From Hyphococcus sp. (lineage in GTDB: Bacteria > Pseudomonadota > Alphaproteobacteria > Caulobacterales > Parvularculaceae), in contig JANQON010000007.1 of NCBI GenBank assembly GCA_028289605.1, positions 62,001-126,000 of the forward strand: 64,000 bases of DNA. The letters run 5' to 3'. This document shows, piece by piece, positions 1 through 64,000 of the stretch. The position numbers were made by a program, and so were the translations under genes. A model generated the notes under the pieces. The model worked only from the letters and a program-made list of their open reading frames with translations. It did no database searches and was not told where the DNA came from. The stretch's first letter is position 1; each line of letters opens with the position of its first letter.

Positions 1-1443
1 TCAGATCCCGACTGCGTTCCGCTCAATGTGTTCGCCGGCGAATCTGTCTCTCGCGCCACAGCCGACTACTATCGCATCCCGGCGCGACGGCGGCGCCTGA
101 CGACCAGCGAGCACATTGTTCGTCTTGCATTGGCCGGCGCCCTGTATCGGCTTGATGAGCGGGAAGCGCGCCTTGATGTCGGTTTGGAGTATCGCCGCGA
201 CAAAATAACCGACGGTCCGCCGCCGAACCATGTCGACAGGCTTGCTCTTGCAGAGTTTGAAATAGCGGGCTCGGACGGCGCAGTCGACTACACGGAGCTT
301 TTCGGCGTCGTCGATTTGCCGGTAACGCCCCCTGGAAGTTGGCTTGGGGCATTCGATTTCGGCGCCGACTTCCGGTTGACCCGGTGGTCGGGAGGCGGAC
401 TGATCGCTAATTTTGCGGGGGATGTATCATGGCGACCGACGGGAGGCGTAGAGCTGTACGCGTACGCCTTGAGAGGCGGCCGGGCCCCGAACGTCATTGA
501 ACTCTTCTCTAACGGGCCTAATGTCGCCTATGCGTTCGCTGATCCGTGTGCGATCGTTTTTTCCGCAATTGTCACTGAGAATTGCTCAACGCCAGGGCCA
601 TTGTCGACACCCGCCGGCTTCACGCAGGCGACCCCGCTCATCCGGGTCGAGTCAACCGGAAACCCGCGGCTTGATGCGGAGAACGTCCATTCGCGTCATT
701 TTGGGGTCGCAGTTGATTTTCAAGAGTTTATCAATCTTGGCGGCGACGCGTTACGGATAACCGCTGACTGGCGTTTCAATCGAATAGACAACGCAATCAG
801 TTTTGCCGACCAGACGGACGCCCTTTTCGACTGTTATGAAAGCGTCAACCTTTCCAGCCGCTTTTGCGGCGTCAATCCAGCCACGGGCAATCCGTTCATA
901 CGGCGAGACCCGTCGTCTGGGGCGCTTTTGCCGCTTGAAGCGACTTTTCTCAACAACGGCGTCATAACGAACAGCGGCCTCGACGCGACGCTTGCTTATC
1001 GATCTGAACTCGCATGGGCTCCGTTCGGACCGTCTTTGTCAGTAGACGTGCTTTATTCTTATACAAACAAGGCGACCAGGAGGGGATTCTTCGACGACAA
1101 GCCAATTGACCAAACCGGCCTCGCGAATTTCCCGCGCCACCAAGTGTACTCAACCGCAAGCCTCGAAACCGAGCGCTTCAAGACTCAATGGACCATTCGT
1201 CGTCGCGGCGCTGCGGAAACTGTTGCTGGATTGGATATCCCCGAGGCGCGACTGCCGCCCACCACCTATGTGGACGCCGGGTTTCAATTCAGGCCGTCCA
1301 ACGCCGTCATCGTGTACGCCGGCGTGGAAAACCTGTTCGACAAGGATTTGCCCATCGCCGCATTTGCAGAAGGCGGGTTTCTTGCGGCTTTTTATGACCC
1401 CATTGGGCGGCGCTATTTCGCCGGCGCCAAGGTCGAGTTCTGA
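1..1443 (+). CDS. TonB-dependent outer membrane receptor (5' partial)
   Basis: The reading frame is open to base 1, so the signal peptide and plug domain lie outside the window. What remains is about 480 residues of a 22-strand-type barrel. The first residues include CVPLNVF, a motif often seen near the plug/barrel boundary of TonB receptors. The body has alternating aromatic/polar strands and long loops, some with Cys pairs (for example DPCAIV...ENC). It ends in YFAGAKVEF, with the terminal Phe expected for BAM-dependent insertion. TonB receptors import siderophores, vitamins or glycans through the outer membrane; the substrate cannot be read here. A TetR gene follows 100 bases downstream, but it more likely belongs with the exporter behind it. 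Confidence 0.9.
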   Translation, partial: SDPDCVPLNVFAGESVSRATADYYRIPARRRRLTTSEHIVRLALAGALYRLDEREARLDVGLEYRRDKITDGPPPNHVDRLALAEFEIAGSDGAVDYTELFGVVDLPVTPPGSWLGAFDFGADFRLTRWSGGGLIANFAGDVSWRPTGGVELYAYALRGGRAPNVIELFSNGPNVAYAFADPCAIVFSAIVTENCSTPGPLSTPAGFTQATPLIRVESTGNPRLDAENVHSRHFGVAVDFQEFINLGGDALRITADWRFNRIDNAISFADQTDALFDCYESVNLSSRFCGVNPATGNPFIRRDPSSGALLPLEATFLNNGVITNSGLDATLAYRSELAWAPFGPSLSVDVLYSYTNKATRRGFFDDKPIDQTGLANFPRHQVYSTASLETERFKTQWTIRRRGAAETVAGLDIPEARLPPTTYVDAGFQFRPSNAVIVYAGVENLFDKDLPIAAFAEGGFLAAFYDPIGRRYFAGAKVEF

Positions 1444-1503
1444 GAAGATTCTTTAACTACCTGTTTTTGCACGCATTTATTCGACGGCGATTTAGGTATT
1501 GCT

Positions 1504-1557
1504 TGTTCAGAATACTTGTTCTAAAGCCAGAACAGCAATTCTGGAATGGCCGTTCTG
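1504..1557. promoter_or_regulatory. Cluster of CAGAA/TTCTG half-sites (candidate TetR operator)
   Basis: Five copies of the pentamer CAGAA or its complement (some as AGAAC/GTTCT variants) fall within about 55 bases in front of, and into, the TetR gene. They include a perfect inverted repeat TGTTCT-6 nt-AGAACA at 1517-1534 and an overlapping CAGAA-6 nt-TTCTG at 1528-1543. TetR proteins usually bind short inverted repeats next to their own gene, so autoregulation is the likely role. This is inference from spacing and symmetry. Confidence 0.45.
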
Positions 1558-2151
1558 ATGACGCTGCTGCCCTTGAAAGAGCCAACGGAAACTGATCTGG
1601 CGCTCAAAGAGCTATTCTGGCGTCGCGGATTCAACAACGCGTCCATTGAAGACGTTGTGAAAGCGACCGGCATGAATCGATATGCGCTCTACGGCGCATA
1701 TGGAGGAAAGCGCGACCTCTTTCTTGCCGCCCTCGACACCTACTATCACGAACGCAAGTCGGTTTTTCTCCGCAGTCTCAACGACCCCAACGCACCGCCG
1801 CTCGACGCCATACGGCGCGTTTTCGAATTCGCCATTTCGGAAATGGCGGAGCGCGGCGCCGGGTGCCTCCTGTGCAACGTGGCGACCGATGTGGCTCCGC
1901 ACGACGACGTGGTTGCGGAACGGATTGAAATTTACCTGGAAGAAATCCGCCTCGCGCATATTGAAGCGCTTTCCCGCGCCGAAGCGGCGGGCGAACTTAA
2001 TCCGAATGTAACGCCAGCGGACGGGGCCGCCCTGCTGATGGCTGTAAAAATTGGGCTTGGCGTGCATGCGCAACGAGGAGCGTCAAGCGCTGACATGCTG
2101 AGCACGTTGGAAGCAACGATGCGCGCATTGAAGAACGTGAGCGCCCAATGA
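1546..2151 (+). CDS. TetR/AcrR family transcriptional regulator
   Basis: A 201-residue protein of typical TetR length. The N-terminal helix-turn-helix is clear at about residues 17-60: ALKELFWRRGFNNASIEDVV followed by KATGMNRYALYGAYGGKRDL. The C-terminal ligand domain is helical, and a Cys pair (GCLLCN) sits in the region where many TetR proteins bind effectors. ATG codons at 1546 and 1558 are both possible; the second would leave the half-site cluster almost entirely upstream. The exporter gene follows 108 bases later on the same strand, so this is probably the local repressor of the exporter operon. The ligand is unknown. Confidence 0.88.
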   Translation: MAVLMTLLPLKEPTETDLALKELFWRRGFNNASIEDVVKATGMNRYALYGAYGGKRDLFLAALDTYYHERKSVFLRSLNDPNAPPLDAIRRVFEFAISEMAERGAGCLLCNVATDVAPHDDVVAERIEIYLEEIRLAHIEALSRAEAAGELNPNVTPADGAALLMAVKIGLGVHAQRGASSADMLSTLEATMRALKNVSAQ

Positions 2152-2259
2152 GTTTGAAGAATTGTTGTCGAATTTGATCAATCAGACACGTCTATCGCCC
2201 AAGATACTGCGTAAGCGCGTTAGCATCTGTCAAAGCCTGGTGAAATGAGGAGTTAAGCG

Positions 2260-4635
2260 ATGCCGGAACGTATCAAAGGTCTCGACAAGTTTGCAGTCGG
2301 CCTAGCATCTCTGGTCATTCGTTTACGCTGGCTCGTTATCGTAGCGGCGTTGGTCGGCGCGGGATACATTGCGACAGGCGCGCAACACCTCGCCTATTCG
2401 AACAATTACCGCACTTTTTTTTCCGAGGATAATCCCGAGCTCAAGAATTTTGAAGAGTTTCAGGCAACCTACACAAAAAGCGACAACTTTCTGTTCGTCT
2501 TCGTGCCGAAAGACGGATCTGACATCTTTACAAACGAGAACCTCGCCGCCATCGGGGACTTCACCGAAAAAGCGTGGCAGCTTCCGTATGCAACGCGCGT
2601 TGATTCAATAACAAACTTTCAATTCACATACGCGATCGGCGACGAACTGATCGTTGAGGATCTGGTGCCCGATCCAGGCGCGAGCGCTGATGACGATCTC
2701 GCCAAACAAAAGGCGAATGCGCTTGCTGAACCCCTCCTTAACGGACAGTTGATTTCCAGCGACGCGGCGGTGACCGCCATTAACGTCGTTCTTACCTATC
2801 CTGAAGTTTCTCTCGCCGAAGTGCCGGAGGCTGTGGCGCAAGCGCGCGCCCTTCGCGCGGAAATTCTCAACGATCATCCGCAGTTCGACATTTATCTGAC
2901 CGGGACATCGATGTTGAACAACGCATTCGGCGAAGCGATTCAGTCTGACTTCACAACGCTGATACCGCTGATGATTGTGATCATCATTATCACAACCATC
3001 GTCGCGATCCGCTCCGTGTCCGCGACGTTTGCGACGGTGACGCTCGTGATCCTCTCGACCATGATCGCAATGGGCTGGGCGGGGGCCGTCGGGATCAAGC
3101 TCGCTGGCCCAAGCCCCAGCGCCACGATTGTAATTCTCACGCTGGCGATCGCCGACGCCATGCACATTCTAATCACCATGCGCAACGCGATGCGCGCAGG
3201 ACTTGCGAAACGTGACGCGATTATCGAGTCGGTTCGCGTAAACTTCCTCGCTGTTTCAATCACGTCGCTGACGACAATCGTCGGCTTCATGGCGCTAAAC
3301 TTTTCCGATTCCCCTCCATTCCGAGACTTCGGCAACATATCCGCCGTCGGCATTCTCGCGGCATGGGCGTTGTCGTTGACTTTTTTACCGGCCGTACTGT
3401 CCCTGCTTCCGCTGCGCGTAAAAGCAGTCGACAAAGCAGGTCAGGTCAGCATGTTGCGCGGGTTTGCGGATTTCGTGATCGCCCACAATCGAAAGCTGTT
3501 CCTTGTCTCCGGACTCGCGACGGTGGGCCTTATCGCAATGATTCCCCGAATTGAACTTTCCGATGAGTTCCGCAAGTACTTTGACACGCGTATTGAGTTT
3601 CGCAGCGACACAGATGCTGTCGTTGAGTATTTTGGTTTTTATCCAATGGAGTTTTCTGTGAAAGCCGGGGCGCCGAGCGGCGTCACCGACCCGGCGTATT
3701 TAAGAAAACTCGACGCGTTCACTGATTGGCTTCGCGCTCATCCGGATGTCGCACATGTGTATTCGGTCGCCGATATCATGAAACGGCTCAACAAGAATCT
3801 GAACGCCGACGACCCAAACTATTATCGTTTGCCGGATGATCCCGACTTGGCGGCGCAATACCTCTTGTTATTCGAGCTATCATTGCCCTACGGCCTCGAC
3901 CTGAATGACCGTATCAACATCGACAAATCAGCAACCCGCGTGACCGCCACGTTGGACGGCGATGTCGACACCAAGCGGGTTCGTCAGTTTCTCAAAGATT
4001 CCGATGCATGGTTCGATGAAAACGCACCGGACATCGAAGGGCCGGCGACCGGGCCGCAGGTCATGTTCACCTTCATCGCCCAACGCAATATTGAAAGCAT
4101 GATTACCGGCACGAGCATCGCGATTGTCGCCATCGCCTTCATTATGATGGCGGCTCTGCGCAGCGTTCCAATGGGGCTTCTCAGCATGGTTCCCAACGGG
4201 CTGCCAATCTTGGCGGGTTTCGGCGTTTGGGCGCTGGTCGTTGGCAAGGTCGGCTTTTCGGTCGCAGCGGTCGCATCTCTGTCGCTTGGCATTGTGATCG
4301 ACGATACCGTGCACTTCCTGACAAAATACATGCGCGCACGACGCGAGAAGCGCCTCGTCGCCGCCGACGCGATTCGCTACGCTTTTGAAACCGTCGGCGC
4401 CGCCATCATATTCAACACCGTCATCCTGGCCGCAGGGTTTGCTGTACTGACGTTTTCCGCCTTTCAAATCAACTCGGAGCTTGGTTTGATCACGACAATC
4501 ACGATCAGCTTGGCGCTCATTCTCGACTTCCTGTTGCTTCCGGGCCTTCTGATCCTGGTCGCCAAGGACAAAGGCCAAGACGCAGTCACCAATCAAGATC
4601 AAGGAGACATCCATGTTCAACAATATGCTCGGTAA
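2260..4635 (+). CDS. MMPL/RND superfamily exporter
   Basis: A 791-residue inner membrane protein with the duplicated RND layout. There is one TM segment near 20-40, a large periplasmic loop, five TM segments at about 235-385, a seventh near 410, a second periplasmic loop, and five TM segments at about 630-775. Conserved acidic residues sit in the fourth TM of each half (LAIADAMH near 298, GIVIDDTVHF near 678), as expected for proton coupling in HpnN/MMPL-type lipid exporters. AGGAG lies seven bases before the ATG. The gene overlaps the next by 23 bases, so the two are translationally coupled. The cargo is probably a lipid or other hydrophobic molecule, but it is not identifiable from sequence. 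Confidence 0.9.
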   Translation: MPERIKGLDKFAVGLASLVIRLRWLVIVAALVGAGYIATGAQHLAYSNNYRTFFSEDNPELKNFEEFQATYTKSDNFLFVFVPKDGSDIFTNENLAAIGDFTEKAWQLPYATRVDSITNFQFTYAIGDELIVEDLVPDPGASADDDLAKQKANALAEPLLNGQLISSDAAVTAINVVLTYPEVSLAEVPEAVAQARALRAEILNDHPQFDIYLTGTSMLNNAFGEAIQSDFTTLIPLMIVIIIITTIVAIRSVSATFATVTLVILSTMIAMGWAGAVGIKLAGPSPSATIVILTLAIADAMHILITMRNAMRAGLAKRDAIIESVRVNFLAVSITSLTTIVGFMALNFSDSPPFRDFGNISAVGILAAWALSLTFLPAVLSLLPLRVKAVDKAGQVSMLRGFADFVIAHNRKLFLVSGLATVGLIAMIPRIELSDEFRKYFDTRIEFRSDTDAVVEYFGFYPMEFSVKAGAPSGVTDPAYLRKLDAFTDWLRAHPDVAHVYSVADIMKRLNKNLNADDPNYYRLPDDPDLAAQYLLLFELSLPYGLDLNDRINIDKSATRVTATLDGDVDTKRVRQFLKDSDAWFDENAPDIEGPATGPQVMFTFIAQRNIESMITGTSIAIVAIAFIMMAALRSVPMGLLSMVPNGLPILAGFGVWALVVGKVGFSVAAVASLSLGIVIDDTVHFLTKYMRARREKRLVAADAIRYAFETVGAAIIFNTVILAAGFAVLTFSAFQINSELGLITTITISLALILDFLLLPGLLILVAKDKGQDAVTNQDQGDIHVQQYAR

Positions 4636-5440
4636 GGCGGCAAGCGTCGCATTTCTCACGCTGGCGACCATCTTTCCCGCCGCGGCGCAAGACGACGCCG
4701 TCGCGCGCGGAGATACGCCGGACTCTCAGAAGGGCTACGATATTTCAGCGCGCAGCGATCGCAGCGACAATGGTTTCAGCGACAGCAGAGTCGACGCCCG
4801 CATGGTGCTTAAGAACCGGGCGGGACAGGAAACCGTTCGCGAATTCTCATTTGCGACGCTCGAGAAAGAGAACGAAGGTGTCGGCGACAAATCCCTTGTC
4901 GTTTTTGGCTCGCCCCGCGACGTGGAAGGAACCGCCCTTCTGTCCCACGCCAACATCCTCGATCCGGATGATCAATGGCTATACCTGCCGGCCCTTAAGC
5001 GCGTGAAGCGAATCTCTTCGGCCAACAAGTCCGGTTCTTTTGTTGGATCTGAATTCGCGTTCGAGGATTTCACAATCACCGAGCTCAACAAATTTACATA
5101 CAAATACATCGGCGAAGAAGACCTCGACGGCATGATGACGGATGTTATCGAGCGATTTCCGCGATACGAAAACTCGGGCTATACGAAGCAAAAATCCTGG
5201 ATTGATCAAGAGATCTATCAAACCCGAAAAGTCGAGTTCTATGATCGCAAGGATGCCTTGCTGAAAACGCTGATTCTGTCGGACTATCGCGAATATGACG
5301 GTGTTTGGCGCGCCCACAGTCTGAAGATGGTGAATGCGCAAAACGGCAAAGAGACCGAGCTTGTCTACGGCGATTTCGAATTCAAAACCGGTCTCGGCGC
5401 AAACGATTTTGAGCAGGGCGTGCTGCGACGCTTGAGATAA
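4613..5440 (+). CDS. LolA-like outer membrane lipoprotein-sorting family protein
   Basis: A 275-residue protein with an N-terminal signal peptide cleaved near PAAAQ (about residue 25). The mature part matches the LolA-like family found beside MMPL exporters. It has a curved-sheet pattern, the segment DPDDQWLYLPALKRVKRIS, and later FEDFTITELNKFTYKYIG. Such proteins are thought to carry a lipid or acylated cargo across the periplasm. The start lies inside the end of the exporter gene and is preceded by AAGGAG. With the exporter and the barrel downstream it forms a three-layer envelope pathway. The family is fairly certain; the cargo is unknown. Confidence 0.85.
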   Translation: MFNNMLGKAASVAFLTLATIFPAAAQDDAVARGDTPDSQKGYDISARSDRSDNGFSDSRVDARMVLKNRAGQETVREFSFATLEKENEGVGDKSLVVFGSPRDVEGTALLSHANILDPDDQWLYLPALKRVKRISSANKSGSFVGSEFAFEDFTITELNKFTYKYIGEEDLDGMMTDVIERFPRYENSGYTKQKSWIDQEIYQTRKVEFYDRKDALLKTLILSDYREYDGVWRAHSLKMVNAQNGKETELVYGDFEFKTGLGANDFEQGVLRRLR

Positions 5441-5466
5441 AGCGCACAACGCGAAGGAACGTACAT

Positions 5467-6699
5467 ATGAATCGCGCACTCTCTTCCGCGGTCTTGGCGC
5501 TCTCGGTGTCTGCGCTCAGCACGCATGCAGCGGCCGGCGAATGGGATCTTGGCGCAGAGGTCGCCGGAGAATTGCGCTATTTTCCCAATGACCCTCTATT
5601 TCCGGGCCAGTTCGAGCATTTTCAGCCTTCTTTCACGGTGCAGCCCGACATTCGATGGGAATCCGGCGACCGCGCCCATCAGGTTGTCATCATCCCATTT
5701 GTACGGGTTGACGGCCAAGACGATGAGCGCACGCATTTTGACATGCGCGAAGCATACTATCGATACAATGCCGATAGCTGGTCGCTCACCGTCGGCGCTG
5801 CGAAAGTGTTCTGGGGGCGGACGGAGTCGCGTCATCTGGTAGACATCATCAATCAGACTGACGCCGTCGAAGATATTGACGAAGAGGATAAGCTAGGTCA
5901 GCCGATGGTGAACCTGACCCTTCTCAACGACTGGGGGACAGTCGACCTATTCGTGATGTCCGGATTTCGAACGCGAACATTTCCCGGCGTTGATGGACGT
6001 CCCCGCTTCGAGCTGCCGGTTGACAACGACGAGGTGATATTCGAGCGCGATTGGCGGCGCGGCGCGGTAGATGTGGCGGCTCGATATTCACACTATATCG
6101 GAAACTGGGATTTTGGCGTTTCCATTTTTCACGGAACGTCACGAGAGCCGCGATTCGCCATAGACTTGGCGAACACACGGATTTCGCCGGTTTACGACAA
6201 GATTACGCAAGGGGGTATCGACCTTCAGTATACAAAAGACGCGTGGTTATGGAAGCTTGAGGCCATTGTGCGCGAAGGGCACGGCGACACCTTCGCCGCC
6301 GCTGTGGGCGGATTTGAATATACCGTATATCAGATCTTTGGTTCGAGCGCAGACCTGGGACTTCTCGCCGAGTACCAATATGACGGCCGCGACGAAGGCT
6401 TGGTTCTGGAACCCTTCGGCCCCACGCTCGCGGCGCCCGTCACTTTTGGCGACAATGACGTCTTCGCCGGCGCTCGCCTCGCCTTAAACGACTTGCAGGA
6501 CACGGCGATCCTTGCCGGCGCCACCGTAGACACAAACGACGCCTTTATGGGCGTGTTTGTTGAAGCCGAACGCCGCTTCGGCCAAAACTGGACCGCAGAA
6601 CTGGAAGCGCGTCTTTTTTTGAACGCCGATCCGGGCAACGCCGCGTTCCCGCTTCGCGACGACGACTTCATTACGGCGCGGCTGACTCGCTACTTCTAA
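5467..6699 (+). CDS. Outer membrane beta-barrel protein of the MMPL/LolA-like operon
   Basis: A 410-residue protein with a signal peptide (cleavage near HAAAGEW, about residue 24), followed by repeated amphipathic strands. It ends in TARLTRYF, with the terminal Phe typical of outer membrane barrels. It resembles the DUF1302/alginate-export-like barrels that accompany MMPL exporters. It starts 26 bases after the LolA-like gene, with GAAGGAA upstream. The likely role is the outer membrane exit or receptor for the cargo of the exporter. The family assignment is by context and topology, not by a sharp motif. The gene converges with the cytochrome c gene, only 6 bases away. Confidence 0.78.
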   Translation: MNRALSSAVLALSVSALSTHAAAGEWDLGAEVAGELRYFPNDPLFPGQFEHFQPSFTVQPDIRWESGDRAHQVVIIPFVRVDGQDDERTHFDMREAYYRYNADSWSLTVGAAKVFWGRTESRHLVDIINQTDAVEDIDEEDKLGQPMVNLTLLNDWGTVDLFVMSGFRTRTFPGVDGRPRFELPVDNDEVIFERDWRRGAVDVAARYSHYIGNWDFGVSIFHGTSREPRFAIDLANTRISPVYDKITQGGIDLQYTKDAWLWKLEAIVREGHGDTFAAAVGGFEYTVYQIFGSSADLGLLAEYQYDGRDEGLVLEPFGPTLAAPVTFGDNDVFAGARLALNDLQDTAILAGATVDTNDAFMGVFVEAERRFGQNWTAELEARLFLNADPGNAAFPLRDDDFITARLTRYF

Positions 6700-6705
6700 T
6701 ACGCC

Positions 6706-7392
6706 CTATTCGGATATCGTTTTCAGATACGCAACAATGTCTGCGCGATCCTGCTCCTTCGGGATACCGGGAAAGATCATCCGATTGCCAGGCAAGTAGT
6801 CGTTGGGGGCCTCGAGAAAGGCGAACAAGGCGTCTTCCGTCCAGACAAAATCGGCTTCCGCATTGGCGGGGGAATAGTCGAATCCCTCTACGGCGCCCGC
6901 TTGGCGACCGACGATTCGATAAAGCGTCGGGCCGACCCGATTGCGTCCCTCCACGACCGTGTGACAGGCCTGACATTGGCCGTAGAGGCGCTTGCCTCTG
7001 GCCGGATCTCCCTGCAACGCCAGGAACGCGTCGCTATCGCCGCCAGGCGATTTCAAGGCGTCATCCCCGTTCGCTGCGACCTGCGTTGCGGCAGACTTCG
7101 TTTGCGTCGTAGCGGAAGTGATATTTGAGACTTTGGTCCGGTCCTGCGGCGCAGCATCAAACGTGTCCGCTATGGCCTCTTGGGATGCGACCGGCTGAGG
7201 CTCGGCAACGGTTTCCGGTCGCGACGGCGAGGCTGCGTGCGCGGGGGGCGCCTCACTCGGCGTTGCATAGGGCGCTTCGGCGTCCGATACCGCCGACGTC
7301 TCTTCAGCGTCGCCTTCCCGGCCGCATCCGGCGAGCAAAACAGAAATCGCAGCACCGGCGGCCATGAGTGTTTCCAAACGCCTTTTCGTCAT
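6706..7392 (-). CDS. c-type cytochrome lipoprotein
   Basis: A 228-residue protein. I chose the ATG at 7392 because the segment right behind it, MTKRRLETLMAAGAAISVLLAGC, is a lipoprotein signal with lipobox LLAGC (Cys23), and AAGGGAA lies upstream; the frame stays open further upstream without signal character. A low-complexity Ala/Pro/Ser/Thr linker of about 100 residues leads to a class I cytochrome c domain. Its heme site is C140-Q-A-C143-H144, and the axial Met lies in GNRMIFPGI. This is the small mitochondrial/cytochrome c2-like fold. Membrane-tethered electron transfer in the periplasm is likely. No oxidase or reductase gene is adjacent. Confidence 0.88.
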   Translation of the reverse strand: MTKRRLETLMAAGAAISVLLAGCGREGDAEETSAVSDAEAPYATPSEAPPAHAASPSRPETVAEPQPVASQEAIADTFDAAPQDRTKVSNITSATTQTKSAATQVAANGDDALKSPGGDSDAFLALQGDPARGKRLYGQCQACHTVVEGRNRVGPTLYRIVGRQAGAVEGFDYSPANAEADFVWTEDALFAFLEAPNDYLPGNRMIFPGIPKEQDRADIVAYLKTISE

Positions 7393-7478
7393 CCCCGAAT
7401 TCCCTTGTTTGTCATGAACCGAAAAAAAGCATCTTACGCGAGGTTCGCCGGGGAGGCGAATCCGGCGTGGTTCATGCT

Positions 7479-7490
7479 CGAGAATTCTCG
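7479..7490. promoter_or_regulatory. 12-bp perfect palindrome upstream of cytochrome c gene
   Basis: CGAGAATTCTCG reads identically on both strands. It lies about 87 bases before the cytochrome c start and 48 bases beyond the LuxR-type regulator stop. A regulator binding site is possible; chance occurrence is not excluded. Confidence 0.25.
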
Positions 7491-7537
7491 CAAACAAAAA
7501 AGGCGGAGTGGCCAACGAGCGGCGACGCGTTGAGCGA

Positions 7538-8509
7538 TCAGGCGGCGGCCAGCAATACCAGACGCACGAGTTCCGCCTGGCGGGACACCCCTGTCTTGGC
7601 GAATACGTTCTTCAGGTATGTGCGCGCCGAACTCACGGAAACTCCCGCCGTGTCCGCCGCGTCGTCAACACTGCCGCCGCTGACGAGACCAAACACCACA
7701 CGAGATTCGCTCGGCGTCAGATTGAGCGCCGTCGCAATCTGCTCCGGAGATGAGATCGGTTTCCGTCGCGGGTCCGAAATAATCAGGGTGATATGAGAGG
7801 CGCTGTCCTGAGGTCGCACCGCTGAGACCACAATCGGCTCCGCGATCTCCGGGTGGGTGAACCGGAACACGCTGCGCTCGTGCGTGTTTGCATCCGTGGA
7901 AATGACGTCCTGTAGAAATTCCTTGAAGTTCTTGGTTTCAACCGGAACAACGGAGCGCAGCTCTTTATCAGGCCCCAACTGAAAAAACCCGCTATTCTTC
8001 AAGAGACTTTCGGCCGGTTCATTCGCGTACAGTACTTTTCCGCTTAAATCGACGGATGCGATTGCAGCATTCATCTTCTCGATAGCGTCAAGCGTGATGT
8101 CGGCAATGCTGTGCATCCTCCGCAGGTTGAATTCACGAATTGCTTCATAAACGCCAAGCTTGAGGGAATCTCGCTCCGCCGGTTTCGTGAAGAAACGAAA
8201 GACGCCAGCCTCGTTGACCGCTTTGAGCGCCGAATCAAGATCGGCCTCGCCGGAAAGCAGCATGTAAATGCTGTCAGGCGCGAAAGCCCGCATTTGCGTA
8301 ATAAGCTGAAGCCCTGTTGTCGCACCCATGCGCAAGTCGGTCAGAACCAGCTCCGCCGGATCGTCGCGATGGGCTTCGAGCGCTTTTTTTGGGGACCCAA
8401 AATAGCTCGCACTGATCGGGAGGTCGGCGTCCGCGATCACAAGGCGCACCTGGTCAAGCGCCAGCGGATCGTCATCCACGCAAATCATGCGGGCGGAACC
8501 TGCGGTCAT
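7538..8509 (-). CDS. Response regulator with receiver, PAS-like and LuxR-type HTH domains
   Basis: A 323-residue protein. Residues 5-120 form a CheY-like receiver with the acidic pocket CVDDDP, phospho-acceptor D58 (VLTDLRMG) and the conserved Lys in FFTKP. Residues about 140-235 (AIEKMNAAIASVDLSGKVLY onward) look like a PAS fold. Residues about 255-320 are a LuxR/GerE helix-turn-helix (LTPSESRVVFGLVSGGS...SVSSARTYLKNVFAKTG). It is therefore a DNA-binding output of a two-component system with an extra sensor module, an uncommon arrangement. It diverges from a receiver-kinase gene with 101 bases between, suggesting co-regulation. The cognate kinase is probably one of the two nearby. Confidence 0.88.
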   Translation of the reverse strand: MTAGSARMICVDDDPLALDQVRLVIADADLPISASYFGSPKKALEAHRDDPAELVLTDLRMGATTGLQLITQMRAFAPDSIYMLLSGEADLDSALKAVNEAGVFRFFTKPAERDSLKLGVYEAIREFNLRRMHSIADITLDAIEKMNAAIASVDLSGKVLYANEPAESLLKNSGFFQLGPDKELRSVVPVETKNFKEFLQDVISTDANTHERSVFRFTHPEIAEPIVVSAVRPQDSASHITLIISDPRRKPISSPEQIATALNLTPSESRVVFGLVSGGSVDDAADTAGVSVSSARTYLKNVFAKTGVSRQAELVRLVLLAAA

Positions 8510-8547
8510 CTTTTAGAGGTCCTTCAACGCTTAGCCGACGCCAGTTC

Positions 8548-8601
8548 TTGATTAATCAAACGATAACAATGGGATCGTAAATATTTCATGATCGACGATC
8601 A
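8548..8601. promoter_or_regulatory. Divergent promoter region with two palindromes
   Basis: The 101-base gap between the LuxR-type regulator and the receiver-kinase holds TTGATTAATCAA (8548-8559, perfect 12-mer) and TGATCG-A-CGATCA (8589-8601, perfect around one central base). They are 29 bases apart, and the second lies 10 bases before the kinase ATG, a position suited to repression or autoregulation. A LuxR-type dimer could bind either; this is inference. Confidence 0.4.
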
Positions 8602-8610
8602 GGTTTAGTC

Positions 8611-9756
8611 ATGACTTCTGCCAACAATCGACGAATCTTGGTGCTGGAAGACGACGAGCAGGACTTTCGCATCCTTGAGCGGCACCTGGAATCGCTGCGG
8701 CTGCCGAGTTATTCGCTCGTCAGAGCCGAGAGCGTAGAAGCAGCACGTCTAGCGATCGCCGACAATGAATTCGATGCGGCGCTGGTCGACTATCGACTCT
8801 CGAACGGCGAATCCGGCATCGACTTCATTCGAGAGCTTGGCGGGCGAGAAGCCGCGTTTCCGTCAATCATCATGACCGGACTTGAATCAAGCGCCTTGGA
8901 CGCAGAGGCCCTTCTGACCGGCGCTTACGACTATGTCGACAAGCTGGCGATCACCCGGGACTTGGTCGACCGTTCAATACGGTTCGCGATCAAAAGTCAC
9001 GAGTACGAAAAACGTCTTCGCGACGCGGTTGCCGAAGCGAAAGAACAAGCCTCAATCAACAGCAATATACTCTCGATCGTAAGTCATGAAATGCGTTCTC
9101 CGATAAGCTCAATCGTTGGGTATTGCGACTTTCTAATTAAGCAAGCGTCTTCAGACACGACCCAGGACGCCGCAAAGAAAATGAAGGCAGCGTCGGTTCA
9201 CCTAGAGGATTTTCTGCGCAATTTGTCAGAGTTCGTTCGGTTGGACAGCGGCGCAGCCAAGCTGAGCAAATCGATGTTTTCTACTTTGGAGATGCTCGAA
9301 GAAACCATCGCATTTTTCCAACCGTACGCCCAACACAAGGGGATTGCGCTGTGTTTGCACGCCGACGACAGTGTGGATGCGAACTTCGTGGGCGACCGGC
9401 TACGCATTCGGCAGGTGCTAATTAACCTCTTGAAGAATGCGGTCACATATTCCGACGGCGGCCGCATCAGCGTTTCAGCGACGATAAAGGAAAACCGACT
9501 TTGCGTGTCGGTCAACGACCAGGGTGTGGGAATATCGGATGATAGAGTCGCCGCTATCCTCGCCGAAGACATCAAGCCCCAGGCGCCCGGAATAACGCTT
9601 GACGGCGGCCTCGGGCTTGGCCTCTCCATCGTACGAAGGCTGCTTTTGTTAATGAAGGGCCGGTTCAGCCTCGAAAGCGCTGAAGGTTTTGGCACCACGG
9701 CCGGGTTTGAGGTTCCCCTCGAACGTTGTGCATTGAACAATTCAAACGCTGCCTAG
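8611..9756 (+). CDS. Receiver-histidine kinase hybrid (receiver N-terminal)
   Basis: A 381-residue soluble protein. Residues 7-125 are a receiver (LVLEDDEQD, acceptor D60 in ALVDYRL, Lys in YVDKL). A helix joins this to a HisKA domain with H159 (SHEMRSP), then a HATPase_c domain with N-box NLLKNAV, G1 box DQGVGIS and G2 box GLGLGLSIV. There are no membrane segments. Receiver-first kinases act as cytoplasmic relay or feedback nodes: phosphorylation of D60 can switch the kinase. It is divergent from the LuxR-type regulator and upstream of the convergent stand-alone receiver. The partner is not determined. Confidence 0.9.
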   Translation: MTSANNRRILVLEDDEQDFRILERHLESLRLPSYSLVRAESVEAARLAIADNEFDAALVDYRLSNGESGIDFIRELGGREAAFPSIIMTGLESSALDAEALLTGAYDYVDKLAITRDLVDRSIRFAIKSHEYEKRLRDAVAEAKEQASINSNILSIVSHEMRSPISSIVGYCDFLIKQASSDTTQDAAKKMKAASVHLEDFLRNLSEFVRLDSGAAKLSKSMFSTLEMLEETIAFFQPYAQHKGIALCLHADDSVDANFVGDRLRIRQVLINLLKNAVTYSDGGRISVSATIKENRLCVSVNDQGVGISDDRVAAILAEDIKPQAPGITLDGGLGLGLSIVRRLLLLMKGRFSLESAEGFGTTAGFEVPLERCALNNSNAA

Positions 9757-9799
9757 CCGACAGGTTGTGAATCCCGCAGGCGCTAAAACATTTGAGCGC

Positions 9800-10237
9800 C
9801 TAGGTCGACGGCAAAGTGACGATCTCAAACCAGTACTCATCGATTTCCCGGACAATGCGGACAAACTCATCGAAACTGATGGGCTTAGTGATGAACGAGT
9901 TCGCACCGAGTTCGTAGCTTTTGATGACGTCGGCGTCAGCGTCCGACGTTGAAAGGACAATGATCGGCGTTGTGCTGATACCGGGCGCTTCACGCAATTT
10001 GGCAAGGGTCGCGTGTCCGCCAAGCCCCGGCATGTTGAGATCAAGAAAGATGAGATCCGGCCGCTGCGCATTGTCTTTTAGGGCCAGCTGCTCCAGCGCT
10101 TCCTCACCGCTGTTGGCGATCTGCAGCTGCGCGTCCAGCACGCCTTTTTGAACAAGGCGCTCAAATATCTCCTGATCGGCTGCATCGTCGTCGATCAGCA
10201 ATACGTTGGGCTTTTTACTGTTTCGACTCTTCGTCAT
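9800..10237 (-). CDS. Single-domain response regulator (Rcp1/CheY-like)
   Basis: A 145-residue stand-alone receiver with pocket LLIDDDAAD, acceptor D66 (IFLDLNMPG) and Lys in FITKPIS. The insert LALKDNAQRPD before the acceptor strand is typical of Rcp1-type regulators that pair with phytochrome-like kinases. It lies 86 bases downstream of the membrane PAS kinase on the same strand, and that kinase has the matching SHDLQEP phospho-site class, so they are the likely cognate pair. There is no output domain, so it probably relays phosphate or acts by protein contact. The 86-base leader is AT-rich and contains TATAAT, so it may also have its own promoter. Confidence 0.9.
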   Translation of the reverse strand: MTKSRNSKKPNVLLIDDDAADQEIFERLVQKGVLDAQLQIANSGEEALEQLALKDNAQRPDLIFLDLNMPGLGGHATLAKLREAPGISTTPIIVLSTSDADADVIKSYELGANSFITKPISFDEFVRIVREIDEYWFEIVTLPST

Positions 10238-10323
10238 TTCTTTACTTTCATTAATCTTTATTTCTTTTTATTATATATTTCGACACAGCGCACAAGCCGC
10301 TGTCGCTGCGGCGGAACTTCTCT

Positions 10324-12510
10324 TTAACTCACCCCCGACGGCGCTCTCGCCACGGCGGTTTCCTCGGCTTTGGCAAGGCTGAACCGAAAATGGGCGCCCG
10401 CATCAAGGTTCGACTCCACCCAAATGCGTCCGCTCATGCTGTCCATCGCTTTTTTGCAAATGGCTAGTCCAATACCGGCGCCGTCATACTTGTTTCTCCC
10501 GTGCAACCGTTGCAGCGGTTGAAAGATCTTGTCGAAATGGTCTGCGCCGACGCCGATTCCGTTGTCCTTCACCCCCAGCACAATTTGATTGTCTATTTCA
10601 TTCGCGGTGAAATGAATACGCGGTATCTGGTCGGTACGGACAAATTTGAGCGCATTACCGATTAGATTATGATAGACCTGCCGCAGCAGCCGCGGCTCAG
10701 CCATCACTTCCGGCAAGTCGTCATAGACCAATACGGCGTGAATCGCCTTACAGCGCGGCGCGAAATCCTGCATAACCGATCTGATGATTTTAACGGGATC
10801 GACTGGCTCCATCGGGGCGATGTCGCCCGTCATCCGCGCCAATTCGAGAATGTCCTTGACCAGGCCATGCATTCGCTTCGACGCGCTGGTAATAGCCTCA
10901 AGGTCTTTCTTCGCCCGCTCAGGCAAATCGTCCCCCAGGTCCTGTTCCAGAAAATCACTGAATATGAGCAGCTTTCGTAACGGCTCCTGGAGGTCGTGAG
11001 ACGCGACCCGGGCGAAATTCTCCAACTCCCCGTTGAGCTGGCGCAGTTTTTCGGCCTTCTCCATCATGGGAGTGATATCTGAGGCGGCCACGAATACAAA
11101 TTGCTCGCCGGTTTTTTCATCTGTATACGGGACTTTATCAGTGGAAATCCAGCTATGGCTCCCGTTTGCCGTCTCAAATCGCTCAATAATTCCGAGGTTT
11201 GGCTCGCCGGAGCGAATAACCGCGAGATCGTCATCGTGGTACTTCTTGGCCATGGTCGGAAAGAGGTCATAGGCGCTGGCCCCCGCCGCCTGCTTTAGGG
11301 GAACGCCCATTGCCGCCGCCGCCGGCTTGTTAAGACGCAGTATTGTGTTTTTGTCGTCTTTCAACCAAATACGAACGGGCACATTGTCGAAGATGAGTTC
11401 CAACTCGTTGCGCTGCCGACGCATTTCTTCGGCCTGGGCCCGCTCAACCGACACGTCGTGCATCGTGGCGACGGCGCCTATCTTTGCTCCATGCGAATCG
11501 AACAAAGGAGCAGCCCGGCAGATTACGCGACGCTCGGGGAGGTTTCGCGGCGCAATCACGATTTCTTGGCGATCGACTGTTTCGCCTGCGAACGCCTTGC
11601 GCAATGGAATATCGTCAGGGCGAAGAAGCGTCTCGCCGTCTTCTGAGAAAAGGTCATACGCTGCAGCCCACGCCTCTGGCGGCAACTCCCGAACATCAAC
11701 ACCGTGAAATTCCCTCGCGGCGTCGTTGAACAAAGTCAGTTGACCGTCGTGGTCGCAAGCCACGATGCCGTCTTGCACACTGTTCAATACGGTGGACAGA
11801 AATGACTTGCTGCGCTCCAGTTCTTCATTCCGCTTCTGAAGCGCAGCTTGCGCATCGGTTTTTAGCGCTATCTGCTGATTTAATTCTTGCGTCGCTTTCT
11901 GAAGCTTCTCATTCAGGCGATCGGCGCGACCCACGGCGCGGCGCATTACGACCTCGTAGCCGAACATGGATATAAATACGGCGACGGCCGATAACAGGGT
12001 CGCTGATAACTTCAACAGGTTTTGCTCTCCGGCGGAGTGAGGGGACGCCGACGCAACGCCGCTTGATGCGGCCCAATGCAGTCCCAACACCGAGATCAAA
12101 ACCGCCACTAGTGAAATCAGTCCCCAGCGCCAGTTCGACAGAACGCCAACTGTCAACGGCGCCACGATAAGAAAAATCGACGTTGGCGCGGGAAGACCGC
12201 CATTCATAAGCGCCGTAAAAAGAATCGCCGCAAACATCGTGATCAGGAAAACTGCGGCAGTGGCGCGAAGATGGTTAGTCTTCCATGCGCTGACCGCGCA
12301 CAGCAGAAATACAATGGCGGCCGCTGCGCCGGCCATCCGCGCAGGAGTAAGGCCAGGAACGCTGACTTGCGTAAAAAAGGTGTGGGCGACTGCAACGACC
12401 GCAAAAATTAGGGCGTTGGCGATCAACATACTGCGCCGGGCTCTTGTTAAAAAGCTCGTCGGCCTTTCAGGCGCTTCATTTGCTGCACTTGATTCGGACA
12501 TCGGTCTCAT
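10324..12510 (-). CDS. Membrane PAS-PAS sensor histidine kinase (phytochrome-kinase class)
   Basis: A 728-residue protein with about six TM segments in residues 28-215, then a coiled coil (about 215-260). Two PAS domains follow (about 255-370 and 375-490), then HisKA with H505 (VASHDLQEPLRKL) and HATPase_c (NLIGNALKF, DNGIGV, GAGIGLAIC). The SHDLQEP motif groups it with Cph1-like kinases that use small Rcp1-type receivers, and one lies directly downstream. There is no GAF/PHY chromophore module, so light sensing is not implied; the PAS domains may bind a small ligand or redox cofactor. ATG codons at 12510 and 12501 are both possible. Confidence 0.9.
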   Translation of the reverse strand: MRPMSESSAANEAPERPTSFLTRARRSMLIANALIFAVVAVAHTFFTQVSVPGLTPARMAGAAAAIVFLLCAVSAWKTNHLRATAAVFLITMFAAILFTALMNGGLPAPTSIFLIVAPLTVGVLSNWRWGLISLVAVLISVLGLHWAASSGVASASPHSAGEQNLLKLSATLLSAVAVFISMFGYEVVMRRAVGRADRLNEKLQKATQELNQQIALKTDAQAALQKRNEELERSKSFLSTVLNSVQDGIVACDHDGQLTLFNDAAREFHGVDVRELPPEAWAAAYDLFSEDGETLLRPDDIPLRKAFAGETVDRQEIVIAPRNLPERRVICRAAPLFDSHGAKIGAVATMHDVSVERAQAEEMRRQRNELELIFDNVPVRIWLKDDKNTILRLNKPAAAAMGVPLKQAAGASAYDLFPTMAKKYHDDDLAVIRSGEPNLGIIERFETANGSHSWISTDKVPYTDEKTGEQFVFVAASDITPMMEKAEKLRQLNGELENFARVASHDLQEPLRKLLIFSDFLEQDLGDDLPERAKKDLEAITSASKRMHGLVKDILELARMTGDIAPMEPVDPVKIIRSVMQDFAPRCKAIHAVLVYDDLPEVMAEPRLLRQVYHNLIGNALKFVRTDQIPRIHFTANEIDNQIVLGVKDNGIGVGADHFDKIFQPLQRLHGRNKYDGAGIGLAICKKAMDSMSGRIWVESNLDAGAHFRFSLAKAEETAVARAPSGVS

Positions 12511-12559
12511 TCGCCCCAGATATGTCGGAGAAGTTAATCAGATGAGGTAAATAAGAAGT

Positions 12560-12745
12560 AGTCGCCGCTGCCATGGCGGCGAACGCTGCTGTTCCAAGCG
12601 GCACGCGCGCCTCCCTCCCAATCTGGGGATAGAAAGCATCTGGAAGCCAGGCTACGCTCCAACATGTCGATTGGAGGTTATTCCCCTCACACACCTCCTC
12701 CAATGGTTAGCAAACGGCCGCCCCAACGGGGCGGCCGTTTTCTAT
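12560..12745 (+). ncRNA. Candidate small RNA ending in intrinsic terminator
   Basis: Read on the plus strand, two hairpins are followed by a perfect 13-bp GC-rich stem and TTTTCT. This is the layout of an intergenic sRNA with a Rho-independent end. No clear promoter was found, and the terminator could instead belong to the PilZ gene. The 5' boundary is a guess. Confidence 0.22.
12712..12745 (+). terminator. Intrinsic terminator (13-bp stem, 3-nt loop)
   Basis: AAACGGCCGCCCC (12712-12724), loop AAC, then the exact complement to 12740, followed by TTCT. The U-run is better on the plus strand. On the minus strand it could still end the PilZ transcript, because A-rich sequence flanks the other side. 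Confidence 0.7.
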
Positions 12746-12837
12746 GAACCCCTCTCTCGGTTACTGACGCGAAAAAGGCCGCGACCGGGGCCGCGTTTAG
12801 AAATCGGAAGGAAGTGTTGACGAACCGCTAAGTGCGG

Positions 12838-13416
12838 TTATGCGCATTCGCGTTGTTGCTCGCCCGTGTCGCCATTCGAGATGTGGAGCGCGAAACCGCT
12901 TGAGGTGTGCCGTTGCACGGTCCCGCGAATAGCGCCGATGTGGATTTCGGCGCCGATCGCAGGACGCTCCTCTGAATTTATCCGTGCGCCCGACGCAGAG
13001 AGATCAACAATGAGGCACGGGAAGCGCGCGCCGCTTGGCATCACGCAGGCCTCCGAAGAGAGATTGAGTTTCATGCGCTTGTGGCCGCGGTTCTCCAGGA
13101 GCCGGATATAGGGCACGCCGGTGAGCGCAGACTGAATGCGCTTGGCCAAGTGCTCACGTTGTTTTTCGGACATCCGAAACTCAATGGCGATGCGGTCTTC
13201 GTCGCGCCTGCACACAACGCCCTCTATCCGGCCGAGCCCTTCAGGGTAGGTAATGACGGTGTCGCCGACTTCCGCTTCCGCATCCGTGATCATCGCCAAG
13301 CCGCCTTCGGAAATATCAACCAGTTTTCCGTTGGCTTCGAGATCCTTTTCCGAGATGAACCGGACGGACAACTCTAATTCATGTCGTTCGTACTTGCGGC
13401 GGTTTTCTTGCGACAT
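12838..13416 (-). CDS. Tandem PilZ-domain protein
   Basis: A 192-residue protein with two PilZ-like halves. The first (residues about 5-95) has the full c-di-GMP signature, RRKYER and then DISEGG. The second (about 105-185) keeps the order, HKRMKLN and then DLSASGA, but lacks the first Arg pair, so it is probably degenerate. PilZ proteins bind c-di-GMP and control motility, adhesion or polysaccharide. There are no membrane segments or output domains. A 17-bp palindrome lies 37 bases upstream. The gene sits alone, so its target is unknown. Confidence 0.85.
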   Translation of the reverse strand: MSQENRRKYERHELELSVRFISEKDLEANGKLVDISEGGLAMITDAEAEVGDTVITYPEGLGRIEGVVCRRDEDRIAIEFRMSEKQREHLAKRIQSALTGVPYIRLLENRGHKRMKLNLSSEACVMPSGARFPCLIVDLSASGARINSEERPAIGAEIHIGAIRGTVQRHTSSGFALHISNGDTGEQQRECA

Positions 13417-13452
13417 GGCATGCTTCCCAGCGTCTTACGGGAAACTGTAACA

Positions 13453-13469
13453 AGTGCGCCAGGCGCACT
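13453..13469. promoter_or_regulatory. 17-bp perfect palindrome upstream of PilZ gene
   Basis: AGTGCGCC-A-GGCGCACT is a perfect inverted repeat with one central base, placed 37-53 bases before the PilZ ATG. No U-run follows on either strand, so an operator is likelier than a terminator. Confidence 0.4.
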
Positions 13470-13678
13470 CTATCCGCAAATTAGGAGCAATCTGAGATGG
13501 CGGCGACATTGCGGAAATACAAGAGTTTCATCCGCAGCGCGCGACGCCAGTTCGTCAGTTAGCGGCGGGAAAACCCGCCCGATATGCCGGTGTCGCCCCA
13601 CGCCAAATTCACACCAAAGCATCCTTTAGAATCGCATCGAGGATTCTTCTGGACGCTTGGATGTGAATTCGGACGCAG

Positions 13679-14062
13679 TCAGGCGGCGCGTGCGTATTCC
13701 GCCTTGTCAGCTTCTGCAATAAGCAGTTTGCCATGAACGCTGCCCGGAATTTCGTCCCAGATGACCGCATCATCCGTGAGCGCTAGACCCGGCGCCGCCG
13801 GACGGGCGTTTTCCAGCCGTAGTTCCTGCAATTCCTGCATAAGCGCGGCATGCTCATGACGCGCTTCAGCGCGGTGTTTTTTCAGGGCAGTGATCACTTG
13901 ACCAACGAAGAATTTCAAAAGCACGCCCCAGAGCGCTCCAACGACGCCCATCATCGCAAATTGCGCGGTGGCGAAGTCCCACCAGTATGTTTCCGCGTAC
14001 ATCCCGCTCTCCATCCAATTCCAGCTATAGCGAACATACAAAGCGTGAAGCGGGGTCGACAT
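13679..14062 (-). CDS. Small single-TM protein with coiled coil, unknown function
   Basis: A 127-residue protein from the ATG at 14062 (a TTG two codons upstream is also in frame). After a short aromatic N-terminus (HALYVRYSWNWMESGMYAE), one TM helix covers about residues 30-55 (FAMMGVVGALWGVLLKFFVG). A charged coiled coil follows (ALKKHRAEARHEHAALMQEL). The tail reads LLIAEADKAEYARA. It is probably a membrane-anchored scaffold or regulator with its coiled coil in the cytoplasm. I do not recognise the family. Its neighbours are a PilZ gene upstream and parC downstream, both on the same strand. Confidence 0.6.
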   Translation of the reverse strand: MSTPLHALYVRYSWNWMESGMYAETYWWDFATAQFAMMGVVGALWGVLLKFFVGQVITALKKHRAEARHEHAALMQELQELRLENARPAAPGLALTDDAVIWDEIPGSVHGKLLIAEADKAEYARAA

Positions 14063-14188
14063 CCTCAAATTGGTATAACCCGCATTTTCCTCAAATTTTT
14101 TGATTCAATGAGACGCTTTTCGCACAAATGCAGGAATACAGCGGGCGGACATGGTTAGAAGGCGGTTAACGCGCGGACAAGCCTAACG

Positions 14189-16453
14189 CTAGCCAAACTT
14201 TTTCGACGCAGGAAATCCCCTGGGAGCAATTCGTCCAGCTTGAGCGCGCTTCCCAAGATAGGCCTTCCATTCGTCAATGGCTTTTGTGCGGCCGGAGCGA
14301 TCAATCCATGTCAGCCCGTCCGATTTCGTGAAGACCTTGGCGTCCGACAAGCCACCCTTCTGATATTTCTGCAGCGCGACCCCTTTGCCGCGGCTCATCT
14401 CCGGCAATTCGCTTGCAGGGAATACAAGGAACTTCTTGTTGTCGCCCACAACGGCCAGCATGTGATTCTTACCGATTTCCCCCGGCGTCGGACGACACAC
14501 CACAGCTTCGGCGCCGGCCGGCGCGTTGAGAACCTGCTTGCCCTTGCGCGTGTTCGAAATACAGTCCTTTTCCGGCACAATGAATCCGTGACCTGATGTG
14601 GAGGCGACAAGAATTTTCCGTCCCCCTTCATAGAGAAACGCCGCAACCACGGCGTCGTCATTGCCCATATCCACCATCAACCGGATCGGTTCGCCATGTC
14701 CGCGCCCGCCTGGAAGGGCCGCGACATCCAGGGCGTAAAATTTTCCGTTGGTCGCGAAGAGCATCAGCTTGTCGCCAGTCATTGCCGGAACGATAAAGCC
14801 TTGCTTGTCGCCGTCCTTGTACTTGATGCCGGCGGTGTCCTCAACGTGGCCTTTTAAAGACCGCACCCATCCCTTTTCGGAAATGACGACAGTGACGGGT
14901 TCCTTTTCGACGAGAACGTCGAGATCGATATCCTCTACTTCCGGCGCATCGGCGATTTCCGTGCGTCGCCGGCCAAGATGGGACTTCGGATCGAATATCT
15001 TTCGCACCTCTCTCAGCTCTTCGCCGATTTTTTTCCATTGTGCGTCGTCAGACTTCAAGAGCGCCTTCAGCGCTTTTTGCTCTGACTTCAGCTCTTTGTG
15101 TTCCGTCTTGATCTCCATTTCCTCAAGCTTTCGCAACGAGCGCAGGCGCATGTTGAGAATCGCTTCAGCTTGGACGTCCGACAGCTTGAACGTACGCATC
15201 AACTCCGTTTTCGGCTCGTCCTCGAACCGAATAATCCGGATAACTTCGTCGAGATTCAGATAGGCGATCAAAAAACCGTCCAGGATTTCCAATCGCCGCG
15301 CAATTTTGTCGAGTCTGAACTTTGTTCGCCGCACCAGGACGACTTTTCGGTGATCGAGGTAAGCCTGCAGGACGTCTCGAAGACCCATCACCCGCGGCGC
15401 GCCGTCGGCGCCGAGCACGTTCATATTCAGTGAAAACCGCGATTCCAGATCAGTCTGCTTGAATACCGCTTCCATCATTGCCGCGGCGTCAATATTTCCA
15501 GATCGCGGTTCTAGAATGAGGCGAATATCTTCCGCGCTCTCGTCGCGAATATCCGCGACGGCCGGAAGTTTTTTCGACTGAATGAGCTCCGCAATCTTTT
15601 CAATCAGTCTTGATTTTTGCACCTGGTACGGAATTTCCGTGATGACGACATGATATCGACCACGGCCCAGGTCTTCTGTTTTCCATCGCGCCCGAACACG
15701 AAATCCGCCGCGCCCCGTCGCGTAGGCCTCTTCCATGGATGCGGCGTCTTCGATGCAAACGCCGCCTGTCGGGAAGTCGGGCCCTTTGACATACTTCAGA
15801 AGCGTCTCGGTGCGTGCTCTCGGCGTTTTGATCAGGTGGAGCGACGCGTCAATGAGTTCCGCCACGTTATGGGGCGGAATTGATGTCGCCATCCCGACCG
15901 CGATCCCGCTGGCGCCGTTGGCCAGCAGGTTTGGAAATGCAGCCGGCAGCACGGCCGGTTCGGAGCCTTCTCCATCATACGTTTCTCGGAAATCAACCGT
16001 ATCTTCATCGATTCCCGCAAGCAGCATTTGCGCCGCTTCGGTCAGGCGGCTTTCCGTGTACCGCATTGCTGCAGCGTTATCGCCGTCAATATTGCCGAAA
16101 TTTCCCTGCCCATCCACCAATGGGACGCGCACAGAGAATTCCTGGACCAGACGGACCATCGCATCGTAAATCGCAGCGTCGCCATGGGGGTGAAAGTTAC
16201 CCATGACCTCCCCCACGACTTTTGCCGATTTCTTAAACCCGCCGCTTGGGTTCAGCTTCATCTGGCGCATTGCGTAGAGAATCCGTCGGTGAACAGGCTT
16301 CAATCCATCGCGGACATCGGGCAGCGCGCGCGCCGTGATTGTCGAGAGCGCGTAAGCCAGGTAGCGCTGAGAAAGCGCCTCGTCGAAGGGTTCAAGCACA
16401 ATCTCTTCGGGTTGTCCCTCAGAGTCGGATTTCGGCTTTTTGGTGCGGGCCAT
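14189..16453 (-). CDS. parC: DNA topoisomerase IV subunit A
   Basis: A 754-residue type IIA topoisomerase A subunit. It has the winged-helix/TOPRIM-contact N-terminus with [14 protein letters not shown], the [12 protein letters not shown] loop and catalytic Tyr132 (AMRYTESRL). A coiled-coil gate follows, then a C-terminal beta-pinwheel of low similarity. Its length and the lack of a GyrA box favour ParC over GyrA. With ParE it decatenates daughter chromosomes. At the position of E. coli ParC Ser80 there is Ala93, as is common in Alphaproteobacteria, so the usual quinolone contact is absent. It is divergent from the M48 peptidase gene. Confidence 0.95.
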
Positions 16454-16610
16454 GGGCGGAGATCTACTCGCTTAAGAAAGTTTTAGCGATTACCCCCGCC
16501 CGAGCCCCGGATGCAACAGGGTTCCAGGTTTTTGGTGTTTGTTAGTGGCTTTTTGCCATTGTTTTCCACAGTCTTGTTCATGGCCATGTCTGGGAGCCCT
16601 GTGTTGTGTG

Positions 16611-18509
16611 ATGTTCAGACGCAGCGAAGAAGCGCGCGAAGCGGCCGAAATTGAGAAAATCCGCCGCTACGAAGAAGAGGCGGAGCAAAATCCGAAAGCC
16701 TATACGCGCAAGGTGGTTTCCGCCGCCGTTGTCGGATACGCGGCGCCCGGCGCGTTTTTGCTGTTGTTGACGTCCATTTGCGCCGCCGGCGGCGTCTACG
16801 TCGCCAATGGCGGGTCTGGCGGCGCCGCCATTGTCAAACTCATAATCGCCGTGGGTTTGCTGGGAATCATGGTCGGCAGATCAATGATCGTGAGGTTCGA
16901 TCCACCGCAGGCGCGACGCCTTTCTCCTCAGGAAGCGCCGGCCCTATATGAAGAAATCGAGATCGTCCGCAAAAAACTGTCCGGACCGGTCATTCATGAG
17001 ATTTATCTCGACGACCGCCTGAACGCAGCAATAGAGCAGGCGCCCCGATTTGGCCTATTCGGCGGCCACATTAACCGTCTTATCATCGGCCTGCCGTTGA
17101 TGCAGGCGCTCTCGATCGAACAGTTTCGCACGGTAATCGGCCATGAATACGGTCACCTTGCAGGCTCACATGGCAAGACCGGCGCATGGATATATCGCAC
17201 CCGCGCCATGTGGCATCGGCTTTACGAAGAAATTGAAGCGACGCAAGGCTGGCTCTCCCTGCCGCTGAAAGCGTTTATTCACCGGTTCGCACCGTGGTTT
17301 GACCGCCTCTCCTTCCCCCTTGCAAGAGCAAACGAATATGAGGCTGACCAAGCCGGCGCGACCGTTTCCTCACCACAAACCGCCGCAGATGCGCTCATTC
17401 GCGTGACCCTTGCTGCGCGATATCTCGACGAGACGTTCTGGCCGAAAATCTGGCGGCGCGCCCAGGACCGCCGGACGCCGGACGTCGCTCCACTCCGTTT
17501 CATGGCGAAAGCGTTTTCCGGAATGGGCCGCTGGCCGCAAACAAGGTCCTGGGCGAGAGAAGAGCTTCGTGTAAAGACGGACTTCACGGACACGCATCCT
17601 GCTCTTTCTGATCGCATTAAGGCGTTGGGCGCAAAACCGCGACTGACAACAATCAGCAGCTCGGCGGCGGCGATCCTCGGCCCGCTCAATGAGACAATGG
17701 TGAAGAAATTCGATACCCACTGGAAAGAACTAGCCGGTCCGGACTGGAGCGCCGCATTTGCCGACGCGAAGCGCCGCCGCGAACGCCGTTCCTTGCTCGA
17801 TGACAAGGCGGCGAGAAACAAATCACTGAACCGGGAGGAGGCGTTCGAACGCGGCCATCTCGCCGAAATGACGCTGACAGTCGATGAAGCGCTCGTTCGC
17901 TACAAGGAAGCCGCGCAGTGGCACCCGGGCGACGGATCGACATGGCTCGCCATCAGCCGCTTGCTCGCCGACAAAAATGATGACCGCGCTTTGAAGTGCG
18001 CTGAGCGCGCCAGCGCAATCGACCCCAAACTGCTTCGCGATGCGGCGGCGATTGCGCATCGGCTCCATTCCAGGAAAGGTCAAGACAAAGCCGCCGACGA
18101 AGCCGCCGACCTTTGGCGAACCGAACAATCCCGTCATGATACCGCTTTGGAAGACGTTTACCACATCGATAAAAAGGCGGAGCTGACCGCGCACGATCTC
18201 ACCGACGCAGTGCTGGAGCCGATTGTCGAAACGCTCCGGTCCCTGGAAGACGTTCGCGAAGCCCACCTCGTGCGCAAATCCACAAACCTGTTCGACGATT
18301 TTGTCGGCTACCACCTCATCATTACGCCGAAATCCGAGAACAACTTCGACTACGAAGAGGCGGCGCGGCGTCTCCAGGCGTCGCCATTTGACGGCAACCT
18401 CTTCTTTTGGTTCGCCGTCCAGGCCAACCGATGGCTCCGCAAGAAAGCCGCCAGGATCGAAGGCGCCGAATTGCATCTGGCGCCCGCTCAAATGCAGCGT
18501 GCGGCCTAA
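16611..18509 (+). CDS. M48 family zinc metallopeptidase with TPR-like C-terminus
   Basis: A 632-residue protein. I chose the ATG at 16611; the open frame upstream to 16539 lacks a good start and has odd Cys/Trp content. Two TM segments occur at about residues 40-95. The catalytic site is H178-E179-Y-G-H182, with the third ligand in the E242-Y-E-A-D246 motif, both typical of M48 (HtpX/Ste24-like). From about residue 420 the sequence is helical, with TPR-like spacing. M48 enzymes degrade damaged membrane proteins. The gene opens a three-gene plus-strand block inserted between parC and recO. Confidence 0.85.
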   Translation: MFRRSEEAREAAEIEKIRRYEEEAEQNPKAYTRKVVSAAVVGYAAPGAFLLLLTSICAAGGVYVANGGSGGAAIVKLIIAVGLLGIMVGRSMIVRFDPPQARRLSPQEAPALYEEIEIVRKKLSGPVIHEIYLDDRLNAAIEQAPRFGLFGGHINRLIIGLPLMQALSIEQFRTVIGHEYGHLAGSHGKTGAWIYRTRAMWHRLYEEIEATQGWLSLPLKAFIHRFAPWFDRLSFPLARANEYEADQAGATVSSPQTAADALIRVTLAARYLDETFWPKIWRRAQDRRTPDVAPLRFMAKAFSGMGRWPQTRSWAREELRVKTDFTDTHPALSDRIKALGAKPRLTTISSSAAAILGPLNETMVKKFDTHWKELAGPDWSAAFADAKRRRERRSLLDDKAARNKSLNREEAFERGHLAEMTLTVDEALVRYKEAAQWHPGDGSTWLAISRLLADKNDDRALKCAERASAIDPKLLRDAAAIAHRLHSRKGQDKAADEAADLWRTEQSRHDTALEDVYHIDKKAELTAHDLTDAVLEPIVETLRSLEDVREAHLVRKSTNLFDDFVGYHLIITPKSENNFDYEEAARRLQASPFDGNLFFWFAVQANRWLRKKAARIEGAELHLAPAQMQRAA

Positions 18510-18559
18510 ATCAGCGCCGGAGTTGATCTTGCCTGCAGAGACGCTAGGTCTTTGCATCT

Positions 18560-19240
18560 ATGGTAGGAACGCTTGCTGAGATTGCGGAATTCATCGCTTT
18601 GGTGGCGTTGCTGGCGCCTGATGCGATGGTTTTTTCTCGAGACGCATTCGTGCGCGTGACCGGATCCGGCGAGGCGCAAAGCGCGGCGCTGATTATCGCC
18701 TTTCTCGCCGGCGTATCGGAGTTGCTCGGACAAAGCGTCATCTTGATCGTCAATCGCATCCCGCTTTACCGATTTCTGGCCAGTCTTGGATTCACAGGCC
18801 TAACCTATGCGGTAACTGTAGCGACCTGGGCGCTGGCCGCGCTGGCGATCGCCCCGCTGACGCCAATTGGCGCATTGAGCTTAACCGAGCTTGCCCCGGT
18901 AACAGGCGTTCTCGCGCTCGCATTCGCGCCGCGACTTCTGGGCGTATTCTCGCTGGCGCCCTATTTTGGCGCAGCGCTCGGAAACGTTCTTGAAGTCTGG
19001 GCCATGGCTCTCGCCATGTTCGGTCTTCATGTCGGCGTCGGCATGCCGCTCAATGCAGCGGTTGTCTGCGGCGGCGCGGGATTTCTGGTGTCCTACCTGT
19101 TCCGGACTTTTCTCGGTCATCTGCTGGCGAAACCGCTCGGAACATTGCGGCGCGCCGTCTCCGGCTCCGCTTTGGAAAAATCGCCTCAGCAGATCATTGA
19201 CGACCTGATGACGCGAATCGCTGACGAGAGGAAACGTTGA
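18560..19240 (+). CDS. Polytopic membrane protein, unknown function
   Basis: A 226-residue protein with about five to six hydrophobic helices (for example IAEFIALVALLAPDAMVF, SLGFTGLTYAVTVATWALAA, YFGAALGNVLEVWAMALAMF). Its charged C-terminal tail ends in LMTRIADERKR. There are no recognisable transporter or enzyme motifs; the spacing is loosely like Yip1-type membrane proteins, but that is weak. It starts 50 bases after the M48 peptidase, and its TGA is shared with the TTG start of the next gene (TTGA), so coupled expression with the serine-hydrolase-like protein is likely. It could be a membrane partner of that protein. Confidence 0.65.
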   Translation: MVGTLAEIAEFIALVALLAPDAMVFSRDAFVRVTGSGEAQSAALIIAFLAGVSELLGQSVILIVNRIPLYRFLASLGFTGLTYAVTVATWALAALAIAPLTPIGALSLTELAPVTGVLALAFAPRLLGVFSLAPYFGAALGNVLEVWAMALAMFGLHVGVGMPLNAAVVCGGAGFLVSYLFRTFLGHLLAKPLGTLRRAVSGSALEKSPQQIIDDLMTRIADERKR

Positions 19241-20211
19241 TCATTCCCGACATCATGGCGGCGTCGCTTGGACTGGCGGTTTTCGCGCTTCTGACAGCCG
19301 CAGCGTTGTCTCCGTTGGAGACGCTGAGTTGGTGGGCCGGCTGGACGGAGCAGGAAATCGACCATGATGAAGCGCCGCTGCGCCATTCCGACGAGAGACA
19401 ACGTCTTTACATCGTCTATCTTTCCGGCGTCGCTTCCATCTCGGGCAAGTACCTTATCCGGCGGGAGAAAAAATTCGTGCAGCGGCTGCGTGCGTCGCTG
19501 CCGGACGCGGTCCTTATTGAGAACGTATTCCCATATTCGCCGGCGGGCCTGCCGCTGCTTGCATCGCCGCGACTATTTGATCGGCTTTGGCGGCGCATTC
19601 AGAAATTGCAACTTCAGGGTCGGCAGGACTTGCTACGCGGCTTGATCAATATAAGGAACATATACCAAGTCCTTGTGTCTGCAGATCATCGGTATGGACC
19701 GATATTCAGTCAAGGCGCGGCGCAAGCAATTGAACGGGCGCTGCTGGCGTCCGGCTATTCGCGATCATGCGGCGCGCCTGTCGTCATTATAGGATACAGC
19801 GGCGGCGCTCAGGTTGCTGTTGGCGCGGCGCCCTTTTTAAAGGACAGACTTGGCGCCGTAATAGACGTCATTTCCGTCGGCGGCGTGGTTTCCTCGGATC
19901 CCGGCCTCGTCGCCGTTCGCCGTCTTCATCACATCTATGGGTCGCATGACAGAGTGGAAAAAATCGGCGCGGTCATGTTCGCGGAACGCTGGCGGGCCGT
20001 GGTCAATTCGCACTGGAATACGGCAAAGCGCGAGGGTCGAATTGTCCTTAAACGGATGGAAAATATCTTCCATGCGGGACCCCGAGGATATTTCGGGCTT
20101 CCAAAGATAAACGGGGTTTCGAATAACGACCGCACGCTGGAGGTGGTTATTGGGACAATTGGCGAAATCGCCTCTACACCCCCTGAACATGGTCGCGCAG
20201 CAACTCCATGA
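19237..20211 (+). CDS. Membrane-anchored alpha/beta-hydrolase-like protein
   Basis: A 324-residue protein. I chose TTG at 19237 because GAGAGGAAA lies just upstream and it overlaps the previous stop; ATG 19255 is an alternative without a ribosome site. One TM anchor covers about residues 5-28. The rest looks like an alpha/beta fold with a nucleophile elbow at G-Y-S188-G-G (VVIIGYSGGAQVAVGAAPF) and a later YGSHDRV strand that may supply the Asp. A YFGLPKING motif lies near the end. The substrate is unknown. It is probably membrane-linked to the preceding polytopic protein. It converges with recO and overlaps its end by 38 bases. Confidence 0.6.
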   Translation: MIIPDIMAASLGLAVFALLTAAALSPLETLSWWAGWTEQEIDHDEAPLRHSDERQRLYIVYLSGVASISGKYLIRREKKFVQRLRASLPDAVLIENVFPYSPAGLPLLASPRLFDRLWRRIQKLQLQGRQDLLRGLINIRNIYQVLVSADHRYGPIFSQGAAQAIERALLASGYSRSCGAPVVIIGYSGGAQVAVGAAPFLKDRLGAVIDVISVGGVVSSDPGLVAVRRLHHIYGSHDRVEKIGAVMFAERWRAVVNSHWNTAKREGRIVLKRMENIFHAGPRGYFGLPKINGVSNNDRTLEVVIGTIGEIASTPPEHGRAATP

Positions 20212-20905
20212 CGCGCACGCGCGCTTCAGGAAGAGCTTGGTCGCTGAGGTGCAGAATGCGGGTCTCGATAAAAAACCCCGTTGTCGCAAGCCCGTCGACG
20301 GCGTCCGACAATGCGACCTCCGCGTCGGCGTTCCTGAAGAATGCCGGAAGCGACAGCATTTTGTCTTTGTACGGTGCGCCTGCGTCAGCGGAAACGGCGC
20401 TGGCTGAGCGCGGCGAAACGTAAATCAGGTTTTCCCGCACGCCAGTCGCGGCGCAGCGATCAAGAGACAAACCGAATCCGAGCTCAGCCAAAAGGCCCAA
20501 TTCCCATCGAGCCATCAGCGCCGGCCACAGATCGAAGTCCTGAAGATTATCCAGGAGGATGGCCATGCCCTGATAGGCTCCGGCGTGGGCCTCCCGCTCC
20601 GGCAGAACCGCCATCGCAGTTGCGCAGGCGCCTGTCAGCGCGGCGAGCGAAAGCCGATTGTCCATAGCCTCGGCGGCGCGCGCGCGGATCATTTCAAGCG
20701 TAAAGTGTCCAAGGCTGCCGTCTCGTCCCTTCCAGTCCGCCTTCACTTCGTTGCCCGGTTGAAGAATAGGACGCAACCGCCGGCCCTGGCCGCCATGGAC
20801 GAGGCCGGCGCGTCGCCCGTGTGACTCGGTGAACACGTGAACGATGGCGTGCGTTTCTCCATGCGCGCGCGCGTCCAGAATGATGCCGTGGTCGGAAAAG
20901 GACAT
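20174..20905 (-). CDS. recO: DNA repair protein RecO
   Basis: A 243-residue protein with the RecO N-terminal OB fold (GIILDARAHGETHAIVHVFT, then HGRRAGLVHGGQGRR). The C-terminal helical region carries the usual spacing of Arg and Cys/Ala residues (LLAELGFGLSLDRCAATG). RecO loads RecA at gaps with RecF/RecR and anneals single strands. In many Alphaproteobacteria recO directly follows era; here two plus-strand genes for a lipoprotein and its partner lie between them. Its 3' end overlaps the convergent hydrolase gene by 38 bases. Confidence 0.92.
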   Translation of the reverse strand: MSFSDHGIILDARAHGETHAIVHVFTESHGRRAGLVHGGQGRRLRPILQPGNEVKADWKGRDGSLGHFTLEMIRARAAEAMDNRLSLAALTGACATAMAVLPEREAHAGAYQGMAILLDNLQDFDLWPALMARWELGLLAELGFGLSLDRCAATGVRENLIYVSPRSASAVSADAGAPYKDKMLSLPAFFRNADAEVALSDAVDGLATTGFFIETRILHLSDQALPEARVRVMELLRDHVQGV

Positions 20906-21046
20906 GTTACTGAAAATTTACTCTTCGGGTTCGCCATGCGGCAAATTTGATCAGTTCGCTCCCTTCAATTTGATCCAGTTGTTTGAACATTCGCAAGGCA
21001 TATGTGCTAGCGTTTTGGGCTTTGGGACTTGGTTTGAGGGGATGTT

Positions 21047-22714
21047 GTGAGCACCTTCGCACGAATTTTGTACATTCTTGGCGCGTTTGCGCTGATTGCC
21101 GGGTGCAGCGACAGCGGCGGCGGGAGCCCGCCGCCCCCGCCGGCGTCTCCCCCGCCGCCTCCGCCGCCGCCGCCGCCGCCGCCTCCGCCGCCGTCAGGGT
21201 CTGTGACGATTTCAGGCGCGGTCACCTATGATCTCGTGCCGCAAAACCCGGCGACCAATGGACTGAATTATGGGGCCATCACACAGGAGGCGGCGCGCGG
21301 CGTCGTCGTTGAAGCCGTGGACTCCACCGGAACCGTTATCGAGACGACGGTCGCCGATGCGACAGGGCAATATTCCGTGTCTGTATCAGCAAACACAAAT
21401 GTCCGAATACGCGCCCGAGCGCAGTTGCTCGAAACGACGGTTGCGGATTGGGATGTCACGGTCCGGGACAATACGAACAGCAACGCAGACTATGTTCTGG
21501 CGGGCGCGCTTTCCAGCTCCGGCGCGGCCGATTCCACGCGCAACTTGAACGCGCCTTCGGGATGGGGCGGATCAAGTTATACCGGCACGCGGGCCGCGGC
21601 TCCCTTCGCCATTCTCGACGCTATCTATGATGCGCTGTTGACGGTCAACAATGCAGAACCCGGGACGACGTTCCCGGACCTGCAAGTGTTTTGGAGCACG
21701 CAAAACCGCGCTACCAGCGGCGATATCGCAAACGGAGAAATTACATCCACGTCTTTTACCACTATCGGCGGGGTTCCAACGATTTTACTGGTTGGAAATG
21801 AAAATACGGACACCGACGAATACGACCGTCACATTATCATCCATGAATTTGGCCATTACGTTGAGAATCAGATTGGCAGAACCGACTCCATCGGCGGCCC
21901 GCATTCGCTTAGCGATCGCCTCGACCCGAGACTGGCCTTAAGCGAAGGATGGGCCAACGCATTTTCCGGAATCGTGGAAAACGACCCCGTCTACCGCGAC
22001 AGCGGCGGCGCCATGCAGGCGGCCGGTTTCTCATTCAATATGGAGAGCAACACCGCCGTCAACGAAGGTTGGTTCAACGAAGCATCGATACACTCGATTT
22101 TATGGGATATCTTCGACAATGTCGACGACGGCCCAGATACGTTGAATGAAGACTTCGACATCATTTTCGACGCCCTGTCCGCGCCCACATATATCGACGG
22201 CCCTGCGCCGGCGACGATTTTTTCCTTTCTGGATTCCCTGCGAACAAATACGTCGATTAACACCACGCAGCTTGATGCGCTGGTCGCTCCCCAGGACATT
22301 AACGGAACCGGGATTTACGGCGACGGCGAAACCAACGCTGGCGGCATTTCCAACGCTTTGCCTGTAGTGAAAACCGCGACGGTCGGCGGCCTTGCGCTTA
22401 ACATCTGTTCCATCGACGACGCCGGCACGTTCAACAAGCTTGGCAATCGAAACTTAATCCGGCTTACAATCCCGACTGCGGGCAGCTACACTTTCAACAT
22501 GGTGCGCACGTCTGGCTTGACAGGTCGCGACCCGGACTTCCGGATTTTCCGTCAGGGCAACCAGGTCGCCGCCGGACTCAGCTTGGACGTCGACACAGAA
22601 ACGTTGACGACAAATCTCAGCGCCGGCGATCACTGGATTGACGCCAATGATTTCCTGAATCTCGACGACGCCGGCCCGAGCGGCGATACCTGTTTTGACT
22701 TTACGGTGAACTAG
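21047..22714 (+). CDS. Poly-proline-tethered metallopeptidase lipoprotein
   Basis: A 555-residue protein starting with GTG. The lipoprotein signal ends at the lipobox LIAGC (Cys about 20). It is followed by a Gly/Ser/Pro stalk with 15 consecutive prolines encoded by CCN codons. Next comes a short carboxypeptidase-regulatory-like beta domain (SVTISGAVTYDLVP). The metallopeptidase core has H266-E-F-G-H270 and, 30 residues later, E300 in SEGWANA, the HExxH...E pattern of gluzincins. Its C-terminus resembles a prepeptidase-like beta domain. It is probably anchored in the outer membrane with the enzyme exposed. It forms a pair with the next gene, 18 bases away. Confidence 0.75.
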   Translation: MSTFARILYILGAFALIAGCSDSGGGSPPPPPASPPPPPPPPPPPPPPPSGSVTISGAVTYDLVPQNPATNGLNYGAITQEAARGVVVEAVDSTGTVIETTVADATGQYSVSVSANTNVRIRARAQLLETTVADWDVTVRDNTNSNADYVLAGALSSSGAADSTRNLNAPSGWGGSSYTGTRAAAPFAILDAIYDALLTVNNAEPGTTFPDLQVFWSTQNRATSGDIANGEITSTSFTTIGGVPTILLVGNENTDTDEYDRHIIIHEFGHYVENQIGRTDSIGGPHSLSDRLDPRLALSEGWANAFSGIVENDPVYRDSGGAMQAAGFSFNMESNTAVNEGWFNEASIHSILWDIFDNVDDGPDTLNEDFDIIFDALSAPTYIDGPAPATIFSFLDSLRTNTSINTTQLDALVAPQDINGTGIYGDGETNAGGISNALPVVKTATVGGLALNICSIDDAGTFNKLGNRNLIRLTIPTAGSYTFNMVRTSGLTGRDPDFRIFRQGNQVAAGLSLDVDTETLTTNLSAGDHWIDANDFLNLDDAGPSGDTCFDFTVN

Positions 22715-22732
22715 CACCCGAGCGAGAGACAA

Positions 22733-23290
22733 ATGACCAATTTCAATACTGCTCTTTTTGTAGCTCTAGCGACGGCGGCGGCGTCGTGCGCAGGTCAAGA
22801 AAACGACAGGCCCGACGCAACGAGCGCCGACACGTTAAACGCAAAGAACGAGGTTGTCCCACATCTAAAGTCTGGGGCAGCCGTTCGGTTCAATCATGAA
22901 ATGCGCGCCGCGGTCGACGCCGGCGAAGACGGCGTGGTCGAACTCATCATAGACGAGCGCTATGATGAGGGTCGCCTCGATATCGAAGCCGTTGCCACCG
23001 GCGGCGTTTCATTATCCGCATCTTCCGCGTCAACTTCGATGGCGCTTGCCGGTACATCGCGACACATCTGGGATATCTACTTCACCGCGGAAGACAACGG
23101 CGTCCATTACATCGACGTTCGGGCGACGGTGACAGTCGCCGGCGATGTCGTCGGCAGCAGGAGTTATTCGGTTCCGGTCAAGGTCGGCAACGCTGCGGCT
23201 CCTAGCGCAAAATCGAGCGCCAAAGTCGACCGTGACGCCGACGGCAATCCGATCATTATCATGGAAGCGGAAGAGACCGGAGACGAGTAA
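22733..23290 (+). CDS. Secreted protein of unknown function, partner of metallopeptidase lipoprotein
   Basis: A 185-residue protein with a signal peptide (MTNFNTALFVALATAAAS) followed by a Cys, so it may be a lipoprotein (lipobox AASC). The mature part is a beta-rich domain with DGVVELIIDERYD, a central Ser-rich stretch and VHYIDVRATVTVAGDVVGSR, suggesting an Ig-like fold. The C-terminus is acidic (MEAEETGDE). No family was recognised. It starts 18 bases after the HEFGH protein, so the two are probably one transcript; it may be its inhibitor, chaperone or surface partner. It converges with era 7 bases away. Confidence 0.65.
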   Translation: MTNFNTALFVALATAAASCAGQENDRPDATSADTLNAKNEVVPHLKSGAAVRFNHEMRAAVDAGEDGVVELIIDERYDEGRLDIEAVATGGVSLSASSASTSMALAGTSRHIWDIYFTAEDNGVHYIDVRATVTVAGDVVGSRSYSVPVKVGNAAAPSAKSSAKVDRDADGNPIIIMEAEETGDE

Positions 23291-23297
23291 GCCTCGC

Positions 23298-24251
23298 TCA
23301 GTCGGCGGTATCGAGCCCGATGCGCCGCAATCGAGCCGCTTCGTTCGCCCACCCTTCTCTGACCTTCACATGCAGGAAGAGATGCACCGGCGCGCCCAGA
23401 AGACTGGACAGTTCTTCTCGCGCCGCCTGCCCGATTGACTTCAGCGTGCCGCCGTTCTTTCCGAGGACAATACCCTTTTGGCCATCGCGCGAGACGTAAA
23501 TCGTCTGTTCAATGCGAACGCCGGTTTTCGTTTCCTTCCAGTCTTCGGTCTCCACCGTTGCATCATAGGGAAGCTCCTGGTGGAGCCGCAAAAAAAGCTT
23601 TTCGCGCGTCACCTCCGCCGCCATCAGACGGTCAGAAATGTCGGAGAGCTGATCTTCCGGATAGAGCCATGGTCCGGCCGGCGCCATCTTCACAAGATGG
23701 GACTTCAGGTCGGAAAGGCCGTCCCCCCTCTTCGCAGAAATCAGAAAGACATCCGTAAACACACCCGTTTGATCGAGTTCGTGAACCAGCTTCAAAAGAC
23801 GGTCCCGCGGGAGCGCGTCGATTTTATTGACGGCCAGGATTGCTTTTCGGCCCGCCTGTTTCAACCCGCTGATCACGCGCTCGGCGTCGGCGCGGGACTT
23901 TGCCGCCGCGCCCTTTTCCGTTTCGCCGGCGAGGTAAGCCGGCGCATCCAACACCAGCAATGCGGCGTCAGCACCCTCAAGGCCCTCCCAGGCGGCGGCG
24001 ACCATGGCGCGATCCAGCCGCCGTTCTTTGCCTTTGCCGGTTGGCGCATAGATCCCGGGCGTATCGATGAAAATGAGCTGCGCGTCCCCTTCGATGGCGA
24101 TGCCGCGAATGCGGGCGCGAGTGGTCTGCACCTTTGGCGTGATGATCGAGACTTTCGCGCCGACGAGCGCATTGACCAGCGTCGATTTTCCCGCATTCGG
24201 GGAGCCGATCACGACCGCCACCAGACACCGTTGACCGGCGGCTTCAGTCAT
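23298..24251 (-). CDS. era: GTPase Era
   Basis: A 317-residue GTPase with G1 IGSPNAGKSTLVNA, G3 DTPGIY and G4 NKID, plus a C-terminal KH domain (KLFLRLHQELPYDATVETED, then GQKGIVLGKNGGTLKSIG). Era binds the 3' end of 16S rRNA and acts in 30S assembly. Its ATG overlaps the rnc stop by 8 bases, the usual coupling with RNase III. The length is typical. On the other side it converges with the secreted partner protein gene. Confidence 0.96.
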   Translation of the reverse strand: MTEAAGQRCLVAVVIGSPNAGKSTLVNALVGAKVSIITPKVQTTRARIRGIAIEGDAQLIFIDTPGIYAPTGKGKERRLDRAMVAAAWEGLEGADAALLVLDAPAYLAGETEKGAAAKSRADAERVISGLKQAGRKAILAVNKIDALPRDRLLKLVHELDQTGVFTDVFLISAKRGDGLSDLKSHLVKMAPAGPWLYPEDQLSDISDRLMAAEVTREKLFLRLHQELPYDATVETEDWKETKTGVRIEQTIYVSRDGQKGIVLGKNGGTLKSIGQAAREELSSLLGAPVHLFLHVKVREGWANEAARLRRIGLDTAD

Positions 24252-24942
24252 GTTGGTCCCACACGCCTTCCCGGATCAAAAAAGCACGCGCGGCCGACAT
24301 TTGCGCCGCGCGTTTTGACCGACCGCCGCCGGATGCAGGCTCATAACCCTTGACCTCTACTTCGACGGAAAAGGCCGGCGCGTGAGCCGGGCCTTCCGCT
24401 TCGATCACTATGTAGTCCGGCGTGCCGAGTTTTTTGCGTTGCGACCATTCCTGCAGCGCCGTTTTTGCATCGCGATGGTATTTGGCAAGCTCCTCCAGGC
24501 GCGGCGTCCAGAAAAGCGCGAAGGCGCCGCGCGCCGCCTCCAAGCCGCCGTCGATGTAGAGCGCGCCCAACAGCGCTTCCATCACGTCGCCGAGGATCGC
24601 TTTCTTGTTCCTGCCGCCGGCGTCCTCCTCCCAGGACGACAGGAGAATATGCTCGCCCAATTGGAAAAAGGCGGCCGCTTTGGCGCAGGTTTCTTTTCGC
24701 ACGAGCGCGTTTAACCGCGGCGCCAGAAGACCTTCCTCGTAATCGGGATAGCGCCGCCACAATTCTTCAGCGGTCAACAGGCCGAGCACCCGATCTCCGA
24801 GAAATTCCAACCGTTCAAGATCGCGCACATCTTCGCGCCCGCCGGAAAGACTGGAATGCGTCAAGGCGCGAATCAACAATGATTTGTCGACAAACTGATA
24901 GCCAAGGCGCTTTTCCAGCGCACTTAAATCTGCTGCTGTCAT
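24244..24942 (-). CDS. rnc: Ribonuclease III
   Basis: A 232-residue protein. The start at 24942 overlaps the lepB stop as ATGA and gives the usual N-terminus (MTAADLSALEKRLGYQF). The RNase III signature ERLEFLGDRVLGL holds catalytic Glu46 and Asp50; the second half of the site is in GDVMEALLGALYID. A C-terminal dsRNA-binding domain follows (TALQEWSQRKKLGTPDY, later KRAAQMSAARAFL). It matures rRNA and cleaves double-stranded RNA. An extended in-frame N-terminus exists but lies inside lepB. Confidence 0.95.
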   Translation of the reverse strand: MTAADLSALEKRLGYQFVDKSLLIRALTHSSLSGGREDVRDLERLEFLGDRVLGLLTAEELWRRYPDYEEGLLAPRLNALVRKETCAKAAAFFQLGEHILLSSWEEDAGGRNKKAILGDVMEALLGALYIDGGLEAARGAFALFWTPRLEELAKYHRDAKTALQEWSQRKKLGTPDYIVIEAEGPAHAPAFSVEVEVKGYEPASGGGRSKRAAQMSAARAFLIREGVWDQHD

Positions 24943-25760
24943 TCGACCTTGTCGGCCAGACGTCCGTATCGAATCGCGAACGGCCATTTCCAGACTTCCC
25001 AGAACTGGGCTTTTTGTCCGTCCACCGAGAAAAACAAGCGTTCGGCTCGGCCGACGATATCGTCTTTGTGGATATAGCCCACAAGGCTGATCACGCGGCT
25101 ATCCTGAGACTCGTCGCGATTGTCGCCCATCATGAAATAGTATTCCTGCGGCACGCGGTAAGGACCGACATTATCGAAGGCGCCGTTGTCGCCAGCGCAC
25201 TCTTGAACGACATATGTTGCGCCGTTAGGCAGCGTTTCGCGATACGCCGGCGCCCCTCCGGACAAGCCGCGACAGTTGGCGGTGCCGACATTGCCGAGAA
25301 ACTCTCTCTGCACCGCTTCTCCGTTGATGTGCAAACGTCCGCCGATAACGCGGATTTCATCGCCAGGCATACCGATGACGCGCTTGATGTAGTCTTGGTT
25401 GCCGTCTTTTCGATTTTTGAAAACCACGATGTCGCCCCGCTCGGGGGCGCCGCCGAATAGACGCCCCTCCATCGGCAGCCGCGTCAACGGATATACGAGA
25501 GAAGCCCTCGAATAGCCGAATGTCGGTTTAGAGACGACCAGGAAGTCTCCGACAAGCAGATTGGGACGCATGGACCCCGAGGGGATGTTGAACGGCTGAA
25601 AAATCACGATCCTGAGTACGAGTGCGATGGCGACAGCGAAAAAAACCGTTTTCGCCAGATCCCACGCTTCCTCGGCCGGGGTCATTTTCGGACGCTCATC
25701 TTTCACCACAGCGCCCTCTACCCCTTTGTTCCCGAACAGATTTTTCAGGGAAAACGCCAT
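24939..25760 (-). CDS. lepB: Signal peptidase I
   Basis: A 273-residue inner membrane peptidase. I placed the start at the ATG at 25760, with AAAGG nine bases upstream; a GTG three codons earlier is the alternative. One TM segment covers about residues 38-55. The catalytic Ser63 is in NIPSGSMRP and the catalytic Lys is in DYIKRVIGMPGDEI, both standard for the S26 family; GDNRDES is box E. It removes signal peptides from exported proteins. It is joined to rnc by an ATGA overlap and follows acpS after 56 bases. Confidence 0.95.
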   Translation of the reverse strand: MAFSLKNLFGNKGVEGAVVKDERPKMTPAEEAWDLAKTVFFAVAIALVLRIVIFQPFNIPSGSMRPNLLVGDFLVVSKPTFGYSRASLVYPLTRLPMEGRLFGGAPERGDIVVFKNRKDGNQDYIKRVIGMPGDEIRVIGGRLHINGEAVQREFLGNVGTANCRGLSGGAPAYRETLPNGATYVVQECAGDNGAFDNVGPYRVPQEYYFMMGDNRDESQDSRVISLVGYIHKDDIVGRAERLFFSVDGQKAQFWEVWKWPFAIRYGRLADKVE

Positions 25761-25816
25761 ACTTCGCACCTTTCGCCGCCCCTATTGGCTTTCTCACCGG
25801 CCGCTTGGCCAGCCCC

Positions 25817-26215
25817 CTATTTAGCCCGCGCTTCGATAATGACAATGGCCTGGGCCAGCGGGTCGTCGTCGGTAATGGTCAGGTGAACGTGGGCTTCATG
25901 GCCTTCCGGCGTCAATTCGGCGAGCCGCGCGGCGGCGCCGCCGGTGAGCGCCATCGTCGGCTTGCCCCCTGGAAGATTAACGACGCCCATATCCTTCCAG
26001 AAGACGCCGCGATTGATGCCGGTGCCCAGCGCTTTGGCGCAAGCCTCCTTCGCTGCGAAACGCTTTGCGTAAGACGCGGCGCGCTTCAAACGCCGATCAG
26101 ATTTCGCGCGCTCGATTTCAGTGAAGCACCGTTGGGTGAACCGCTCGCCATGCCGCTCGAGCGTTCGCTCCACGCGATTAATGTCGATGATGTCGTTGCC
26201 GATGCCGATGATCAT
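25817..26215 (-). CDS. acpS: Holo-[acyl-carrier-protein] synthase
   Basis: A 132-residue protein with the AcpS signature [13 protein letters not shown] (metal-binding Asp) and [12 protein letters not shown] (catalytic Glu/Lys). It moves the phosphopantetheine of CoA to a Ser on acyl carrier protein. The ATG at 26215 shares its A with the TGA of pdxJ, so translation is coupled. The conserved order pdxJ-acpS-lepB-rnc-era supports the call. Confidence 0.95.
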
Positions 26216-26976
26216 CAAAAATGCCTGCCGGTTCGCGCATCCTGCATCAGGCGCTTCATCTCCTTCACCGCTTCCGCGAGACCCATGAACACGCTTTCGC
26301 CGACGAGAAAATGCCCAATATTCAGTTCACGAAGTTGAGGCAGTGCGGCAATCGGCTGCACATTGTGAAAGGTCAGCCCATGACCGGCGTGCACTTCCAG
26401 GCCCAGCGAGTCCGCGAACGCGGCCGCCGTTCTAATCTTGTCGAATTCTGCTTCGATGCGTTTAGGTTCCGTTGCGATGACGGCTTCGTAGTAGGCGCCG
26501 GTGTGGATCTCTATTACCGGCGCCCCCGCCGATTTCGCGGCCTCTATTTGGCGCTTCTCCGGATCTACAAAAAGTGAAACGCGAATGCCGGCGTCATTCA
26601 GCTCTCTGACGAAAGGCGAAATGAAATTGTGCTGCCCCGAAACATCCAGCCCGCCCTCCGTCGTACGCTCATTGCGATTTTCGGGCACAATGCAACAGCC
26701 GTGGGGCATCACCTCGGTGCAAAGCTTGTGCATTTCCGCCGTCGCAGCCATCTCAAAATTGAGCGGCAGGTCGACTTCTTCTTTGAGACGGCGCATGTCA
26801 TCGTCTCGAATGTGGCGTCGGTCCTCACGCAAATGCGCGGTGATGCCGTCGGCGCCTGCGGTCGCCACAAGCTGGGCGGCGCGCACGGGGTCCGGGTGAT
26901 CGCCGCCCCGCGCGTTCCGGATCGTTGCAACGTGATCAATATTGACGCCAAGGCGAAGCGGGCTTTGCTGTGTCAC
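26215..26976 (-). CDS. pdxJ: Pyridoxine 5'-phosphate synthase
   Basis: A 253-residue TIM-barrel protein with [17 protein letters not shown] at the N-terminus, [12 protein letters not shown], the catalytic Glu in FEMAAT and VHAGHGLTF near the end. All are typical of PdxJ. It joins 3-amino-1-hydroxyacetone 1-phosphate with deoxyxylulose 5-phosphate to form pyridoxine 5'-phosphate, the last ring-closing step of vitamin B6 synthesis. It overlaps the end of pyrE by four bases and runs directly into acpS. Confidence 0.96.
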
Positions 26977-27560
26977 TGACTGACCCCGCGGCTGCCCGGC
27001 TTGACCGCCGGCGTATTCTTTAAATGCTCGGGCAATGCGTCAGCCGGCCAGGCGTCAACTTTCAGCGCCGCAAGCGGAATGATCGGCGCGCCGACATCCA
27101 CAGCGCCGGCCGAGCGATCAACCAAACAGGCCAGCGCCAGAACCTCGCCGCCGGCTTTGCGCACGGCGGAGATCGCTTCGCGCGCCGACAGGCCAGTTGA
27201 TACGATGTCTTCAACCACGACAACGCGCGCGCCGGCGCTCATTTGAAATCCGCGGCGCAATTGAAATTCGCCGTCAACGCGCTCGAGAAACATAAACGGC
27301 GCGCCCATATGCCGCGCGGTCTCATAACCATAGATGATAGCGCCCATCGCCGGCGAAATCACAAAATCAATCTGTCCGCCCACTGCGCTTTTTGTTTTTT
27401 TTGCCAGCGCCCGGCAAAGCCGCTCGGTTCGATCAGGATACATCGAGACAATAGACTTGTTGAGATATGTGTCGGAATGCAATCCGGACGAGAGAACAAA
27501 GTGCCCTTTCTGCAGGGCCCCGGCCTCTTCAAATTCCTTCAGCGCTTCAGAGCTGTTCAT
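26973..27560 (-). CDS. pyrE: Orotate phosphoribosyltransferase
   Basis: A 195-residue protein with the PRPP-binding motif VVVVEDIVSTG and the N-terminal substrate segment GHFVLSSGLHSDTY, both standard for PyrE. The segment FVISPAMGAIIYGYETARHM is the other substrate-facing loop. It makes OMP from orotate and PRPP in pyrimidine synthesis. The start lies 14 bases inside the 3' end of the rsh gene, so the two are coupled, a layout seen in other Alphaproteobacteria. The length is normal. Confidence 0.94.
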   Translation of the reverse strand: MNSSEALKEFEEAGALQKGHFVLSSGLHSDTYLNKSIVSMYPDRTERLCRALAKKTKSAVGGQIDFVISPAMGAIIYGYETARHMGAPFMFLERVDGEFQLRRGFQMSAGARVVVVEDIVSTGLSAREAISAVRKAGGEVLALACLVDRSAGAVDVGAPIIPLAALKVDAWPADALPEHLKNTPAVKPGSRGVSQ

Positions 27561-29955
27561 CGTCTTTCGATCCCGTCCGTTCAGCGGCGATTACACTCGG
27601 CGCGGCGCGAACGCCCGCAAGCATCTGGCTGAGTTGCTTGGCGTCGCTCACCTCCACGTCCATTACCATGTCCAGGAATTCCCGGCTGCGGTTGAGTAGG
27701 CGCATTGACGCAACAGAGACGCCGTATCTTGCAATGATCCCGGCGACTTCCGACAAAACGCCAACGCCGTTGCGTACGGTGATTGTAATGCGCGCGAACG
27801 CGGTTACGTGCTCTTCTTCCTTGTCGCGCCACTTGAGATCCAGCCAGTGCGACTGCGGCGGATCCGTGGCGGCGAGAACATCGCAATAAATTGTGTGGAC
27901 TTTGATCGCCCCATCCTCCTGACGGATTCCGACGATTCTCTCGCCCGGCAACGGCGTGCAACAGCGCGCCATGGTGACCGAAACGCCCGGCGTCAAACCC
28001 GATATCGCGACGCGCGGCTTGAAGGCGTTCAAGCTGGCGGGACGAATCTCGCCCTCAGCGGCAGCGGAAGCCCCTGGATAGACGGCCTCGATCAGATCAG
28101 CCACGGGAAGGTCGCCCCGCCCGACCGAAACAAGCACGTCTTCCACCGACTTCTTGTTGAGATGGCGAAGCCCCGCGCGCACGCCCTTCAGGGAGAATTG
28201 CAAATTCGCGCCGGTAAACACGCTTTCCGCAATCGAACGGCCAAGTGCGAGATGCTCATCATACTGCATTTTCTTGATACGCCGACGAATGGCGCTGCGC
28301 GCCCGCCCGGTAACGGCGATTGATTCCCACTCTGCGGGCACCGGCGCGTTCTCGGACCGCAAAACCTGAACGACGTCGCCGGTTTCCAGCGGCGTTCTTA
28401 GTGGGCGTTGAATGCCGTTGATCTTCGCGCCGATGCAACTGTCGCCAACATCCGTGTGCACGGCGTATGCGAAGTCGAGCGACGTTGAACCTTTCGGCAA
28501 GGCGATCACGCGGCTCTTCGGGGTAAAACAAAAAACCTGATCCTGGAAAAGCTCAAGCTTCGCGTAGGCAAGCGCTTCATCGGCGTCCTCACCGGACTGA
28601 AACATCTCAACCAGCCGACGCGGCGTTTCATAGGGGTCGTATTGTCCCGGCGCGACAATTTCGATGCCGGCCCCGCCCGCATCCTTATACTGCCAATGTG
28701 CGGCGACGCCCCGCTCCGCAGTGTCATGCATTTCGTGGGTGCGGATCTGGATCTCTATTCGTTGACGACGCCCATCCGCCCAGGGTGGGCCGATCACTGC
28801 GGTGTGAATTGAACGATAGTTGTTTGGTTTCGGCGCGGAAATGTAATCATCAAACTCTGAGGGAATCATGCGCCAGCCGCGATGGATGACCCCCAGCGTG
28901 CGATAGCAGTCCTCTTCGTTGTCAACCAACACGCGGAATGCGTAGATATCGGCAAGCTCGTCGAATGATACGCTTTTCTGGGTCATCTTGCGCCAAATGG
29001 AATAAGGGCGCTTTTCCCGGCTGCTGACTTGCGCGCGAATGCTCTCGGCGACAAGGCGTTCGCGCAGCGTATTGGCGACTTCCACCACGCCGGATACGGA
29101 ATGCTTGTGCAGGTCTTCCAGGCGACGGCTGATGGTTTGGTGAGCGTCCGGGCTGAGTTCCTTAAAGGCGATGTCCTCAAGCTCTTCGCGAAATCGTTGT
29201 ACGCCGATGCGCCCAGCCAGCGGCGCGTATATTTCCATCGTTTCCAGTGCGATGCGTTGTCGCTTCGCCGCTTTTTCAATGTGATGAAGCGTTCGCATAT
29301 TGTGCAAACGGTCGGCGAGCTTGACGAGCAAGACCCGCACGTCATCGGCCATCGCAACAACGAACTTTCTGAAATTCTCCGCTTGCTTGCTCGCGCCGTC
29401 CGGCAACTCGAACTGGGAAAGCTTGGTCACCCCATCGACAAGCCGCGCGACCTCAGCGCCGAACGCGGCATCTATATCGGCGACTGTGTGGTCGGTGTCT
29501 TCAACAACGTCGTGCAGCAACGCTGTGACAACGGTCGCCGCATCGGCGCGCAATTCCGTCAGAATCGCTGCGACCGCCAACGGGTGAGAGAAGTAGGGAT
29601 CGCCGGATTGACGCGTTTGCCCGCCATGCGCCTTCATCGCAAATACATAAGCGCGATTGAGAAGGCCTTCGTCCGCATCGGGATCGTAGGACTTAACCCG
29701 TTCTACGAGCTCTGTCTGGCGAATAAAGCCGACCGGATGCGTCTTGCGCGTCGACGCACTGTTCGAAACAACCTCTGGCGCGCCAGGCGACGCCGTGCGT
29801 CCGTCATCGCCAACAACCGACGTTGCATCGACCTCTTGCGAAGCCGTCTGCGGCGCAGATTCTGGCGCGTTTTTCGCATGTGTCGTTCCGCCGTTGTCGC
29901 CGGCGATGTTGTCGCCGGAAGTCGCATTTCGGCCGATGGTGTTGTGGCTGCCCAT
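27547..29955 (-). CDS. Bifunctional (p)ppGpp synthetase/hydrolase, RelA/SpoT family
   Basis: An 802-residue long RSH protein. I placed the start at the ATG at 29955 with AGGAAA upstream. A poorly conserved, Gly/Ser/Thr-rich N-terminal extension of about 75 residues precedes the usual start (IRQTELVERVKSYDP). Then come the HD hydrolase domain (ALLHDVVEDTDHT), the synthetase domain (YAFRVLVDNEEDCYRTLG), TGS, helical and ACT (ITITVRNGVGVLSEVAGI) domains. The intact HD motif means both making and breaking of (p)ppGpp is expected, as for alphaproteobacterial Rsh/SpoT. It heads the operon toward pyrE, with rpoZ upstream. Confidence 0.95.
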   Translation of the reverse strand: MGSHNTIGRNATSGDNIAGDNGGTTHAKNAPESAPQTASQEVDATSVVGDDGRTASPGAPEVVSNSASTRKTHPVGFIRQTELVERVKSYDPDADEGLLNRAYVFAMKAHGGQTRQSGDPYFSHPLAVAAILTELRADAATVVTALLHDVVEDTDHTVADIDAAFGAEVARLVDGVTKLSQFELPDGASKQAENFRKFVVAMADDVRVLLVKLADRLHNMRTLHHIEKAAKRQRIALETMEIYAPLAGRIGVQRFREELEDIAFKELSPDAHQTISRRLEDLHKHSVSGVVEVANTLRERLVAESIRAQVSSREKRPYSIWRKMTQKSVSFDELADIYAFRVLVDNEEDCYRTLGVIHRGWRMIPSEFDDYISAPKPNNYRSIHTAVIGPPWADGRRQRIEIQIRTHEMHDTAERGVAAHWQYKDAGGAGIEIVAPGQYDPYETPRRLVEMFQSGEDADEALAYAKLELFQDQVFCFTPKSRVIALPKGSTSLDFAYAVHTDVGDSCIGAKINGIQRPLRTPLETGDVVQVLRSENAPVPAEWESIAVTGRARSAIRRRIKKMQYDEHLALGRSIAESVFTGANLQFSLKGVRAGLRHLNKKSVEDVLVSVGRGDLPVADLIEAVYPGASAAAEGEIRPASLNAFKPRVAISGLTPGVSVTMARCCTPLPGERIVGIRQEDGAIKVHTIYCDVLAATDPPQSHWLDLKWRDKEEEHVTAFARITITVRNGVGVLSEVAGIIARYGVSVASMRLLNRSREFLDMVMDVEVSDAKQLSQMLAGVRAAPSVIAAERTGSKDDEQL

Positions 29956-30058
29956 GGCTTTCCTGAAGAGCAAGTTTACGCGTTTCGATTATCAAACACG
30001 TAAACGGGGCCGCTGAATAGACGCCGAAAGCCGGCTAAAACGCCGCGACGGCTAGGGG

Positions 30059-30424
30059 CTATCCCTTCGGCAGCGTTTGCGGGCTCGTCATCCCGGCGGC
30101 CTGGATCGCTTTCAGGTAATCGTCTTCGGACATTTTGTCGAATTCCGGCGCATCCGCTTTTTCTGGCGCCGTTTCCGCCTCGTCCGCCTCTTCGGTTTCG
30201 ACCTGTTTTTGCAGAGACTGCACCAAGTCCTCGTCCAGTTCGTCAGGCTTCAACGCCGCGTCGGCGATTTCCCGTAGGGCGACGACCGGGTTCTTATCGT
30301 TGTCGCGCTCAACCTCCAGCGGTGCGCCAGACGATAAAACTCGGGCGCGGTGCGCGGCCAGCAGGACGAGATCGAACCGGTTTTCGACTTTTTCTACGCA
30401 ATCCTCGACGGTCACGCGGGCCAT
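30059..30424 (-). CDS. rpoZ: DNA-directed RNA polymerase omega subunit
   Basis: A 121-residue protein. I set the start at [13 protein letters not shown], the universal omega N-terminus, although the frame is open further upstream. The core [14 protein letters not shown] is standard. An acidic Glu/Ala/Asp C-terminal tail of about 50 residues is typical of alphaproteobacterial omega. Omega helps RNA polymerase assembly and forms part of a ppGpp site, which fits its place beside the rsh gene. The spacing to rsh is about 100 bases. Confidence 0.93.
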
Positions 30425-30533
30425 CGGCGTCTCCTCAATGCATTCTCTTCGACGCCGGGTCCCGGCGAGCCCGACGAAATATCCCCTTGAGCCGCCGGAT
30501 TCAAGCGCTGCAGTGCAAAATTCGGAAAGAATC

Positions 30534-31022
30534 TCAGCTAATCCGGGCCGCCGTCCGCTCCGGCAGGCGCGCCAGCCGGTCTGAGACCGTGCCGCGCCCG
30601 CCCGGGGGGCGCCAATCCGGTGCGATATCAGCGATCGGCGCCAGCACGAAGTCGCGATGCGCCATCCGGGGGTGCGGCAATATCGGGCCTCCATCGGCGC
30701 CGTCGGATTGGACGCCGTCATAGGCGATGAGGTCGAGATCGAGCGTCCGTGGGGCGTTCTTCTCCAGCCGGCGGCGCCCGAAAGCATCTTCGATGGCGTG
30801 CAGCGCCGCCATCAAGGCCCTGGGCGTCAGGTCGGTTTGCAGCCGGGCCGCGGCGTTAACGAAGGCGGGGTCGCTGGGATCCGGCCAGGCGGGGCTTTCA
30901 TAGAGCGGCGACTGCGCAACCACCCGCGCAACACGAGCAACCGCGAAAAAGGAACGTAAAACAATCTGTTGCGAATCAAGCCCGCAAAAAGGCAGACTGG
31001 ACCCTGCTGCAATCAAAATCAT
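30534..31022 (-). CDS. folK: 2-amino-4-hydroxy-6-hydroxymethyldihydropteridine pyrophosphokinase
   Basis: A 162-residue protein with [20 protein letters not shown] and the signature [20 protein letters not shown], in which the two Asp of DLDL bind Mg-[17 protein letters not shown] follows, as in all HPPK. It activates the pterin for folate synthesis. The N-terminus ([10 protein letters not shown]) lacks the usual extended LGSN loop but fits the fold. It diverges from the NYN gene with 70 bases between. It is an upstream neighbour of rpoZ, as in related genomes. Confidence 0.93.
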
Positions 31023-31092
31023 GTTTTCAGCAATTCAAATGATGCGCCGGCGCCATTCATACTCAAGGCGTCACATCCTGACAGAGGTAATG

Positions 31093-31719
31093 ATGGCGAA
31101 TTTCTTGGGACTGAGGCAATCGGAGAAAACAGCCTTTTTCATTGATGGGGCCAATCTTTACAAGGCCGCGCGAAATCTTGGGTTCGACATTGATTACAAG
31201 AGCGTTTTGGCGAAGGCCCAAGACGGTTGCCAGCTCTTACGCGCTTCCTACTATACCGCCATTCAGGAAGATCGCGAACAGGACTATTCTCCTCTGCGGC
31301 CCCTGGTCGATTGGCTCGACTATAACGGCTACGCCATGGTGACGAAGGCGACCCGGGAATTCACCGACAGTCAGGGACGCAAGCGGTTTAAGGGATCAAC
31401 CGACATAGAACTTGTCACAGACTTGTTCATGTTGGCGCCGCGCCTGGACCATGCGGTCGTCTTCAGCGGCAACGGTGATTTCCGCCGGGCGATTGAGGCC
31501 GTTCAGCAAATGGGCGTGCGCGTGAGCGTCGTTTCCACCGTCAAGTCTTCCCCGCCCATGGCTTCAGACGAACTGCGCCGGCAGGCGGACAGTTTTTTCG
31601 ACCTCGCCGATCTGGAAAAAATCGTCGGCCGGACCGGCGGGCCTGCGCGCCGCTCAAAAGACGACGACGTTGACGACTACGAAGACGATTTTGAGGACGA
31701 ATTCGACGATATCGACTAA
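31093..31719 (+). CDS. NYN/LabA-like RNase-fold protein
   Basis: A 208-residue protein. I chose the second of two adjacent ATGs (31093) because AGAGG sits five bases upstream. The NYN/DUF88 core runs from TAFFIDGANLYKAARNLGFD to VTDLFMLAPRLDHAVVFSG, with the conserved Asp residues (FIDG, TDIELVTD, GNGDF) of a PIN-like metal site. The tail is strongly acidic (KDDDVDDYEDDFEDEFDDID). LabA-family proteins are proposed RNA nucleases in RNA turnover. In Alphaproteobacteria it often lies beside folK-rpoZ-rsh. The function is inferred from family only. Confidence 0.85.
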   Translation: MANFLGLRQSEKTAFFIDGANLYKAARNLGFDIDYKSVLAKAQDGCQLLRASYYTAIQEDREQDYSPLRPLVDWLDYNGYAMVTKATREFTDSQGRKRFKGSTDIELVTDLFMLAPRLDHAVVFSGNGDFRRAIEAVQQMGVRVSVVSTVKSSPPMASDELRRQADSFFDLADLEKIVGRTGGPARRSKDDDVDDYEDDFEDEFDDID

Positions 31720-31721
31720 CT

Positions 31722-32372
31722 GTGCCGAAAGCCGCCCCCAATCCGCCCCTCGACTGCGACTTGTGCTCCCGACTGGCCGAGTTTCGTCGCACTAATGCGG
31801 AGGCGTTTCCGGACTACCTTAACGCGCCCGCGCCGACATTCGGCGACTTGGACGCCTCGCTGCTTATCGTCGGTCTTGCGCCGGGGCTGCACGGCGCCAA
31901 CAAAACCGGGCGCCCCTTTACCGGCGATTTCGCCGGCGACCTCCTCTATGCGACCATCGCGCGGTTCGGTTTCTCAAACGACAAATATGATGCGCGCCCC
32001 GACGACGGCCTCCGGCTCCGCGGCGCGGCGATTACAAACGCCGTCCGCTGCGTGCCGCCGCAGAACAAGCCGACCGGCGCCGAGATCAAAACCTGCCGAC
32101 CCTTTCTCGTGGCGCAGATTGAAGCAATGCCCTCACTGAGAGCAATATTATGCCTTGGTCGCATTGCTCACGACTCCACGGTCGCCGCATTTGGATTAAA
32201 GCAACGACAAGCCCCTTTTTCCCACGGCGCCCAACACCGTATCCCGGGCCGAGATTTCCACCTGTTCGACAGTTATCACTGCTCGCGGTACAACACGAAC
32301 ACCGGTAGACTGACGGAGACAATGTTTGCTTCGGTTTTCGCAAACATTCGCGCGCATCTCGACGCCGCGTGA
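31722..32372 (+). CDS. Uracil-DNA glycosylase, family 5-like
   Basis: A 216-residue protein with a GTG start two bases after the NYN stop. Four Cys placed as CDLC, ITNAVRCVPP and KTCRPF match the Fe-S ligands of family 4/5 glycosylases. The active-site motif GLAPGLHGANKTGRPFTGDF and the late strand HLFDSYHCSRYNTNTG are typical of UdgB (family 5). It removes uracil, and often hypoxanthine, from DNA. It probably shares a transcript with the NYN gene; a link to RNA metabolism is not evident. Confidence 0.88.
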   Translation: MPKAAPNPPLDCDLCSRLAEFRRTNAEAFPDYLNAPAPTFGDLDASLLIVGLAPGLHGANKTGRPFTGDFAGDLLYATIARFGFSNDKYDARPDDGLRLRGAAITNAVRCVPPQNKPTGAEIKTCRPFLVAQIEAMPSLRAILCLGRIAHDSTVAAFGLKQRQAPFSHGAQHRIPGRDFHLFDSYHCSRYNTNTGRLTETMFASVFANIRAHLDAA

Positions 32373-32411
32373 ACGCTGCGGAGGCCGAACGCCAGCGATG
32401 CGAATAACGCC

Positions 32412-32879
32412 ATGAGACGCAACTGGGGCCTTCCCACAAAGAACGGCGAGCGCGCCTTTCTCGACGCGAAGACAGCAAAACCGCTGATGACGCTGTTTGT
32501 CTCAGCAGTTTTCGGCGTGATCGGCGCATGTATCGCCGCGATGAGCTTCGCCGAAGCAAGGGACGTGATCGCCGGCCTGTTCCACGGCGGCACGCTCATT
32601 GCCGCGGTTGTGGCCGCGGGGTTTGGCTGCTGGGCCTATGTTTGGCTTGCCCGACCGCGATTCGCGGCGCAGTTCACCGCCGAGGGCGATGGGTTTTCCA
32701 GCCTTTTGCGGTTTTACGCCCGGACCGCCGTAATTCTAATGCTCGTGCTCATCCTTGGGCGGGTGTCGCCGGCTATCTTGCCGGAAATCGCGACGGTGCT
32801 GATCTTGTGCGCTTCGGGCGGCGCCGGTGCGGCGGCGGCGTTTCAGACCGTGCTCACTTTTGTTCCGTATTATGAGTAA
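32412..32879 (+). CDS. Small polytopic membrane protein, unknown function
   Basis: A 155-residue protein with four predicted TM helices (LFVSAVFGVIGACIAAM, GGTLIAAVVAAGFGCWAYV, YARTAVILMLVLILGRV, TVLILCASGGAGAAAAF). A short positive N-terminus is followed by FLDAKTAKP. No catalytic or transport motif was recognised. It starts 39 bases after the glycosylase and converges end-to-end with the methyltransferase-like gene, so it may belong to the NYN/UDG transcript. Confidence 0.6.
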   Translation: MRRNWGLPTKNGERAFLDAKTAKPLMTLFVSAVFGVIGACIAAMSFAEARDVIAGLFHGGTLIAAVVAAGFGCWAYVWLARPRFAAQFTAEGDGFSSLLRFYARTAVILMLVLILGRVSPAILPEIATVLILCASGGAGAAAAFQTVLTFVPYYE

Positions 32880-33353
32880 CTAGAGCCACCGTCGCGTGCG
32901 CTCTTTGAACTCCCGGTAGTCGACGCCGAACTTTCGCTCAAGATACGCCTCTTCCTGCGGAATGACTGCGAAGTGAAAGATTGCGCCTGCAATCAGCGTC
33001 GTCGCGATGATCCAGACATTCAGGGTTGCAAAGCCAAATCCAACGCCGAACAGCACCATGGCGAGATAGATGGGATTGCGCGAAAACCGATAGACGCCTT
33101 CGGTGAGCAATACATGCGAAGGCGTCGCCGGAGGCAATGTTTCACCGGTTTCTGCGAATGCGGTTACCGCTGAAATGACGAAAACAAGAGCCGCCAAAAG
33201 CAGAACGCCCCCAATCGCTTCGCCCAGAATATCTGGTATCGGCAAATAACCGCCGGCGAAAAAACGAATAATGAATCCGACAAGCAGGGCGGAAAAGAAT
33301 ACAGTAGGCGGATGAACGAAGACTTCCGGCCGATCCTCCAGTTGTTCGCTCAT
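32880..33353 (-). CDS. Membrane methyltransferase-like protein (ICMT/PEMT family)
   Basis: A 157-residue protein with about four TM helices. It has the ICMT/PEMT-family C-terminal motif: LLTEGVYRFSRNPIYLAMVL, then PQEEAYLERKFGVDYREFKERTRRW. The RNP-Y and E-E pattern binds S-adenosylmethionine in isoprenylcysteine and phospholipid methyltransferases. The bacterial substrate is unknown; lipid N-methylation is one option. It lies 2 bases after the smpB stop on the same strand. Confidence 0.8.
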   Translation of the reverse strand: MSEQLEDRPEVFVHPPTVFFSALLVGFIIRFFAGGYLPIPDILGEAIGGVLLLAALVFVISAVTAFAETGETLPPATPSHVLLTEGVYRFSRNPIYLAMVLFGVGFGFATLNVWIIATTLIAGAIFHFAVIPQEEAYLERKFGVDYREFKERTRRWL

Positions 33354-33355
33354 GC

Positions 33356-33829
33356 TTATCCCCGGTCTCGCAACAACCGCCCCTGTTGGCGTTTCCAGTC
33401 GCGGTCCTTCACCGTGTCGCGCTTGTCCGGCGCTTTCTTGCCCTCGCCTATCCCAAGCTCAAGTTTCGCGACGCCGCGGTCGTTGAAATAAAGCCGCAGC
33501 GGCACAAGGGTAAATCCCTTTCGCTCCACAGCTTGGGCCAGCCGCGCAATCTCACGCTTGTGCAACAGCATTTTGCGTTTGCGTTTGGGTTCATGGTTTT
33601 GCCGGTTGCCGGCGGAATACTCCGGAATGTTGGCGTTGATGAGCCAGATCGCGTCATCTTCCGGCGCCGCGTAGCTTTCTGCGATATTGGCTTTGCCCTC
33701 GCGCAGCGCCTTAACTTCGGTGCCGGTCAGCATCAGCCCCGCCTCGATAACGTCTGTGATGTGATAATCGAAACGCGCGCGCCGGTTTTCCGCAATGATC
33801 TTGCGGTTGTCTTCTTTTTTCGGCGCCAT
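33356..33829 (-). CDS. smpB: SsrA-binding protein SmpB
   Basis: A 157-residue protein with the OB-fold core [35 protein letters not shown], the RNA-contact segment [13 protein letters not shown], and the C-terminal helix ([15 protein letters not shown], then the terminal Lys/Arg tail). It binds tmRNA and delivers it to stalled ribosomes. Its ATG shares a base with the dapA stop, so the two are coupled. No tmRNA gene was seen in this window. Confidence 0.95.
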
Positions 33830-34710
33830 CAGCCAACGAGATCCAAACCCTCAAGGGCCGCGCGCACTTTTGACTGCGCTTCACTTGACGCCGGAACAAG
33901 CGGCAGCCGGACCTCGGGCGCGCACAATCCCATAAGCGACAGCGCATACTTGGCGGGCCCGGGGGACGCGTCAGAGAAAAGCGCGCTATGTAGCGGCGCT
34001 AACTTGTCCTGCAGCGCCAGTGCGGCGGCATAGTCGCCGTTCAGGGTCGCCTCTTGCATTTTGGCGCAGAGCGCCGGCGCCACATTCGATGTTACTGAGA
34101 TGCAGCCTGTCCCGCCCATCGCGTTGTAACCGACAGCCGTCATATCCTCGCCGGACAGTTGAATGAAATCTTCGCCGCACCGGACTCGCTGCAGCGCCGC
34201 GCGCGCCAGGTCGCCCGTCGCGTCCTTGACGCCCACAATCCGGGGCAGTTCCGCCAGTGATGCAAGCGTTTCAACGGAAATATCCACCGCCGTGCGGGCC
34301 GGGATATTGTAAACAACGATAGGAATATTCGTTGCGTCATGAAGGGCGGTATAATGCGCCAGGACGCCGGTTTGGTTCGGCCGGTTGTAATACCCCGTCA
34401 CCGCAAGCAACGCATCGGCGCCGAACCGTTCGGCGCGCTGGGCGATGGAAATCGCATAGGCCGTGTCGTTTGCGCCTGCGCCGGCGATCACCGGCGCGCG
34501 ACCGCCCGCCGCGTCGATGCACAGCCCGATCACCCGTTCATGCTCGTCGTCGGTTAACGTCGCCGACTCGCCGGTCGTCCCCACAGGCACCAGGCCGTGC
34601 GTTCCGGCGTCGATCTGTCGTTCCACAAGCGCGCAGAACGCCTTTTCGTCGATTTCGCCATTGCGAAACGGCGTGACCAGCGCGGTTATTGACCCTTTAA
34701 GTTCTTTCAT
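33829..34710 (-). CDS. dapA: 4-hydroxy-tetrahydrodipicolinate synthase
   Basis: A 293-residue TIM-barrel aldolase. GTTGESATL binds pyruvate, VTGYYNRP carries the catalytic Tyr, and [10 protein letters not shown] carries the Schiff-base Lys. It condenses pyruvate with aspartate semialdehyde, the first committed step to diaminopimelate and lysine. The order dapA-smpB next to a divergent slt gene is common in this bacterial class. It diverges from the transglycosylase with about 180 bases between. Confidence 0.95.
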
Positions 34711-34889
34711 TGGCTCATTTTTCTGAAATGTAACCGTTCGATAGCGCTCCGCAGAAGCTTCATCAAGCCGCCGCCTGTTCAGCTAGGCTCCCGATTGGGC
34801 TAAAGTGTGGTTAAAAGGCGCATGAAACTTGCTTTGACGTGATCGATCTCTCGCCGCAGGAGTCGGGTGGGGAAAAACGGAGTTTGAGT

Positions 34890-37736
34890 ATGGCGGGGCG
34901 AACCTTGTTGATCACGGCGGCGGGCGCGTTAGCGATCATCGCAGGGATTGGCGTGAACGCCGCCGGCGCGGGCGCAAAGGCCGCCGTCGCCGCGCCGAGC
35001 GTCAAACCGCCCGCCCCCGGCCCTCAATACGTCACCCGGCTCGATCACGCGCGGTTAATGGCGGTTAAAACCGCGCTTGAGAAAAAGGAATTTTCACTCG
35101 CGAAGGCCGAAACCGCCCGGATCGAAGACCGCACCGCCCGCTCGCTTGGCGAGTGGCTCTATTTCATGTCCAAAGACAAGGACGTGGATGTCGCCGACGC
35201 CGGGGCGTTTCTGCGCGTCCACGCCGACTGGCCGGCGACGTCAAGGATCCAGGCCTTCGTGGAATCCCGTCTGTCAGACAGCGACTCCGCGCAAATTCTG
35301 CTCGATTTTTTTGACGGGCGCCCGCCGCGCACGGGCAATGGCAAGATTCAGCTTGCCAGGGCGATGCTCTCGACCGGGCGCGGCGACGAAGCCACAGCGC
35401 TGATCAAAGACGCGTGGATCAACCACAATTTCCGGATCGCAGAAGAAAGGCGTATTCTCAACGTTTATGGTTCGCGTTTATCCGAACAAGACCACGCGGA
35501 CAGGGTCGATCGACTGTTGTGGGCTCGGCAAGTCACCAATGCGCGGCGAACATTTCCCCATCTGTCTTCACAGGACCGGCGAATGGCCGAGGCGCGCGCG
35601 GCGTTGCTCCTGGGCGCAGCAACGGGGCCGCGCCTTTATCGCAACCTCCCGAAAGACGAACGGTTGGACTCAGGCGTTCTCCATGCCGCAGTTCGCTACT
35701 ATCGGCGCACAGACGATCAGCAATATGCAATGTCGCTTGCATCGGACGCGCCGGACACCGCCGAAGCCCTCCGCAATACGGACCGTTGGTGGACGGAACG
35801 TCGGCTGCTTTTGCAGTGGGCGCTCAAACAGGGCCGCCCTGTCGACGCCTACAAAGTCGCCGCCCAACACGGAATCGCGGATGGCCTCGATTTCTCAGAC
35901 GCTGAATTCGTCGCCGGTTGGATTGCGTTGCGTTTTCTCAACGAGCCGGAGCGAGCGCTTACGCATTTCGAAGCGATGACAGGCTCGGTGGCGACGCCGA
36001 TCTCGATTTCGCGAGGATTTTATTGGCTCGGGCGCGCCGCCGACGCGGCCGGAGACGACGAGGCCGCCCGCAGCTACTATCGCATCTCGGCAAACCATCA
36101 TTATTCCTTTTACGGTCAGCTTGCGGCGGAAAAGCTTGGCGGCGTCGCGGTTCAGCAACGCTTCGACTCGCCTGTTGAGGCAAGCACGGAAGACAAGGCG
36201 CTGTTTAACGCGCGCCCTTCCGTCGCCGCGCTGAGAATCCTCTCAGACTTGAACCTCGACTATGAATTCATGCTGTTCGCCTATCACGTTGACGACCATC
36301 TTGAACGGCCGGGCGAGTTTGTAGAGCTTGCCCGCCTGACCAACGGCGAAGGGGCGCCTCACCTCACCGTTCGCGCCGGCAAAGTCGCAACGCAACGCGG
36401 CGCGTTTACCGCGCATGTATCGTATCCAACGATTTTCGTACCCGAAGAAGCCCGCGCCTTTGTCGCGCCGGAAATCATTCTCGGCCTGTCCCGCCAGGAA
36501 AGCGAGTTTAACCCGCGCGCCTATTCCAGCGCGGGCGCGCGAGGCGTCATGCAGTTGATCCCCTCTACAGCCCAGATTACGGCGCGCAAAGAAGGCCTTC
36601 CCTATCGACGTTCTGCGCTGCTGGACGACCCGGTCTACAATATGACCATTGGATCAGCGCATCTGTCGCACCTGCTCGACCGATTTGACGGATCTCTTGT
36701 TATGACCTTCGCCGCATACAATGCGGGCGCCCATCGCGCCACTCAGTGGGCGGAGGACTTTGGCGACCCGCGCACTGGCGAAGTCGACCCGCTTGATTGG
36801 ATCGAACTCATTCCGTTTTCGGAAACCCGAAACTATGTGCAGCGCGTTCTTGAAAATGTTCAGGTTTATCGCGGGCGCCTGAACGAGACCGCTATTCCCG
36901 GCCGGCTGGCGGCGGACATCGAGCGCGGCGGGCCCAATGACCGTGTCGCGCGAGCCGGCGGACCGTCGGCGCGCCTCGCCGCACTCTATCAAAGCCGCGG
37001 AACCGGCGCCGCCCTGGCCGATCTGCCGGCGAGGACCGCGCTTCTGGCGGCGTCTTTTCGCGAAAACCAACGGGCCGTCCTAACGCCGCCGGCGGCCCCC
37101 AAAGTCGCTCCGGCGCCCGACGAGAAAGCCGTTTCGCCGCAAAATCGGGACGCACGGCGCGGCGCTGACGTCGCGCCAAAGACAAATCCCGTTCTGCCCG
37201 CGCCGCAGGCGACGCCGCTGGCCGAAGACGCGAACGCGCGAACCAGCGACGAGGCCGTTGAGCCGGAACCAATTGCACTGACGCAAAACAGCGCGGCGTC
37301 GCAGGGGAAACTGGACAATCCGATTACGCCGCCGCCGGCGGCGCAAACCGGCGCCGAGCAACGTGTTTCTCCGGCGCCGACGATGTCGCCATCGCAGCCC
37401 GACCTGGCGATCGAGCCGCGGCCGGCGCCCGACGGCGTTACGTCGGCGACCGAAGGCGTCGCAGCAAGCAGCCGCGAGGACTCGCAAGCGACCAGTGAAT
37501 TCGCCGCGCAGATTATCGAAAAGGCGTCCACGCGCCTTCAGATTGAGGACAACGAAGACGCGCTCGCGGCGGCGATTGTCCGGGGCCTGCAGCAGATGGA
37601 AGACGAAAGCGTCGCCGAAGACAGCCAAGGGTGCGTCGCTGTGGGCGAGCTCGCCGACGGGGACGGATCTGACGCCGCTGCGCTGAACGAGATGATGATC
37701 GCGCAGCTCAGCGGCGACGAGACCTGCGAGGAGTAA
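34890..37736 (+). CDS. slt: Soluble lytic murein transglycosylase (Slt) with long disordered tail
   Basis: A 948-residue protein. I chose the ATG at 34890 (CGGAG upstream), which gives a signal peptide ending near VNAAGAG; a GTG at 34839 is the alternative. Residues about 60-500 form the helical superhelix of Slt70. The catalytic domain begins at ILGLSRQESEFNPRAYSS with catalytic Glu537 and GARGVMQLIPSTAQ. It cleaves peptidoglycan to 1,6-anhydro muropeptides. Residues about 700-900 are an Ala/Pro/Glu-rich low-complexity tail, longer than in most Slt proteins. The last 60 residues are acidic and helical (ASTRLQIEDNEDALAAAI). Confidence 0.93.
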   Translation: MAGRTLLITAAGALAIIAGIGVNAAGAGAKAAVAAPSVKPPAPGPQYVTRLDHARLMAVKTALEKKEFSLAKAETARIEDRTARSLGEWLYFMSKDKDVDVADAGAFLRVHADWPATSRIQAFVESRLSDSDSAQILLDFFDGRPPRTGNGKIQLARAMLSTGRGDEATALIKDAWINHNFRIAEERRILNVYGSRLSEQDHADRVDRLLWARQVTNARRTFPHLSSQDRRMAEARAALLLGAATGPRLYRNLPKDERLDSGVLHAAVRYYRRTDDQQYAMSLASDAPDTAEALRNTDRWWTERRLLLQWALKQGRPVDAYKVAAQHGIADGLDFSDAEFVAGWIALRFLNEPERALTHFEAMTGSVATPISISRGFYWLGRAADAAGDDEAARSYYRISANHHYSFYGQLAAEKLGGVAVQQRFDSPVEASTEDKALFNARPSVAALRILSDLNLDYEFMLFAYHVDDHLERPGEFVELARLTNGEGAPHLTVRAGKVATQRGAFTAHVSYPTIFVPEEARAFVAPEIILGLSRQESEFNPRAYSSAGARGVMQLIPSTAQITARKEGLPYRRSALLDDPVYNMTIGSAHLSHLLDRFDGSLVMTFAAYNAGAHRATQWAEDFGDPRTGEVDPLDWIELIPFSETRNYVQRVLENVQVYRGRLNETAIPGRLAADIERGGPNDRVARAGGPSARLAALYQSRGTGAALADLPARTALLAASFRENQRAVLTPPAAPKVAPAPDEKAVSPQNRDARRGADVAPKTNPVLPAPQATPLAEDANARTSDEAVEPEPIALTQNSAASQGKLDNPITPPPAAQTGAEQRVSPAPTMSPSQPDLAIEPRPAPDGVTSATEGVAASSREDSQATSEFAAQIIEKASTRLQIEDNEDALAAAIVRGLQQMEDESVAEDSQGCVAVGELADGDGSDAAALNEMMIAQLSGDETCEE

Positions 37737-37807
37737 GGCCCGAACGGGCAGCCGCGGCCCCGCAACAACCCTTGCCTTCCGCCGAGATTGCAGGCATCAC
37801 CGTCCGC

Positions 37808-37898
37808 GGAGACGTGGCCGAGTGGTCGAAGGCGCTCCCCTGCTAAGGGAGTATACCCCAAAAGGGTATCGAGGGTTCGAATCCCTTCGTCTCCGCCA
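37808..37898 (+). tRNA. tRNA-Ser (GCT anticodon)
   Basis: A 91-nt class II tRNA with acceptor stem GGAGACG/CGTCTCC and discriminator G plus encoded CCA. The anticodon arm CTCCC-CTGCTAA-GGGAG gives anticodon GCT, reading AGC/AGU. A long variable arm (ACCCC...GGGT) and T-arm GGTTCGAATCC are present. It lies alone between slt and a secreted-protein gene. Confidence 0.95.
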
Positions 37899-38118
37899 GA
37901 AGGATAGAATTCTGAGCCTGCTTCGCCATGCGCGCCGCTCACACTGGCGTTGGCCGTTGTTTCGCGACATGGAGTTCCCCCCCCACTCCGGCTCACCCGC
38001 CGCGGATCCCTGTCGCCTCGTCGCATAGTGGGTTTTCAGGACCTTTCCCCTCGGACACTGTTCTCTCGCCAGAAGCCTCGCCAAGAGGCCGGCGACAAAA
38101 GAAAAGGAGAACGGCGCC

Positions 38119-38655
38119 ATGGTGACGTTGCGCACGATTAATCTGAACGACCCCAATGCCGGTTTTCGAAACTGTGCGCTCGCCCTCGCTGCGTTGGCCG
38201 CATTGACCGTGGCCGCATTCCTGCCGACCGACGCCAGCGCCGGCAGGTATCATATCGATGATCCGGACGATCTGGTCGAAGAACTCATCAATATGGATGC
38301 GAACGACATCGCCGATCTGCGCGACGATCTTATCGATGCGCGCGCCGACATCCGTGAGGCGATCGAGGAGGTCGCCGATGCGAAAGAAGACGTGAAAGAA
38401 GCGCCCGGCGGCGAGGCCATTTCGCGAGTTGCCTTCAGAGTCGCAAGCGCAGCGGTTTCACGCGCGACAGGGGCCGCGCTCGCGGAAGCGCGCGACACGC
38501 TTGATGACGCCGAACTGATCCTCGCCGAACGACGTAGCGACATCGGCGACGCGGAATTCGCCGAGACGCAAGGCGCAATCGATATGATCCGCACAGAACT
38601 CGGCGAGATCGAATCCGTTCTCGACGAGCTATTGGCAGCGTTGCGCGAGTCTTAA
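38119..38655 (+). CDS. Secreted acidic helical protein, unknown function
   Basis: A 178-residue protein. The signal region has a long charged start, then ALALAALAALTVAAFL, with cleavage near ASAG (about residue 42). AAGGAG precedes the ATG. The mature part is almost wholly acidic heptad-like helix (DDPDDLVEELINMDANDI, DLIDARADIREAIEEVADA, ATGAALAEARDTLDDAELI), suggesting a periplasmic coiled coil. There are no known motifs. A strong terminator follows, so it ends its own transcript. It may be a structural or lipid-carrier-type protein, but this is speculation. Confidence 0.65.
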   Translation: MVTLRTINLNDPNAGFRNCALALAALAALTVAAFLPTDASAGRYHIDDPDDLVEELINMDANDIADLRDDLIDARADIREAIEEVADAKEDVKEAPGGEAISRVAFRVASAAVSRATGAALAEARDTLDDAELILAERRSDIGDAEFAETQGAIDMIRTELGEIESVLDELLAALRES

Positions 38656-38671
38656 GTAGGAAAAGGGTTTT

Positions 38672-38702
38672 AAAAAGGGCGCTATTAGAAGCGCCCTTTT
38701 TT
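38672..38702 (+). terminator. Intrinsic terminator, bidirectional
   Basis: Stem AAAAAGGGCGCT/AGCGCCCTTTTT (38672-38683 and 38690-38701) with a 6-nt loop and U-run to 38702. The A-rich left arm gives a U-run on the minus strand too, so it can also end the convergent barrel gene at 38729. Confidence 0.9.
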
Positions 38703-38728
38703 GATCATGTTCTGCTTGCGAGAACGGC

Positions 38729-39505
38729 CTAGAAGGAAACCCTGACGCCCGCCTCAACAATCGACGCTCTGTTTTCCACATCGAACTGGGCGTCGAAAAG
38801 CCCCGCATTGACTTCGACATCCGACGTGGCGCGATAGCGGTAGCCGGCGAACAAAGACGTGAATGGCGAGAATTCATACTCGACGCCGGCTTTGACCTGA
38901 TAGGCGAGCGCGGTTGAATCGTCGTCGATAATGGTCGTCGCGGACGGGGCGTAGAAGACGTCGACAAATCCGACGCCGACGCCGCCGCCGATATAGGGCG
39001 TAAACGGCGAGGCGTTGTCGAACGCCGCGATAGCATTCGCCATCACGAACACGGTCTTAACGTCGCCTTCGCCGGCGGCGACAAGATCGCCGACGGAGAC
39101 GCCGAGATTTGTGGCCTGACCCGTTATTAAAACCGCCGCGTCTTCACTGTCGAGCGCGATCCCGGCGGCGGTAACGCCGGTATGGGTGTCGACGCCGTTT
39201 GATTGATACCCAACCTCGATCTCGCCGCGCAGCAGACCGAAATCACGGCCGAGGGCGCCGTTGACGGTCCAACCGGTGTCGAATTCCGTCGTCCATCCAA
39301 CGGCGGTTCCGTCGGGCAAGACCGTTCCGGCTGGGATGGTCGTACCGGCGCCGGTTGTGAAATCGCCGATAAAGCTTCCTTCATTGTCGGAGTTCATCAA
39401 GAAAGAACCGCCGCCCGAGACGGTCACGTAAGTGTCCTGGGCGTGCGCTGCGCCGGCGAGCGAAAGCGCTCCCGCGGCTGCGGAAGTTAAAAATCTTCGG
39501 GGCAT
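38729..39505 (-). CDS. Outer membrane beta-barrel protein (OmpA/OprF-like barrel family)
   Basis: A 258-residue protein with a signal peptide (cleavage near GAAHAQDT, residue 22). The eight-strand-type barrel has PYIGGGVGVGFVDVFYAP, SLFAGYRYRATSDVEVNA and the C-terminal SIVEAGVRVSF ending in Phe. This is the common small-porin or OmpW/OMP_b-brl type. There is no peptidoglycan-binding OmpA domain. The function is structural or unknown. It shares the terminator with the secreted helical protein and has a 330-base upstream region. Confidence 0.8.
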   Translation of the reverse strand: MPRRFLTSAAAGALSLAGAAHAQDTYVTVSGGGSFLMNSDNEGSFIGDFTTGAGTTIPAGTVLPDGTAVGWTTEFDTGWTVNGALGRDFGLLRGEIEVGYQSNGVDTHTGVTAAGIALDSEDAAVLITGQATNLGVSVGDLVAAGEGDVKTVFVMANAIAAFDNASPFTPYIGGGVGVGFVDVFYAPSATTIIDDDSTALAYQVKAGVEYEFSPFTSLFAGYRYRATSDVEVNAGLFDAQFDVENRASIVEAGVRVSF

Positions 39506-39835
39506 GTGTACTACTCCAGTGTCTCAGGGTAAGGGCCGCTCAAGAGCGACGTTCAAGTTAGATACACCCGGACGGCGGAAATGGTTCACTCAAAATTGTG
39601 GATTTTTGTAAAGGACGGGTACGAATTAATGAACGCGCCGTAAGGCCCGAAAAGGTTATAACGATCCCTCTCGGCGCTTTCAGAACGCTGCTTCACGAAG
39701 ATTTGATGGGAAGCGTCTGGTCGAACACACATTAAGAGAGTCCGCAACGCCCCCGAAACGTTCGGCATGACAATTCACCGACGCAGACGGGCGATCCGCC
39801 CGTCGAGTTGCAGAAAGCATATTGGATGGCGTCGC
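39506..39835. other. Intergenic region, AT-richer, no gene seen
   Basis: This region holds the leader and promoter area of the minus-strand barrel gene and the 3' flank of the oxidoreductase. A perfect stem GACGGGCG-ATC-CGCCCGTC lies at 39786-39804, about 35 bases past the oxidoreductase stop, but no U-run follows, so it is at best a weak terminator. No convincing small gene was found. Confidence 0.5.
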
Positions 39836-40873
39836 CTACGTTTTGTCCGGTCCCACGCGAATAACCGCCTTGCCCGCGTTATCGCCGTGAAAGAGGCCGA
39901 TGAAAGCCCCCGGCGCTTCGTCCAGCCCGTCATACTCGGTTTGCTGGAACTTAATCTTGCCGGCGGCGACCAGCGGAGCGACTTCGCTCGCAAACTCCAT
40001 CGCCTTGTCGGCGTACTCCGAAACAATAAACCCGCGCGCCATGACGCCCCGTCCAATCAGATTGACAAGATTCGGCGGGCCCGGCTCCGGCTCCGTATTG
40101 TTGTACATCGAAATCATGCCGCACAGCGCGATGCGCGCGCCCGGCGCGATGCAGTTGAGCGCCGCCTCAAGATGCATGCCGCCGACATTCTCAAAGTAAC
40201 AATCAACGCCCTTGGGCGCTGCTTCGCTGAGCGCCCTGGTGAGCTCCGCCGCATTTTTATAGTCCTTGTAGTTGAGCGCGACATCGACGCCCGCTTCTTC
40301 CGTGAGCCATCGGATTTTCTCCGCCGACCCCGCTGAAGCGACCACGCGAGCGCCACGCAACTTGCCCAGCTGACATACGACAGAACCGACGGCCCCGGCG
40401 GCGCCGGAGACAAACAGCGTTTCGCCCTCTTTCGGATCCATGATCTGCGTTACGCCCGCCCAAGCGGTCATCCCCGGCATGCCGAGAACGCCGAGCCATG
40501 CCGGCAACGGCGCCAGATTCGGCATTGCTTTTTGAGTCCGCTCCCCTTTCGTGACGTAGTATTCTTTCCAGCCGCCGGCGAAGTCGACCACATAGTCGCC
40601 CGGCGCAAAATCGGGAATATTGGATTCGATGACTTCAGACACGGCGCCGCCTTCTAACGGCGCATCCAACGAGAACGGCGGGATATAGCTTTTCACGTCT
40701 GGCCGCATGCGTCCGCGCATATAGGGGTCGACCGACATCCAAACGGTGCGGCAAAGCATTTCACCGGGTCCCGGCGACGGCGCATCGATCTCGCGAATTT
40801 CAAAATCATCCGCCGTTGGCAGACCATTCGGGTAGCTCTTTAGAAATACGGCTTTTGATGTGCGGGCGCTCAT
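39836..40873 (-). CDS. NADP-dependent medium-chain oxidoreductase (alkenal/one reductase-like)
   Basis: A 345-residue MDR protein without the zinc-site Cys/His set. It has the Rossmann motif SGAAGAVGSVVCQLGKLRGA and the substrate segment VDCYFENVGGMHLEAALN. These are typical of the PTGR/CurA/YncB group that reduces alpha,beta-unsaturated carbonyls. There are no adjacent genes on the same transcript. A detoxification role is likely; the substrate is not defined. Confidence 0.88.
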   Translation of the reverse strand: MSARTSKAVFLKSYPNGLPTADDFEIREIDAPSPGPGEMLCRTVWMSVDPYMRGRMRPDVKSYIPPFSLDAPLEGGAVSEVIESNIPDFAPGDYVVDFAGGWKEYYVTKGERTQKAMPNLAPLPAWLGVLGMPGMTAWAGVTQIMDPKEGETLFVSGAAGAVGSVVCQLGKLRGARVVASAGSAEKIRWLTEEAGVDVALNYKDYKNAAELTRALSEAAPKGVDCYFENVGGMHLEAALNCIAPGARIALCGMISMYNNTEPEPGPPNLVNLIGRGVMARGFIVSEYADKAMEFASEVAPLVAAGKIKFQQTEYDGLDEAPGAFIGLFHGDNAGKAVIRVGPDKT

Positions 40874-41101
40874 CTGCGCATTCTCCCATTTGTGGCGATT
40901 GTGGGGCAGACTACAGCGCTCTCAAATCCTCGCAAGCCCGTGATGCAGTGCGCCTATTTCCGACAACTCCTCGCCTCATTCTCGCCTCGGAGCCCCATCA
41001 CATTAAAAACTCCTAAGCGAGCGGCCGAACCATCCGGTCGCTGATGGTTGGGTACAAGAAAATTGGTGGGACTACGCAACAAGACGGAGGCATTGAAGGG
41101 A

Positions 41102-41467
41102 ATGAAGAGCATCTTGATTGGATCTGGCGCGATGATATTGGCGCTTGCAGGCTGCCAGACGACCGGCGAAGGCGCCCTGGTCGGAGCCGCGATCGGCGCG
41201 GCGGGCGGGGCCATCGCCGGCGACGCGTTTGCTGGACGCCCTGGCATGGGCGCAGCGTATGGCGCGCTGATCGGCGCTGGCATCGGCGCCTATGAGGGCT
41301 GCAGCCGCGCCGGCACCTGCGGCGGCCGCGCTCGCCATCACGGACGTCGCCACTACGACCGGTATTCCGGACGGTATTACTACGAAGACCCGCATTACGG
41401 CGACACCTACTGGGAAGACGGCTCATTCCGCGAATATGGCCGTCGAGGACATCGCCGCCGGTACTAG
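41102..41467 (+). CDS. Glycine-zipper lipoprotein
   Basis: A 121-residue protein starting at 41102, with GGAGG upstream. The lipobox is LALAGC, followed by QTTGEG and a glycine-zipper segment (GALVGAAIGAAGGAIAGDAF, then GAAYGALIGAGIGAYEG) like that of the Rick17kDa_Anti/YMGG family. The C-terminal half is rich in His, Arg and Tyr (HHGRRHYDRYSGRYYYED), an uncommon tail that may bind metal or surface ligands. It is probably an outer membrane lipoprotein inserting through the zipper. Confidence 0.75.
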   Translation: MKSILIGSGAMILALAGCQTTGEGALVGAAIGAAGGAIAGDAFAGRPGMGAAYGALIGAGIGAYEGCSRAGTCGGRARHHGRRHYDRYSGRYYYEDPHYGDTYWEDGSFREYGRRGHRRRY

Positions 41468-41529
41468 TCGACTGAGACAGTTTTGTTGCGTAGGACATCG
41501 GCTCGCCCTCGCGGCGGGCCGATGTCGGT

Positions 41530-41718
41530 TTAAGCGACCAGTCTATTGACGGCTTTACGATCGATTGGGGCCATCCTGTCGACCCGACAGTCGCTGCGGA
41601 CAATGCCGGCGCCATCGCCTGGGACCAGAAGAATGACGTCGCGACGCTCGTCGGGCGCGAGGCGCGTTACCCGGCCGCCTCCCGAAACGATTGCGACCGA
41701 GGAATCTATTCGGATCAT
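41530..41718 (-). CDS. Small protein of 62 residues, unknown, translationally coupled
   Basis: The ATG at 41718 overlaps the TGA of the next upstream gene as ATGA, the same coupling used twice in this block. The composition is that of a real protein: GC-rich third positions, balanced residues and a hydrophobic core (RRDVILLVPGDGAGIV) flanked by Arg/Asp-rich parts. No membrane segment or motif was recognised. It is probably the last gene of the TonB receptor-esterase block. Confidence 0.5.
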   Translation of the reverse strand: MIRIDSSVAIVSGGGRVTRLAPDERRDVILLVPGDGAGIVRSDCRVDRMAPIDRKAVNRLVA

Positions 41719-41993
41719 TCGATGCGCGTTTCCTCCGCCGGCGGCGCTTTCTTTTGCCCTTTGCCCATCTGGCTGAGCGCGATCAGGGTCAAGGTCGGCG
41801 CGAATCCGTCAATCTGGCCGGTGGGGTCGGCGACTTCCCAAAAGGCAAACAGACCCGGCCAGCCAAACATCGCTACCGCGGCGACGCCCATAAGAATGTC
41901 GAACGGGAGTTCGAACCCGGGTATGCGCCCGATGGTGAAGTCGAGGATATCAAGAATGACGGCGATGATCAGTTTGACGACTTCCGGCCTCAC
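41715..41993 (-). CDS. Small membrane protein, unknown function
   Basis: A 92-residue protein with a GTG start that overlaps the esterase stop (GTGA). Two hydrophobic segments (VKLIIAVILDILDFTIG and FDILMGVAAVAMFGWPGLFAF), the first with internal Asp residues, suggest a two-helix membrane protein with a short charged tail (QMGKGQKKAPPAEE). The family was not recognised with certainty; similar small proteins are found in Alphaproteobacteria. It is coupled on both sides, to the esterase upstream and the 62-residue gene downstream. Confidence 0.65.
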   Translation of the reverse strand: MRPEVVKLIIAVILDILDFTIGRIPGFELPFDILMGVAAVAMFGWPGLFAFWEVADPTGQIDGFAPTLTLIALSQMGKGQKKAPPAEETRIE

Positions 41994-42892
41994 GCTTCAT
42001 TCTCCAAAGTGTCACGAATAAATGCCGCGGACCTGCGCACTGCGGTTAACGCCTCGGGGAACATGCCGACGAATATGGGCCAGACATGAGGCAGTCCGCG
42101 TTCGGAAATCAAGGTCGACCTTGCGCCCGCTTCCAAAAGGCGCTCATGCATGCGCAATGCATCGTCTCTGAGCACTTCGTCGTCGCTTACAAAAATCAAT
42201 GACGGAGGAAACGCGGACACATCTCCGTAGAGGGGCGAGGCCAGGGGATCCATCGGATCGGCGCCGTTCAGAACCCGGCCGATTCCTTTACGGATATACT
42301 CGGCCTTGAACATGGCGTCGGTTTTCTCATTCGCGTCGATGGACGCTCCCGTCACGGCAAGATCCGTCCATGGAGAGTAAAGAACAAGGCCGGCGGGCGC
42401 AGCCAGGCCGCGTTGCTTCAACGCAAGGACCAAAGCCAGTGCGAGTCCGCCGCCAGCCGAATCCCCCGCAATGATCAGTTTTCTCGGTTCAACGCCTTGC
42501 CCCAGAAGCCACTGATACGCGGCGACGGCGTCCTCGACCGCAGCAGGAAACGGATGTTCCGGAGCAAGACGATAGTCGAGAGAAAAGACTTGCGCCGCCG
42601 CCGCCTCGGCAAGCGCGAAAGTCACCGCTCGATGCGATTTCGCAGATCCGAACACGTAACCGCCGCCGTGCAAATACAGGATCGTTGTTCCCGGCTCGCT
42701 TCGGGCGTGCCGATGCCACTCCCCCCGGATGGCGCCATCGTTGATACTTTCAAGAGAAACGCCGGGCGGATTCTTTTTCGGCGCGTATGCGTCCATGTTG
42801 GCGCGCAGAATTTCGGGATCAATCTCATGCAGCGGCTTCGACTTCACAGTCCGCTTCAGATTCCAGCTGACAAGTTTCGCTCGTAAGCTCAT
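41990..42892 (-). CDS. Alpha/beta hydrolase, hormone-sensitive lipase (HSL) family
   Basis: A 300-residue protein with the oxyanion motif HGGGYVFG and the nucleophile motif GDSAGGG (Ser145); the acid and base are likely in LIFVSDDEV and LPHVWPIFVG. These are HSL/bacterial family IV carboxylesterase traits. There is no signal peptide, so it is cytoplasmic. It lies 60 bases after the TonB receptor and is coupled to two small genes behind it. It may hydrolyse an ester-linked ligand imported by the receptor; that link is by position only. Confidence 0.88.
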   Translation of the reverse strand: MSLRAKLVSWNLKRTVKSKPLHEIDPEILRANMDAYAPKKNPPGVSLESINDGAIRGEWHRHARSEPGTTILYLHGGGYVFGSAKSHRAVTFALAEAAAAQVFSLDYRLAPEHPFPAAVEDAVAAYQWLLGQGVEPRKLIIAGDSAGGGLALALVLALKQRGLAAPAGLVLYSPWTDLAVTGASIDANEKTDAMFKAEYIRKGIGRVLNGADPMDPLASPLYGDVSAFPPSLIFVSDDEVLRDDALRMHERLLEAGARSTLISERGLPHVWPIFVGMFPEALTAVRRSAAFIRDTLENEA

Positions 42893-42952
42893 TTAGCCCC
42901 GCTTTTTCGGTAGTCTAGCTTCATGTCCGCGCTCTGCAACCGTCCTCGGCGC

Positions 42953-44959
42953 CTAGTTGCGATAGCGAAGCCCGAAGCCGAGCGTGCGCGTTTCGCCAGG
43001 AAAGAACCGCTCGCGACCGAACGCAAAGTCGGCGCGCTCCGCATAGAGCGCATCCGTCGCATTCCGGAGCGTCAAAAACGCCGACAGACCGTCCGTTAAC
43101 GTCGCTTCGGCGCGGAGGTTGAGAATATCAAAGCCCTCGTATGAGCGAACGTTCGCGGCGTCGATGAAATAGGAACCGACCGACCGCCACTCCGCTTCCA
43201 CCGCGAGCCGCCTCACTGGACGCCATGTCAGACGCGTATTTGCGATCACCCGCGGGGCCGTATCGACATCATCGCCCGAGGAAATCGTTTCAGCTGCGTT
43301 ACCGGTGAGGCGATCGAACTGATAGGTGTGCGCCGCATAGGTGACCGCGCTTTGCAGCATTATCGTCTCGTGCAACGTTAGCACGACGTCCGCCTCAACG
43401 CCCGCATGACGCGTCTCGCCATTGTTCACGTTCAAACCGTCTGCATCACGAAAAAAGAAATTTCGCTTCTCCATCCAGAAACCGGCGAGGTTTAGATTGA
43501 CCGTATCACTCAGCGTTAGGCGCGTTCCGATTTCGAACGCGTCAATAATTTCCGGTCGCGCAGCGTTATCCGTTTGTCCGCTTTGCAGTCGATAAAGGTC
43601 GGTAGTCTGCGGCGGGCGGGCGCCGCGCGCATAGCTTACATATGCATTCGCGCTGGATGAGATTTCTTGACGTATACTGACTTTGGGGCTGGCCGTCACA
43701 AAGCGGTCAACCTGATCGTCTGGGCGTAGGAAGCGTCCGTCGGGGCCGCTGTCGGTGCGATTGTTGTAATCGTAAACCGCGCCGTCAATGCGCGCGCCGA
43801 CCGAAATAACCGTTTCGGGCGTCAGCGAGTACTCCCCTTGCACGAAGCCCGACGCATTGATCGCCTTCACTTCGTAGTCGTAGTGAAGCCCTTGCGTAAA
43901 AGAGAATACGGTCGGCTCCGCCTGGAATTCCGTCAGCCAGCCTTCCGTATACTCCGCGTCCACGCCGGCAATGAGCGAGAAACGATCGGCGTCGTAATAG
44001 TAGGCGCTCTGCAGTCCGACGCTCCAATGCCCGTTTTCTTCCAGCGCATTTCCGGGCAGGAAATGCTGAACAAACTCCATGTCATTCCAACGCGCATAGG
44101 GCGTCAGTCGAATAGAGCCGTTCTCGCCAGCGTCCGTCGTAATTGTTGACTGAAGTCGCGCCGACTTTGCGTCGCGGCGGGCCTGTGGAAAGTCGTTCGT
44201 GCGCCGCCTGTTCCTGTCAAAGAGATCGTCCCGCCCAAAAATAAAGCCGGCGGTTTCTTGTTCAAGATTGTCAAACGAAAACACGGTGTCAATTTCGGTA
44301 TCGCCAAGGCTCATGACGTGCCGCAGATTGAGCTTTTGTTGATCAAGGCCGGCGTCGTCGCGATAGCCGGACTCAGAGACGGCGGAGGCGCCGGCATAGA
44401 ACCGGTGACCGCCGATGGCGTTTGAAACAGAGCCCTTCCACTTGTATCGATCCTCGGTATCGCCAAAAACCTCGCCGAAAAGAGAAAGCGTTTCGCTCGG
44501 CGCTGGCGTGATCACATTGACGACGCCATGAATCGCATTGGCGCCGTAAAGCGCACCGGACGGACCTCGGACGACTTCTATACGTTCCGCAAGCTCATGG
44601 TGCGCGTCAAATAGGCCGTTGATATTGGCAAATCCGGCGGAACGGAGGGGCACTCCATTCTCCAGAAACAGAAACGATCCGGCGCCGGCGCCCCCTGTCA
44701 GAACCGGCGAACGGATTGCTGTCAGATGCTCCGCACCCGAACCGCGATGAAGATTGACGCCCGGGGCCCGTGAAAGCGCCTCAGCGATATGGTCCGCGTC
44801 AATGAACGCCAGTTCGCCGGCGGATATGGCCGTGATCGACGCCGGCGCCTCTGCAAGCGGAGACGCGCGGCGTTCGCCCGTCACAACGATGGAGTCGTCG
44901 GCGGCGCTCGCCGATCCAACGAAGGCAAGGAATACGAGAAATCCCCTCACAAACGCCAC
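42953..44959 (-). CDS. TonB-dependent outer membrane receptor
   Basis: A 668-residue protein with a GTG start. The signal peptide is cleaved near GSASAADD (about residue 20). A TonB box is probably in SIVVTGERR. The plug domain has HIAEALSRAPGVNLHR and ERIEVVRGPSGALYGANAIH, and the barrel runs to near the end (FPGETRTLGFGLRYRN), ending without the usual Phe/Trp. The size and short plug match siderophore- or vitamin-type receptors. The esterase behind it may process the imported ligand. The substrate is unknown. Confidence 0.9.
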   Translation of the reverse strand: MAFVRGFLVFLAFVGSASAADDSIVVTGERRASPLAEAPASITAISAGELAFIDADHIAEALSRAPGVNLHRGSGAEHLTAIRSPVLTGGAGAGSFLFLENGVPLRSAGFANINGLFDAHHELAERIEVVRGPSGALYGANAIHGVVNVITPAPSETLSLFGEVFGDTEDRYKWKGSVSNAIGGHRFYAGASAVSESGYRDDAGLDQQKLNLRHVMSLGDTEIDTVFSFDNLEQETAGFIFGRDDLFDRNRRRTNDFPQARRDAKSARLQSTITTDAGENGSIRLTPYARWNDMEFVQHFLPGNALEENGHWSVGLQSAYYYDADRFSLIAGVDAEYTEGWLTEFQAEPTVFSFTQGLHYDYEVKAINASGFVQGEYSLTPETVISVGARIDGAVYDYNNRTDSGPDGRFLRPDDQVDRFVTASPKVSIRQEISSSANAYVSYARGARPPQTTDLYRLQSGQTDNAARPEIIDAFEIGTRLTLSDTVNLNLAGFWMEKRNFFFRDADGLNVNNGETRHAGVEADVVLTLHETIMLQSAVTYAAHTYQFDRLTGNAAETISSGDDVDTAPRVIANTRLTWRPVRRLAVEAEWRSVGSYFIDAANVRSYEGFDILNLRAEATLTDGLSAFLTLRNATDALYAERADFAFGRERFFPGETRTLGFGLRYRN

Positions 44960-45023
44960 TACACTCTTTGCTCCGCCAACGTTATAAACCGGTCACCGCA
45001 AACACGAATAGCGCCTTTGCGCC

Positions 45024-46037
45024 TCAGCGTTCGTATTTTGCGACCTTTTGCTCGATCGCCCCAAAGATTGACTTGCCGGTCGCGTCTTCCATTTTGATCT
45101 CAACCGTGTCGCCGAACTTCATGAACGGCGTTTTCGCCGCGCCGTCATAGATGGTTTCGATCATGCGGATCTCAGCGATGCAGGAGTAGCCTGCGCCGCC
45201 CTCAGCAACGGGTTTCCCGGGGCCGCCATCCAGCTTGTTCGACACCGTGCCGGAACCAATAATGGTGCCCGCGCAAAGAGGCCTCGTCTTGGCTGCGTGG
45301 GCGATAAGCTGATGAAAGTTGAATGTCAGGTCCTGGCCTGCGCTGGCGCGACCAAAGGGTTCGCCATTGTAGTTGACGATCAGCGGCAGATGCAGAGCGC
45401 CGTCCTTCCAAGACTCGCCCAAGGTATCAGGCGTAACGGCGCAAGGCGAGAAAGCTGACGACGGTTTCGACTGAAAGAAGCCGAAACCCTTCGCCAATTC
45501 AGCCGGGATCAATCCGCGCAGCGAAACGTCGTTCACGAGCATGACAAGACGAATATAGGCGCCGGCTTCGTCCGCGCTGACACCCATTGGCACGTCGCCG
45601 GTGATGACCGCGATCTCGCCTTCCATGTCGATGCCCCAGCCATCGTCCGCGGCCATGACGATATCGTCACGAGGTCCCAGGAAACTGTCCGATCCGCCTT
45701 GATACATCAGGGGATCTTCATAAAAGCTGCTCGGCACCTCTGCGCCCCGCGCCTTGCGCACAAGTTCGACGTGGTTGATGTATGCTGATCCATCCGCCCA
45801 CTGATAACTGCGCGGCAGGGGCGAAGCCGCCTCCCGTTCGTGAAAACGCTCGACCGGGACCGAACCCGTCTCGACGCCTTGCGCAAGTTCTAACAAGCCG
45901 GGCGCAACGTTGTCCCAATCGTCAAGGGCCGCCTGCAATGTCGGCGCGACTCGCGCCGCGTCGGTGTACCGCGTCAGATCATTCGAAACGACAACCAGTT
46001 TGCCGTCGCGACCTGACTTTAGAGAAGCGAGTTTCAT
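45024..46037 (-). CDS. Fumarylacetoacetate hydrolase family protein
   Basis: A 337-residue protein. I chose the ATG at 46037 (AAGGA nine bases upstream), giving MKLASLKSGRDGKLVVVS, the usual FAH-type start. The metal-binding Glu/Asp pattern is in GWGIDMEGEIAVITGDVP and the catalytic segment is VNDVSLRGLIP; GTIIGSGTVSN is also typical. It is longer than HpaG-type and close to the fumarylacetoacetase/2-keto-4-pentenoate group. Its role is in aromatic or tyrosine breakdown, but no pathway genes are nearby. Confidence 0.88.
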   Translation of the reverse strand: MKLASLKSGRDGKLVVVSNDLTRYTDAARVAPTLQAALDDWDNVAPGLLELAQGVETGSVPVERFHEREAASPLPRSYQWADGSAYINHVELVRKARGAEVPSSFYEDPLMYQGGSDSFLGPRDDIVMAADDGWGIDMEGEIAVITGDVPMGVSADEAGAYIRLVMLVNDVSLRGLIPAELAKGFGFFQSKPSSAFSPCAVTPDTLGESWKDGALHLPLIVNYNGEPFGRASAGQDLTFNFHQLIAHAAKTRPLCAGTIIGSGTVSNKLDGGPGKPVAEGGAGYSCIAEIRMIETIYDGAAKTPFMKFGDTVEIKMEDATGKSIFGAIEQKVAKYER

Positions 46038-46072
46038 GAGCGTCATTCCTTCCCGCAAGGGTCAATCAAAGT

Positions 46073-47092
46073 CTATTTCTGAATACCGGCGCGGATGTCC
46101 GCCGGACGCAGTTTCGGCGAGCCGCCGCCCTGTACTTCGCATTCCCGGATCAACGCTGCAATATGCGCATTGACCGGCGCAGGCAGTCCGTGACGTTGGC
46201 ACAGACCCACAACTGCGCCCTGCAGTTCCTCAATCTCCGTCTTGCGGCCAAGCTCAAGGTCCTCCCACATGGAAGAACGCGCTTGCGGGTCGATTTTCAG
46301 GCTTCTCCCCGCGATGATGCGATAGAGCGGATTGGGCAGCCGCATGATTTGCGGCAATACGGAAATCGGCAGCGGCAGTGCGGCTTTCGGTTCGACGCCG
46401 CTGGCCTTCAGCGCCGGCAGGGCTTCAGCGATCTGATCGGCAAGCAACGCCCGCCATCCACGGTCCAGCATTTCGTCGCGGAGCGGCAAGCCCGACAGCG
46501 CATTCAGCGCGTTGTTGAGATTGATCAACAACTTGCCCCATTGAATCGCTTGTATGTCCGGCGACTCGTCGACGGCGAGATGCGGGACTTCCAATTTGCC
46601 GGAAACGCCGCCGTCGCCGGCTTCAATGAGGATGCGTCCGGCGACGCCGCGATGAAACCGGCCATCGCCGGCGTGCACAACATTGTAGGGGACCATGCCG
46701 GCGCGCACGTCCCAACCGGGCAACGCGTCTCTAAGAACGCCGGCGTTGGCGACGCCGTTCTGTAGGCTGATGACCACAGCTTGCCGCGGCGCGTGTTCAG
46801 CAATCAACGCGCCTATATCGGCTGTTGCACCGCTTTTCACGCAAACCAAAATAATGTCTGCGCCGTTGAGAATAGAAGGATCTTCGGAGAACGCTAACGC
46901 GTCGGGGTCAAGCCGGGTCTCAAACCCCGTCAAATCCGAGACGGTCAAACCGTGCGCGCGGACGACTTCCATGATGCGGGGCCTTGCCAGGAATCGCACC
47001 GTTTTTCCGCCGGCGGCGAGCACTCCGCCGACGAAACAGCCGATGCTGCCCGCTCCCGCCACAACAATGGTGGGTTGGTCGGCCCCGCTCAT
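46073..47092 (-). CDS. 2-dehydropantoate 2-reductase family protein
   Basis: A 339-residue protein. The ATG at 47092 overlaps the stop of the upstream zinc-binding gene as ATGA. It has the N-terminal Rossmann motif VVAGAGSIGCFVGGVLA, VCVKSG, the helical C-terminal ApbA domain with WGKLLINLNNALNALSG (catalytic Lys/Asn/Asn) and ELQGAVVGLCQRHG. It reduces ketopantoate to pantoate for CoA synthesis, or acts on a related 2-keto acid, because paralogues of panE are common. Coupling to the small protein below is unusual. Confidence 0.88.
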   Translation of the reverse strand: MSGADQPTIVVAGAGSIGCFVGGVLAAGGKTVRFLARPRIMEVVRAHGLTVSDLTGFETRLDPDALAFSEDPSILNGADIILVCVKSGATADIGALIAEHAPRQAVVISLQNGVANAGVLRDALPGWDVRAGMVPYNVVHAGDGRFHRGVAGRILIEAGDGGVSGKLEVPHLAVDESPDIQAIQWGKLLINLNNALNALSGLPLRDEMLDRGWRALLADQIAEALPALKASGVEPKAALPLPISVLPQIMRLPNPLYRIIAGRSLKIDPQARSSMWEDLELGRKTEIEELQGAVVGLCQRHGLPAPVNAHIAALIRECEVQGGGSPKLRPADIRAGIQK

Positions 47093-47319
47093 GACTGCTG
47101 CCCTAACGCTGCGCCGCACCAGGGGCAAAACCGCATCAACACCACATTGCGGCCGCCGTCGTGGACAATCAGACCGAATTTGTCGAGGCCTTCGTTGTAA
47201 GCGATCAGACTATCCGGACAGTCAAAGGGATCGTCATGCGTATCGCAGTGCATTTCCAACGCCGCCTGCATCGATTCGCAGCAAAGCGATTCGGGTTCCG
47301 GATGTTGAGTACGGGCCAT
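47089..47319 (-). CDS. Small zinc-binding DUF6980-like protein
   Basis: A 76-residue protein from the ATG at 47319 (the frame is open to 47370). The pattern CCESMQAALEMHCDTHDDPF, then DCPDSLIAYNEGLDKFGLIV and VLMRFCPWCGAALG, matches the DUF6980 family as I recall it. The Cys pairs CC, HC and CPWCG suggest a zinc site. The function is unknown. It overlaps the ketopantoate reductase start by four bases (ATGA), so the two are translated together. It faces divergently the trxB gene 200 bases away. Confidence 0.75.
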   Translation of the reverse strand: MARTQHPEPESLCCESMQAALEMHCDTHDDPFDCPDSLIAYNEGLDKFGLIVHDGGRNVVLMRFCPWCGAALGQQS

Positions 47320-47520
47320 AAGCGAGACGGATTCTTCTGATCTGCTCCTATTGGGCCTGCTTGTTGCCACTGGCGGGCGCTGCGCGCAAGCGCGCCTGCT
47401 GCGCGCTCCGGCCCTTCCCGCCAGAACGAATGTTTGGTAACGCCTCCGCGAGGGAGCCGTGCGGCGGGTTGCGCCGGGTCGGTTTGAGGGCCATGTGGGC
47501 GGCTGCCGCCGCTTAGAGCG

Positions 47521-48492
47521 ATGAGGGATAAAGTGAAGAAGACGCGTCTATTGATTCTGGGTTCAGGCCCCGCGGGTCTGACCGCCGCCATTTACGCCGC
47601 GCGCGGCAACCTGAACCCGGTCCTGGTCCACGGTCTGCAGCCTGGCGGTCAAATGACGATTACGACTGACGTGGAAAACTATCCCGGCTTCGCTGACGTG
47701 ATCCAGGGGCCGTGGCTCATGGAGCAGATGCAAAAACAGGCCGAAGCCGTCGGCACGGAGTTTATCCACGACATCATTGTTGACGTCGATCTCACGCAGC
47801 GTCCCTTCAAACTGAAGGGCGACAGCGGGGAAGAATATCTGACGGACGCGCTCATCATCTCTACCGGCGCACAGGCCAAGTGGCTTGGTCTTGACTCAGA
47901 GGAAAAGTTTCAAGGCTTCGGCGTCTCGGCTTGCGCCACATGCGACGGGTTTTTCTACCGCGGCAAGGACGTGTTGGTGGTCGGCGGCGGCAACACCGCG
48001 GTCGAGGAAGCGCTTTATCTCTCGGGGCTTGCAAAAAAAGTTACTCTCGTACACCGGCGCGATGAGCTGCGTGCGGAAAAAATTCTGCAGCAACGGCTGT
48101 TCGATAAGGACAATGTCGACGTTGTTTGGGATCACACGCTTGATGAAATCCTAGGCGATCAGGATCCGCTTGGCGTCACCGGCGCTCGACTGAAAAACGT
48201 CAAGACGAATGAGACAAGCGAAATCAGTGTCGACGGCGTGTTCATCGCCATTGGCCACAAGCCGTCAACGGAATTGTTCGTCGACAAATTGAAAATGAAC
48301 GCTCACGGCTATCTCGACACCGCGCCGGACTCCACCGCGACCGAGATCCCAGGCGTCTACGCCGCCGGCGATGTCACGGACGACATATACCGCCAGGCGG
48401 TCACCGCGGCCGGCATGGGGTGCATGGCGGCTTTGGAAGCGGAGAAGTTTCTCGCCGAGCTGGACGTCGCCCAAAAAGCGGCGGCGGAATAG
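47521..48492 (+). CDS. trxB: Thioredoxin reductase
   Basis: A 323-residue flavoprotein with FAD site ILGSGPAGLTAAIYAARG, redox-active C138-A-T-C141 (SACATCDGFFYRG), NADPH site VVGGGNTAVEEALYL and C-terminal GVYAAGDVTDD. It passes electrons from NADPH to thioredoxin. The length and motifs are those of the bacterial low-molecular-weight type. It starts divergently from the DUF6980-like gene and is followed 64 bases later by the DUF302 protein. Confidence 0.96.
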   Translation: MRDKVKKTRLLILGSGPAGLTAAIYAARGNLNPVLVHGLQPGGQMTITTDVENYPGFADVIQGPWLMEQMQKQAEAVGTEFIHDIIVDVDLTQRPFKLKGDSGEEYLTDALIISTGAQAKWLGLDSEEKFQGFGVSACATCDGFFYRGKDVLVVGGGNTAVEEALYLSGLAKKVTLVHRRDELRAEKILQQRLFDKDNVDVVWDHTLDEILGDQDPLGVTGARLKNVKTNETSEISVDGVFIAIGHKPSTELFVDKLKMNAHGYLDTAPDSTATEIPGVYAAGDVTDDIYRQAVTAAGMGCMAALEAEKFLAELDVAQKAAAE

Positions 48493-48556
48493 GAAACCTA
48501 ACAAGCGTCCTGCGGAAGAATGGGCGGCTGCGCATGACACGAGGGAGAATTCGACC

Positions 48557-49039
48557 ATGCTGAAAACGGCCTTAGCGTCTCTCGCTATATCAGTAGCCGC
48601 CGGATGCGCCCATGCGGAAACGGGCCAGGCCGCCATGAACGGCGAGATCTCCTCTGGCGTTATTCGCGTAAACAGCGAATACTCGGTTGCCGACACTGTG
48701 GCTCGGCTCGAAGCTGCGCTCGCTCAAAGAAACGTCACAATCATGGCGAAAATCGACCATGCCGCTAATGCTGCAGGCGTCGGCCAGGAATTGCCCGCGA
48801 CGACGCTCGTGATTTTCGGCAATCCGGCTGCGGGCACGCAATTGATGCAAGCCTCGCGTTCGGCCGGCATCGATCTGCCCATGAAAGCGCTCGTTTATGA
48901 GACCGAGGACGGTGTCGTGTTTGAATACAACGATATCGATTATATTACGGCGCGGCACGGCGTTCCCGCCGACCTTCCTATCATCGCAAGAATAAGAGGA
49001 CTTCTTGGCGCTGTCGCCGCCGAGGCGACCGGCGCCTAG
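48557..49039 (+). CDS. DUF302 family secreted protein
   Basis: A 160-residue protein starting at the ATG at 48557, with GAGGGAGAA upstream. A signal peptide precedes HAETGQ (about residue 22); the Cys at residue 17 could also form a lipobox. The domain SVADTVARLEAALAQRNVTI, then TLVIFGNPAAGTQLMQASRS and ALVYETEDGVVFEYND, is classic DUF302. Its role is unknown, often linked to redox or ligand binding. Its 3' end overlaps by four bases the convergent gene for the giant surface protein. Confidence 0.88.
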   Translation: MLKTALASLAISVAAGCAHAETGQAAMNGEISSGVIRVNSEYSVADTVARLEAALAQRNVTIMAKIDHAANAAGVGQELPATTLVIFGNPAAGTQLMQASRSAGIDLPMKALVYETEDGVVFEYNDIDYITARHGVPADLPIIARIRGLLGAVAAEATGA

Positions 49040-52000
49040 CGTTCCGGCGAAACGGCGTTCAACAGACCTTCCGCCGAGTTCTGGTCAAATTTGATACGTA
49101 AGCGAACAAATGGTCCCTGGCGCGTATACTCTGCAAAGGGAAAATCGTCATCTTTGAAGCCGTCGAAATTGTAGCCGGCGCTGATCCAGATGTTGTTGGC
49201 TGGATTGACGCCAATCGACGGCCCGAAGGAGTATTCCATCGTACCGGCGTTGTGAGAATAGAGCGCCATGATCCGGGCGCCGATATCGATCTGTTTGGTG
49301 ACGTCAAATCGCGACTCCAGGCCCGCAAGCTGTGTGAAACCTGTGTAGTTGTCATTGTCAGCATCGAAGACTGAGTACTTGATCCCGTGATTGACGGACA
49401 CTTGCCATCGATCGCTCAGCATGACATTGGCGCCGAGATTGTTGATAGCCTTCCAGCTGGTGAGTTCGCCCTCGATCTTTTGTTGTTTGACGTCGAAGCG
49501 GTCGAAAATGACAACGCCCTCTCCACGGGGACGCACGGCGAGACCGAACCGCGCGTCAATTCGGCGTTCATCGGCGGCGTCATTATTGTCGTTTTGTTCA
49601 ATGCGCATGGCGCCGGCGAATGACAACGTCTCGGTGACCTCTCGCGCGGCGCTCAAAACCCCAGTGTAGCGCGTTGAGTCCAGTGATTTTTTCATTTCAA
49701 AACGCGCCGATCCTTGGGCGCGCTCATCGCGATAGCCGGCGCCGATGAACACCGACGTGAAGTCTTCGTTGTTTTCCAACGGAGACAGCGCCGAATCCGG
49801 AACGATATCGTCAACAGCGCTGACGGAACCGCTGGCGCTGAGTTCTTCGCGCCGGCTCACGCCAAACGAGCCGGACCAGTATTCATCGATCTGCACCTGT
49901 TGGTCGACGCCGAATGTGGCGCCGATACGTTCGCCCGTGTCCTGCGTAATACGGTCGGCTGCGGTCGTCAGACGAGCGCCGCTCCACGGCTCTGCAATGA
50001 TCCCGACAATTGTGTTTGAGGAATTGACGTTGTCTCCCTCGCTGATCTCGTGGCTCACATCCAGCCGAACGGTTTTGAACAACGTCTGCTCGAACCCGAA
50101 AGTCGTGCGCTGCGGGAAGGTGATGGAGTCGTTGTCGCCAGCGATTGGCTGTTCCCTCGATGCGCGCAATGTAAGCCCGAGCTTTTCAAAGCGCTGACTG
50201 GCCTCGGCGGTCGCCAGCGTCGCGCGACGCTTCACGCCATCGGCTGTCTCTTCCACCACGCGTCGGATACCGGCGGCGGCAGAAGTGAATGCGCCGTCAT
50301 GGCGCAATTTCAAATTGGCCACGAGACGGCGCGCGCCCGTGACGATGTTTTCTTCGTGGTAGGCTTCGCCCTCGATGGAGCGTTCTCCTTTGTCGCCTGT
50401 GCGATCGGAATAGAACTCTTTGACCCGCAAACGCGCCTCCGCCCCGACGCGGCGGACGCCGGCGACGCCCGATGATTGCTGGCCGAGCCCATAGCCTGCG
50501 TCGGTCTGGTCAAAGTAAGCGCGCGCCGTAAGGCGTCCCGAAACGTGATCGACTTCCGCGAGTATGGCGTCCCCGTCTTCGGCGCCGCCGTCAGCCTGTC
50601 GCCGGGAGCGCCCGTATTCAACACGCAGGCGCGTCGTGTCTGTGACATCGACGCGCAGATCAACCGCGCCCAGATTGCTCGACGCATCGACCGCGCCCGG
50701 ACGGCCTTCCTCATAAATGGCCGTGAGTCCCGCTTCCACACGGCCGTCGGCGAAGCGCACCGCGCCGCGCCCGCCGCCGACGATGTTGCGCTCGGCTGGG
50801 GTGGCGCTCTCATACTCCGCGACAATCACATTGAGGCCGGCCTGGCCCGGCGCCGCCGGAACCGGCAAACGCAAGACAATTTCGCCAGTCTGGAAGTCAA
50901 TGTCGTAATCGAAATATCGAATGAGGGGCGTGACCTCCAGAATTTCGTCCGGACGGAAACGGTTGCGCGTCTCTACAACGATGGTTTCGCTATTGCGCAC
51001 CAAAGGCGAGGCTGAGAGCCTGAACGGTCCCGATGTTCCGTCGGCGGCGATTTCGTCGCGCATGAAATCCTGGTTGGTCTCCGCGGCGAACCCTCGGAAA
51101 CTAAATCGTCGGCTTTCATATACGGTCTGCAATCCGGAAAGCCGGCGGGAATAGGCGCCGAGCCGGGATTCGTCGAGGCCCGTGTCGTAATCGCCGAATG
51201 TCGCCTGGAACCCGCCTTTTTCCGCTTTCAGATAAAACGGAAAGCGGCTTTCCGCTTCAAAGTCCTGTCTTGAGCGGTCGCCGTATACGGAATAGCGCGC
51301 ATCCGGATCAACGTCGTCGAAGACCTGATCGTCAACGTCGCCGCGCTCTTTGTCCGTGTCCACAGCAGCGGTCACCAGCCAGTCGCCCTTGACCGTCCCC
51401 TTTGCGAAGATAGCGACGCGGCCGTCGCGCAATAGATCGCTCGCCGCCGGCGCCCCGGCCGGATCCGTTCGTTCATTCGACAAACCGCCTTCGGCGAGGC
51501 CGACGACAATCCAGTCTCGCAGTTCCGGTTTGAGGAAGGCGTCAATGTCTTCTCGTTTGTCGTTGTCGAGGAGAATTGAAAGTCTCGCCGCCCCTGTTTG
51601 CAGCGTTGGCTCCAATTCGATACGCGCGATGCCGTCCGGCCCGACAATGGCGTTGCTGACGGCGGCCAATGGTTCGGTCAACGGCGACGCGTCTTCGAGC
51701 CGCTGCAGATCCCGCGCGCGATACGGCGGTTCGATTTGCACCGGAATCAATCGGCCCGCATGGACCGGACGCCCCACGGCGTCAGTGACGCGCAGCGCCA
51801 CAATTGGCGGCGTGCGGCCGTCAGCAACCAGTCGCGAGCGATCCGGCAGAAACTCCGCGCGTTCCGCCTCGGAGACAAAAACAATCGTGCGCTCCAGACG
51901 ATCGATTTCGTTTCCGGCCTCATCGGCGACGACAGCGGTCAACGTGTTCTCGCCGTCAACGAGATCGACGCCGCGCCAGCGGGACATCGCGACGGTCAGG

Positions 52001-54081
52001 GCTTTGTTGACTTCACGGCCGGAGAAATTCGTCCCCGGCGCTTTAGACCCGTTGAGCAGCAACGTCACTCGCGTAAAGTTCGGGTGTTTTACGCCGATGT
52101 GAATAGACCGCGTCGACGGCGTGCGTCCTTCGGCGGGGTAAACGAATTCCGATTTTCCGGTCGCGCCGTTCAGCCAGGAATTGTCAAACTGCTTGTATTC
52201 CAGGGCGTCCACGAAGGCGTCATCGCTCTCCGATTGCGCCTGCCGCTCCAGCTCAAACGCCCGCTCCGTTTTGCGCAGATAAAAGTTGGCTCTCCAGACG
52301 GATCCGCCCTGAACATCCACAAATTGGGATATCGCGCTGCCGGCGTAACGGGTATTGTTTTCGCAGATAACAGGTTCGTAGCCTTCGGGCAGGCTTGCTT
52401 CATCGAGTTGAATAACGTGGCGCTTCGCCGTCACGTCCTCGAAATGAAACAGCCCGTCTTCGTCGGTGACGACATAGGCGCCGGTTTCAAGATAAAGCCG
52501 GACGCCGGGAACGCCCTGCCCGCCGTCGATGGCGCGCGGCCAGTCAGCGTCCGGGTCGCACGCGTCGGAAACGACGCGGCCGACAAGCGTGAGGTTCGAT
52601 CGCAAAAGATCCTCGCGAATAAAGACGTTTGCCTGCGCCGTGTTAGAAAGCGGCGCACCGGCGGCGTTTGCGGCGAAAGCCCTGTTTACAGCATCACCGT
52701 TTTCAGCGCCGGCGCCGATTTCAACGACATATGTGATTGTTGCGGCTTCGCCTGCGCCGAGCGTTCCGCCGGCGAAGGTCAGCGCCTCGCCCCCCGGATC
52801 AATCAACGGATCATCAAGCGCGGCCCCGTCGCGCCGGGCCGAGCCGAGCTGATAGCGAAATCCGGGCGGCATCAGGTCGCGAATGCGCAACAGGGTCGCA
52901 GTGGCGGCAACGTTCTCGACACGGATCTCGTACCGCACAAAATCGCCGATCGACGCGACCTCCGCCGACGCCGACTTGGTGACGATAACGTCGCCGCTCG
53001 GGTCAAGCGGTGCGTCGAATGTAACGTCGCCCGTACCGTCAAGCGTGAAGCTATTGAGGAACGATGCTGGAATAATGACGAACGGCCCGCCGGGCAGCGC
53101 ATCAATATCGGCTTGCGTCGCCACGGACGGCGCTGTGTAGCCAACCGGCGGGGTAATCTCCAGGCGATAGTCGCCTGGAAACATGATCGGAAACACGAAC
53201 TGTCCGGGATTGAGCGTGTAAACGACGCCCGCCGTGTCGGTCACCGGTTGTCCCGTCGTGATTGTCGAGGGATAGGCCGAGATGCCGTCGACGCCGAAGA
53301 CGCTCGCCGGTTGCCCCGTCGCCGCGTCAACGATGGTCACCACCGCCCCGTCGATCAGCGCGCCGGTGACGCTGTCGAACAGCCGACCGAACGGATCGAC
53401 GCCGGCGACGTCGGTAGAGACCTCTGTCGCATCGAAGGGATCGGTATAGGTTGCTGTCAGGTCTTGCCCTTGAACAACCGTCAGAACGCGATCGAAAGGT
53501 TGGCTCGCGCTACGACTGGATTCGAAATAGCCGAAAAACTCTCCAGTATTCGGACCTGTTTCGTAGGCTTGTACGAGGATTTCATCGCCTGTAGCCGATT
53601 CAATCCGTACCGTGATTGTTTCAATTCTAGAGGGATCGCCGTTTTGGCCCACATCTTCAACGCGGACAAAGACGACTTCGCCGCCGAAGAAATTCTCCGC
53701 CGGCGTCAACGGCAACGGCGCCGAGACATCCAAAACCGCTCCGCCGGGACCGGACACCGGCCCAATCGGCTGGAACGGGCCAACGCCGTTCGGAGAGAAG
53801 TCTGAACCGTTGAGCGCGACAAGCCGCGAGTCCGGCGCATTCGGCGAATGACGGAAAAATTCAACGGTCGAAGGCGTGCGCAACGCTTCGATCAGGAACG
53901 AAGCCGGCGCGGGCGTCACGGTGATGCGCCCGCCGGCGGGCCCGTGGGTGACGCTTGCAATGTTGCTGACGGTGGAGCCTAGCTGCGCGGCGAAAATTTC
54001 AGGCGGCAATAGGAGCATGGCAAGCCCGGCGAGCGCCGAGATTGCTCGTTTTGCTCCAAATATGCGCCGCATCAACGCCAC
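49036..54081 (-). CDS. Giant outer-membrane protein with DUF11-, Ig-like and barrel regions
   Basis: A 1681-residue protein starting with GTG at 54081 (AGGAG eight bases before). A signal peptide ends near IFAAQ (residue about 32). Residues about 33-350 are beta-rich with SNIASVTHG. About 360-495 is a DUF11-type repeat (VTKSASAEVASIGDFVRYEI). About 510-595 is a carboxypeptidase-regulatory/SdrD_B-like domain (GVRLYLETGAYVVTDEDGLF). About 610-900 includes a Big_1-like segment (LVADGRTPPIVALRVTDAVG). From about 960 to 1657 a long barrel-like series ends with FVRLRIKFDQ plus a 15-residue tail. It is probably anchored in the outer membrane with the Ig parts exposed or periplasmic. The export route is unknown. 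Confidence 0.82.
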   Translation of the reverse strand: MALMRRIFGAKRAISALAGLAMLLLPPEIFAAQLGSTVSNIASVTHGPAGGRITVTPAPASFLIEALRTPSTVEFFRHSPNAPDSRLVALNGSDFSPNGVGPFQPIGPVSGPGGAVLDVSAPLPLTPAENFFGGEVVFVRVEDVGQNGDPSRIETITVRIESATGDEILVQAYETGPNTGEFFGYFESSRSASQPFDRVLTVVQGQDLTATYTDPFDATEVSTDVAGVDPFGRLFDSVTGALIDGAVVTIVDAATGQPASVFGVDGISAYPSTITTGQPVTDTAGVVYTLNPGQFVFPIMFPGDYRLEITPPVGYTAPSVATQADIDALPGGPFVIIPASFLNSFTLDGTGDVTFDAPLDPSGDVIVTKSASAEVASIGDFVRYEIRVENVAATATLLRIRDLMPPGFRYQLGSARRDGAALDDPLIDPGGEALTFAGGTLGAGEAATITYVVEIGAGAENGDAVNRAFAANAAGAPLSNTAQANVFIREDLLRSNLTLVGRVVSDACDPDADWPRAIDGGQGVPGVRLYLETGAYVVTDEDGLFHFEDVTAKRHVIQLDEASLPEGYEPVICENNTRYAGSAISQFVDVQGGSVWRANFYLRKTERAFELERQAQSESDDAFVDALEYKQFDNSWLNGATGKSEFVYPAEGRTPSTRSIHIGVKHPNFTRVTLLLNGSKAPGTNFSGREVNKALTVAMSRWRGVDLVDGENTLTAVVADEAGNEIDRLERTIVFVSEAERAEFLPDRSRLVADGRTPPIVALRVTDAVGRPVHAGRLIPVQIEPPYRARDLQRLEDASPLTEPLAAVSNAIVGPDGIARIELEPTLQTGAARLSILLDNDKREDIDAFLKPELRDWIVVGLAEGGLSNERTDPAGAPAASDLLRDGRVAIFAKGTVKGDWLVTAAVDTDKERGDVDDQVFDDVDPDARYSVYGDRSRQDFEAESRFPFYLKAEKGGFQATFGDYDTGLDESRLGAYSRRLSGLQTVYESRRFSFRGFAAETNQDFMRDEIAADGTSGPFRLSASPLVRNSETIVVETRNRFRPDEILEVTPLIRYFDYDIDFQTGEIVLRLPVPAAPGQAGLNVIVAEYESATPAERNIVGGGRGAVRFADGRVEAGLTAIYEEGRPGAVDASSNLGAVDLRVDVTDTTRLRVEYGRSRRQADGGAEDGDAILAEVDHVSGRLTARAYFDQTDAGYGLGQQSSGVAGVRRVGAEARLRVKEFYSDRTGDKGERSIEGEAYHEENIVTGARRLVANLKLRHDGAFTSAAAGIRRVVEETADGVKRRATLATAEASQRFEKLGLTLRASREQPIAGDNDSITFPQRTTFGFEQTLFKTVRLDVSHEISEGDNVNSSNTIVGIIAEPWSGARLTTAADRITQDTGERIGATFGVDQQVQIDEYWSGSFGVSRREELSASGSVSAVDDIVPDSALSPLENNEDFTSVFIGAGYRDERAQGSARFEMKKSLDSTRYTGVLSAAREVTETLSFAGAMRIEQNDNNDAADERRIDARFGLAVRPRGEGVVIFDRFDVKQQKIEGELTSWKAINNLGANVMLSDRWQVSVNHGIKYSVFDADNDNYTGFTQLAGLESRFDVTKQIDIGARIMALYSHNAGTMEYSFGPSIGVNPANNIWISAGYNFDGFKDDDFPFAEYTRQGPFVRLRIKFDQNSAEGLLNAVSPER

Positions 54082-54130
54082 TTTGCGGGCTCCTGTACGC
54101 TACAAAAACACACCCCTTATTTGCGCGAAC

Positions 54131-54161
54131 GCCGCCGCACCGATGTCATTGGTGCGGCGGC
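54131..54161. promoter_or_regulatory. Strong inter-gene hairpin between the two surface-protein genes
   Basis: GCCGCCGCACC and its exact complement form an 11-bp stem with a 9-nt loop, in the 112-base gap behind the 390-residue protein gene. No U-run follows on the transcribed (minus) strand. It may stabilise the upstream mRNA or partially end transcription, setting unequal expression of the two proteins. Confidence 0.5.
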
Positions 54162-54193
54162 TCAGATCGCGCCAGGGGAATGTGTTTTTCGTC

Positions 54194-55366
54194 CTACTGG
54201 ACGGTCGCCCTTATGGTCAGCGTGCCTGTCGTGTTGACATTGAGAACGGCGTCGTCGAGCCGCACCTCGCATGTCACGACAGGAGGACCAACCGGATCCG
54301 GCGCGCATCCCACGGCCGGAGACGTCAACGTCCCGGCGGTTGAGAAGGATGCCTGCTGCGCAGCCACAAACACGACGCCCTCGGGCAAGAAGTCCGAGAT
54401 GTCGATATTCGAGGCCGGCTGCGTCGCCGTCGCCGCATTCGTCGCGGTAATGACGTACTCCACGCAAGCGCCTGGAGCCGCATATTGCGACGTGTTGATC
54501 TGCGTATTGGCGAAGTTCGAACAACCGAACGCCGCGCCGTCCGTCGCGAGGATGGACACCGTTTTGTTCGCAGTCAGTTCAGCTGCGCCGACCGTATAGC
54601 GTGCAGAGTCGGAGTGAGCACCGTCATTGGCGGCGTCCGCCGTCGCAGCGCCGGCGCCGTCGGCGAGGACGTTCTGGGCCTCTCCGTTGACGTTGTTGAC
54701 GCCGGTCTCGGCAAGGGTCTCATTGCCCGGCGTCGCCGTATAACCCGGATCAAGCGATGCGACCGGATTGAGCGAGTCCGCGAGCAACGCGACTTCGGCG
54801 AACTGACCGTTCGTCGCTGAACCCGGAATGTCGCCGGAGATGACGACCCAGAACGTTGCGTCTGGGGCGACATCGGTTGTCGCCGCGCCCGAACCCAACG
54901 TGTAGGCCGTGCCAGCGCCGGCGTCGTCCACGCCGGCGACGAACAGCCCGTCATTGCCTGCGTCAGGATAGAACCGCGCCGTCACCGACGTCGGATCGAA
55001 GTTGTCGCCGGCCAGGTTTTCAAGCGCGAGCGAATACGCCTGATTGTCGTTGCCGTCGTTACGGACGCCGAAGACAAGCTCTTGCGCCGTCGCGCCCGGC
55101 GCAACGGAGAGGTCGCCCTGGCTGGTTACGGTGAGGTCGACAATGCGGTCGACGGTGAACGTCGTCGGCGGGGGATTTCCGCCCACGCCGTCATTCGTGA
55201 TTTGAGTCTGGCCGACGCCGCTCACTTCGTAGTCGAGAGTGAACGTGTTCGACACCGACGTACCGGCATCGGTGCCGGCAGCCATGGCGGCGCTCGAAAA
55301 GAGCACCGCGATAAACGCCCATATAAAAAACGCCGCCGAGCGCAAGCGGCTTACGCAAGTCGTCAT
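54194..55366 (-). CDS. Secreted DUF11-type protein, partner of giant surface protein
   Basis: A 390-residue protein starting at the ATG at 55366 (AGGGGAA upstream). The signal peptide ends near AAMAAGTD (about residue 30). The motif SVSNTFTLDYEVSGVGQTQI is followed by DLTVTSQGDLSVAPGATAQE, a DUF11-like Ig domain. A second such domain follows (LTANKTVSILATDGAAFGCS, then YVITATNAATATQPASNI). It closely resembles the conserved-repeat proteins of other Alphaproteobacteria. It precedes the 1681-residue gene on the same strand and probably forms part of the same envelope structure. Confidence 0.75.
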   Translation of the reverse strand: MTTCVSRLRSAAFFIWAFIAVLFSSAAMAAGTDAGTSVSNTFTLDYEVSGVGQTQITNDGVGGNPPPTTFTVDRIVDLTVTSQGDLSVAPGATAQELVFGVRNDGNDNQAYSLALENLAGDNFDPTSVTARFYPDAGNDGLFVAGVDDAGAGTAYTLGSGAATTDVAPDATFWVVISGDIPGSATNGQFAEVALLADSLNPVASLDPGYTATPGNETLAETGVNNVNGEAQNVLADGAGAATADAANDGAHSDSARYTVGAAELTANKTVSILATDGAAFGCSNFANTQINTSQYAAPGACVEYVITATNAATATQPASNIDISDFLPEGVVFVAAQQASFSTAGTLTSPAVGCAPDPVGPPVVTCEVRLDDAVLNVNTTGTLTIRATVQ

Positions 55367-55654
55367 GGTATATTCCCCTAACACCAACTTAGGCGTTCTT
55401 TATCGAGAAAAACTGTAAATTTTCCGGCTAGGGCCTAGGGTTAATTTTATCTTTACACGTATCGAATTGGTACGAATTTCATGACAATTTGAGCGATCCA
55501 ATTAATCGCGTCATGACTTTTCCATAATTTTCCGCTGCGAAAACATCGATATTGCAAAAAAACATTGTTTCCGTAAGCCAATCAGCAACCTTTACGGAAC
55601 GTTTACCGGGTTCCGATTAGTTGAGCGCATAGCTTTAACTGTTGGAGGGCTGAT
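55367..55654. promoter_or_regulatory. AT-rich divergent promoter region of the surface-protein locus
   Basis: These 288 bases separate the 390-residue gene (minus) from the 156-residue gene (plus). The region is much more AT-rich than its flanks. It contains a perfect inverted repeat TTCCGTAA-15 nt-TTACGGAA at 55569-55599 and two AAAACAT(C/T)G motifs. Both promoters probably lie here, which would allow joint control of the locus. Confidence 0.55.
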
Positions 55655-56125
55655 ATGTTCCGTCTTGCGTCCATTACGCTCGCAATTGCGCTGGCGGCGT
55701 TCCCTTCGGCGGCTCAAGTCGCCGCTACACAGCACGTCGAAAAAGAAATCGCCGTCACCGACGCGACGGGTGCAAAAAAGATCGAACGCGTTGCGGCGGA
55801 GACCGTGGCGCCCGGTGAAGAAGTCATCTACTCGCTGCGATTTGAAAATGAGGCGACGGAACCGGCCGAGGCGCTGGTGCTTGTCATGCCGGTGCCAAAC
55901 GAGATTTCCTATGTCGAGGGTTCAGTGTCCGGCGACGGCGCAAAGGTCTCCTTTTCCGCCGACGGCGGCCAAACCTATGTTGCGCGGGGTCGCCTGACGG
56001 TGGTCGAGGCCGGCGCCGAACGGCCGGCCAAAAGCGATGAGATCACCCATATCCGGTGGACCCTTGAGGATGCGCTCGGCGTTGGCGACAAGGGCGAGGT
56101 CTCTTTCCGCGGCGTCCTGAAATAG
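55655..56125 (+). CDS. Small secreted DUF11-type protein
   Basis: A 156-residue protein with GGAGG upstream. The signal peptide ends near PSAAQVAA (about residue 21). One DUF11-like Ig domain is visible, with VEKEIAVTDATGAKKIERVA, then EVIYSLRFENEATEPAEALV and a PNEISYVEGS strand. The length fits one domain with no anchor. It is divergent from the 390- and 1681-residue genes, and all three share the DUF11-type theme, which suggests one system. It may be a subunit, chaperone or cap of that structure. Confidence 0.7.
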   Translation: MFRLASITLAIALAAFPSAAQVAATQHVEKEIAVTDATGAKKIERVAAETVAPGEEVIYSLRFENEATEPAEALVLVMPVPNEISYVEGSVSGDGAKVSFSADGGQTYVARGRLTVVEAGAERPAKSDEITHIRWTLEDALGVGDKGEVSFRGVLK

Positions 56126-56301
56126 AACGCGCCTGACGGCTATCTCTGTTGCGCCCGTCCTCCCTTTGCGCTAGTGGCCCTGTCTGCCCGTTGATGAAGC
56201 GTCCTGCGTAGTCGGCCCTGTCCATTTTGGCCATTTGCAGCGCCGTTTAGCGACATCGCTGGTGTCTTCGGGAACCTTCGCGCCTGACCAGCGCGATCTG
56301 C

Positions 56302-56391
56302 GGAGAGGTGCCGGAGTGGTCGAACGGGGCGGTCTCGAAAACCGTTGTACCCTTGCGGGTACCGAGGGTTCGAATCCCTCTCTCTCCGCCA
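56302..56391 (+). tRNA. tRNA-Ser (CGA anticodon)
   Basis: A 90-nt class II tRNA. Acceptor GGAGAGG pairs with TCTCTCC (one G-T), and encoded CCA follows. The anticodon arm GCGGT-CTCGAAA-ACCGT gives CGA, reading UCG. A long variable arm and GGTTCGAATCC T-arm are present. It lies upstream of rplU. Confidence 0.95.
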
Positions 56392-56405
56392 GTCCTTACC
56401 TCGTG

Positions 56406-56433
56406 TTGACATTTCCCATTTGATCGCTAGATA
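56406..56433 (+). promoter_or_regulatory. Candidate promoter of rplU-rpmA
   Basis: TTGACA at 56406-56411 and TAGATA at 56428-56433, separated by 16 bases, with the rplU start about 85 bases further on. This is the best sigma70-like match seen ahead of the ribosomal genes. Confidence 0.5.
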
Positions 56434-56517
56434 GCGTCGCTCACAAAAAACCGGACGCTGCGAAGCCGGGGCGAAAAAGGACACTGGCGCAAAAAGTGCG
56501 CTTACGAGAGGTCGATT

Positions 56518-57159
56518 ATGTACGCAGTCGTTAAGACTGGCGGTAAGCAATACCGCGTTTCCGAAAATGATACGCTCAAAGTCGAGCGCCTCCAGGGCGA
56601 CGCAGGCGACATTGTGACTTTGGACAGCGTCCTGATGGTGGGCGCCGGCGGAGACGTCACGGTGGGCGAACCGATGGTCGCCGGCGCATCTGTGGCGGCG
56701 GAAATCGTCGAGCAGGCGCGCGACCGCAAGATTATCGTTTTCAAAAAGCGCCGTCGGCAGAACTATCGCCGGAAGAAAGGCCACCGTCAGCACTACACGC
56801 TGCTCAAGGTGACTGAAATCCTTACGGACGGCGCCAAGCCGTCGAAGAAGGCGGCGAAGAAACCCGCAGCGAAGAAGGCGGCGCCGAAAAAAGAGGAAGC
56901 CGCGCCGAAAGAGGCCGCAGCGCCAAAAGAGGCCGCCGCCAAAGATACAGGCGCGGACGATTTGAAAAAGCTTTCCGGCGTTGGCCCGGTGCTGGAGCAG
57001 AAGCTTCTTGACGCGGGCGTCACATCGTTTGCACAAATTGCGGCCTGGGGACCGGCCGAGATCGAAGAGTTTGACGAGAAGCTTTCTTTCAAGGGCCGGA
57101 TCGAACGCGAAGGCTGGGTTGAACAAGCGAAAAAGCTCGCCGCTGGCGAAGAGGAGTAA
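56518..57159 (+). CDS. rplU: 50S ribosomal protein L21 with C-terminal helix-hairpin-helix extension
   Basis: A 213-residue protein. Residues 1-102 are a normal L21 ([20 protein letters not shown], then [18 protein letters not shown]). A Lys/Ala/Glu-rich linker follows, and residues about 145-210 form an HhH-like domain ([20 protein letters not shown], then [14 protein letters not shown]). Normal L21 has about 100 residues, so half the protein is extra. Such fusions occur in Alphaproteobacteria. The tail could bind nucleic acid on the ribosome surface. It is the first gene of rplU-rpmA, three bases before rpmA. Confidence 0.95.
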
Positions 57160-57162
57160 GGC

Positions 57163-57423
57163 ATGGCGCATAAAAAGGCAGGCGGCTCGTCACGGAACGG
57201 CCGCGATTCAGCAGGTCGCCGGTTAGGCGTGAAAAAGTTCGGCGGCGAAGTCGTCATCCCCGGCAATATCATCGTGCGCCAGCGGGGCACGAAGTTTCAT
57301 CCGGGCGCCAATGTCGGCATGGGACGCGACCACACGCTGTTCGCCACGGCGGGCGGGCGCGTACAGTTCGCAACCAAACGCGGCGGCCGCAACTACGTAT
57401 CCATCGTCACGGACAGCGATTAG
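57163..57423 (+). CDS. rpmA: 50S ribosomal protein L27
   Basis: An 86-residue protein with [20 protein letters not shown] at the N-terminus, then [20 protein letters not shown], standard for L27. Its N-terminal tail reaches the peptidyl transferase centre. It starts 3 bases after rplU; a terminator follows at about 57480-57506. Confidence 0.97.
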
Positions 57424-57478
57424 CGTCGGTGATTGCCCGGCGCTCGCTTACGCGTCGGGCCCTATCTTCGAATTGAAC

Positions 57479-57506
57479 AAGGGAAGGCCCCGGCGCCTTC
57501 CTTTTT
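57479..57506 (+). terminator. Intrinsic terminator of rplU-rpmA
   Basis: Stem GGAAGGC/GCCTTCC (57482-57488 and 57495-57501) with a 6-nt loop, extended by A-T pairs, followed by TTTTT. It lies about 20 bases before the GNAT gene start. Confidence 0.85.
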
Positions 57507-57525
57507 CATTTTGGAGATAACAACA

Positions 57526-58092
57526 GTGTACATTATCGCCATTGCCGACCTAACGCTGAGACCAATCGAGCTCAGCGATGCGCCTCGTTTCGCGGAACTT
57601 GTGAACGACTTTTCGCTGGCTCAATTTACGTCATCCATTCCGCATCCGTACACGCTGGAAGACGCCAAAGCGTTTGTCGCACTTGCTCGCGACGAGATGC
57701 AAAACGGCGCGGAATGGCGTTTCGCCGTCTGCCGGGATGACGAGATCATTGCCTGCGTCGGATTGCGAAAAGGCCAGAAGCCGTCGTGTTTTGAACTCGG
57801 CTACTGGGTTGGGGCGCCCTATCGCGGTCGCGGCGTGGCGACCCGCGCCGCTGAAGCCGTCGTGCATTTCGGATTTGAGACGCTGAACGCCGACAAGGTG
57901 ACCGCCGGTCATTTCGAAGACAATCCTTCGTCCGGTCACATTCTCAGAAAGATCGGCTTCCGGCCGACAGGCGAGACCGTTTCCACCTTTTCCCGGGCGC
58001 GAAACGTCGACGTTCCAACCGCGCGGTACGACATTGAACCCGCCTGGAGGCGACTGAGCAGCGACATTGCCATTGCCAAACGCGGGGGTTAA
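57526..58092 (+). CDS. GNAT family N-acetyltransferase
   Basis: A 188-residue protein. I chose the GTG at 57526 because TTGGAGA lies about eight bases upstream; the open frame before it runs over the terminator. The core is LTLRPIELSDAPRFAELVND, with the acetyl-CoA loop GYWVGAPYRGRGVATRAAEA, typical of RimJ/RimL-type acetyltransferases. The substrate may be a protein N-terminus or an antibiotic-like small molecule; it is undefined. Confidence 0.88.
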   Translation: MYIIAIADLTLRPIELSDAPRFAELVNDFSLAQFTSSIPHPYTLEDAKAFVALARDEMQNGAEWRFAVCRDDEIIACVGLRKGQKPSCFELGYWVGAPYRGRGVATRAAEAVVHFGFETLNADKVTAGHFEDNPSSGHILRKIGFRPTGETVSTFSRARNVDVPTARYDIEPAWRRLSSDIAIAKRGG

Positions 58093-58124
58093 TCGGAAAG
58101 GGCCGAACAAAAAGGAGCCGCCCC

Positions 58125-59207
58125 ATGACTGCTGTCGCCGAATACCAAGTGCGCAAGGATGACCTCGCTGAAACGCGCGTCGTTGAACGGCCCCTGCCCG
58201 CTCTGGCGGACGGAGAAGTGCTCGCCAAGGTCGACCGGTTCGCGGTGACGGCGAACAACGTGACCTATGGCGTAGTGGGCGAACGTATTGGCTATTGGAA
58301 GTTCTTTCCGGTCGAAGACGACGGCTGGGGCGTCATTCCGGTGTGGGGATTCGCCGATGTCGAAGCGTCGAACCACCCGGACGTGGCCGTCGGCGAGAGG
58401 CTCTATGGCTATTGGCCCATGGCGAACTATCTCGTGATGGCGCCGGGCAAAATCTCGGACACGCGGCTGGTCGATGATGCGCCGCACAGACGCGAACTGC
58501 CGCCGGTGTACAACAGCTACAGCCGGGTTAAGGGAACGCCCGGATATGACGGCGCCATGGATGACGAACAGATGGTGCTGTTTCCGCTCTACGCGACATC
58601 CTTTTGCATCTACGACTTCCTGAAAGATAATGATTGGTTTGGCGCCGAACGCGTCATCATTCCGAGCGCGTCTTCCAAAACCGCCATCGGCACAGCCTAC
58701 GCCGTAAAATCCGACGAGACGCCGCCGCACCTCACAGGTCTGACGTCGCCGCGAAACAAGAAGGCCGTCGAAGCGCTTGGCCTATATGACGAAGTCGCCC
58801 TTTATGACGATATCGAAACGCTGAACGCGGACATGCCGAGCGTTATCGTCGACATGTCCGGCAATGGCGAAGTGTTGGGCCGCCTGCACAAGCTGCTCGG
58901 CGACAATATGAAGTACACGTCAAACGTTGGCGTGACGCACTACGATTCTAATCAGATGGGGCCCGATTTCATCAGTGAACGGAGCGCGATGTTTTTCGCA
59001 CCCGGCCATATCCAAAAGCGTACGAAAGACTGGGGACCCGGCGCGTTTGAGAAGCGAGCGCACGCATTCTGGCGCGACGCGGCAATCAAGAGCCGAGACT
59101 GGCTCTCGATCAAAAATGCGACGGGCGCAGACGCTGTTGACGGGGCTTGGCGCGATGTCCTTGAGGGTAAAACGCCGGCGGACGCGGCCTGGGTGGTCTC
59201 GTTTTAG
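58125..59207 (+). CDS. DUF2855 family protein
   Basis: A 360-residue protein matching DUF2855 by ETRVVERPLPALADGEVLAK, GYWPMANYLVMAPG and the later PSASSKTAIG strand, then LYDEVALYDD. The family has an MDR-like Rossmann layout without obvious catalytic residues. It occurs near CoA-related enzymes but has no known function. A crotonase and a patatin gene follow further down, so a lipid-related role is possible. It starts 33 bases after the GNAT. The stop codon lies inside a 17-bp tandem repeat. Confidence 0.85.
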   Translation: MTAVAEYQVRKDDLAETRVVERPLPALADGEVLAKVDRFAVTANNVTYGVVGERIGYWKFFPVEDDGWGVIPVWGFADVEASNHPDVAVGERLYGYWPMANYLVMAPGKISDTRLVDDAPHRRELPPVYNSYSRVKGTPGYDGAMDDEQMVLFPLYATSFCIYDFLKDNDWFGAERVIIPSASSKTAIGTAYAVKSDETPPHLTGLTSPRNKKAVEALGLYDEVALYDDIETLNADMPSVIVDMSGNGEVLGRLHKLLGDNMKYTSNVGVTHYDSNQMGPDFISERSAMFFAPGHIQKRTKDWGPGAFEKRAHAFWRDAAIKSRDWLSIKNATGADAVDGAWRDVLEGKTPADAAWVVSF

Positions 59208-59237
59208 CGACCGAGCCTAATTAGCGACCCAGCCTAA
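59204..59237. repeat. 17-bp tandem repeat (two copies, one mismatch)
   Basis: TTAGCGACCGAGCCTAA and TTAGCGACCCAGCCTAA are adjacent. The first copy contains the DUF2855 stop codon. It was probably a recent local duplication; no function is evident. Confidence 0.7.
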
Positions 59238-59334
59238 ATTTTTGTCATCTGGCCAAGACAAGATTATTAATTTGTGCGGTGCAATATAGTCTCCCGCCGC
59301 GCAGCGCCATACGGCGCAAAGAGGAGACGTCGCT

Positions 59335-60372
59335 ATGTGGAACGCCGATTCCAACGAATTGCCCGCCGTGTTGAAGCGATCCCGGTCTATGCGCCTGCTC
59401 CGGGTCGCCTATCGTCGCGCGGCGCGGCAGCTGGCGGGTTCCGCGGCGAAGGGACCCACTGTGAATATGGCGCTTCAGGGGGGCGGCGCCCTTGGCGCCT
59501 TCACCTGGGGCGTTCTTGATCGTCTCAGTCGCGAACGGGGATGGCGCTTTAACGCCTTGAGCGGCGCTTCGGCTGGCGCACTGAATGCGGCTGTCTTTGC
59601 CGCCGGCTATACGGAACACGGACCGAAAGGCGCAAGACGCGCGTTGCGAGCGTTTTGGAACGAGGTGTCGCAGGCCGCGGCTTACGCCAATTTTTTGTTT
59701 CCGGCCTCATTGATGACAACGTCGTCGATCTGGGGCCGCGCCTTTTCAGACACTGCCCGCGGCGGAGCCAAAGCCGCCGGCGTCAATCCGTTGAAGGGCA
59801 TTCTCGCTCGCCACGTCAGCATAGACGCGCTGCGGTCTCCAGAGGCGCCGTCGCTGTTCGTATCCGCGACCAATATCCTGACGGGCGCGCCGCGCGTTTT
59901 TACCAATAGCGATCTCTCAATTGAGGCACTGCTCGCGTCGGCGTGTTTGCCGAACATACACCCAACCGTCGAAATCGATGGAACGCCATATTGGGACGGC
60001 GGACTTTCCGCCAATCCGGCGCTTCGCCCATTGCTTTCAACGGATGTCGACAAACTCATCCTGGTGCGACTGCTCAGTCCAGGAGCGCAGGCGGCGCCGC
60101 GCAACGACCGAGAGATAGAGGAGTATATGCGCAATCTGATATTCTCGCGTCCGCTCGAGATGGAAATCGCCCGTTTACGAAACCGCTTTCATCCGGCGCT
60201 GGAGGAAATCGACATTTCACAACACGCGCAAAGCGCAACGATTTCCAACACGCCCACCGCCTATCTTGTAAACAACCTGTTTACTGCGGGCGTCGCGGCC
60301 GCGGAGGCCTATCTGACAACACGGGCCGCAGCGGACGTGCGCTCGGAATCCGCTATTGCGACGGCCGGATAA
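59335..60372 (+). CDS. Patatin-like phospholipase
   Basis: A 345-residue protein. The oxyanion motif QGGGALGAFTWGVLD, the nucleophile elbow G-A-S79-A-G and the DGG-type acid (Asp221 in YWDGGLS) make the patatin Ser-Asp dyad. There is no signal peptide in the first residues (MWNADSNELPAVLKRSR), so it is cytoplasmic or peripheral. It hydrolyses acyl esters of membrane lipids or stored lipid. Its start lies about 130 bases after the DUF2855 stop, and it is followed by the crotonase gene. Confidence 0.9.
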   Translation: MWNADSNELPAVLKRSRSMRLLRVAYRRAARQLAGSAAKGPTVNMALQGGGALGAFTWGVLDRLSRERGWRFNALSGASAGALNAAVFAAGYTEHGPKGARRALRAFWNEVSQAAAYANFLFPASLMTTSSIWGRAFSDTARGGAKAAGVNPLKGILARHVSIDALRSPEAPSLFVSATNILTGAPRVFTNSDLSIEALLASACLPNIHPTVEIDGTPYWDGGLSANPALRPLLSTDVDKLILVRLLSPGAQAAPRNDREIEEYMRNLIFSRPLEMEIARLRNRFHPALEEIDISQHAQSATISNTPTAYLVNNLFTAGVAAAEAYLTTRAAADVRSESAIATAG

Positions 60373-60444
60373 CGGCGGCCGCTGGCCAAAGGTCTGTTCT
60401 CATCGACTGCTTGGCTCTATGTTGACGCAGTCAGGAGACAAAAA

Positions 60445-61206
60445 ATGACGGGCAATCTCGTACTCGAAAGTCATGATAACGGCGTGGCGTTCCTTGCGCT
60501 CAATCGGCCGGATGCGTTGAACGCATTCACGCCTGACTTGCTGGTTGCGCTGGCCAAAGCCGTGGACGCCGCCAACGCCGCGAGTGATATTCGTTGCCTT
60601 GTCCTTGAGGGAATGGGACGGGCTTTTTCAGCCGGCGTTGACTTGAAACTGCTGCAGTCAGCAACTTTTGAAGCAGGCATGGTCGACGGTGTTTTCGGCA
60701 ATGAAGCCGTATCGGTAACCGACAAGCTGCGTCTATCGAAGAAGCCGGTGATCGCGAAAGTTCACGGCGCTTGTTTTACCGGCGCATTGGAGATGGCGTT
60801 GCATTGCGATTTTATCCTCACAACGAAGGATACGAAGTTCGGCGACACGCACGCGAAATGGGGATTACGGCCCAGCTGGGGCATGAGCCAGAATCTTGCG
60901 CGCGCCGTCGGGACGCGCCGGGCGAAAGAGCTGTCCTTCACCGCCGCCGCGTTCACCGGCGCCGACGCCGAGGCCTGGGGGCTTGCAAACGCAGCTTTCG
61001 CCGACAAGGACACGCTGGACCGGGAAACATCAGCGCGCGCTACTGCGATCGCCGCGGGGAGCCCGGGGGCAATTGCAGCCTATAAGGACCTTTACGCCGT
61101 CCACGAACAAAACCTGCCGGTGGAAGACGCCCTTAAACAGGAAGTGGCGCGCCACTATCCCGAAATCACGGACACAACAGACCGGCTCAAGGGGTTCGGC
61201 GCATGA
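60445..61206 (+). CDS. Enoyl-CoA hydratase/isomerase family protein
   Basis: A 253-residue crotonase fold with GRAFSAGVDLKLL (oxyanion) and CFTGALEMALHCDF, which keeps the first catalytic Glu. At the second Glu position there is His (GDTHAKWGLR), a pattern known from a non-canonical subfamily in which the classic hydratase role is doubtful. It may act as an isomerase, hydrolase or other CoA-ester enzyme. Its stop overlaps the DsbA-like gene by four bases, so the pair is coupled. The upstream patatin ends 70 bases before. Confidence 0.85.
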   Translation: MTGNLVLESHDNGVAFLALNRPDALNAFTPDLLVALAKAVDAANAASDIRCLVLEGMGRAFSAGVDLKLLQSATFEAGMVDGVFGNEAVSVTDKLRLSKKPVIAKVHGACFTGALEMALHCDFILTTKDTKFGDTHAKWGLRPSWGMSQNLARAVGTRRAKELSFTAAAFTGADAEAWGLANAAFADKDTLDRETSARATAIAAGSPGAIAAYKDLYAVHEQNLPVEDALKQEVARHYPEITDTTDRLKGFGA

Positions 61207-61880
61207 ATGAGCAATCAGCCCCGCCTCGCCTCCGCCTGTTAATTGACATCGTTTCGGATCCCGTTTGTCCCTGGTGTTATGTGGGGCTGAAGTCCTTTCA
61301 GGCTGCGCGGGATCGGATTGCGGGCGAATACCAGATCCTGCCCCGCATCCGCGCCTATATGTTGAATCCGGATACGCCGGCGGCGGGTGTTGACCGGCTC
61401 GCCTATTACGAAAAGAAGTTCCCGGACGCGGCCAAACGGGAAGAAATGGCCATGTCGCTGAAGGCGGCCGCCATGGGCGCAGGATTCAAGTTCGATCCGG
61501 CGACGCCCAAACATTTGCCGAACACGGCGAAAGCCCATCAGATCATCCGCCTCGCCCATTTCGACGGGGCGCAAGAGCGGGTCGCCGAAAAGCTCTACGG
61601 CGCCTACTGGGATGACGGCGCCGACATCGGCGATGAAGACGTTCTCGTCCAAATCGCAGAGGAAGCGGGACTGGACGCCGACAATGCCCGCCGCGATCTT
61701 GCCAGCCCAAAATCGAAGAATGAAATCCTCGCCGAAGCGGAAGCGTTCCGGCGCGCCGGCGTCACCGGCGTGCCCACCTTTATCATTAACGAACGGGACG
61801 GATTTTCCGGGGCCCTCCCGCCCGACCGGATGGCCAATGCGTTTCGACAGGCGGCCGAGAATTTGCAACAGGTTTCTTAG
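61203..61880 (+). CDS. DsbA family oxidoreductase (FrnE-like)
   Basis: A 225-residue thioredoxin-fold protein with the redox motif C22-P-W-C25 (SDPVCPWCYVGLK) and the cis-Pro loop GVTGVPTFIINE. The absence of a signal peptide and the similar length put it with FrnE/2-hydroxychromene-2-carboxylate isomerase-type cytoplasmic proteins. It may catalyse disulfide exchange or isomerisation. It is coupled to the crotonase gene by overlap. Confidence 0.9.
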   Translation: MNEQSAPPRLRLLIDIVSDPVCPWCYVGLKSFQAARDRIAGEYQILPRIRAYMLNPDTPAAGVDRLAYYEKKFPDAAKREEMAMSLKAAAMGAGFKFDPATPKHLPNTAKAHQIIRLAHFDGAQERVAEKLYGAYWDDGADIGDEDVLVQIAEEAGLDADNARRDLASPKSKNEILAEAEAFRRAGVTGVPTFIINERDGFSGALPPDRMANAFRQAAENLQQVS

Positions 61881-61881
61881 A

Positions 61882-62787
61882 ATGAGACGGATAATCGCAA
61901 TATTGGTTGTTCTCTTCGTTCCCGTTTGTGTTCAAGCGGGCGAACTGATCAACAGCGCGGACGATTTGCGCAAAGCCGTGCGCCAAGCGGGCAACGGCGC
62001 TTCTTTGACGCTCGCCGCGGGTGAATACGACATCGCCGATCTGAAAATAGCCCGCGACCTGACGCTGCGAGGCGAAGGCGATGTGGTGTTGTTTTCCTCC
62101 TCTCCCACCGCCAAAGGGCTCCTAAACCCCCTGCGAGGCGCTTCGCTGCGGGTTGAGAATCTTGTGTTCCGGGGGACGGTCTCCCCCGACAAAAACGGCG
62201 CCGGCATTCGCCACGACGGACGCGATCTCACCATCATCGATTGCCGGTTTGAGGACAACGAAAACGGCGTCTTGTCCACGGGCGACGCAGACGGCCAAAT
62301 CTGGATTTCAGGATCTGAATTCCTGCGCAATGGTCACGGCGACGGCTACTCTCACGGAATTTACGTTTTGCGCGCCGCGCTCCTTGAGATCCAGGAAACG
62401 GAATTTGTCGGGACGCGCATTGGTCATCATGTAAAATCGCTCGCAGATCGCACGATTGTTGCAAATTCGACGTTGGACGATGGAGACGGCCAGTCAAGCT
62501 ATGCCGTTGACGCATCGAAAGGCGGCGCCGTTCTCATCGAAAACAACACCATCATTCAATCCAAGGATGCCGGCAATTGGACCATCTTCAATTACGACCT
62601 CAGCCGCGGCGGCGAAGCCAAATCATTGATCATCAAAGGCAACCGCATCATCAATCGCGTAAAGAACGGGCGTCTCCTGCGGAATGAGAGCAACCTGTCG
62701 CCGACTATCACGGACAACGAGTTTATCAGCGAAAACGGCGGCCGGTTGGTGGACTGTAAAACCATCGGATCGCAGACACGCTGCTGA
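61882..62787 (+). CDS. Secreted right-handed beta-helix protein
   Basis: A 301-residue protein. I chose the ATG at 61882, one base after the previous stop; the open frame upstream overlaps the DsbA-like gene. A signal peptide precedes QAGELINS (about residue 20). The rest is built of about 22-residue rungs (LTLRGEGDVVLFS, LRVENLVFRG, LTIIDCRFEDNEN, ILIENNTII-like), a parallel beta-helix like chondroitinase B or pectate lyase. The substrate is unknown; a carbohydrate is likely. Confidence 0.8.
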   Translation: MRRIIAILVVLFVPVCVQAGELINSADDLRKAVRQAGNGASLTLAAGEYDIADLKIARDLTLRGEGDVVLFSSSPTAKGLLNPLRGASLRVENLVFRGTVSPDKNGAGIRHDGRDLTIIDCRFEDNENGVLSTGDADGQIWISGSEFLRNGHGDGYSHGIYVLRAALLEIQETEFVGTRIGHHVKSLADRTIVANSTLDDGDGQSSYAVDASKGGAVLIENNTIIQSKDAGNWTIFNYDLSRGGEAKSLIIKGNRIINRVKNGRLLRNESNLSPTITDNEFISENGGRLVDCKTIGSQTRC

Positions 62788-63100
62788 TCGAGAAATGGTT
62801 TGTCTCGGTACAGACCATAAGACCAGTGACGCGGCTTTTTTTTTGCGCCCAAGCGTCGGTTTTGCAGCTATTAGCAAATATCGCACTAGTACTCGGCCGA
62901 CATTTTCATAAATTTGACGAAAATTTCATGGGTCGATTGTCACTTGACGCCAGCCGCTGCTGACGTTTATGTGCAGTCGCGACTTTGTTTTGGCCGACCC
63001 ATGAGAGACTTGCCCACGGCCAGCCGACTTGAGACTCCAAGACATGGTTGCCTTCCGCCGGCGCGGGCGTCGGCATAGCCATTATAGGAGATCTTGAGAC
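62788..63100. other. Intergenic region and leader of cold-shock gene
   Basis: These 313 bases hold no gene. A stem ATGGTTTGT/ACAGACCAT (62795-62818) follows the beta-helix gene, with a T8 run 17 bases later. CATGGGTCG (62927-62935) and its exact complement (62995-63003) could close a long loop in the leader. TTGACG at 62944-62949 with TTTATG 16 bases later is a possible promoter. Confidence 0.5.
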
Positions 63101-63304
63101 ATGGCTTCAGGCACGGTGAAATGGTTCAACGCAACCAAGGGATACGGTTTCATTGAACCAGACGAAGGCGGCAAGGACGTTTTCGTTCACATTACGGCGG
63201 TCCAGGCTGCAGGCCTTCAGGGGCTGAACGAGGGCCAAAAAGTATCTTATGAAGTCGCCGATCAGCGCGGCAAAACCGCAGCGGCGAACCTGAAAGTCGA
63301 ATAA
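63101..63304 (+). CDS. cspA: Cold shock protein (CspA family)
   Basis: A 67-residue OB-fold protein with RNP-1 [15 protein letters not shown] and RNP-2 VFVHITAVQ; the start [15 protein letters not shown] is diagnostic. AGGAGA lies about 8 bases before the ATG. It binds single-stranded RNA and acts as an RNA chaperone at low temperature or in growth control. The paralogue number in the genome is unknown, so the symbol is a family name. A strong terminator follows. Confidence 0.93.
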
Positions 63305-63330
63305 CTCTAGGTTGCTGAATGCGAATTCTG

Positions 63331-63363
63331 AAACGCCGGCTGTGAGCCGGCGTTTTTGTTTTT
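63331..63363 (+). terminator. Intrinsic terminator of cold-shock gene
   Basis: Stem AACGCCGGC/GCCGGCGTT (63332-63340 and 63346-63354), loop TGTGA, then TTTGTTTTT. It is 27 bases past the stop codon. Confidence 0.9.
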
Positions 63364-63437
63364 GGCGCCCTGCGCCATGGACGTCAGCCCAGCTTCGACG
63401 TTGGGACCAATCTGGGTGGGAACGGCGATATGAATGT

Positions 63438-63514
<77 letters not shown>

Positions 63515-63687
63515 TTTGGCTTCTACGTTCCGCAGAACGGCAGGCGTTTACGCGAATTATCCGGTGCGGGCAAGCACAGTCCGGCCCCATTTTTGCGATA
63601 TTTGACTAGTATGGCGAAACGGCTCGGCGCAGCCGAGAAAGCGCGCTATGAACCCAATAGATGCGAACAGGTATCGAGGAAGAAAAT

Positions 63688-64000
63688 ATGGCCTGGAAGA
63701 CACGCCTGACATCGCTTGCAGCAGCCTGGGCCGCTTTCGGTTGGTCGGCTTCGCACGCCGAAACGGCGAACCCGGCGATGTGGCGCGCGGCCGACGCCGA
63801 CACCGAAGTCATTTTTCTTGGGACTTTTCATATTCTGCCCAAAAACGTCACATGGCGCACGCCCGCTTTTGAAGTGGCGTTTGCACGTGCTGACATCGTT
63901 TACTTCGAAGTCGACGCGGCTGCACCGGACGCCCAGTCGAAAACGCTGAGCGTGTTAATGACGGAGGGTTTCAACGAAGATGGCGCGCTCTTATCGAACA
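63688..64000 (+). CDS. TraB/GumN family protein (3' partial)
   Basis: The gene starts at the ATG at 63688 with GAGGAAG about seven bases upstream and is cut by the window end after about 104 residues. A signal peptide (LTSLAAAWAAFGWSASHAE) precedes the domain start EVIFLGTFHILPKNVTWRTP. In this family the GTxH motif (here G-T-F-H) is a likely active-site element, and the next strand DIVYFEVDAA matches too. TraB-domain proteins are proposed metalloproteases or hydrolases. Nothing can be said about the end. Confidence 0.85.
   Translation, partial: MAWKTRLTSLAAAWAAFGWSASHAETANPAMWRAADADTEVIFLGTFHILPKNVTWRTPAFEVAFARADIVYFEVDAAAPDAQSKTLSVLMTEGFNEDGALLSN

Follow-up and report, generated by a model that had tools for sequence, protein, structure and literature searches.

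The window, a stretch of 64,000 nucleotides from Hyphococcus sp., contains a locus of three open frames. The largest encodes a giant protein of 1681 residues, P0001 (positions 49,036 to 54,081, reverse strand, GTG start). Upstream on the same strand lies P0002 (54,194 to 55,366), which has 390 residues when read from an ATG and 397 from a TTG further upstream, and P0003, a secreted protein of 156 residues, is encoded on the forward strand (55,655 to 56,125). The divergent P0002 and P0003 genes have in common an intergenic region (55,367 to 55,654) that is AT-rich by reading. The positions of the three frames given in an earlier sequence-only reading are thus borne out. Judged by eye, each protein starts like a Sec signal peptide, and each passes the cut-off of a DUF11 family model, either PF01345 or TIGR01451.

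Behind its signal peptide P0001 has a segment (residues 32–72; 53,866 to 53,988, reverse strand) that seems, from chimera and window tests, to resemble the two strands closing a DUF11 domain and is the proposed donor. An SdrD_B-like region follows, and then the one DUF11 stretch that Pfam finds in the protein (residues 364–472; 52,666 to 52,992; PF01345, E 3e-8, above cut-off), which falls just under the cut-off of the NCBIfam model TIGR01451. Beyond it come a CarboxypepD_reg-like stretch (residues 521–558; 52,408 to 52,521; PF13620, below cut-off), more beta domains and a C-terminal beta-barrel. The domain list originally given for the giant is therefore sound for DUF11, while the carboxypeptidase-regulatory-like assignment stays below cut-off and the SdrD_B and Big_1 matches in Pfam are weak. 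The long barrel region, on the other hand, is supported by an AlphaFold2 model of residues 858–1665 (49,087 to 51,510; mean pLDDT 84.1, pTM 0.77). Its strand list holds 32 consecutive strands between residues 1082 and 1665, and besides these at least two long strands are predicted ahead of a plug-like insert, giving a barrel of at least 32 and perhaps 34–36 strands. The giant is likely to be an outer-membrane anchor, as had been suggested.

P0002 begins with a donor-like segment of its own (residues 31–77; 55,136 to 55,276, reverse strand), continues through a beta-rich middle and closes with a DUF11 domain, the proposed acceptor (residues 263–390; 54,197 to 54,580). Its AlphaFold2 model has a pLDDT of 88.9, and the ten-residue blocks from 31 to 80 lie at 90–95. 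The C-terminal domain scores 24.4 bits against a Pfam cut-off of 24.6 and is above cut-off in TIGR01451; it is the one recognisable DUF11 domain in a protein for which two had been claimed. P0003 was correctly described as a one-domain protein: it has a single DUF11-type domain (above cut-off in TIGR01451, below it in Pfam) and an Asp-box-like S-x-D-x-G-x-T-Y stretch. No donor segment was detected in it.

The most telling feature of the locus, absent from the sequence-only reading, is that the C-terminal DUF11 domains of the P0002 and P0003 families are unfinished, with about two strands missing. In P0002 itself the match stops at position 84 of the 114 in the Pfam model, where the protein ends. 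The last DUF11 domain ends at model position 112 or earlier, and within 6 residues of the end of the protein, in 55 of 72 P0002-family members and 50 of 55 P0003-family members, against none of 72 giants. The median end positions are 107 and 105 in the two families, compared with 136 for internal DUF11 domains, 23 of 296 of which end at or before 112. Among the other DUF11 open frames in the examined loci 98 of 181 also end unfinished, many of them being members or repeats of these families, and the feature is therefore not confined to the P0002 and P0003 families.

In 66 of 67 loci a P0002-family gene stands upstream of the giant gene on its strand, and in 55 a P0003-family gene lies near it (51 upstream within 3.5 kb and 4 downstream), which upholds the treatment of the three families as one set; the 67 were taken from 80 loci after dropping 13 without 2.6 kb of upstream DNA. 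Four Henriciella genomes have no P0003 gene beside the giant but carry one elsewhere. Within the order, P0003 is found in 18 of 19 giant-positive genomes and in 1 of 12 giant-negative genomes, where the gene has two in-frame stops. In a sample of 398 Pseudomonadota genomes, 37 had a near-full giant barrel, 38 a strong P0003 match and 31 both (Fisher p 1.8e-33, with genomes treated as unrelated and the sets picked post hoc). These are the stricter thresholds; looser ones gave 55 and 45 genomes with an overlap of 34, and a genome that has no more than a fragment of the barrel was counted in neither group. As the searches score just the best candidates of a first pass, absences are less certain than presences. 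The co-occurrence that had been proposed as a check thus extends beyond close relatives, across orders and through the phylum sample. Since it recurs across orders, the set is real and more than chance. Partial homologues of the giant occur on plasmids, some of them annotated 'TonB-dependent receptor', and on an Acinetobacter plasmid an OmpA-family gene lies directly 3′ of the giant.

A PF01345 search of the genome up to E 1 brought out one other DUF11 protein, encoded on another contig and not mentioned in the sequence-only reading. This is a P-domain protein of 663 residues, 55% identical to the protein whose gene, in a related genus, comes immediately downstream of that of the giant. Its DUF11 match stops 39 residues short of its end, so its unfinished end was read by eye; the protein may be an alternative tip. 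Five acceptor-only proteins were scanned and showed other adhesin-like N-terminal domains, including P-domain, SdrD_B and SpaA_4. Several larger operons contain P0003 together with a bigger acceptor-only protein. A count by eye gives equal numbers of donors and acceptors for the core set, 2 of each in the triad and 3 of each in four-gene sphingomonad operons, but acceptors outnumber donors if one includes the 663-residue protein or the additional acceptor-only genes that larger operons carry. A DUF11 subtype common to P0003 and the tip-like proteins was considered and dropped, since in 10 of 11 the lower E-value came from the profile of the P0002 C-terminus.

Aligned by hhalign, the N-termini of the giant family and of the P0002 family prove homologous (probability 96.45, E 1e-9); their resemblance to the missing end of DUF11 is partly shown. 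The DUF11 models for the chimera comparisons were built here, one of them (cl) from repeats in two further giants, of 7042 and 5045 residues. As models duf2 and duf3 still contain domains related to the giants studied, cl is the fairer control, with the caveat that its two source proteins also carry a related barrel. When the giant segment was appended to the C-terminus of P0002, the mean DUF11 gain with cl was 6.2 bits, against 0.5 bits for shuffled segments and −0.3 bits for other windows. In 58 of 71 loci the chimera outscored every one of the 20 controls, as it did in 43 of 71 with each of the two other models. For the P0002 segment joined to P0003, the gain with cl was 2.6 bits, with a median of 0.8, and all controls were exceeded by 11 of 54 chimeras, compared with 29 and 34 of 54 under the two less separate models; the pair from the window itself showed no gain with the separate model, going from 3.8 to 3.0 bits.

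Scanned along its length, the giant gained 12.4 bits at its N-terminus, against 12.0 and 11.7 at two internal places, and with another model the N-terminus ranked third. In a weak single-sequence test, a donor profile derived from the giants matched the N-terminus of 11 of 73 P0002 members, and the reverse search matched 6 of 73. Within the rest of the giant, the best hit of its N-terminal profile was its own DUF11 end, at an E-value of 0.11; the P0002 N-terminal profile did not match that DUF11 end in hhalign. It is possible, from the model, that the P0002 segment packs on the protein's own domains.

The unfinished ends of P0002 and P0003, taken with the donor-like starts of the giant and P0002, suggested a chain of the 156-residue protein, the 390-residue protein and the giant. 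Our preferred reading, to which we give a probability of about 0.52, is of a small surface-assembly system, anchored in the outer membrane, in which a tip, the 390-residue protein and the giant are linked by strand donation. The giant would sit in the outer membrane through its C-terminal barrel of at least 32 strands, and its N-terminal half would consist of Ig-like domains opening with a short beta segment. This segment would supply the two missing last strands of the P0002 DUF11 domain, and the N-terminal segment of P0002 would in turn complete an acceptor-only protein, either P0003 or the 663-residue P-domain protein. The product would be a short chain of fixed order, most likely at the cell surface and most likely serving attachment. 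The 7042-residue homologue has 46 DUF11 domains followed by part of this barrel profile and is too long for the periplasm, which suggests that the N-terminal part of the giant is probably outside the cell. Nothing observed spoke directly for the S-layer or chaperone roles suggested earlier, and an S-layer role was considered and then dropped.

Strand donation could also operate as proposed with P0003 serving as a periplasmic cap or chaperone on the donor segments before export, the 663-residue type being the true tip. The divergent transcription unit of P0003, its position away from the giant in Henriciella and the operons in which a larger acceptor-only protein accompanies it, so that acceptors outnumber donors, all fit such a role. 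However, no donor segment was detected in P0003, which itself looks unfinished, whereas the chaperones of chaperone-usher systems are complete two-domain proteins, and we regard this version as rather doubtful. It is unlikely, too, that these are DUF11 surface proteins of the usual sort that have stayed adjacent but act separately, with the unfinished ends a domain-boundary effect. DUF11 is indeed common, loosely defined and poor in sequence signal, the cross-family donor tests are weak, and over half of the other DUF11 open frames end alike; nevertheless two families have a sharply defined end point that the giants do not show, the set is kept across orders, and most loci gain above all controls with the separate model.

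The N-terminal extensions of ordinary outer-membrane barrels are periplasmic, and the Ig domains and small proteins might accordingly link the barrel, as a channel or structural pore, to the cell wall. The OmpA-family gene on the Acinetobacter plasmid would suit this arrangement, but the homologue with its 46 DUF11 domains greatly exceeds the length that the periplasm could accommodate, and the acceptor-only proteins have adhesin-like N-terminal domains, making a periplasmic chain distinctly unlikely. That the giant is a TonB-dependent receptor or a classical autotransporter with unrelated neighbours, the counter-case named in the sequence-only reading, is highly improbable in spite of the annotation of some partial plasmid homologues. 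TonB plug and receptor, autotransporter and usher families in Pfam and NCBIfam score nothing on P0001 up to E 1, the neighbours are conserved, and the modelled barrel is far larger than the 12 strands of autotransporters or the 22 of TonB receptors; this identity was dropped.

In chaperone-usher pili, incomplete Ig-type subunits are completed by the N-terminal segment of the next subunit (donor-strand exchange), the tip is acceptor-only and a large outer-membrane barrel stands at the base. The chain of tip, 390-residue protein and giant proposed here would work alike in all these respects, and the sequence pattern agrees in part with completion of this kind. It differs in that the domains are DUF11 domains lacking C-terminal strands, that the donor segment is fused to the barrel protein itself and that the chain is apparently short and fixed rather than a polymer; usher and periplasmic chaperone families gave no match on the three proteins up to E 1 in Pfam and NCBIfam. 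The SprA/Sov translocon of the type IX system has a 36-strand barrel. It and the giant, whose barrel is known as a model, are both very large single-chain barrels, and SprA was not matched in a sequence-profile search of the PDB with the giant.

No named system with this exact gene set was found in the literature searched, among the matches listed, in agreement with what had been supposed. Grappling-hook fibres are formed by single giant polypeptides, GhpA of Aureispira and GhlA of Litorilinea, the latter displaying its 49 DUF11 domains on the cell surface like beads on a string; the accessible part of the paper describes no barrel (PMC13319060). The likeness to our locus lies in the DUF11 beads, at the cell surface in GhlA, and the difference, as far as that part of the account goes, in a chain split over several short proteins and a giant with one DUF11 stretch instead of dozens. 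In F-ENA spore appendages a DUF11-bearing protein is proposed as a surface-fibre anchor, but these belong, according to the portion of the text available, to Gram-positive spores, which have no outer membrane, and use DUF4183 anchor domains (PMC11952670).

We tentatively raise a wider possibility, that the locus represents a widespread, unnamed pathway of outer-membrane assembly in Pseudomonadota and Cyanobacteria. A barrel of about 34–36 strands would both export and anchor a fixed-order chain of split DUF11 domains, closed by strand donation and ending in interchangeable acceptor-only tip adhesins, independently of the chaperone-usher machinery.

As very large single-chain barrels are, to our knowledge, few, another family of them would be of interest to structural biologists. 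If the proposed chain is correct, proteins now named 'DUF11 domain-containing', 'TonB-dependent receptor' or 'OmpA family' in sphingomonads, Caulobacterales and others would gain a testable job. Strand donation would then have arisen a second time from unrelated components, and here the order of the subunits would be fixed by the gene set itself.

The three open frames that the sequence-only reading placed at the locus were confirmed: P0001, the giant (1681 residues, 49036-54081, reverse strand), the secreted 390-residue P0002 (54194-55366, reverse strand) and the secreted 156-residue P0003 (55655-56125, forward strand). One DUF11 domain and a CarboxypepD_reg-like stretch of the giant were recovered by Pfam as described, and the proposed SdrD_B and Big_1 domains gave weak matches only. 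P0002 had been credited with two DUF11-like domains, but Pfam and NCBIfam recognise just one, at its C-terminus; both agree on the single DUF11 domain of P0003. No second copy of any of the three was found in the 4.29-Mb genome (E 0.001, then E 1). The closest named relatives in a scan of named genomes were Marinicaulis MAGs (60% identity). The end of a DUF302 protein gene (48560-49039, opposite strand) overlaps that of the giant by 4 bases.

The giant was matched in 19 of 150 sampled genomes of the order, spread over 8 of 31 genera. Twenty wide loci were fetched around these matches, and 15 of them (L028-L042) contain a giant of comparable size. All 15 have a P0002 homologue upstream, on the giant's strand (with about 1.5 kb between in L033), and 11 have a P0003 homologue near the giant. 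In the more distant loci L043 and L044 a 156- or 172-residue gene is followed by a 997- or 937-residue DUF11 gene and then the giant; the L044 gene is one of the sequences from which the profile detecting it was made. The named-genome scan gave 308 relatives, and the best 80 of these include Hellea, Robiginitomaculum, Henriciella, Litorimonas, Algimonas and Hirschia, and also Sphingomonas and Sphingobium. Among the 67 loci of the best 80 with at least 2.6 kb of upstream DNA, the P0002 family is present in 66. For the P0003 family the count is 51 upstream, of which 43 read in the same direction and 8 diverge like the window's gene, 4 downstream of the giant, and 12 with none nearby. As the genes flanking the set differ between genera, its conservation is more than shared context. 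Sphingomonads have a fourth gene (307-329 residues) ahead of it, and in five loci the P0003 and P0002 frames share a 4-base overlap, as in an operon.

Some loci depart from this arrangement. In loci of genus g13, which lack P0003 beside the giant, an IalB-family gene lies directly upstream of the P0002 homologue (L034:14036-14536). In a Henriciella MAG (L100) P0003 is represented by two short ORFs and the end of the giant by a separate one of 77 residues, through frameshifts or sequencing errors. In some genomes (L172, L254) two proteins take the giant's place, one N-terminal and one with the barrel.

Co-occurrence, which the sequence-only reading had suggested looking for, was found for the giant and P0003 in order, class and phylum samples. 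In the order, 31 genomes were chosen, comprising all 19 giant-positive ones and 12 of the 131 giant-negative ones taken from the same genera (g1, g4, g5); 18 of the former have P0003, as against 1 of the latter. That one genome (G010; L156/L164) has no giant at E 1e-10, and its P0003 homologue, with two in-frame stops, is a decaying copy. Four g13 genomes lacking P0003 beside the giant carry it elsewhere. In the class sample (n = 289), all four genomes with near-full barrels have P0003, none of six with a partial barrel profile has it, and one genome has P0003 alone. In the phylum sample (n = 398), with stricter sets of our own choosing, near-full barrels number 37 and strong P0003 matches (E up to 1e-15) 38, and 31 genomes have both (Fisher p 1.8e-33, sets chosen post hoc and relatedness ignored). 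In 22 of the 31, P0003 lies upstream of the barrel gene, on its contig and strand; in the window it is divergent, and in 8 it is on a different contig. Strong P0003 is missing from six genomes with a near-full barrel, and seven genomes have strong P0003 but no near-full barrel; several of these mismatched genomes are incomplete. Of 17 genomes with only a partial barrel, none has strong and two have weak P0003. Other P0003 family genes without a detected giant in the same genome are L183 (G001), L185 (G006) and L255 (G744).

The C-termini of the two small proteins appear unfinished. The Pfam DUF11 match stops at position 84 of 114, at most 6 residues from the end, in P0002 and three comparable proteins, and earlier, at 64, in P0003. 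With a wider DUF11 model, an end was counted as unfinished if the match stops no later than model position 112 and no more than 6 residues from the C-terminus. By that measure 55 of 72 P0002-family proteins (median 107), 50 of 55 P0003-family proteins (median 105) and none of 72 giants are unfinished; internal DUF11 domains have a median end of 136, with 23 of 296 stopping at or before 112. The fetched loci contain 181 further ORFs matching DUF11, of which 98 are likewise unfinished; among them are relatives from these same families that lie outside the counted sets, and loci read more than once. In the P0002 model (pLDDT 88.9, pTM 0.77) the last strand of the C-terminal domain is at 379-389 and the N-terminal segment is well placed.

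After the signal peptide, the giant and P0002 open, by eye, with a segment 'aGT.v.NtA.v.y...SN.a.f.V' that resembles the end of a DUF11 domain; hhalign gives the pair as homologous (probability 96.45, E 1e-9). Such proposed donor segments were appended to the C-termini of the proposed acceptors, the proteins with unfinished ends, and the DUF11 score was compared with 20 controls (shuffles and other windows). With a separate model, built from the repeats of two very long relatives, the giant's segment raised P0002 by a mean of 6.2 bits, where shuffles gave 0.5 and other windows -0.3, and it outscored every one of the 20 controls in 58 of 71 loci; two other models, which contain domains related to the giants, each put it above every control in 43 of 71, with gains of 8.9 and 10.4 bits where controls reached 1.7-3.8. 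When the P0002 segment was joined to P0003, the gains were +2.6 bits with the separate model (controls 0.2 and 0.9; 11 of 54 above all controls) and +9.1 and +11.1 with the others (controls 1.6-4.1; 29 and 34 of 54). In the window itself, P0002 rose from 16.4 to 28.3 bits, the match end moving from model position 75 to 104. The window's P0003 dropped from 3.8 to 3.0 bits with the separate model and rose from 35.2 to 46.8 and from 61.6 to 73.3 with the others. When all 1609 windows of the giant were scanned, its own DUF11 end ranked first (15.3 bits) and its N-terminus second (12.4), close to two other places (12.0, 11.7); with another model the N-terminus ranked third. Comparisons of the N-terminal profile with the rest of the giant, and of donor profiles across families, also count against strand donation.

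By eye, the triad has donors in P0002 and the giant and acceptors in P0003 and P0002, and the sphingomonad four-gene operons have three of each. In larger operons, genes ahead of the giant or behind it encode additional acceptor-only proteins whose N-terminal domains are of other kinds, and acceptors then outnumber donors. The window's genome has one other DUF11 protein (PF01345, E up to 1), encoded on contig C14 (L264:3914-5905). It has 663 residues and carries a P-domain and a complete DUF11, and it closes with a second DUF11-like region whose last residues resemble the ends of P0003 and P0002, although the model match stops 39 residues earlier. It is 55% identical to the product of the gene directly downstream of the giant in L030, and may be a tip, encoded apart, of the proposed strand-donation chain.

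The long barrel region described earlier is supported by an AlphaFold2 model of giant residues 500-1681 (72 sequences; mean pLDDT 84.1, pTM 0.77). Thirty-two successive strands are predicted at 1082-1665; all but one have at least 10 residues, and 23 reach an alternation score of 3 (no control run). Since a plug-like insert and two or more long strands are predicted ahead of residue 1082, the barrel would have at least 32 strands, perhaps 34-36. In a profile search of solved structures the top match is no barrel but a glycoside hydrolase (66 residues, E 0.0055). In P0003 and its family an S-x-D-x-G pattern is nearly invariant (55952-55975, residues about 100-107; alignment A6), and the best PDB matches of the P0003 profile are sialidases, at this site (E 0.0016). 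The pattern resembles the Asp-box of sialidases and could hint at sugar-related binding.

Relatives of the giant occur in 23 plasmid records, two covering at least 80% of it. On an Acinetobacter haemolyticus plasmid, a 156-residue gene matching the P0003 profile (E 3e-22) is followed by NEW3 and DUF11 genes, a 2008-residue giant, an OmpA-family gene and a 978-residue DUF11 gene. A Synechococcus NIES-970 plasmid has a separate barrel protein (E 2e-88) near a 187-residue gene, 26% identical to P0003 in the alignment; as this gene is itself among the rows of the P0003 profile, its score against that profile is no independent evidence. Partial barrel homologues on plasmids carry the annotations 'TonB-dependent receptor' or 'OmpA family protein', which are probably used loosely.

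Two single proteins, of 7042 residues (G098; L046/L175/L257) and about 5045 residues (G078; L258), end in a barrel-like region with final residues VGKF; the former has 46 DUF11 domains and then two parts of the giant's pre-barrel and barrel profile. Both are candidates for grappling-hook-like fibres that carry an outer-membrane anchor of their own. The 46-domain string cannot fit in the periplasm, and by homology, therefore, the N-terminal half of the giant is probably outside the cell.

By title and abstract start, the set was absent from the open-licence literature matches listed, which agrees with the earlier statement that no named system is known to have exactly this set and does not prove absence; the sole match for DUF11 together with a donor strand was the F-ENA preprint. 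The gene set is thus real and conserved and, as far as could be seen, undescribed, and the strand-donation mechanism proposed for it is well motivated.
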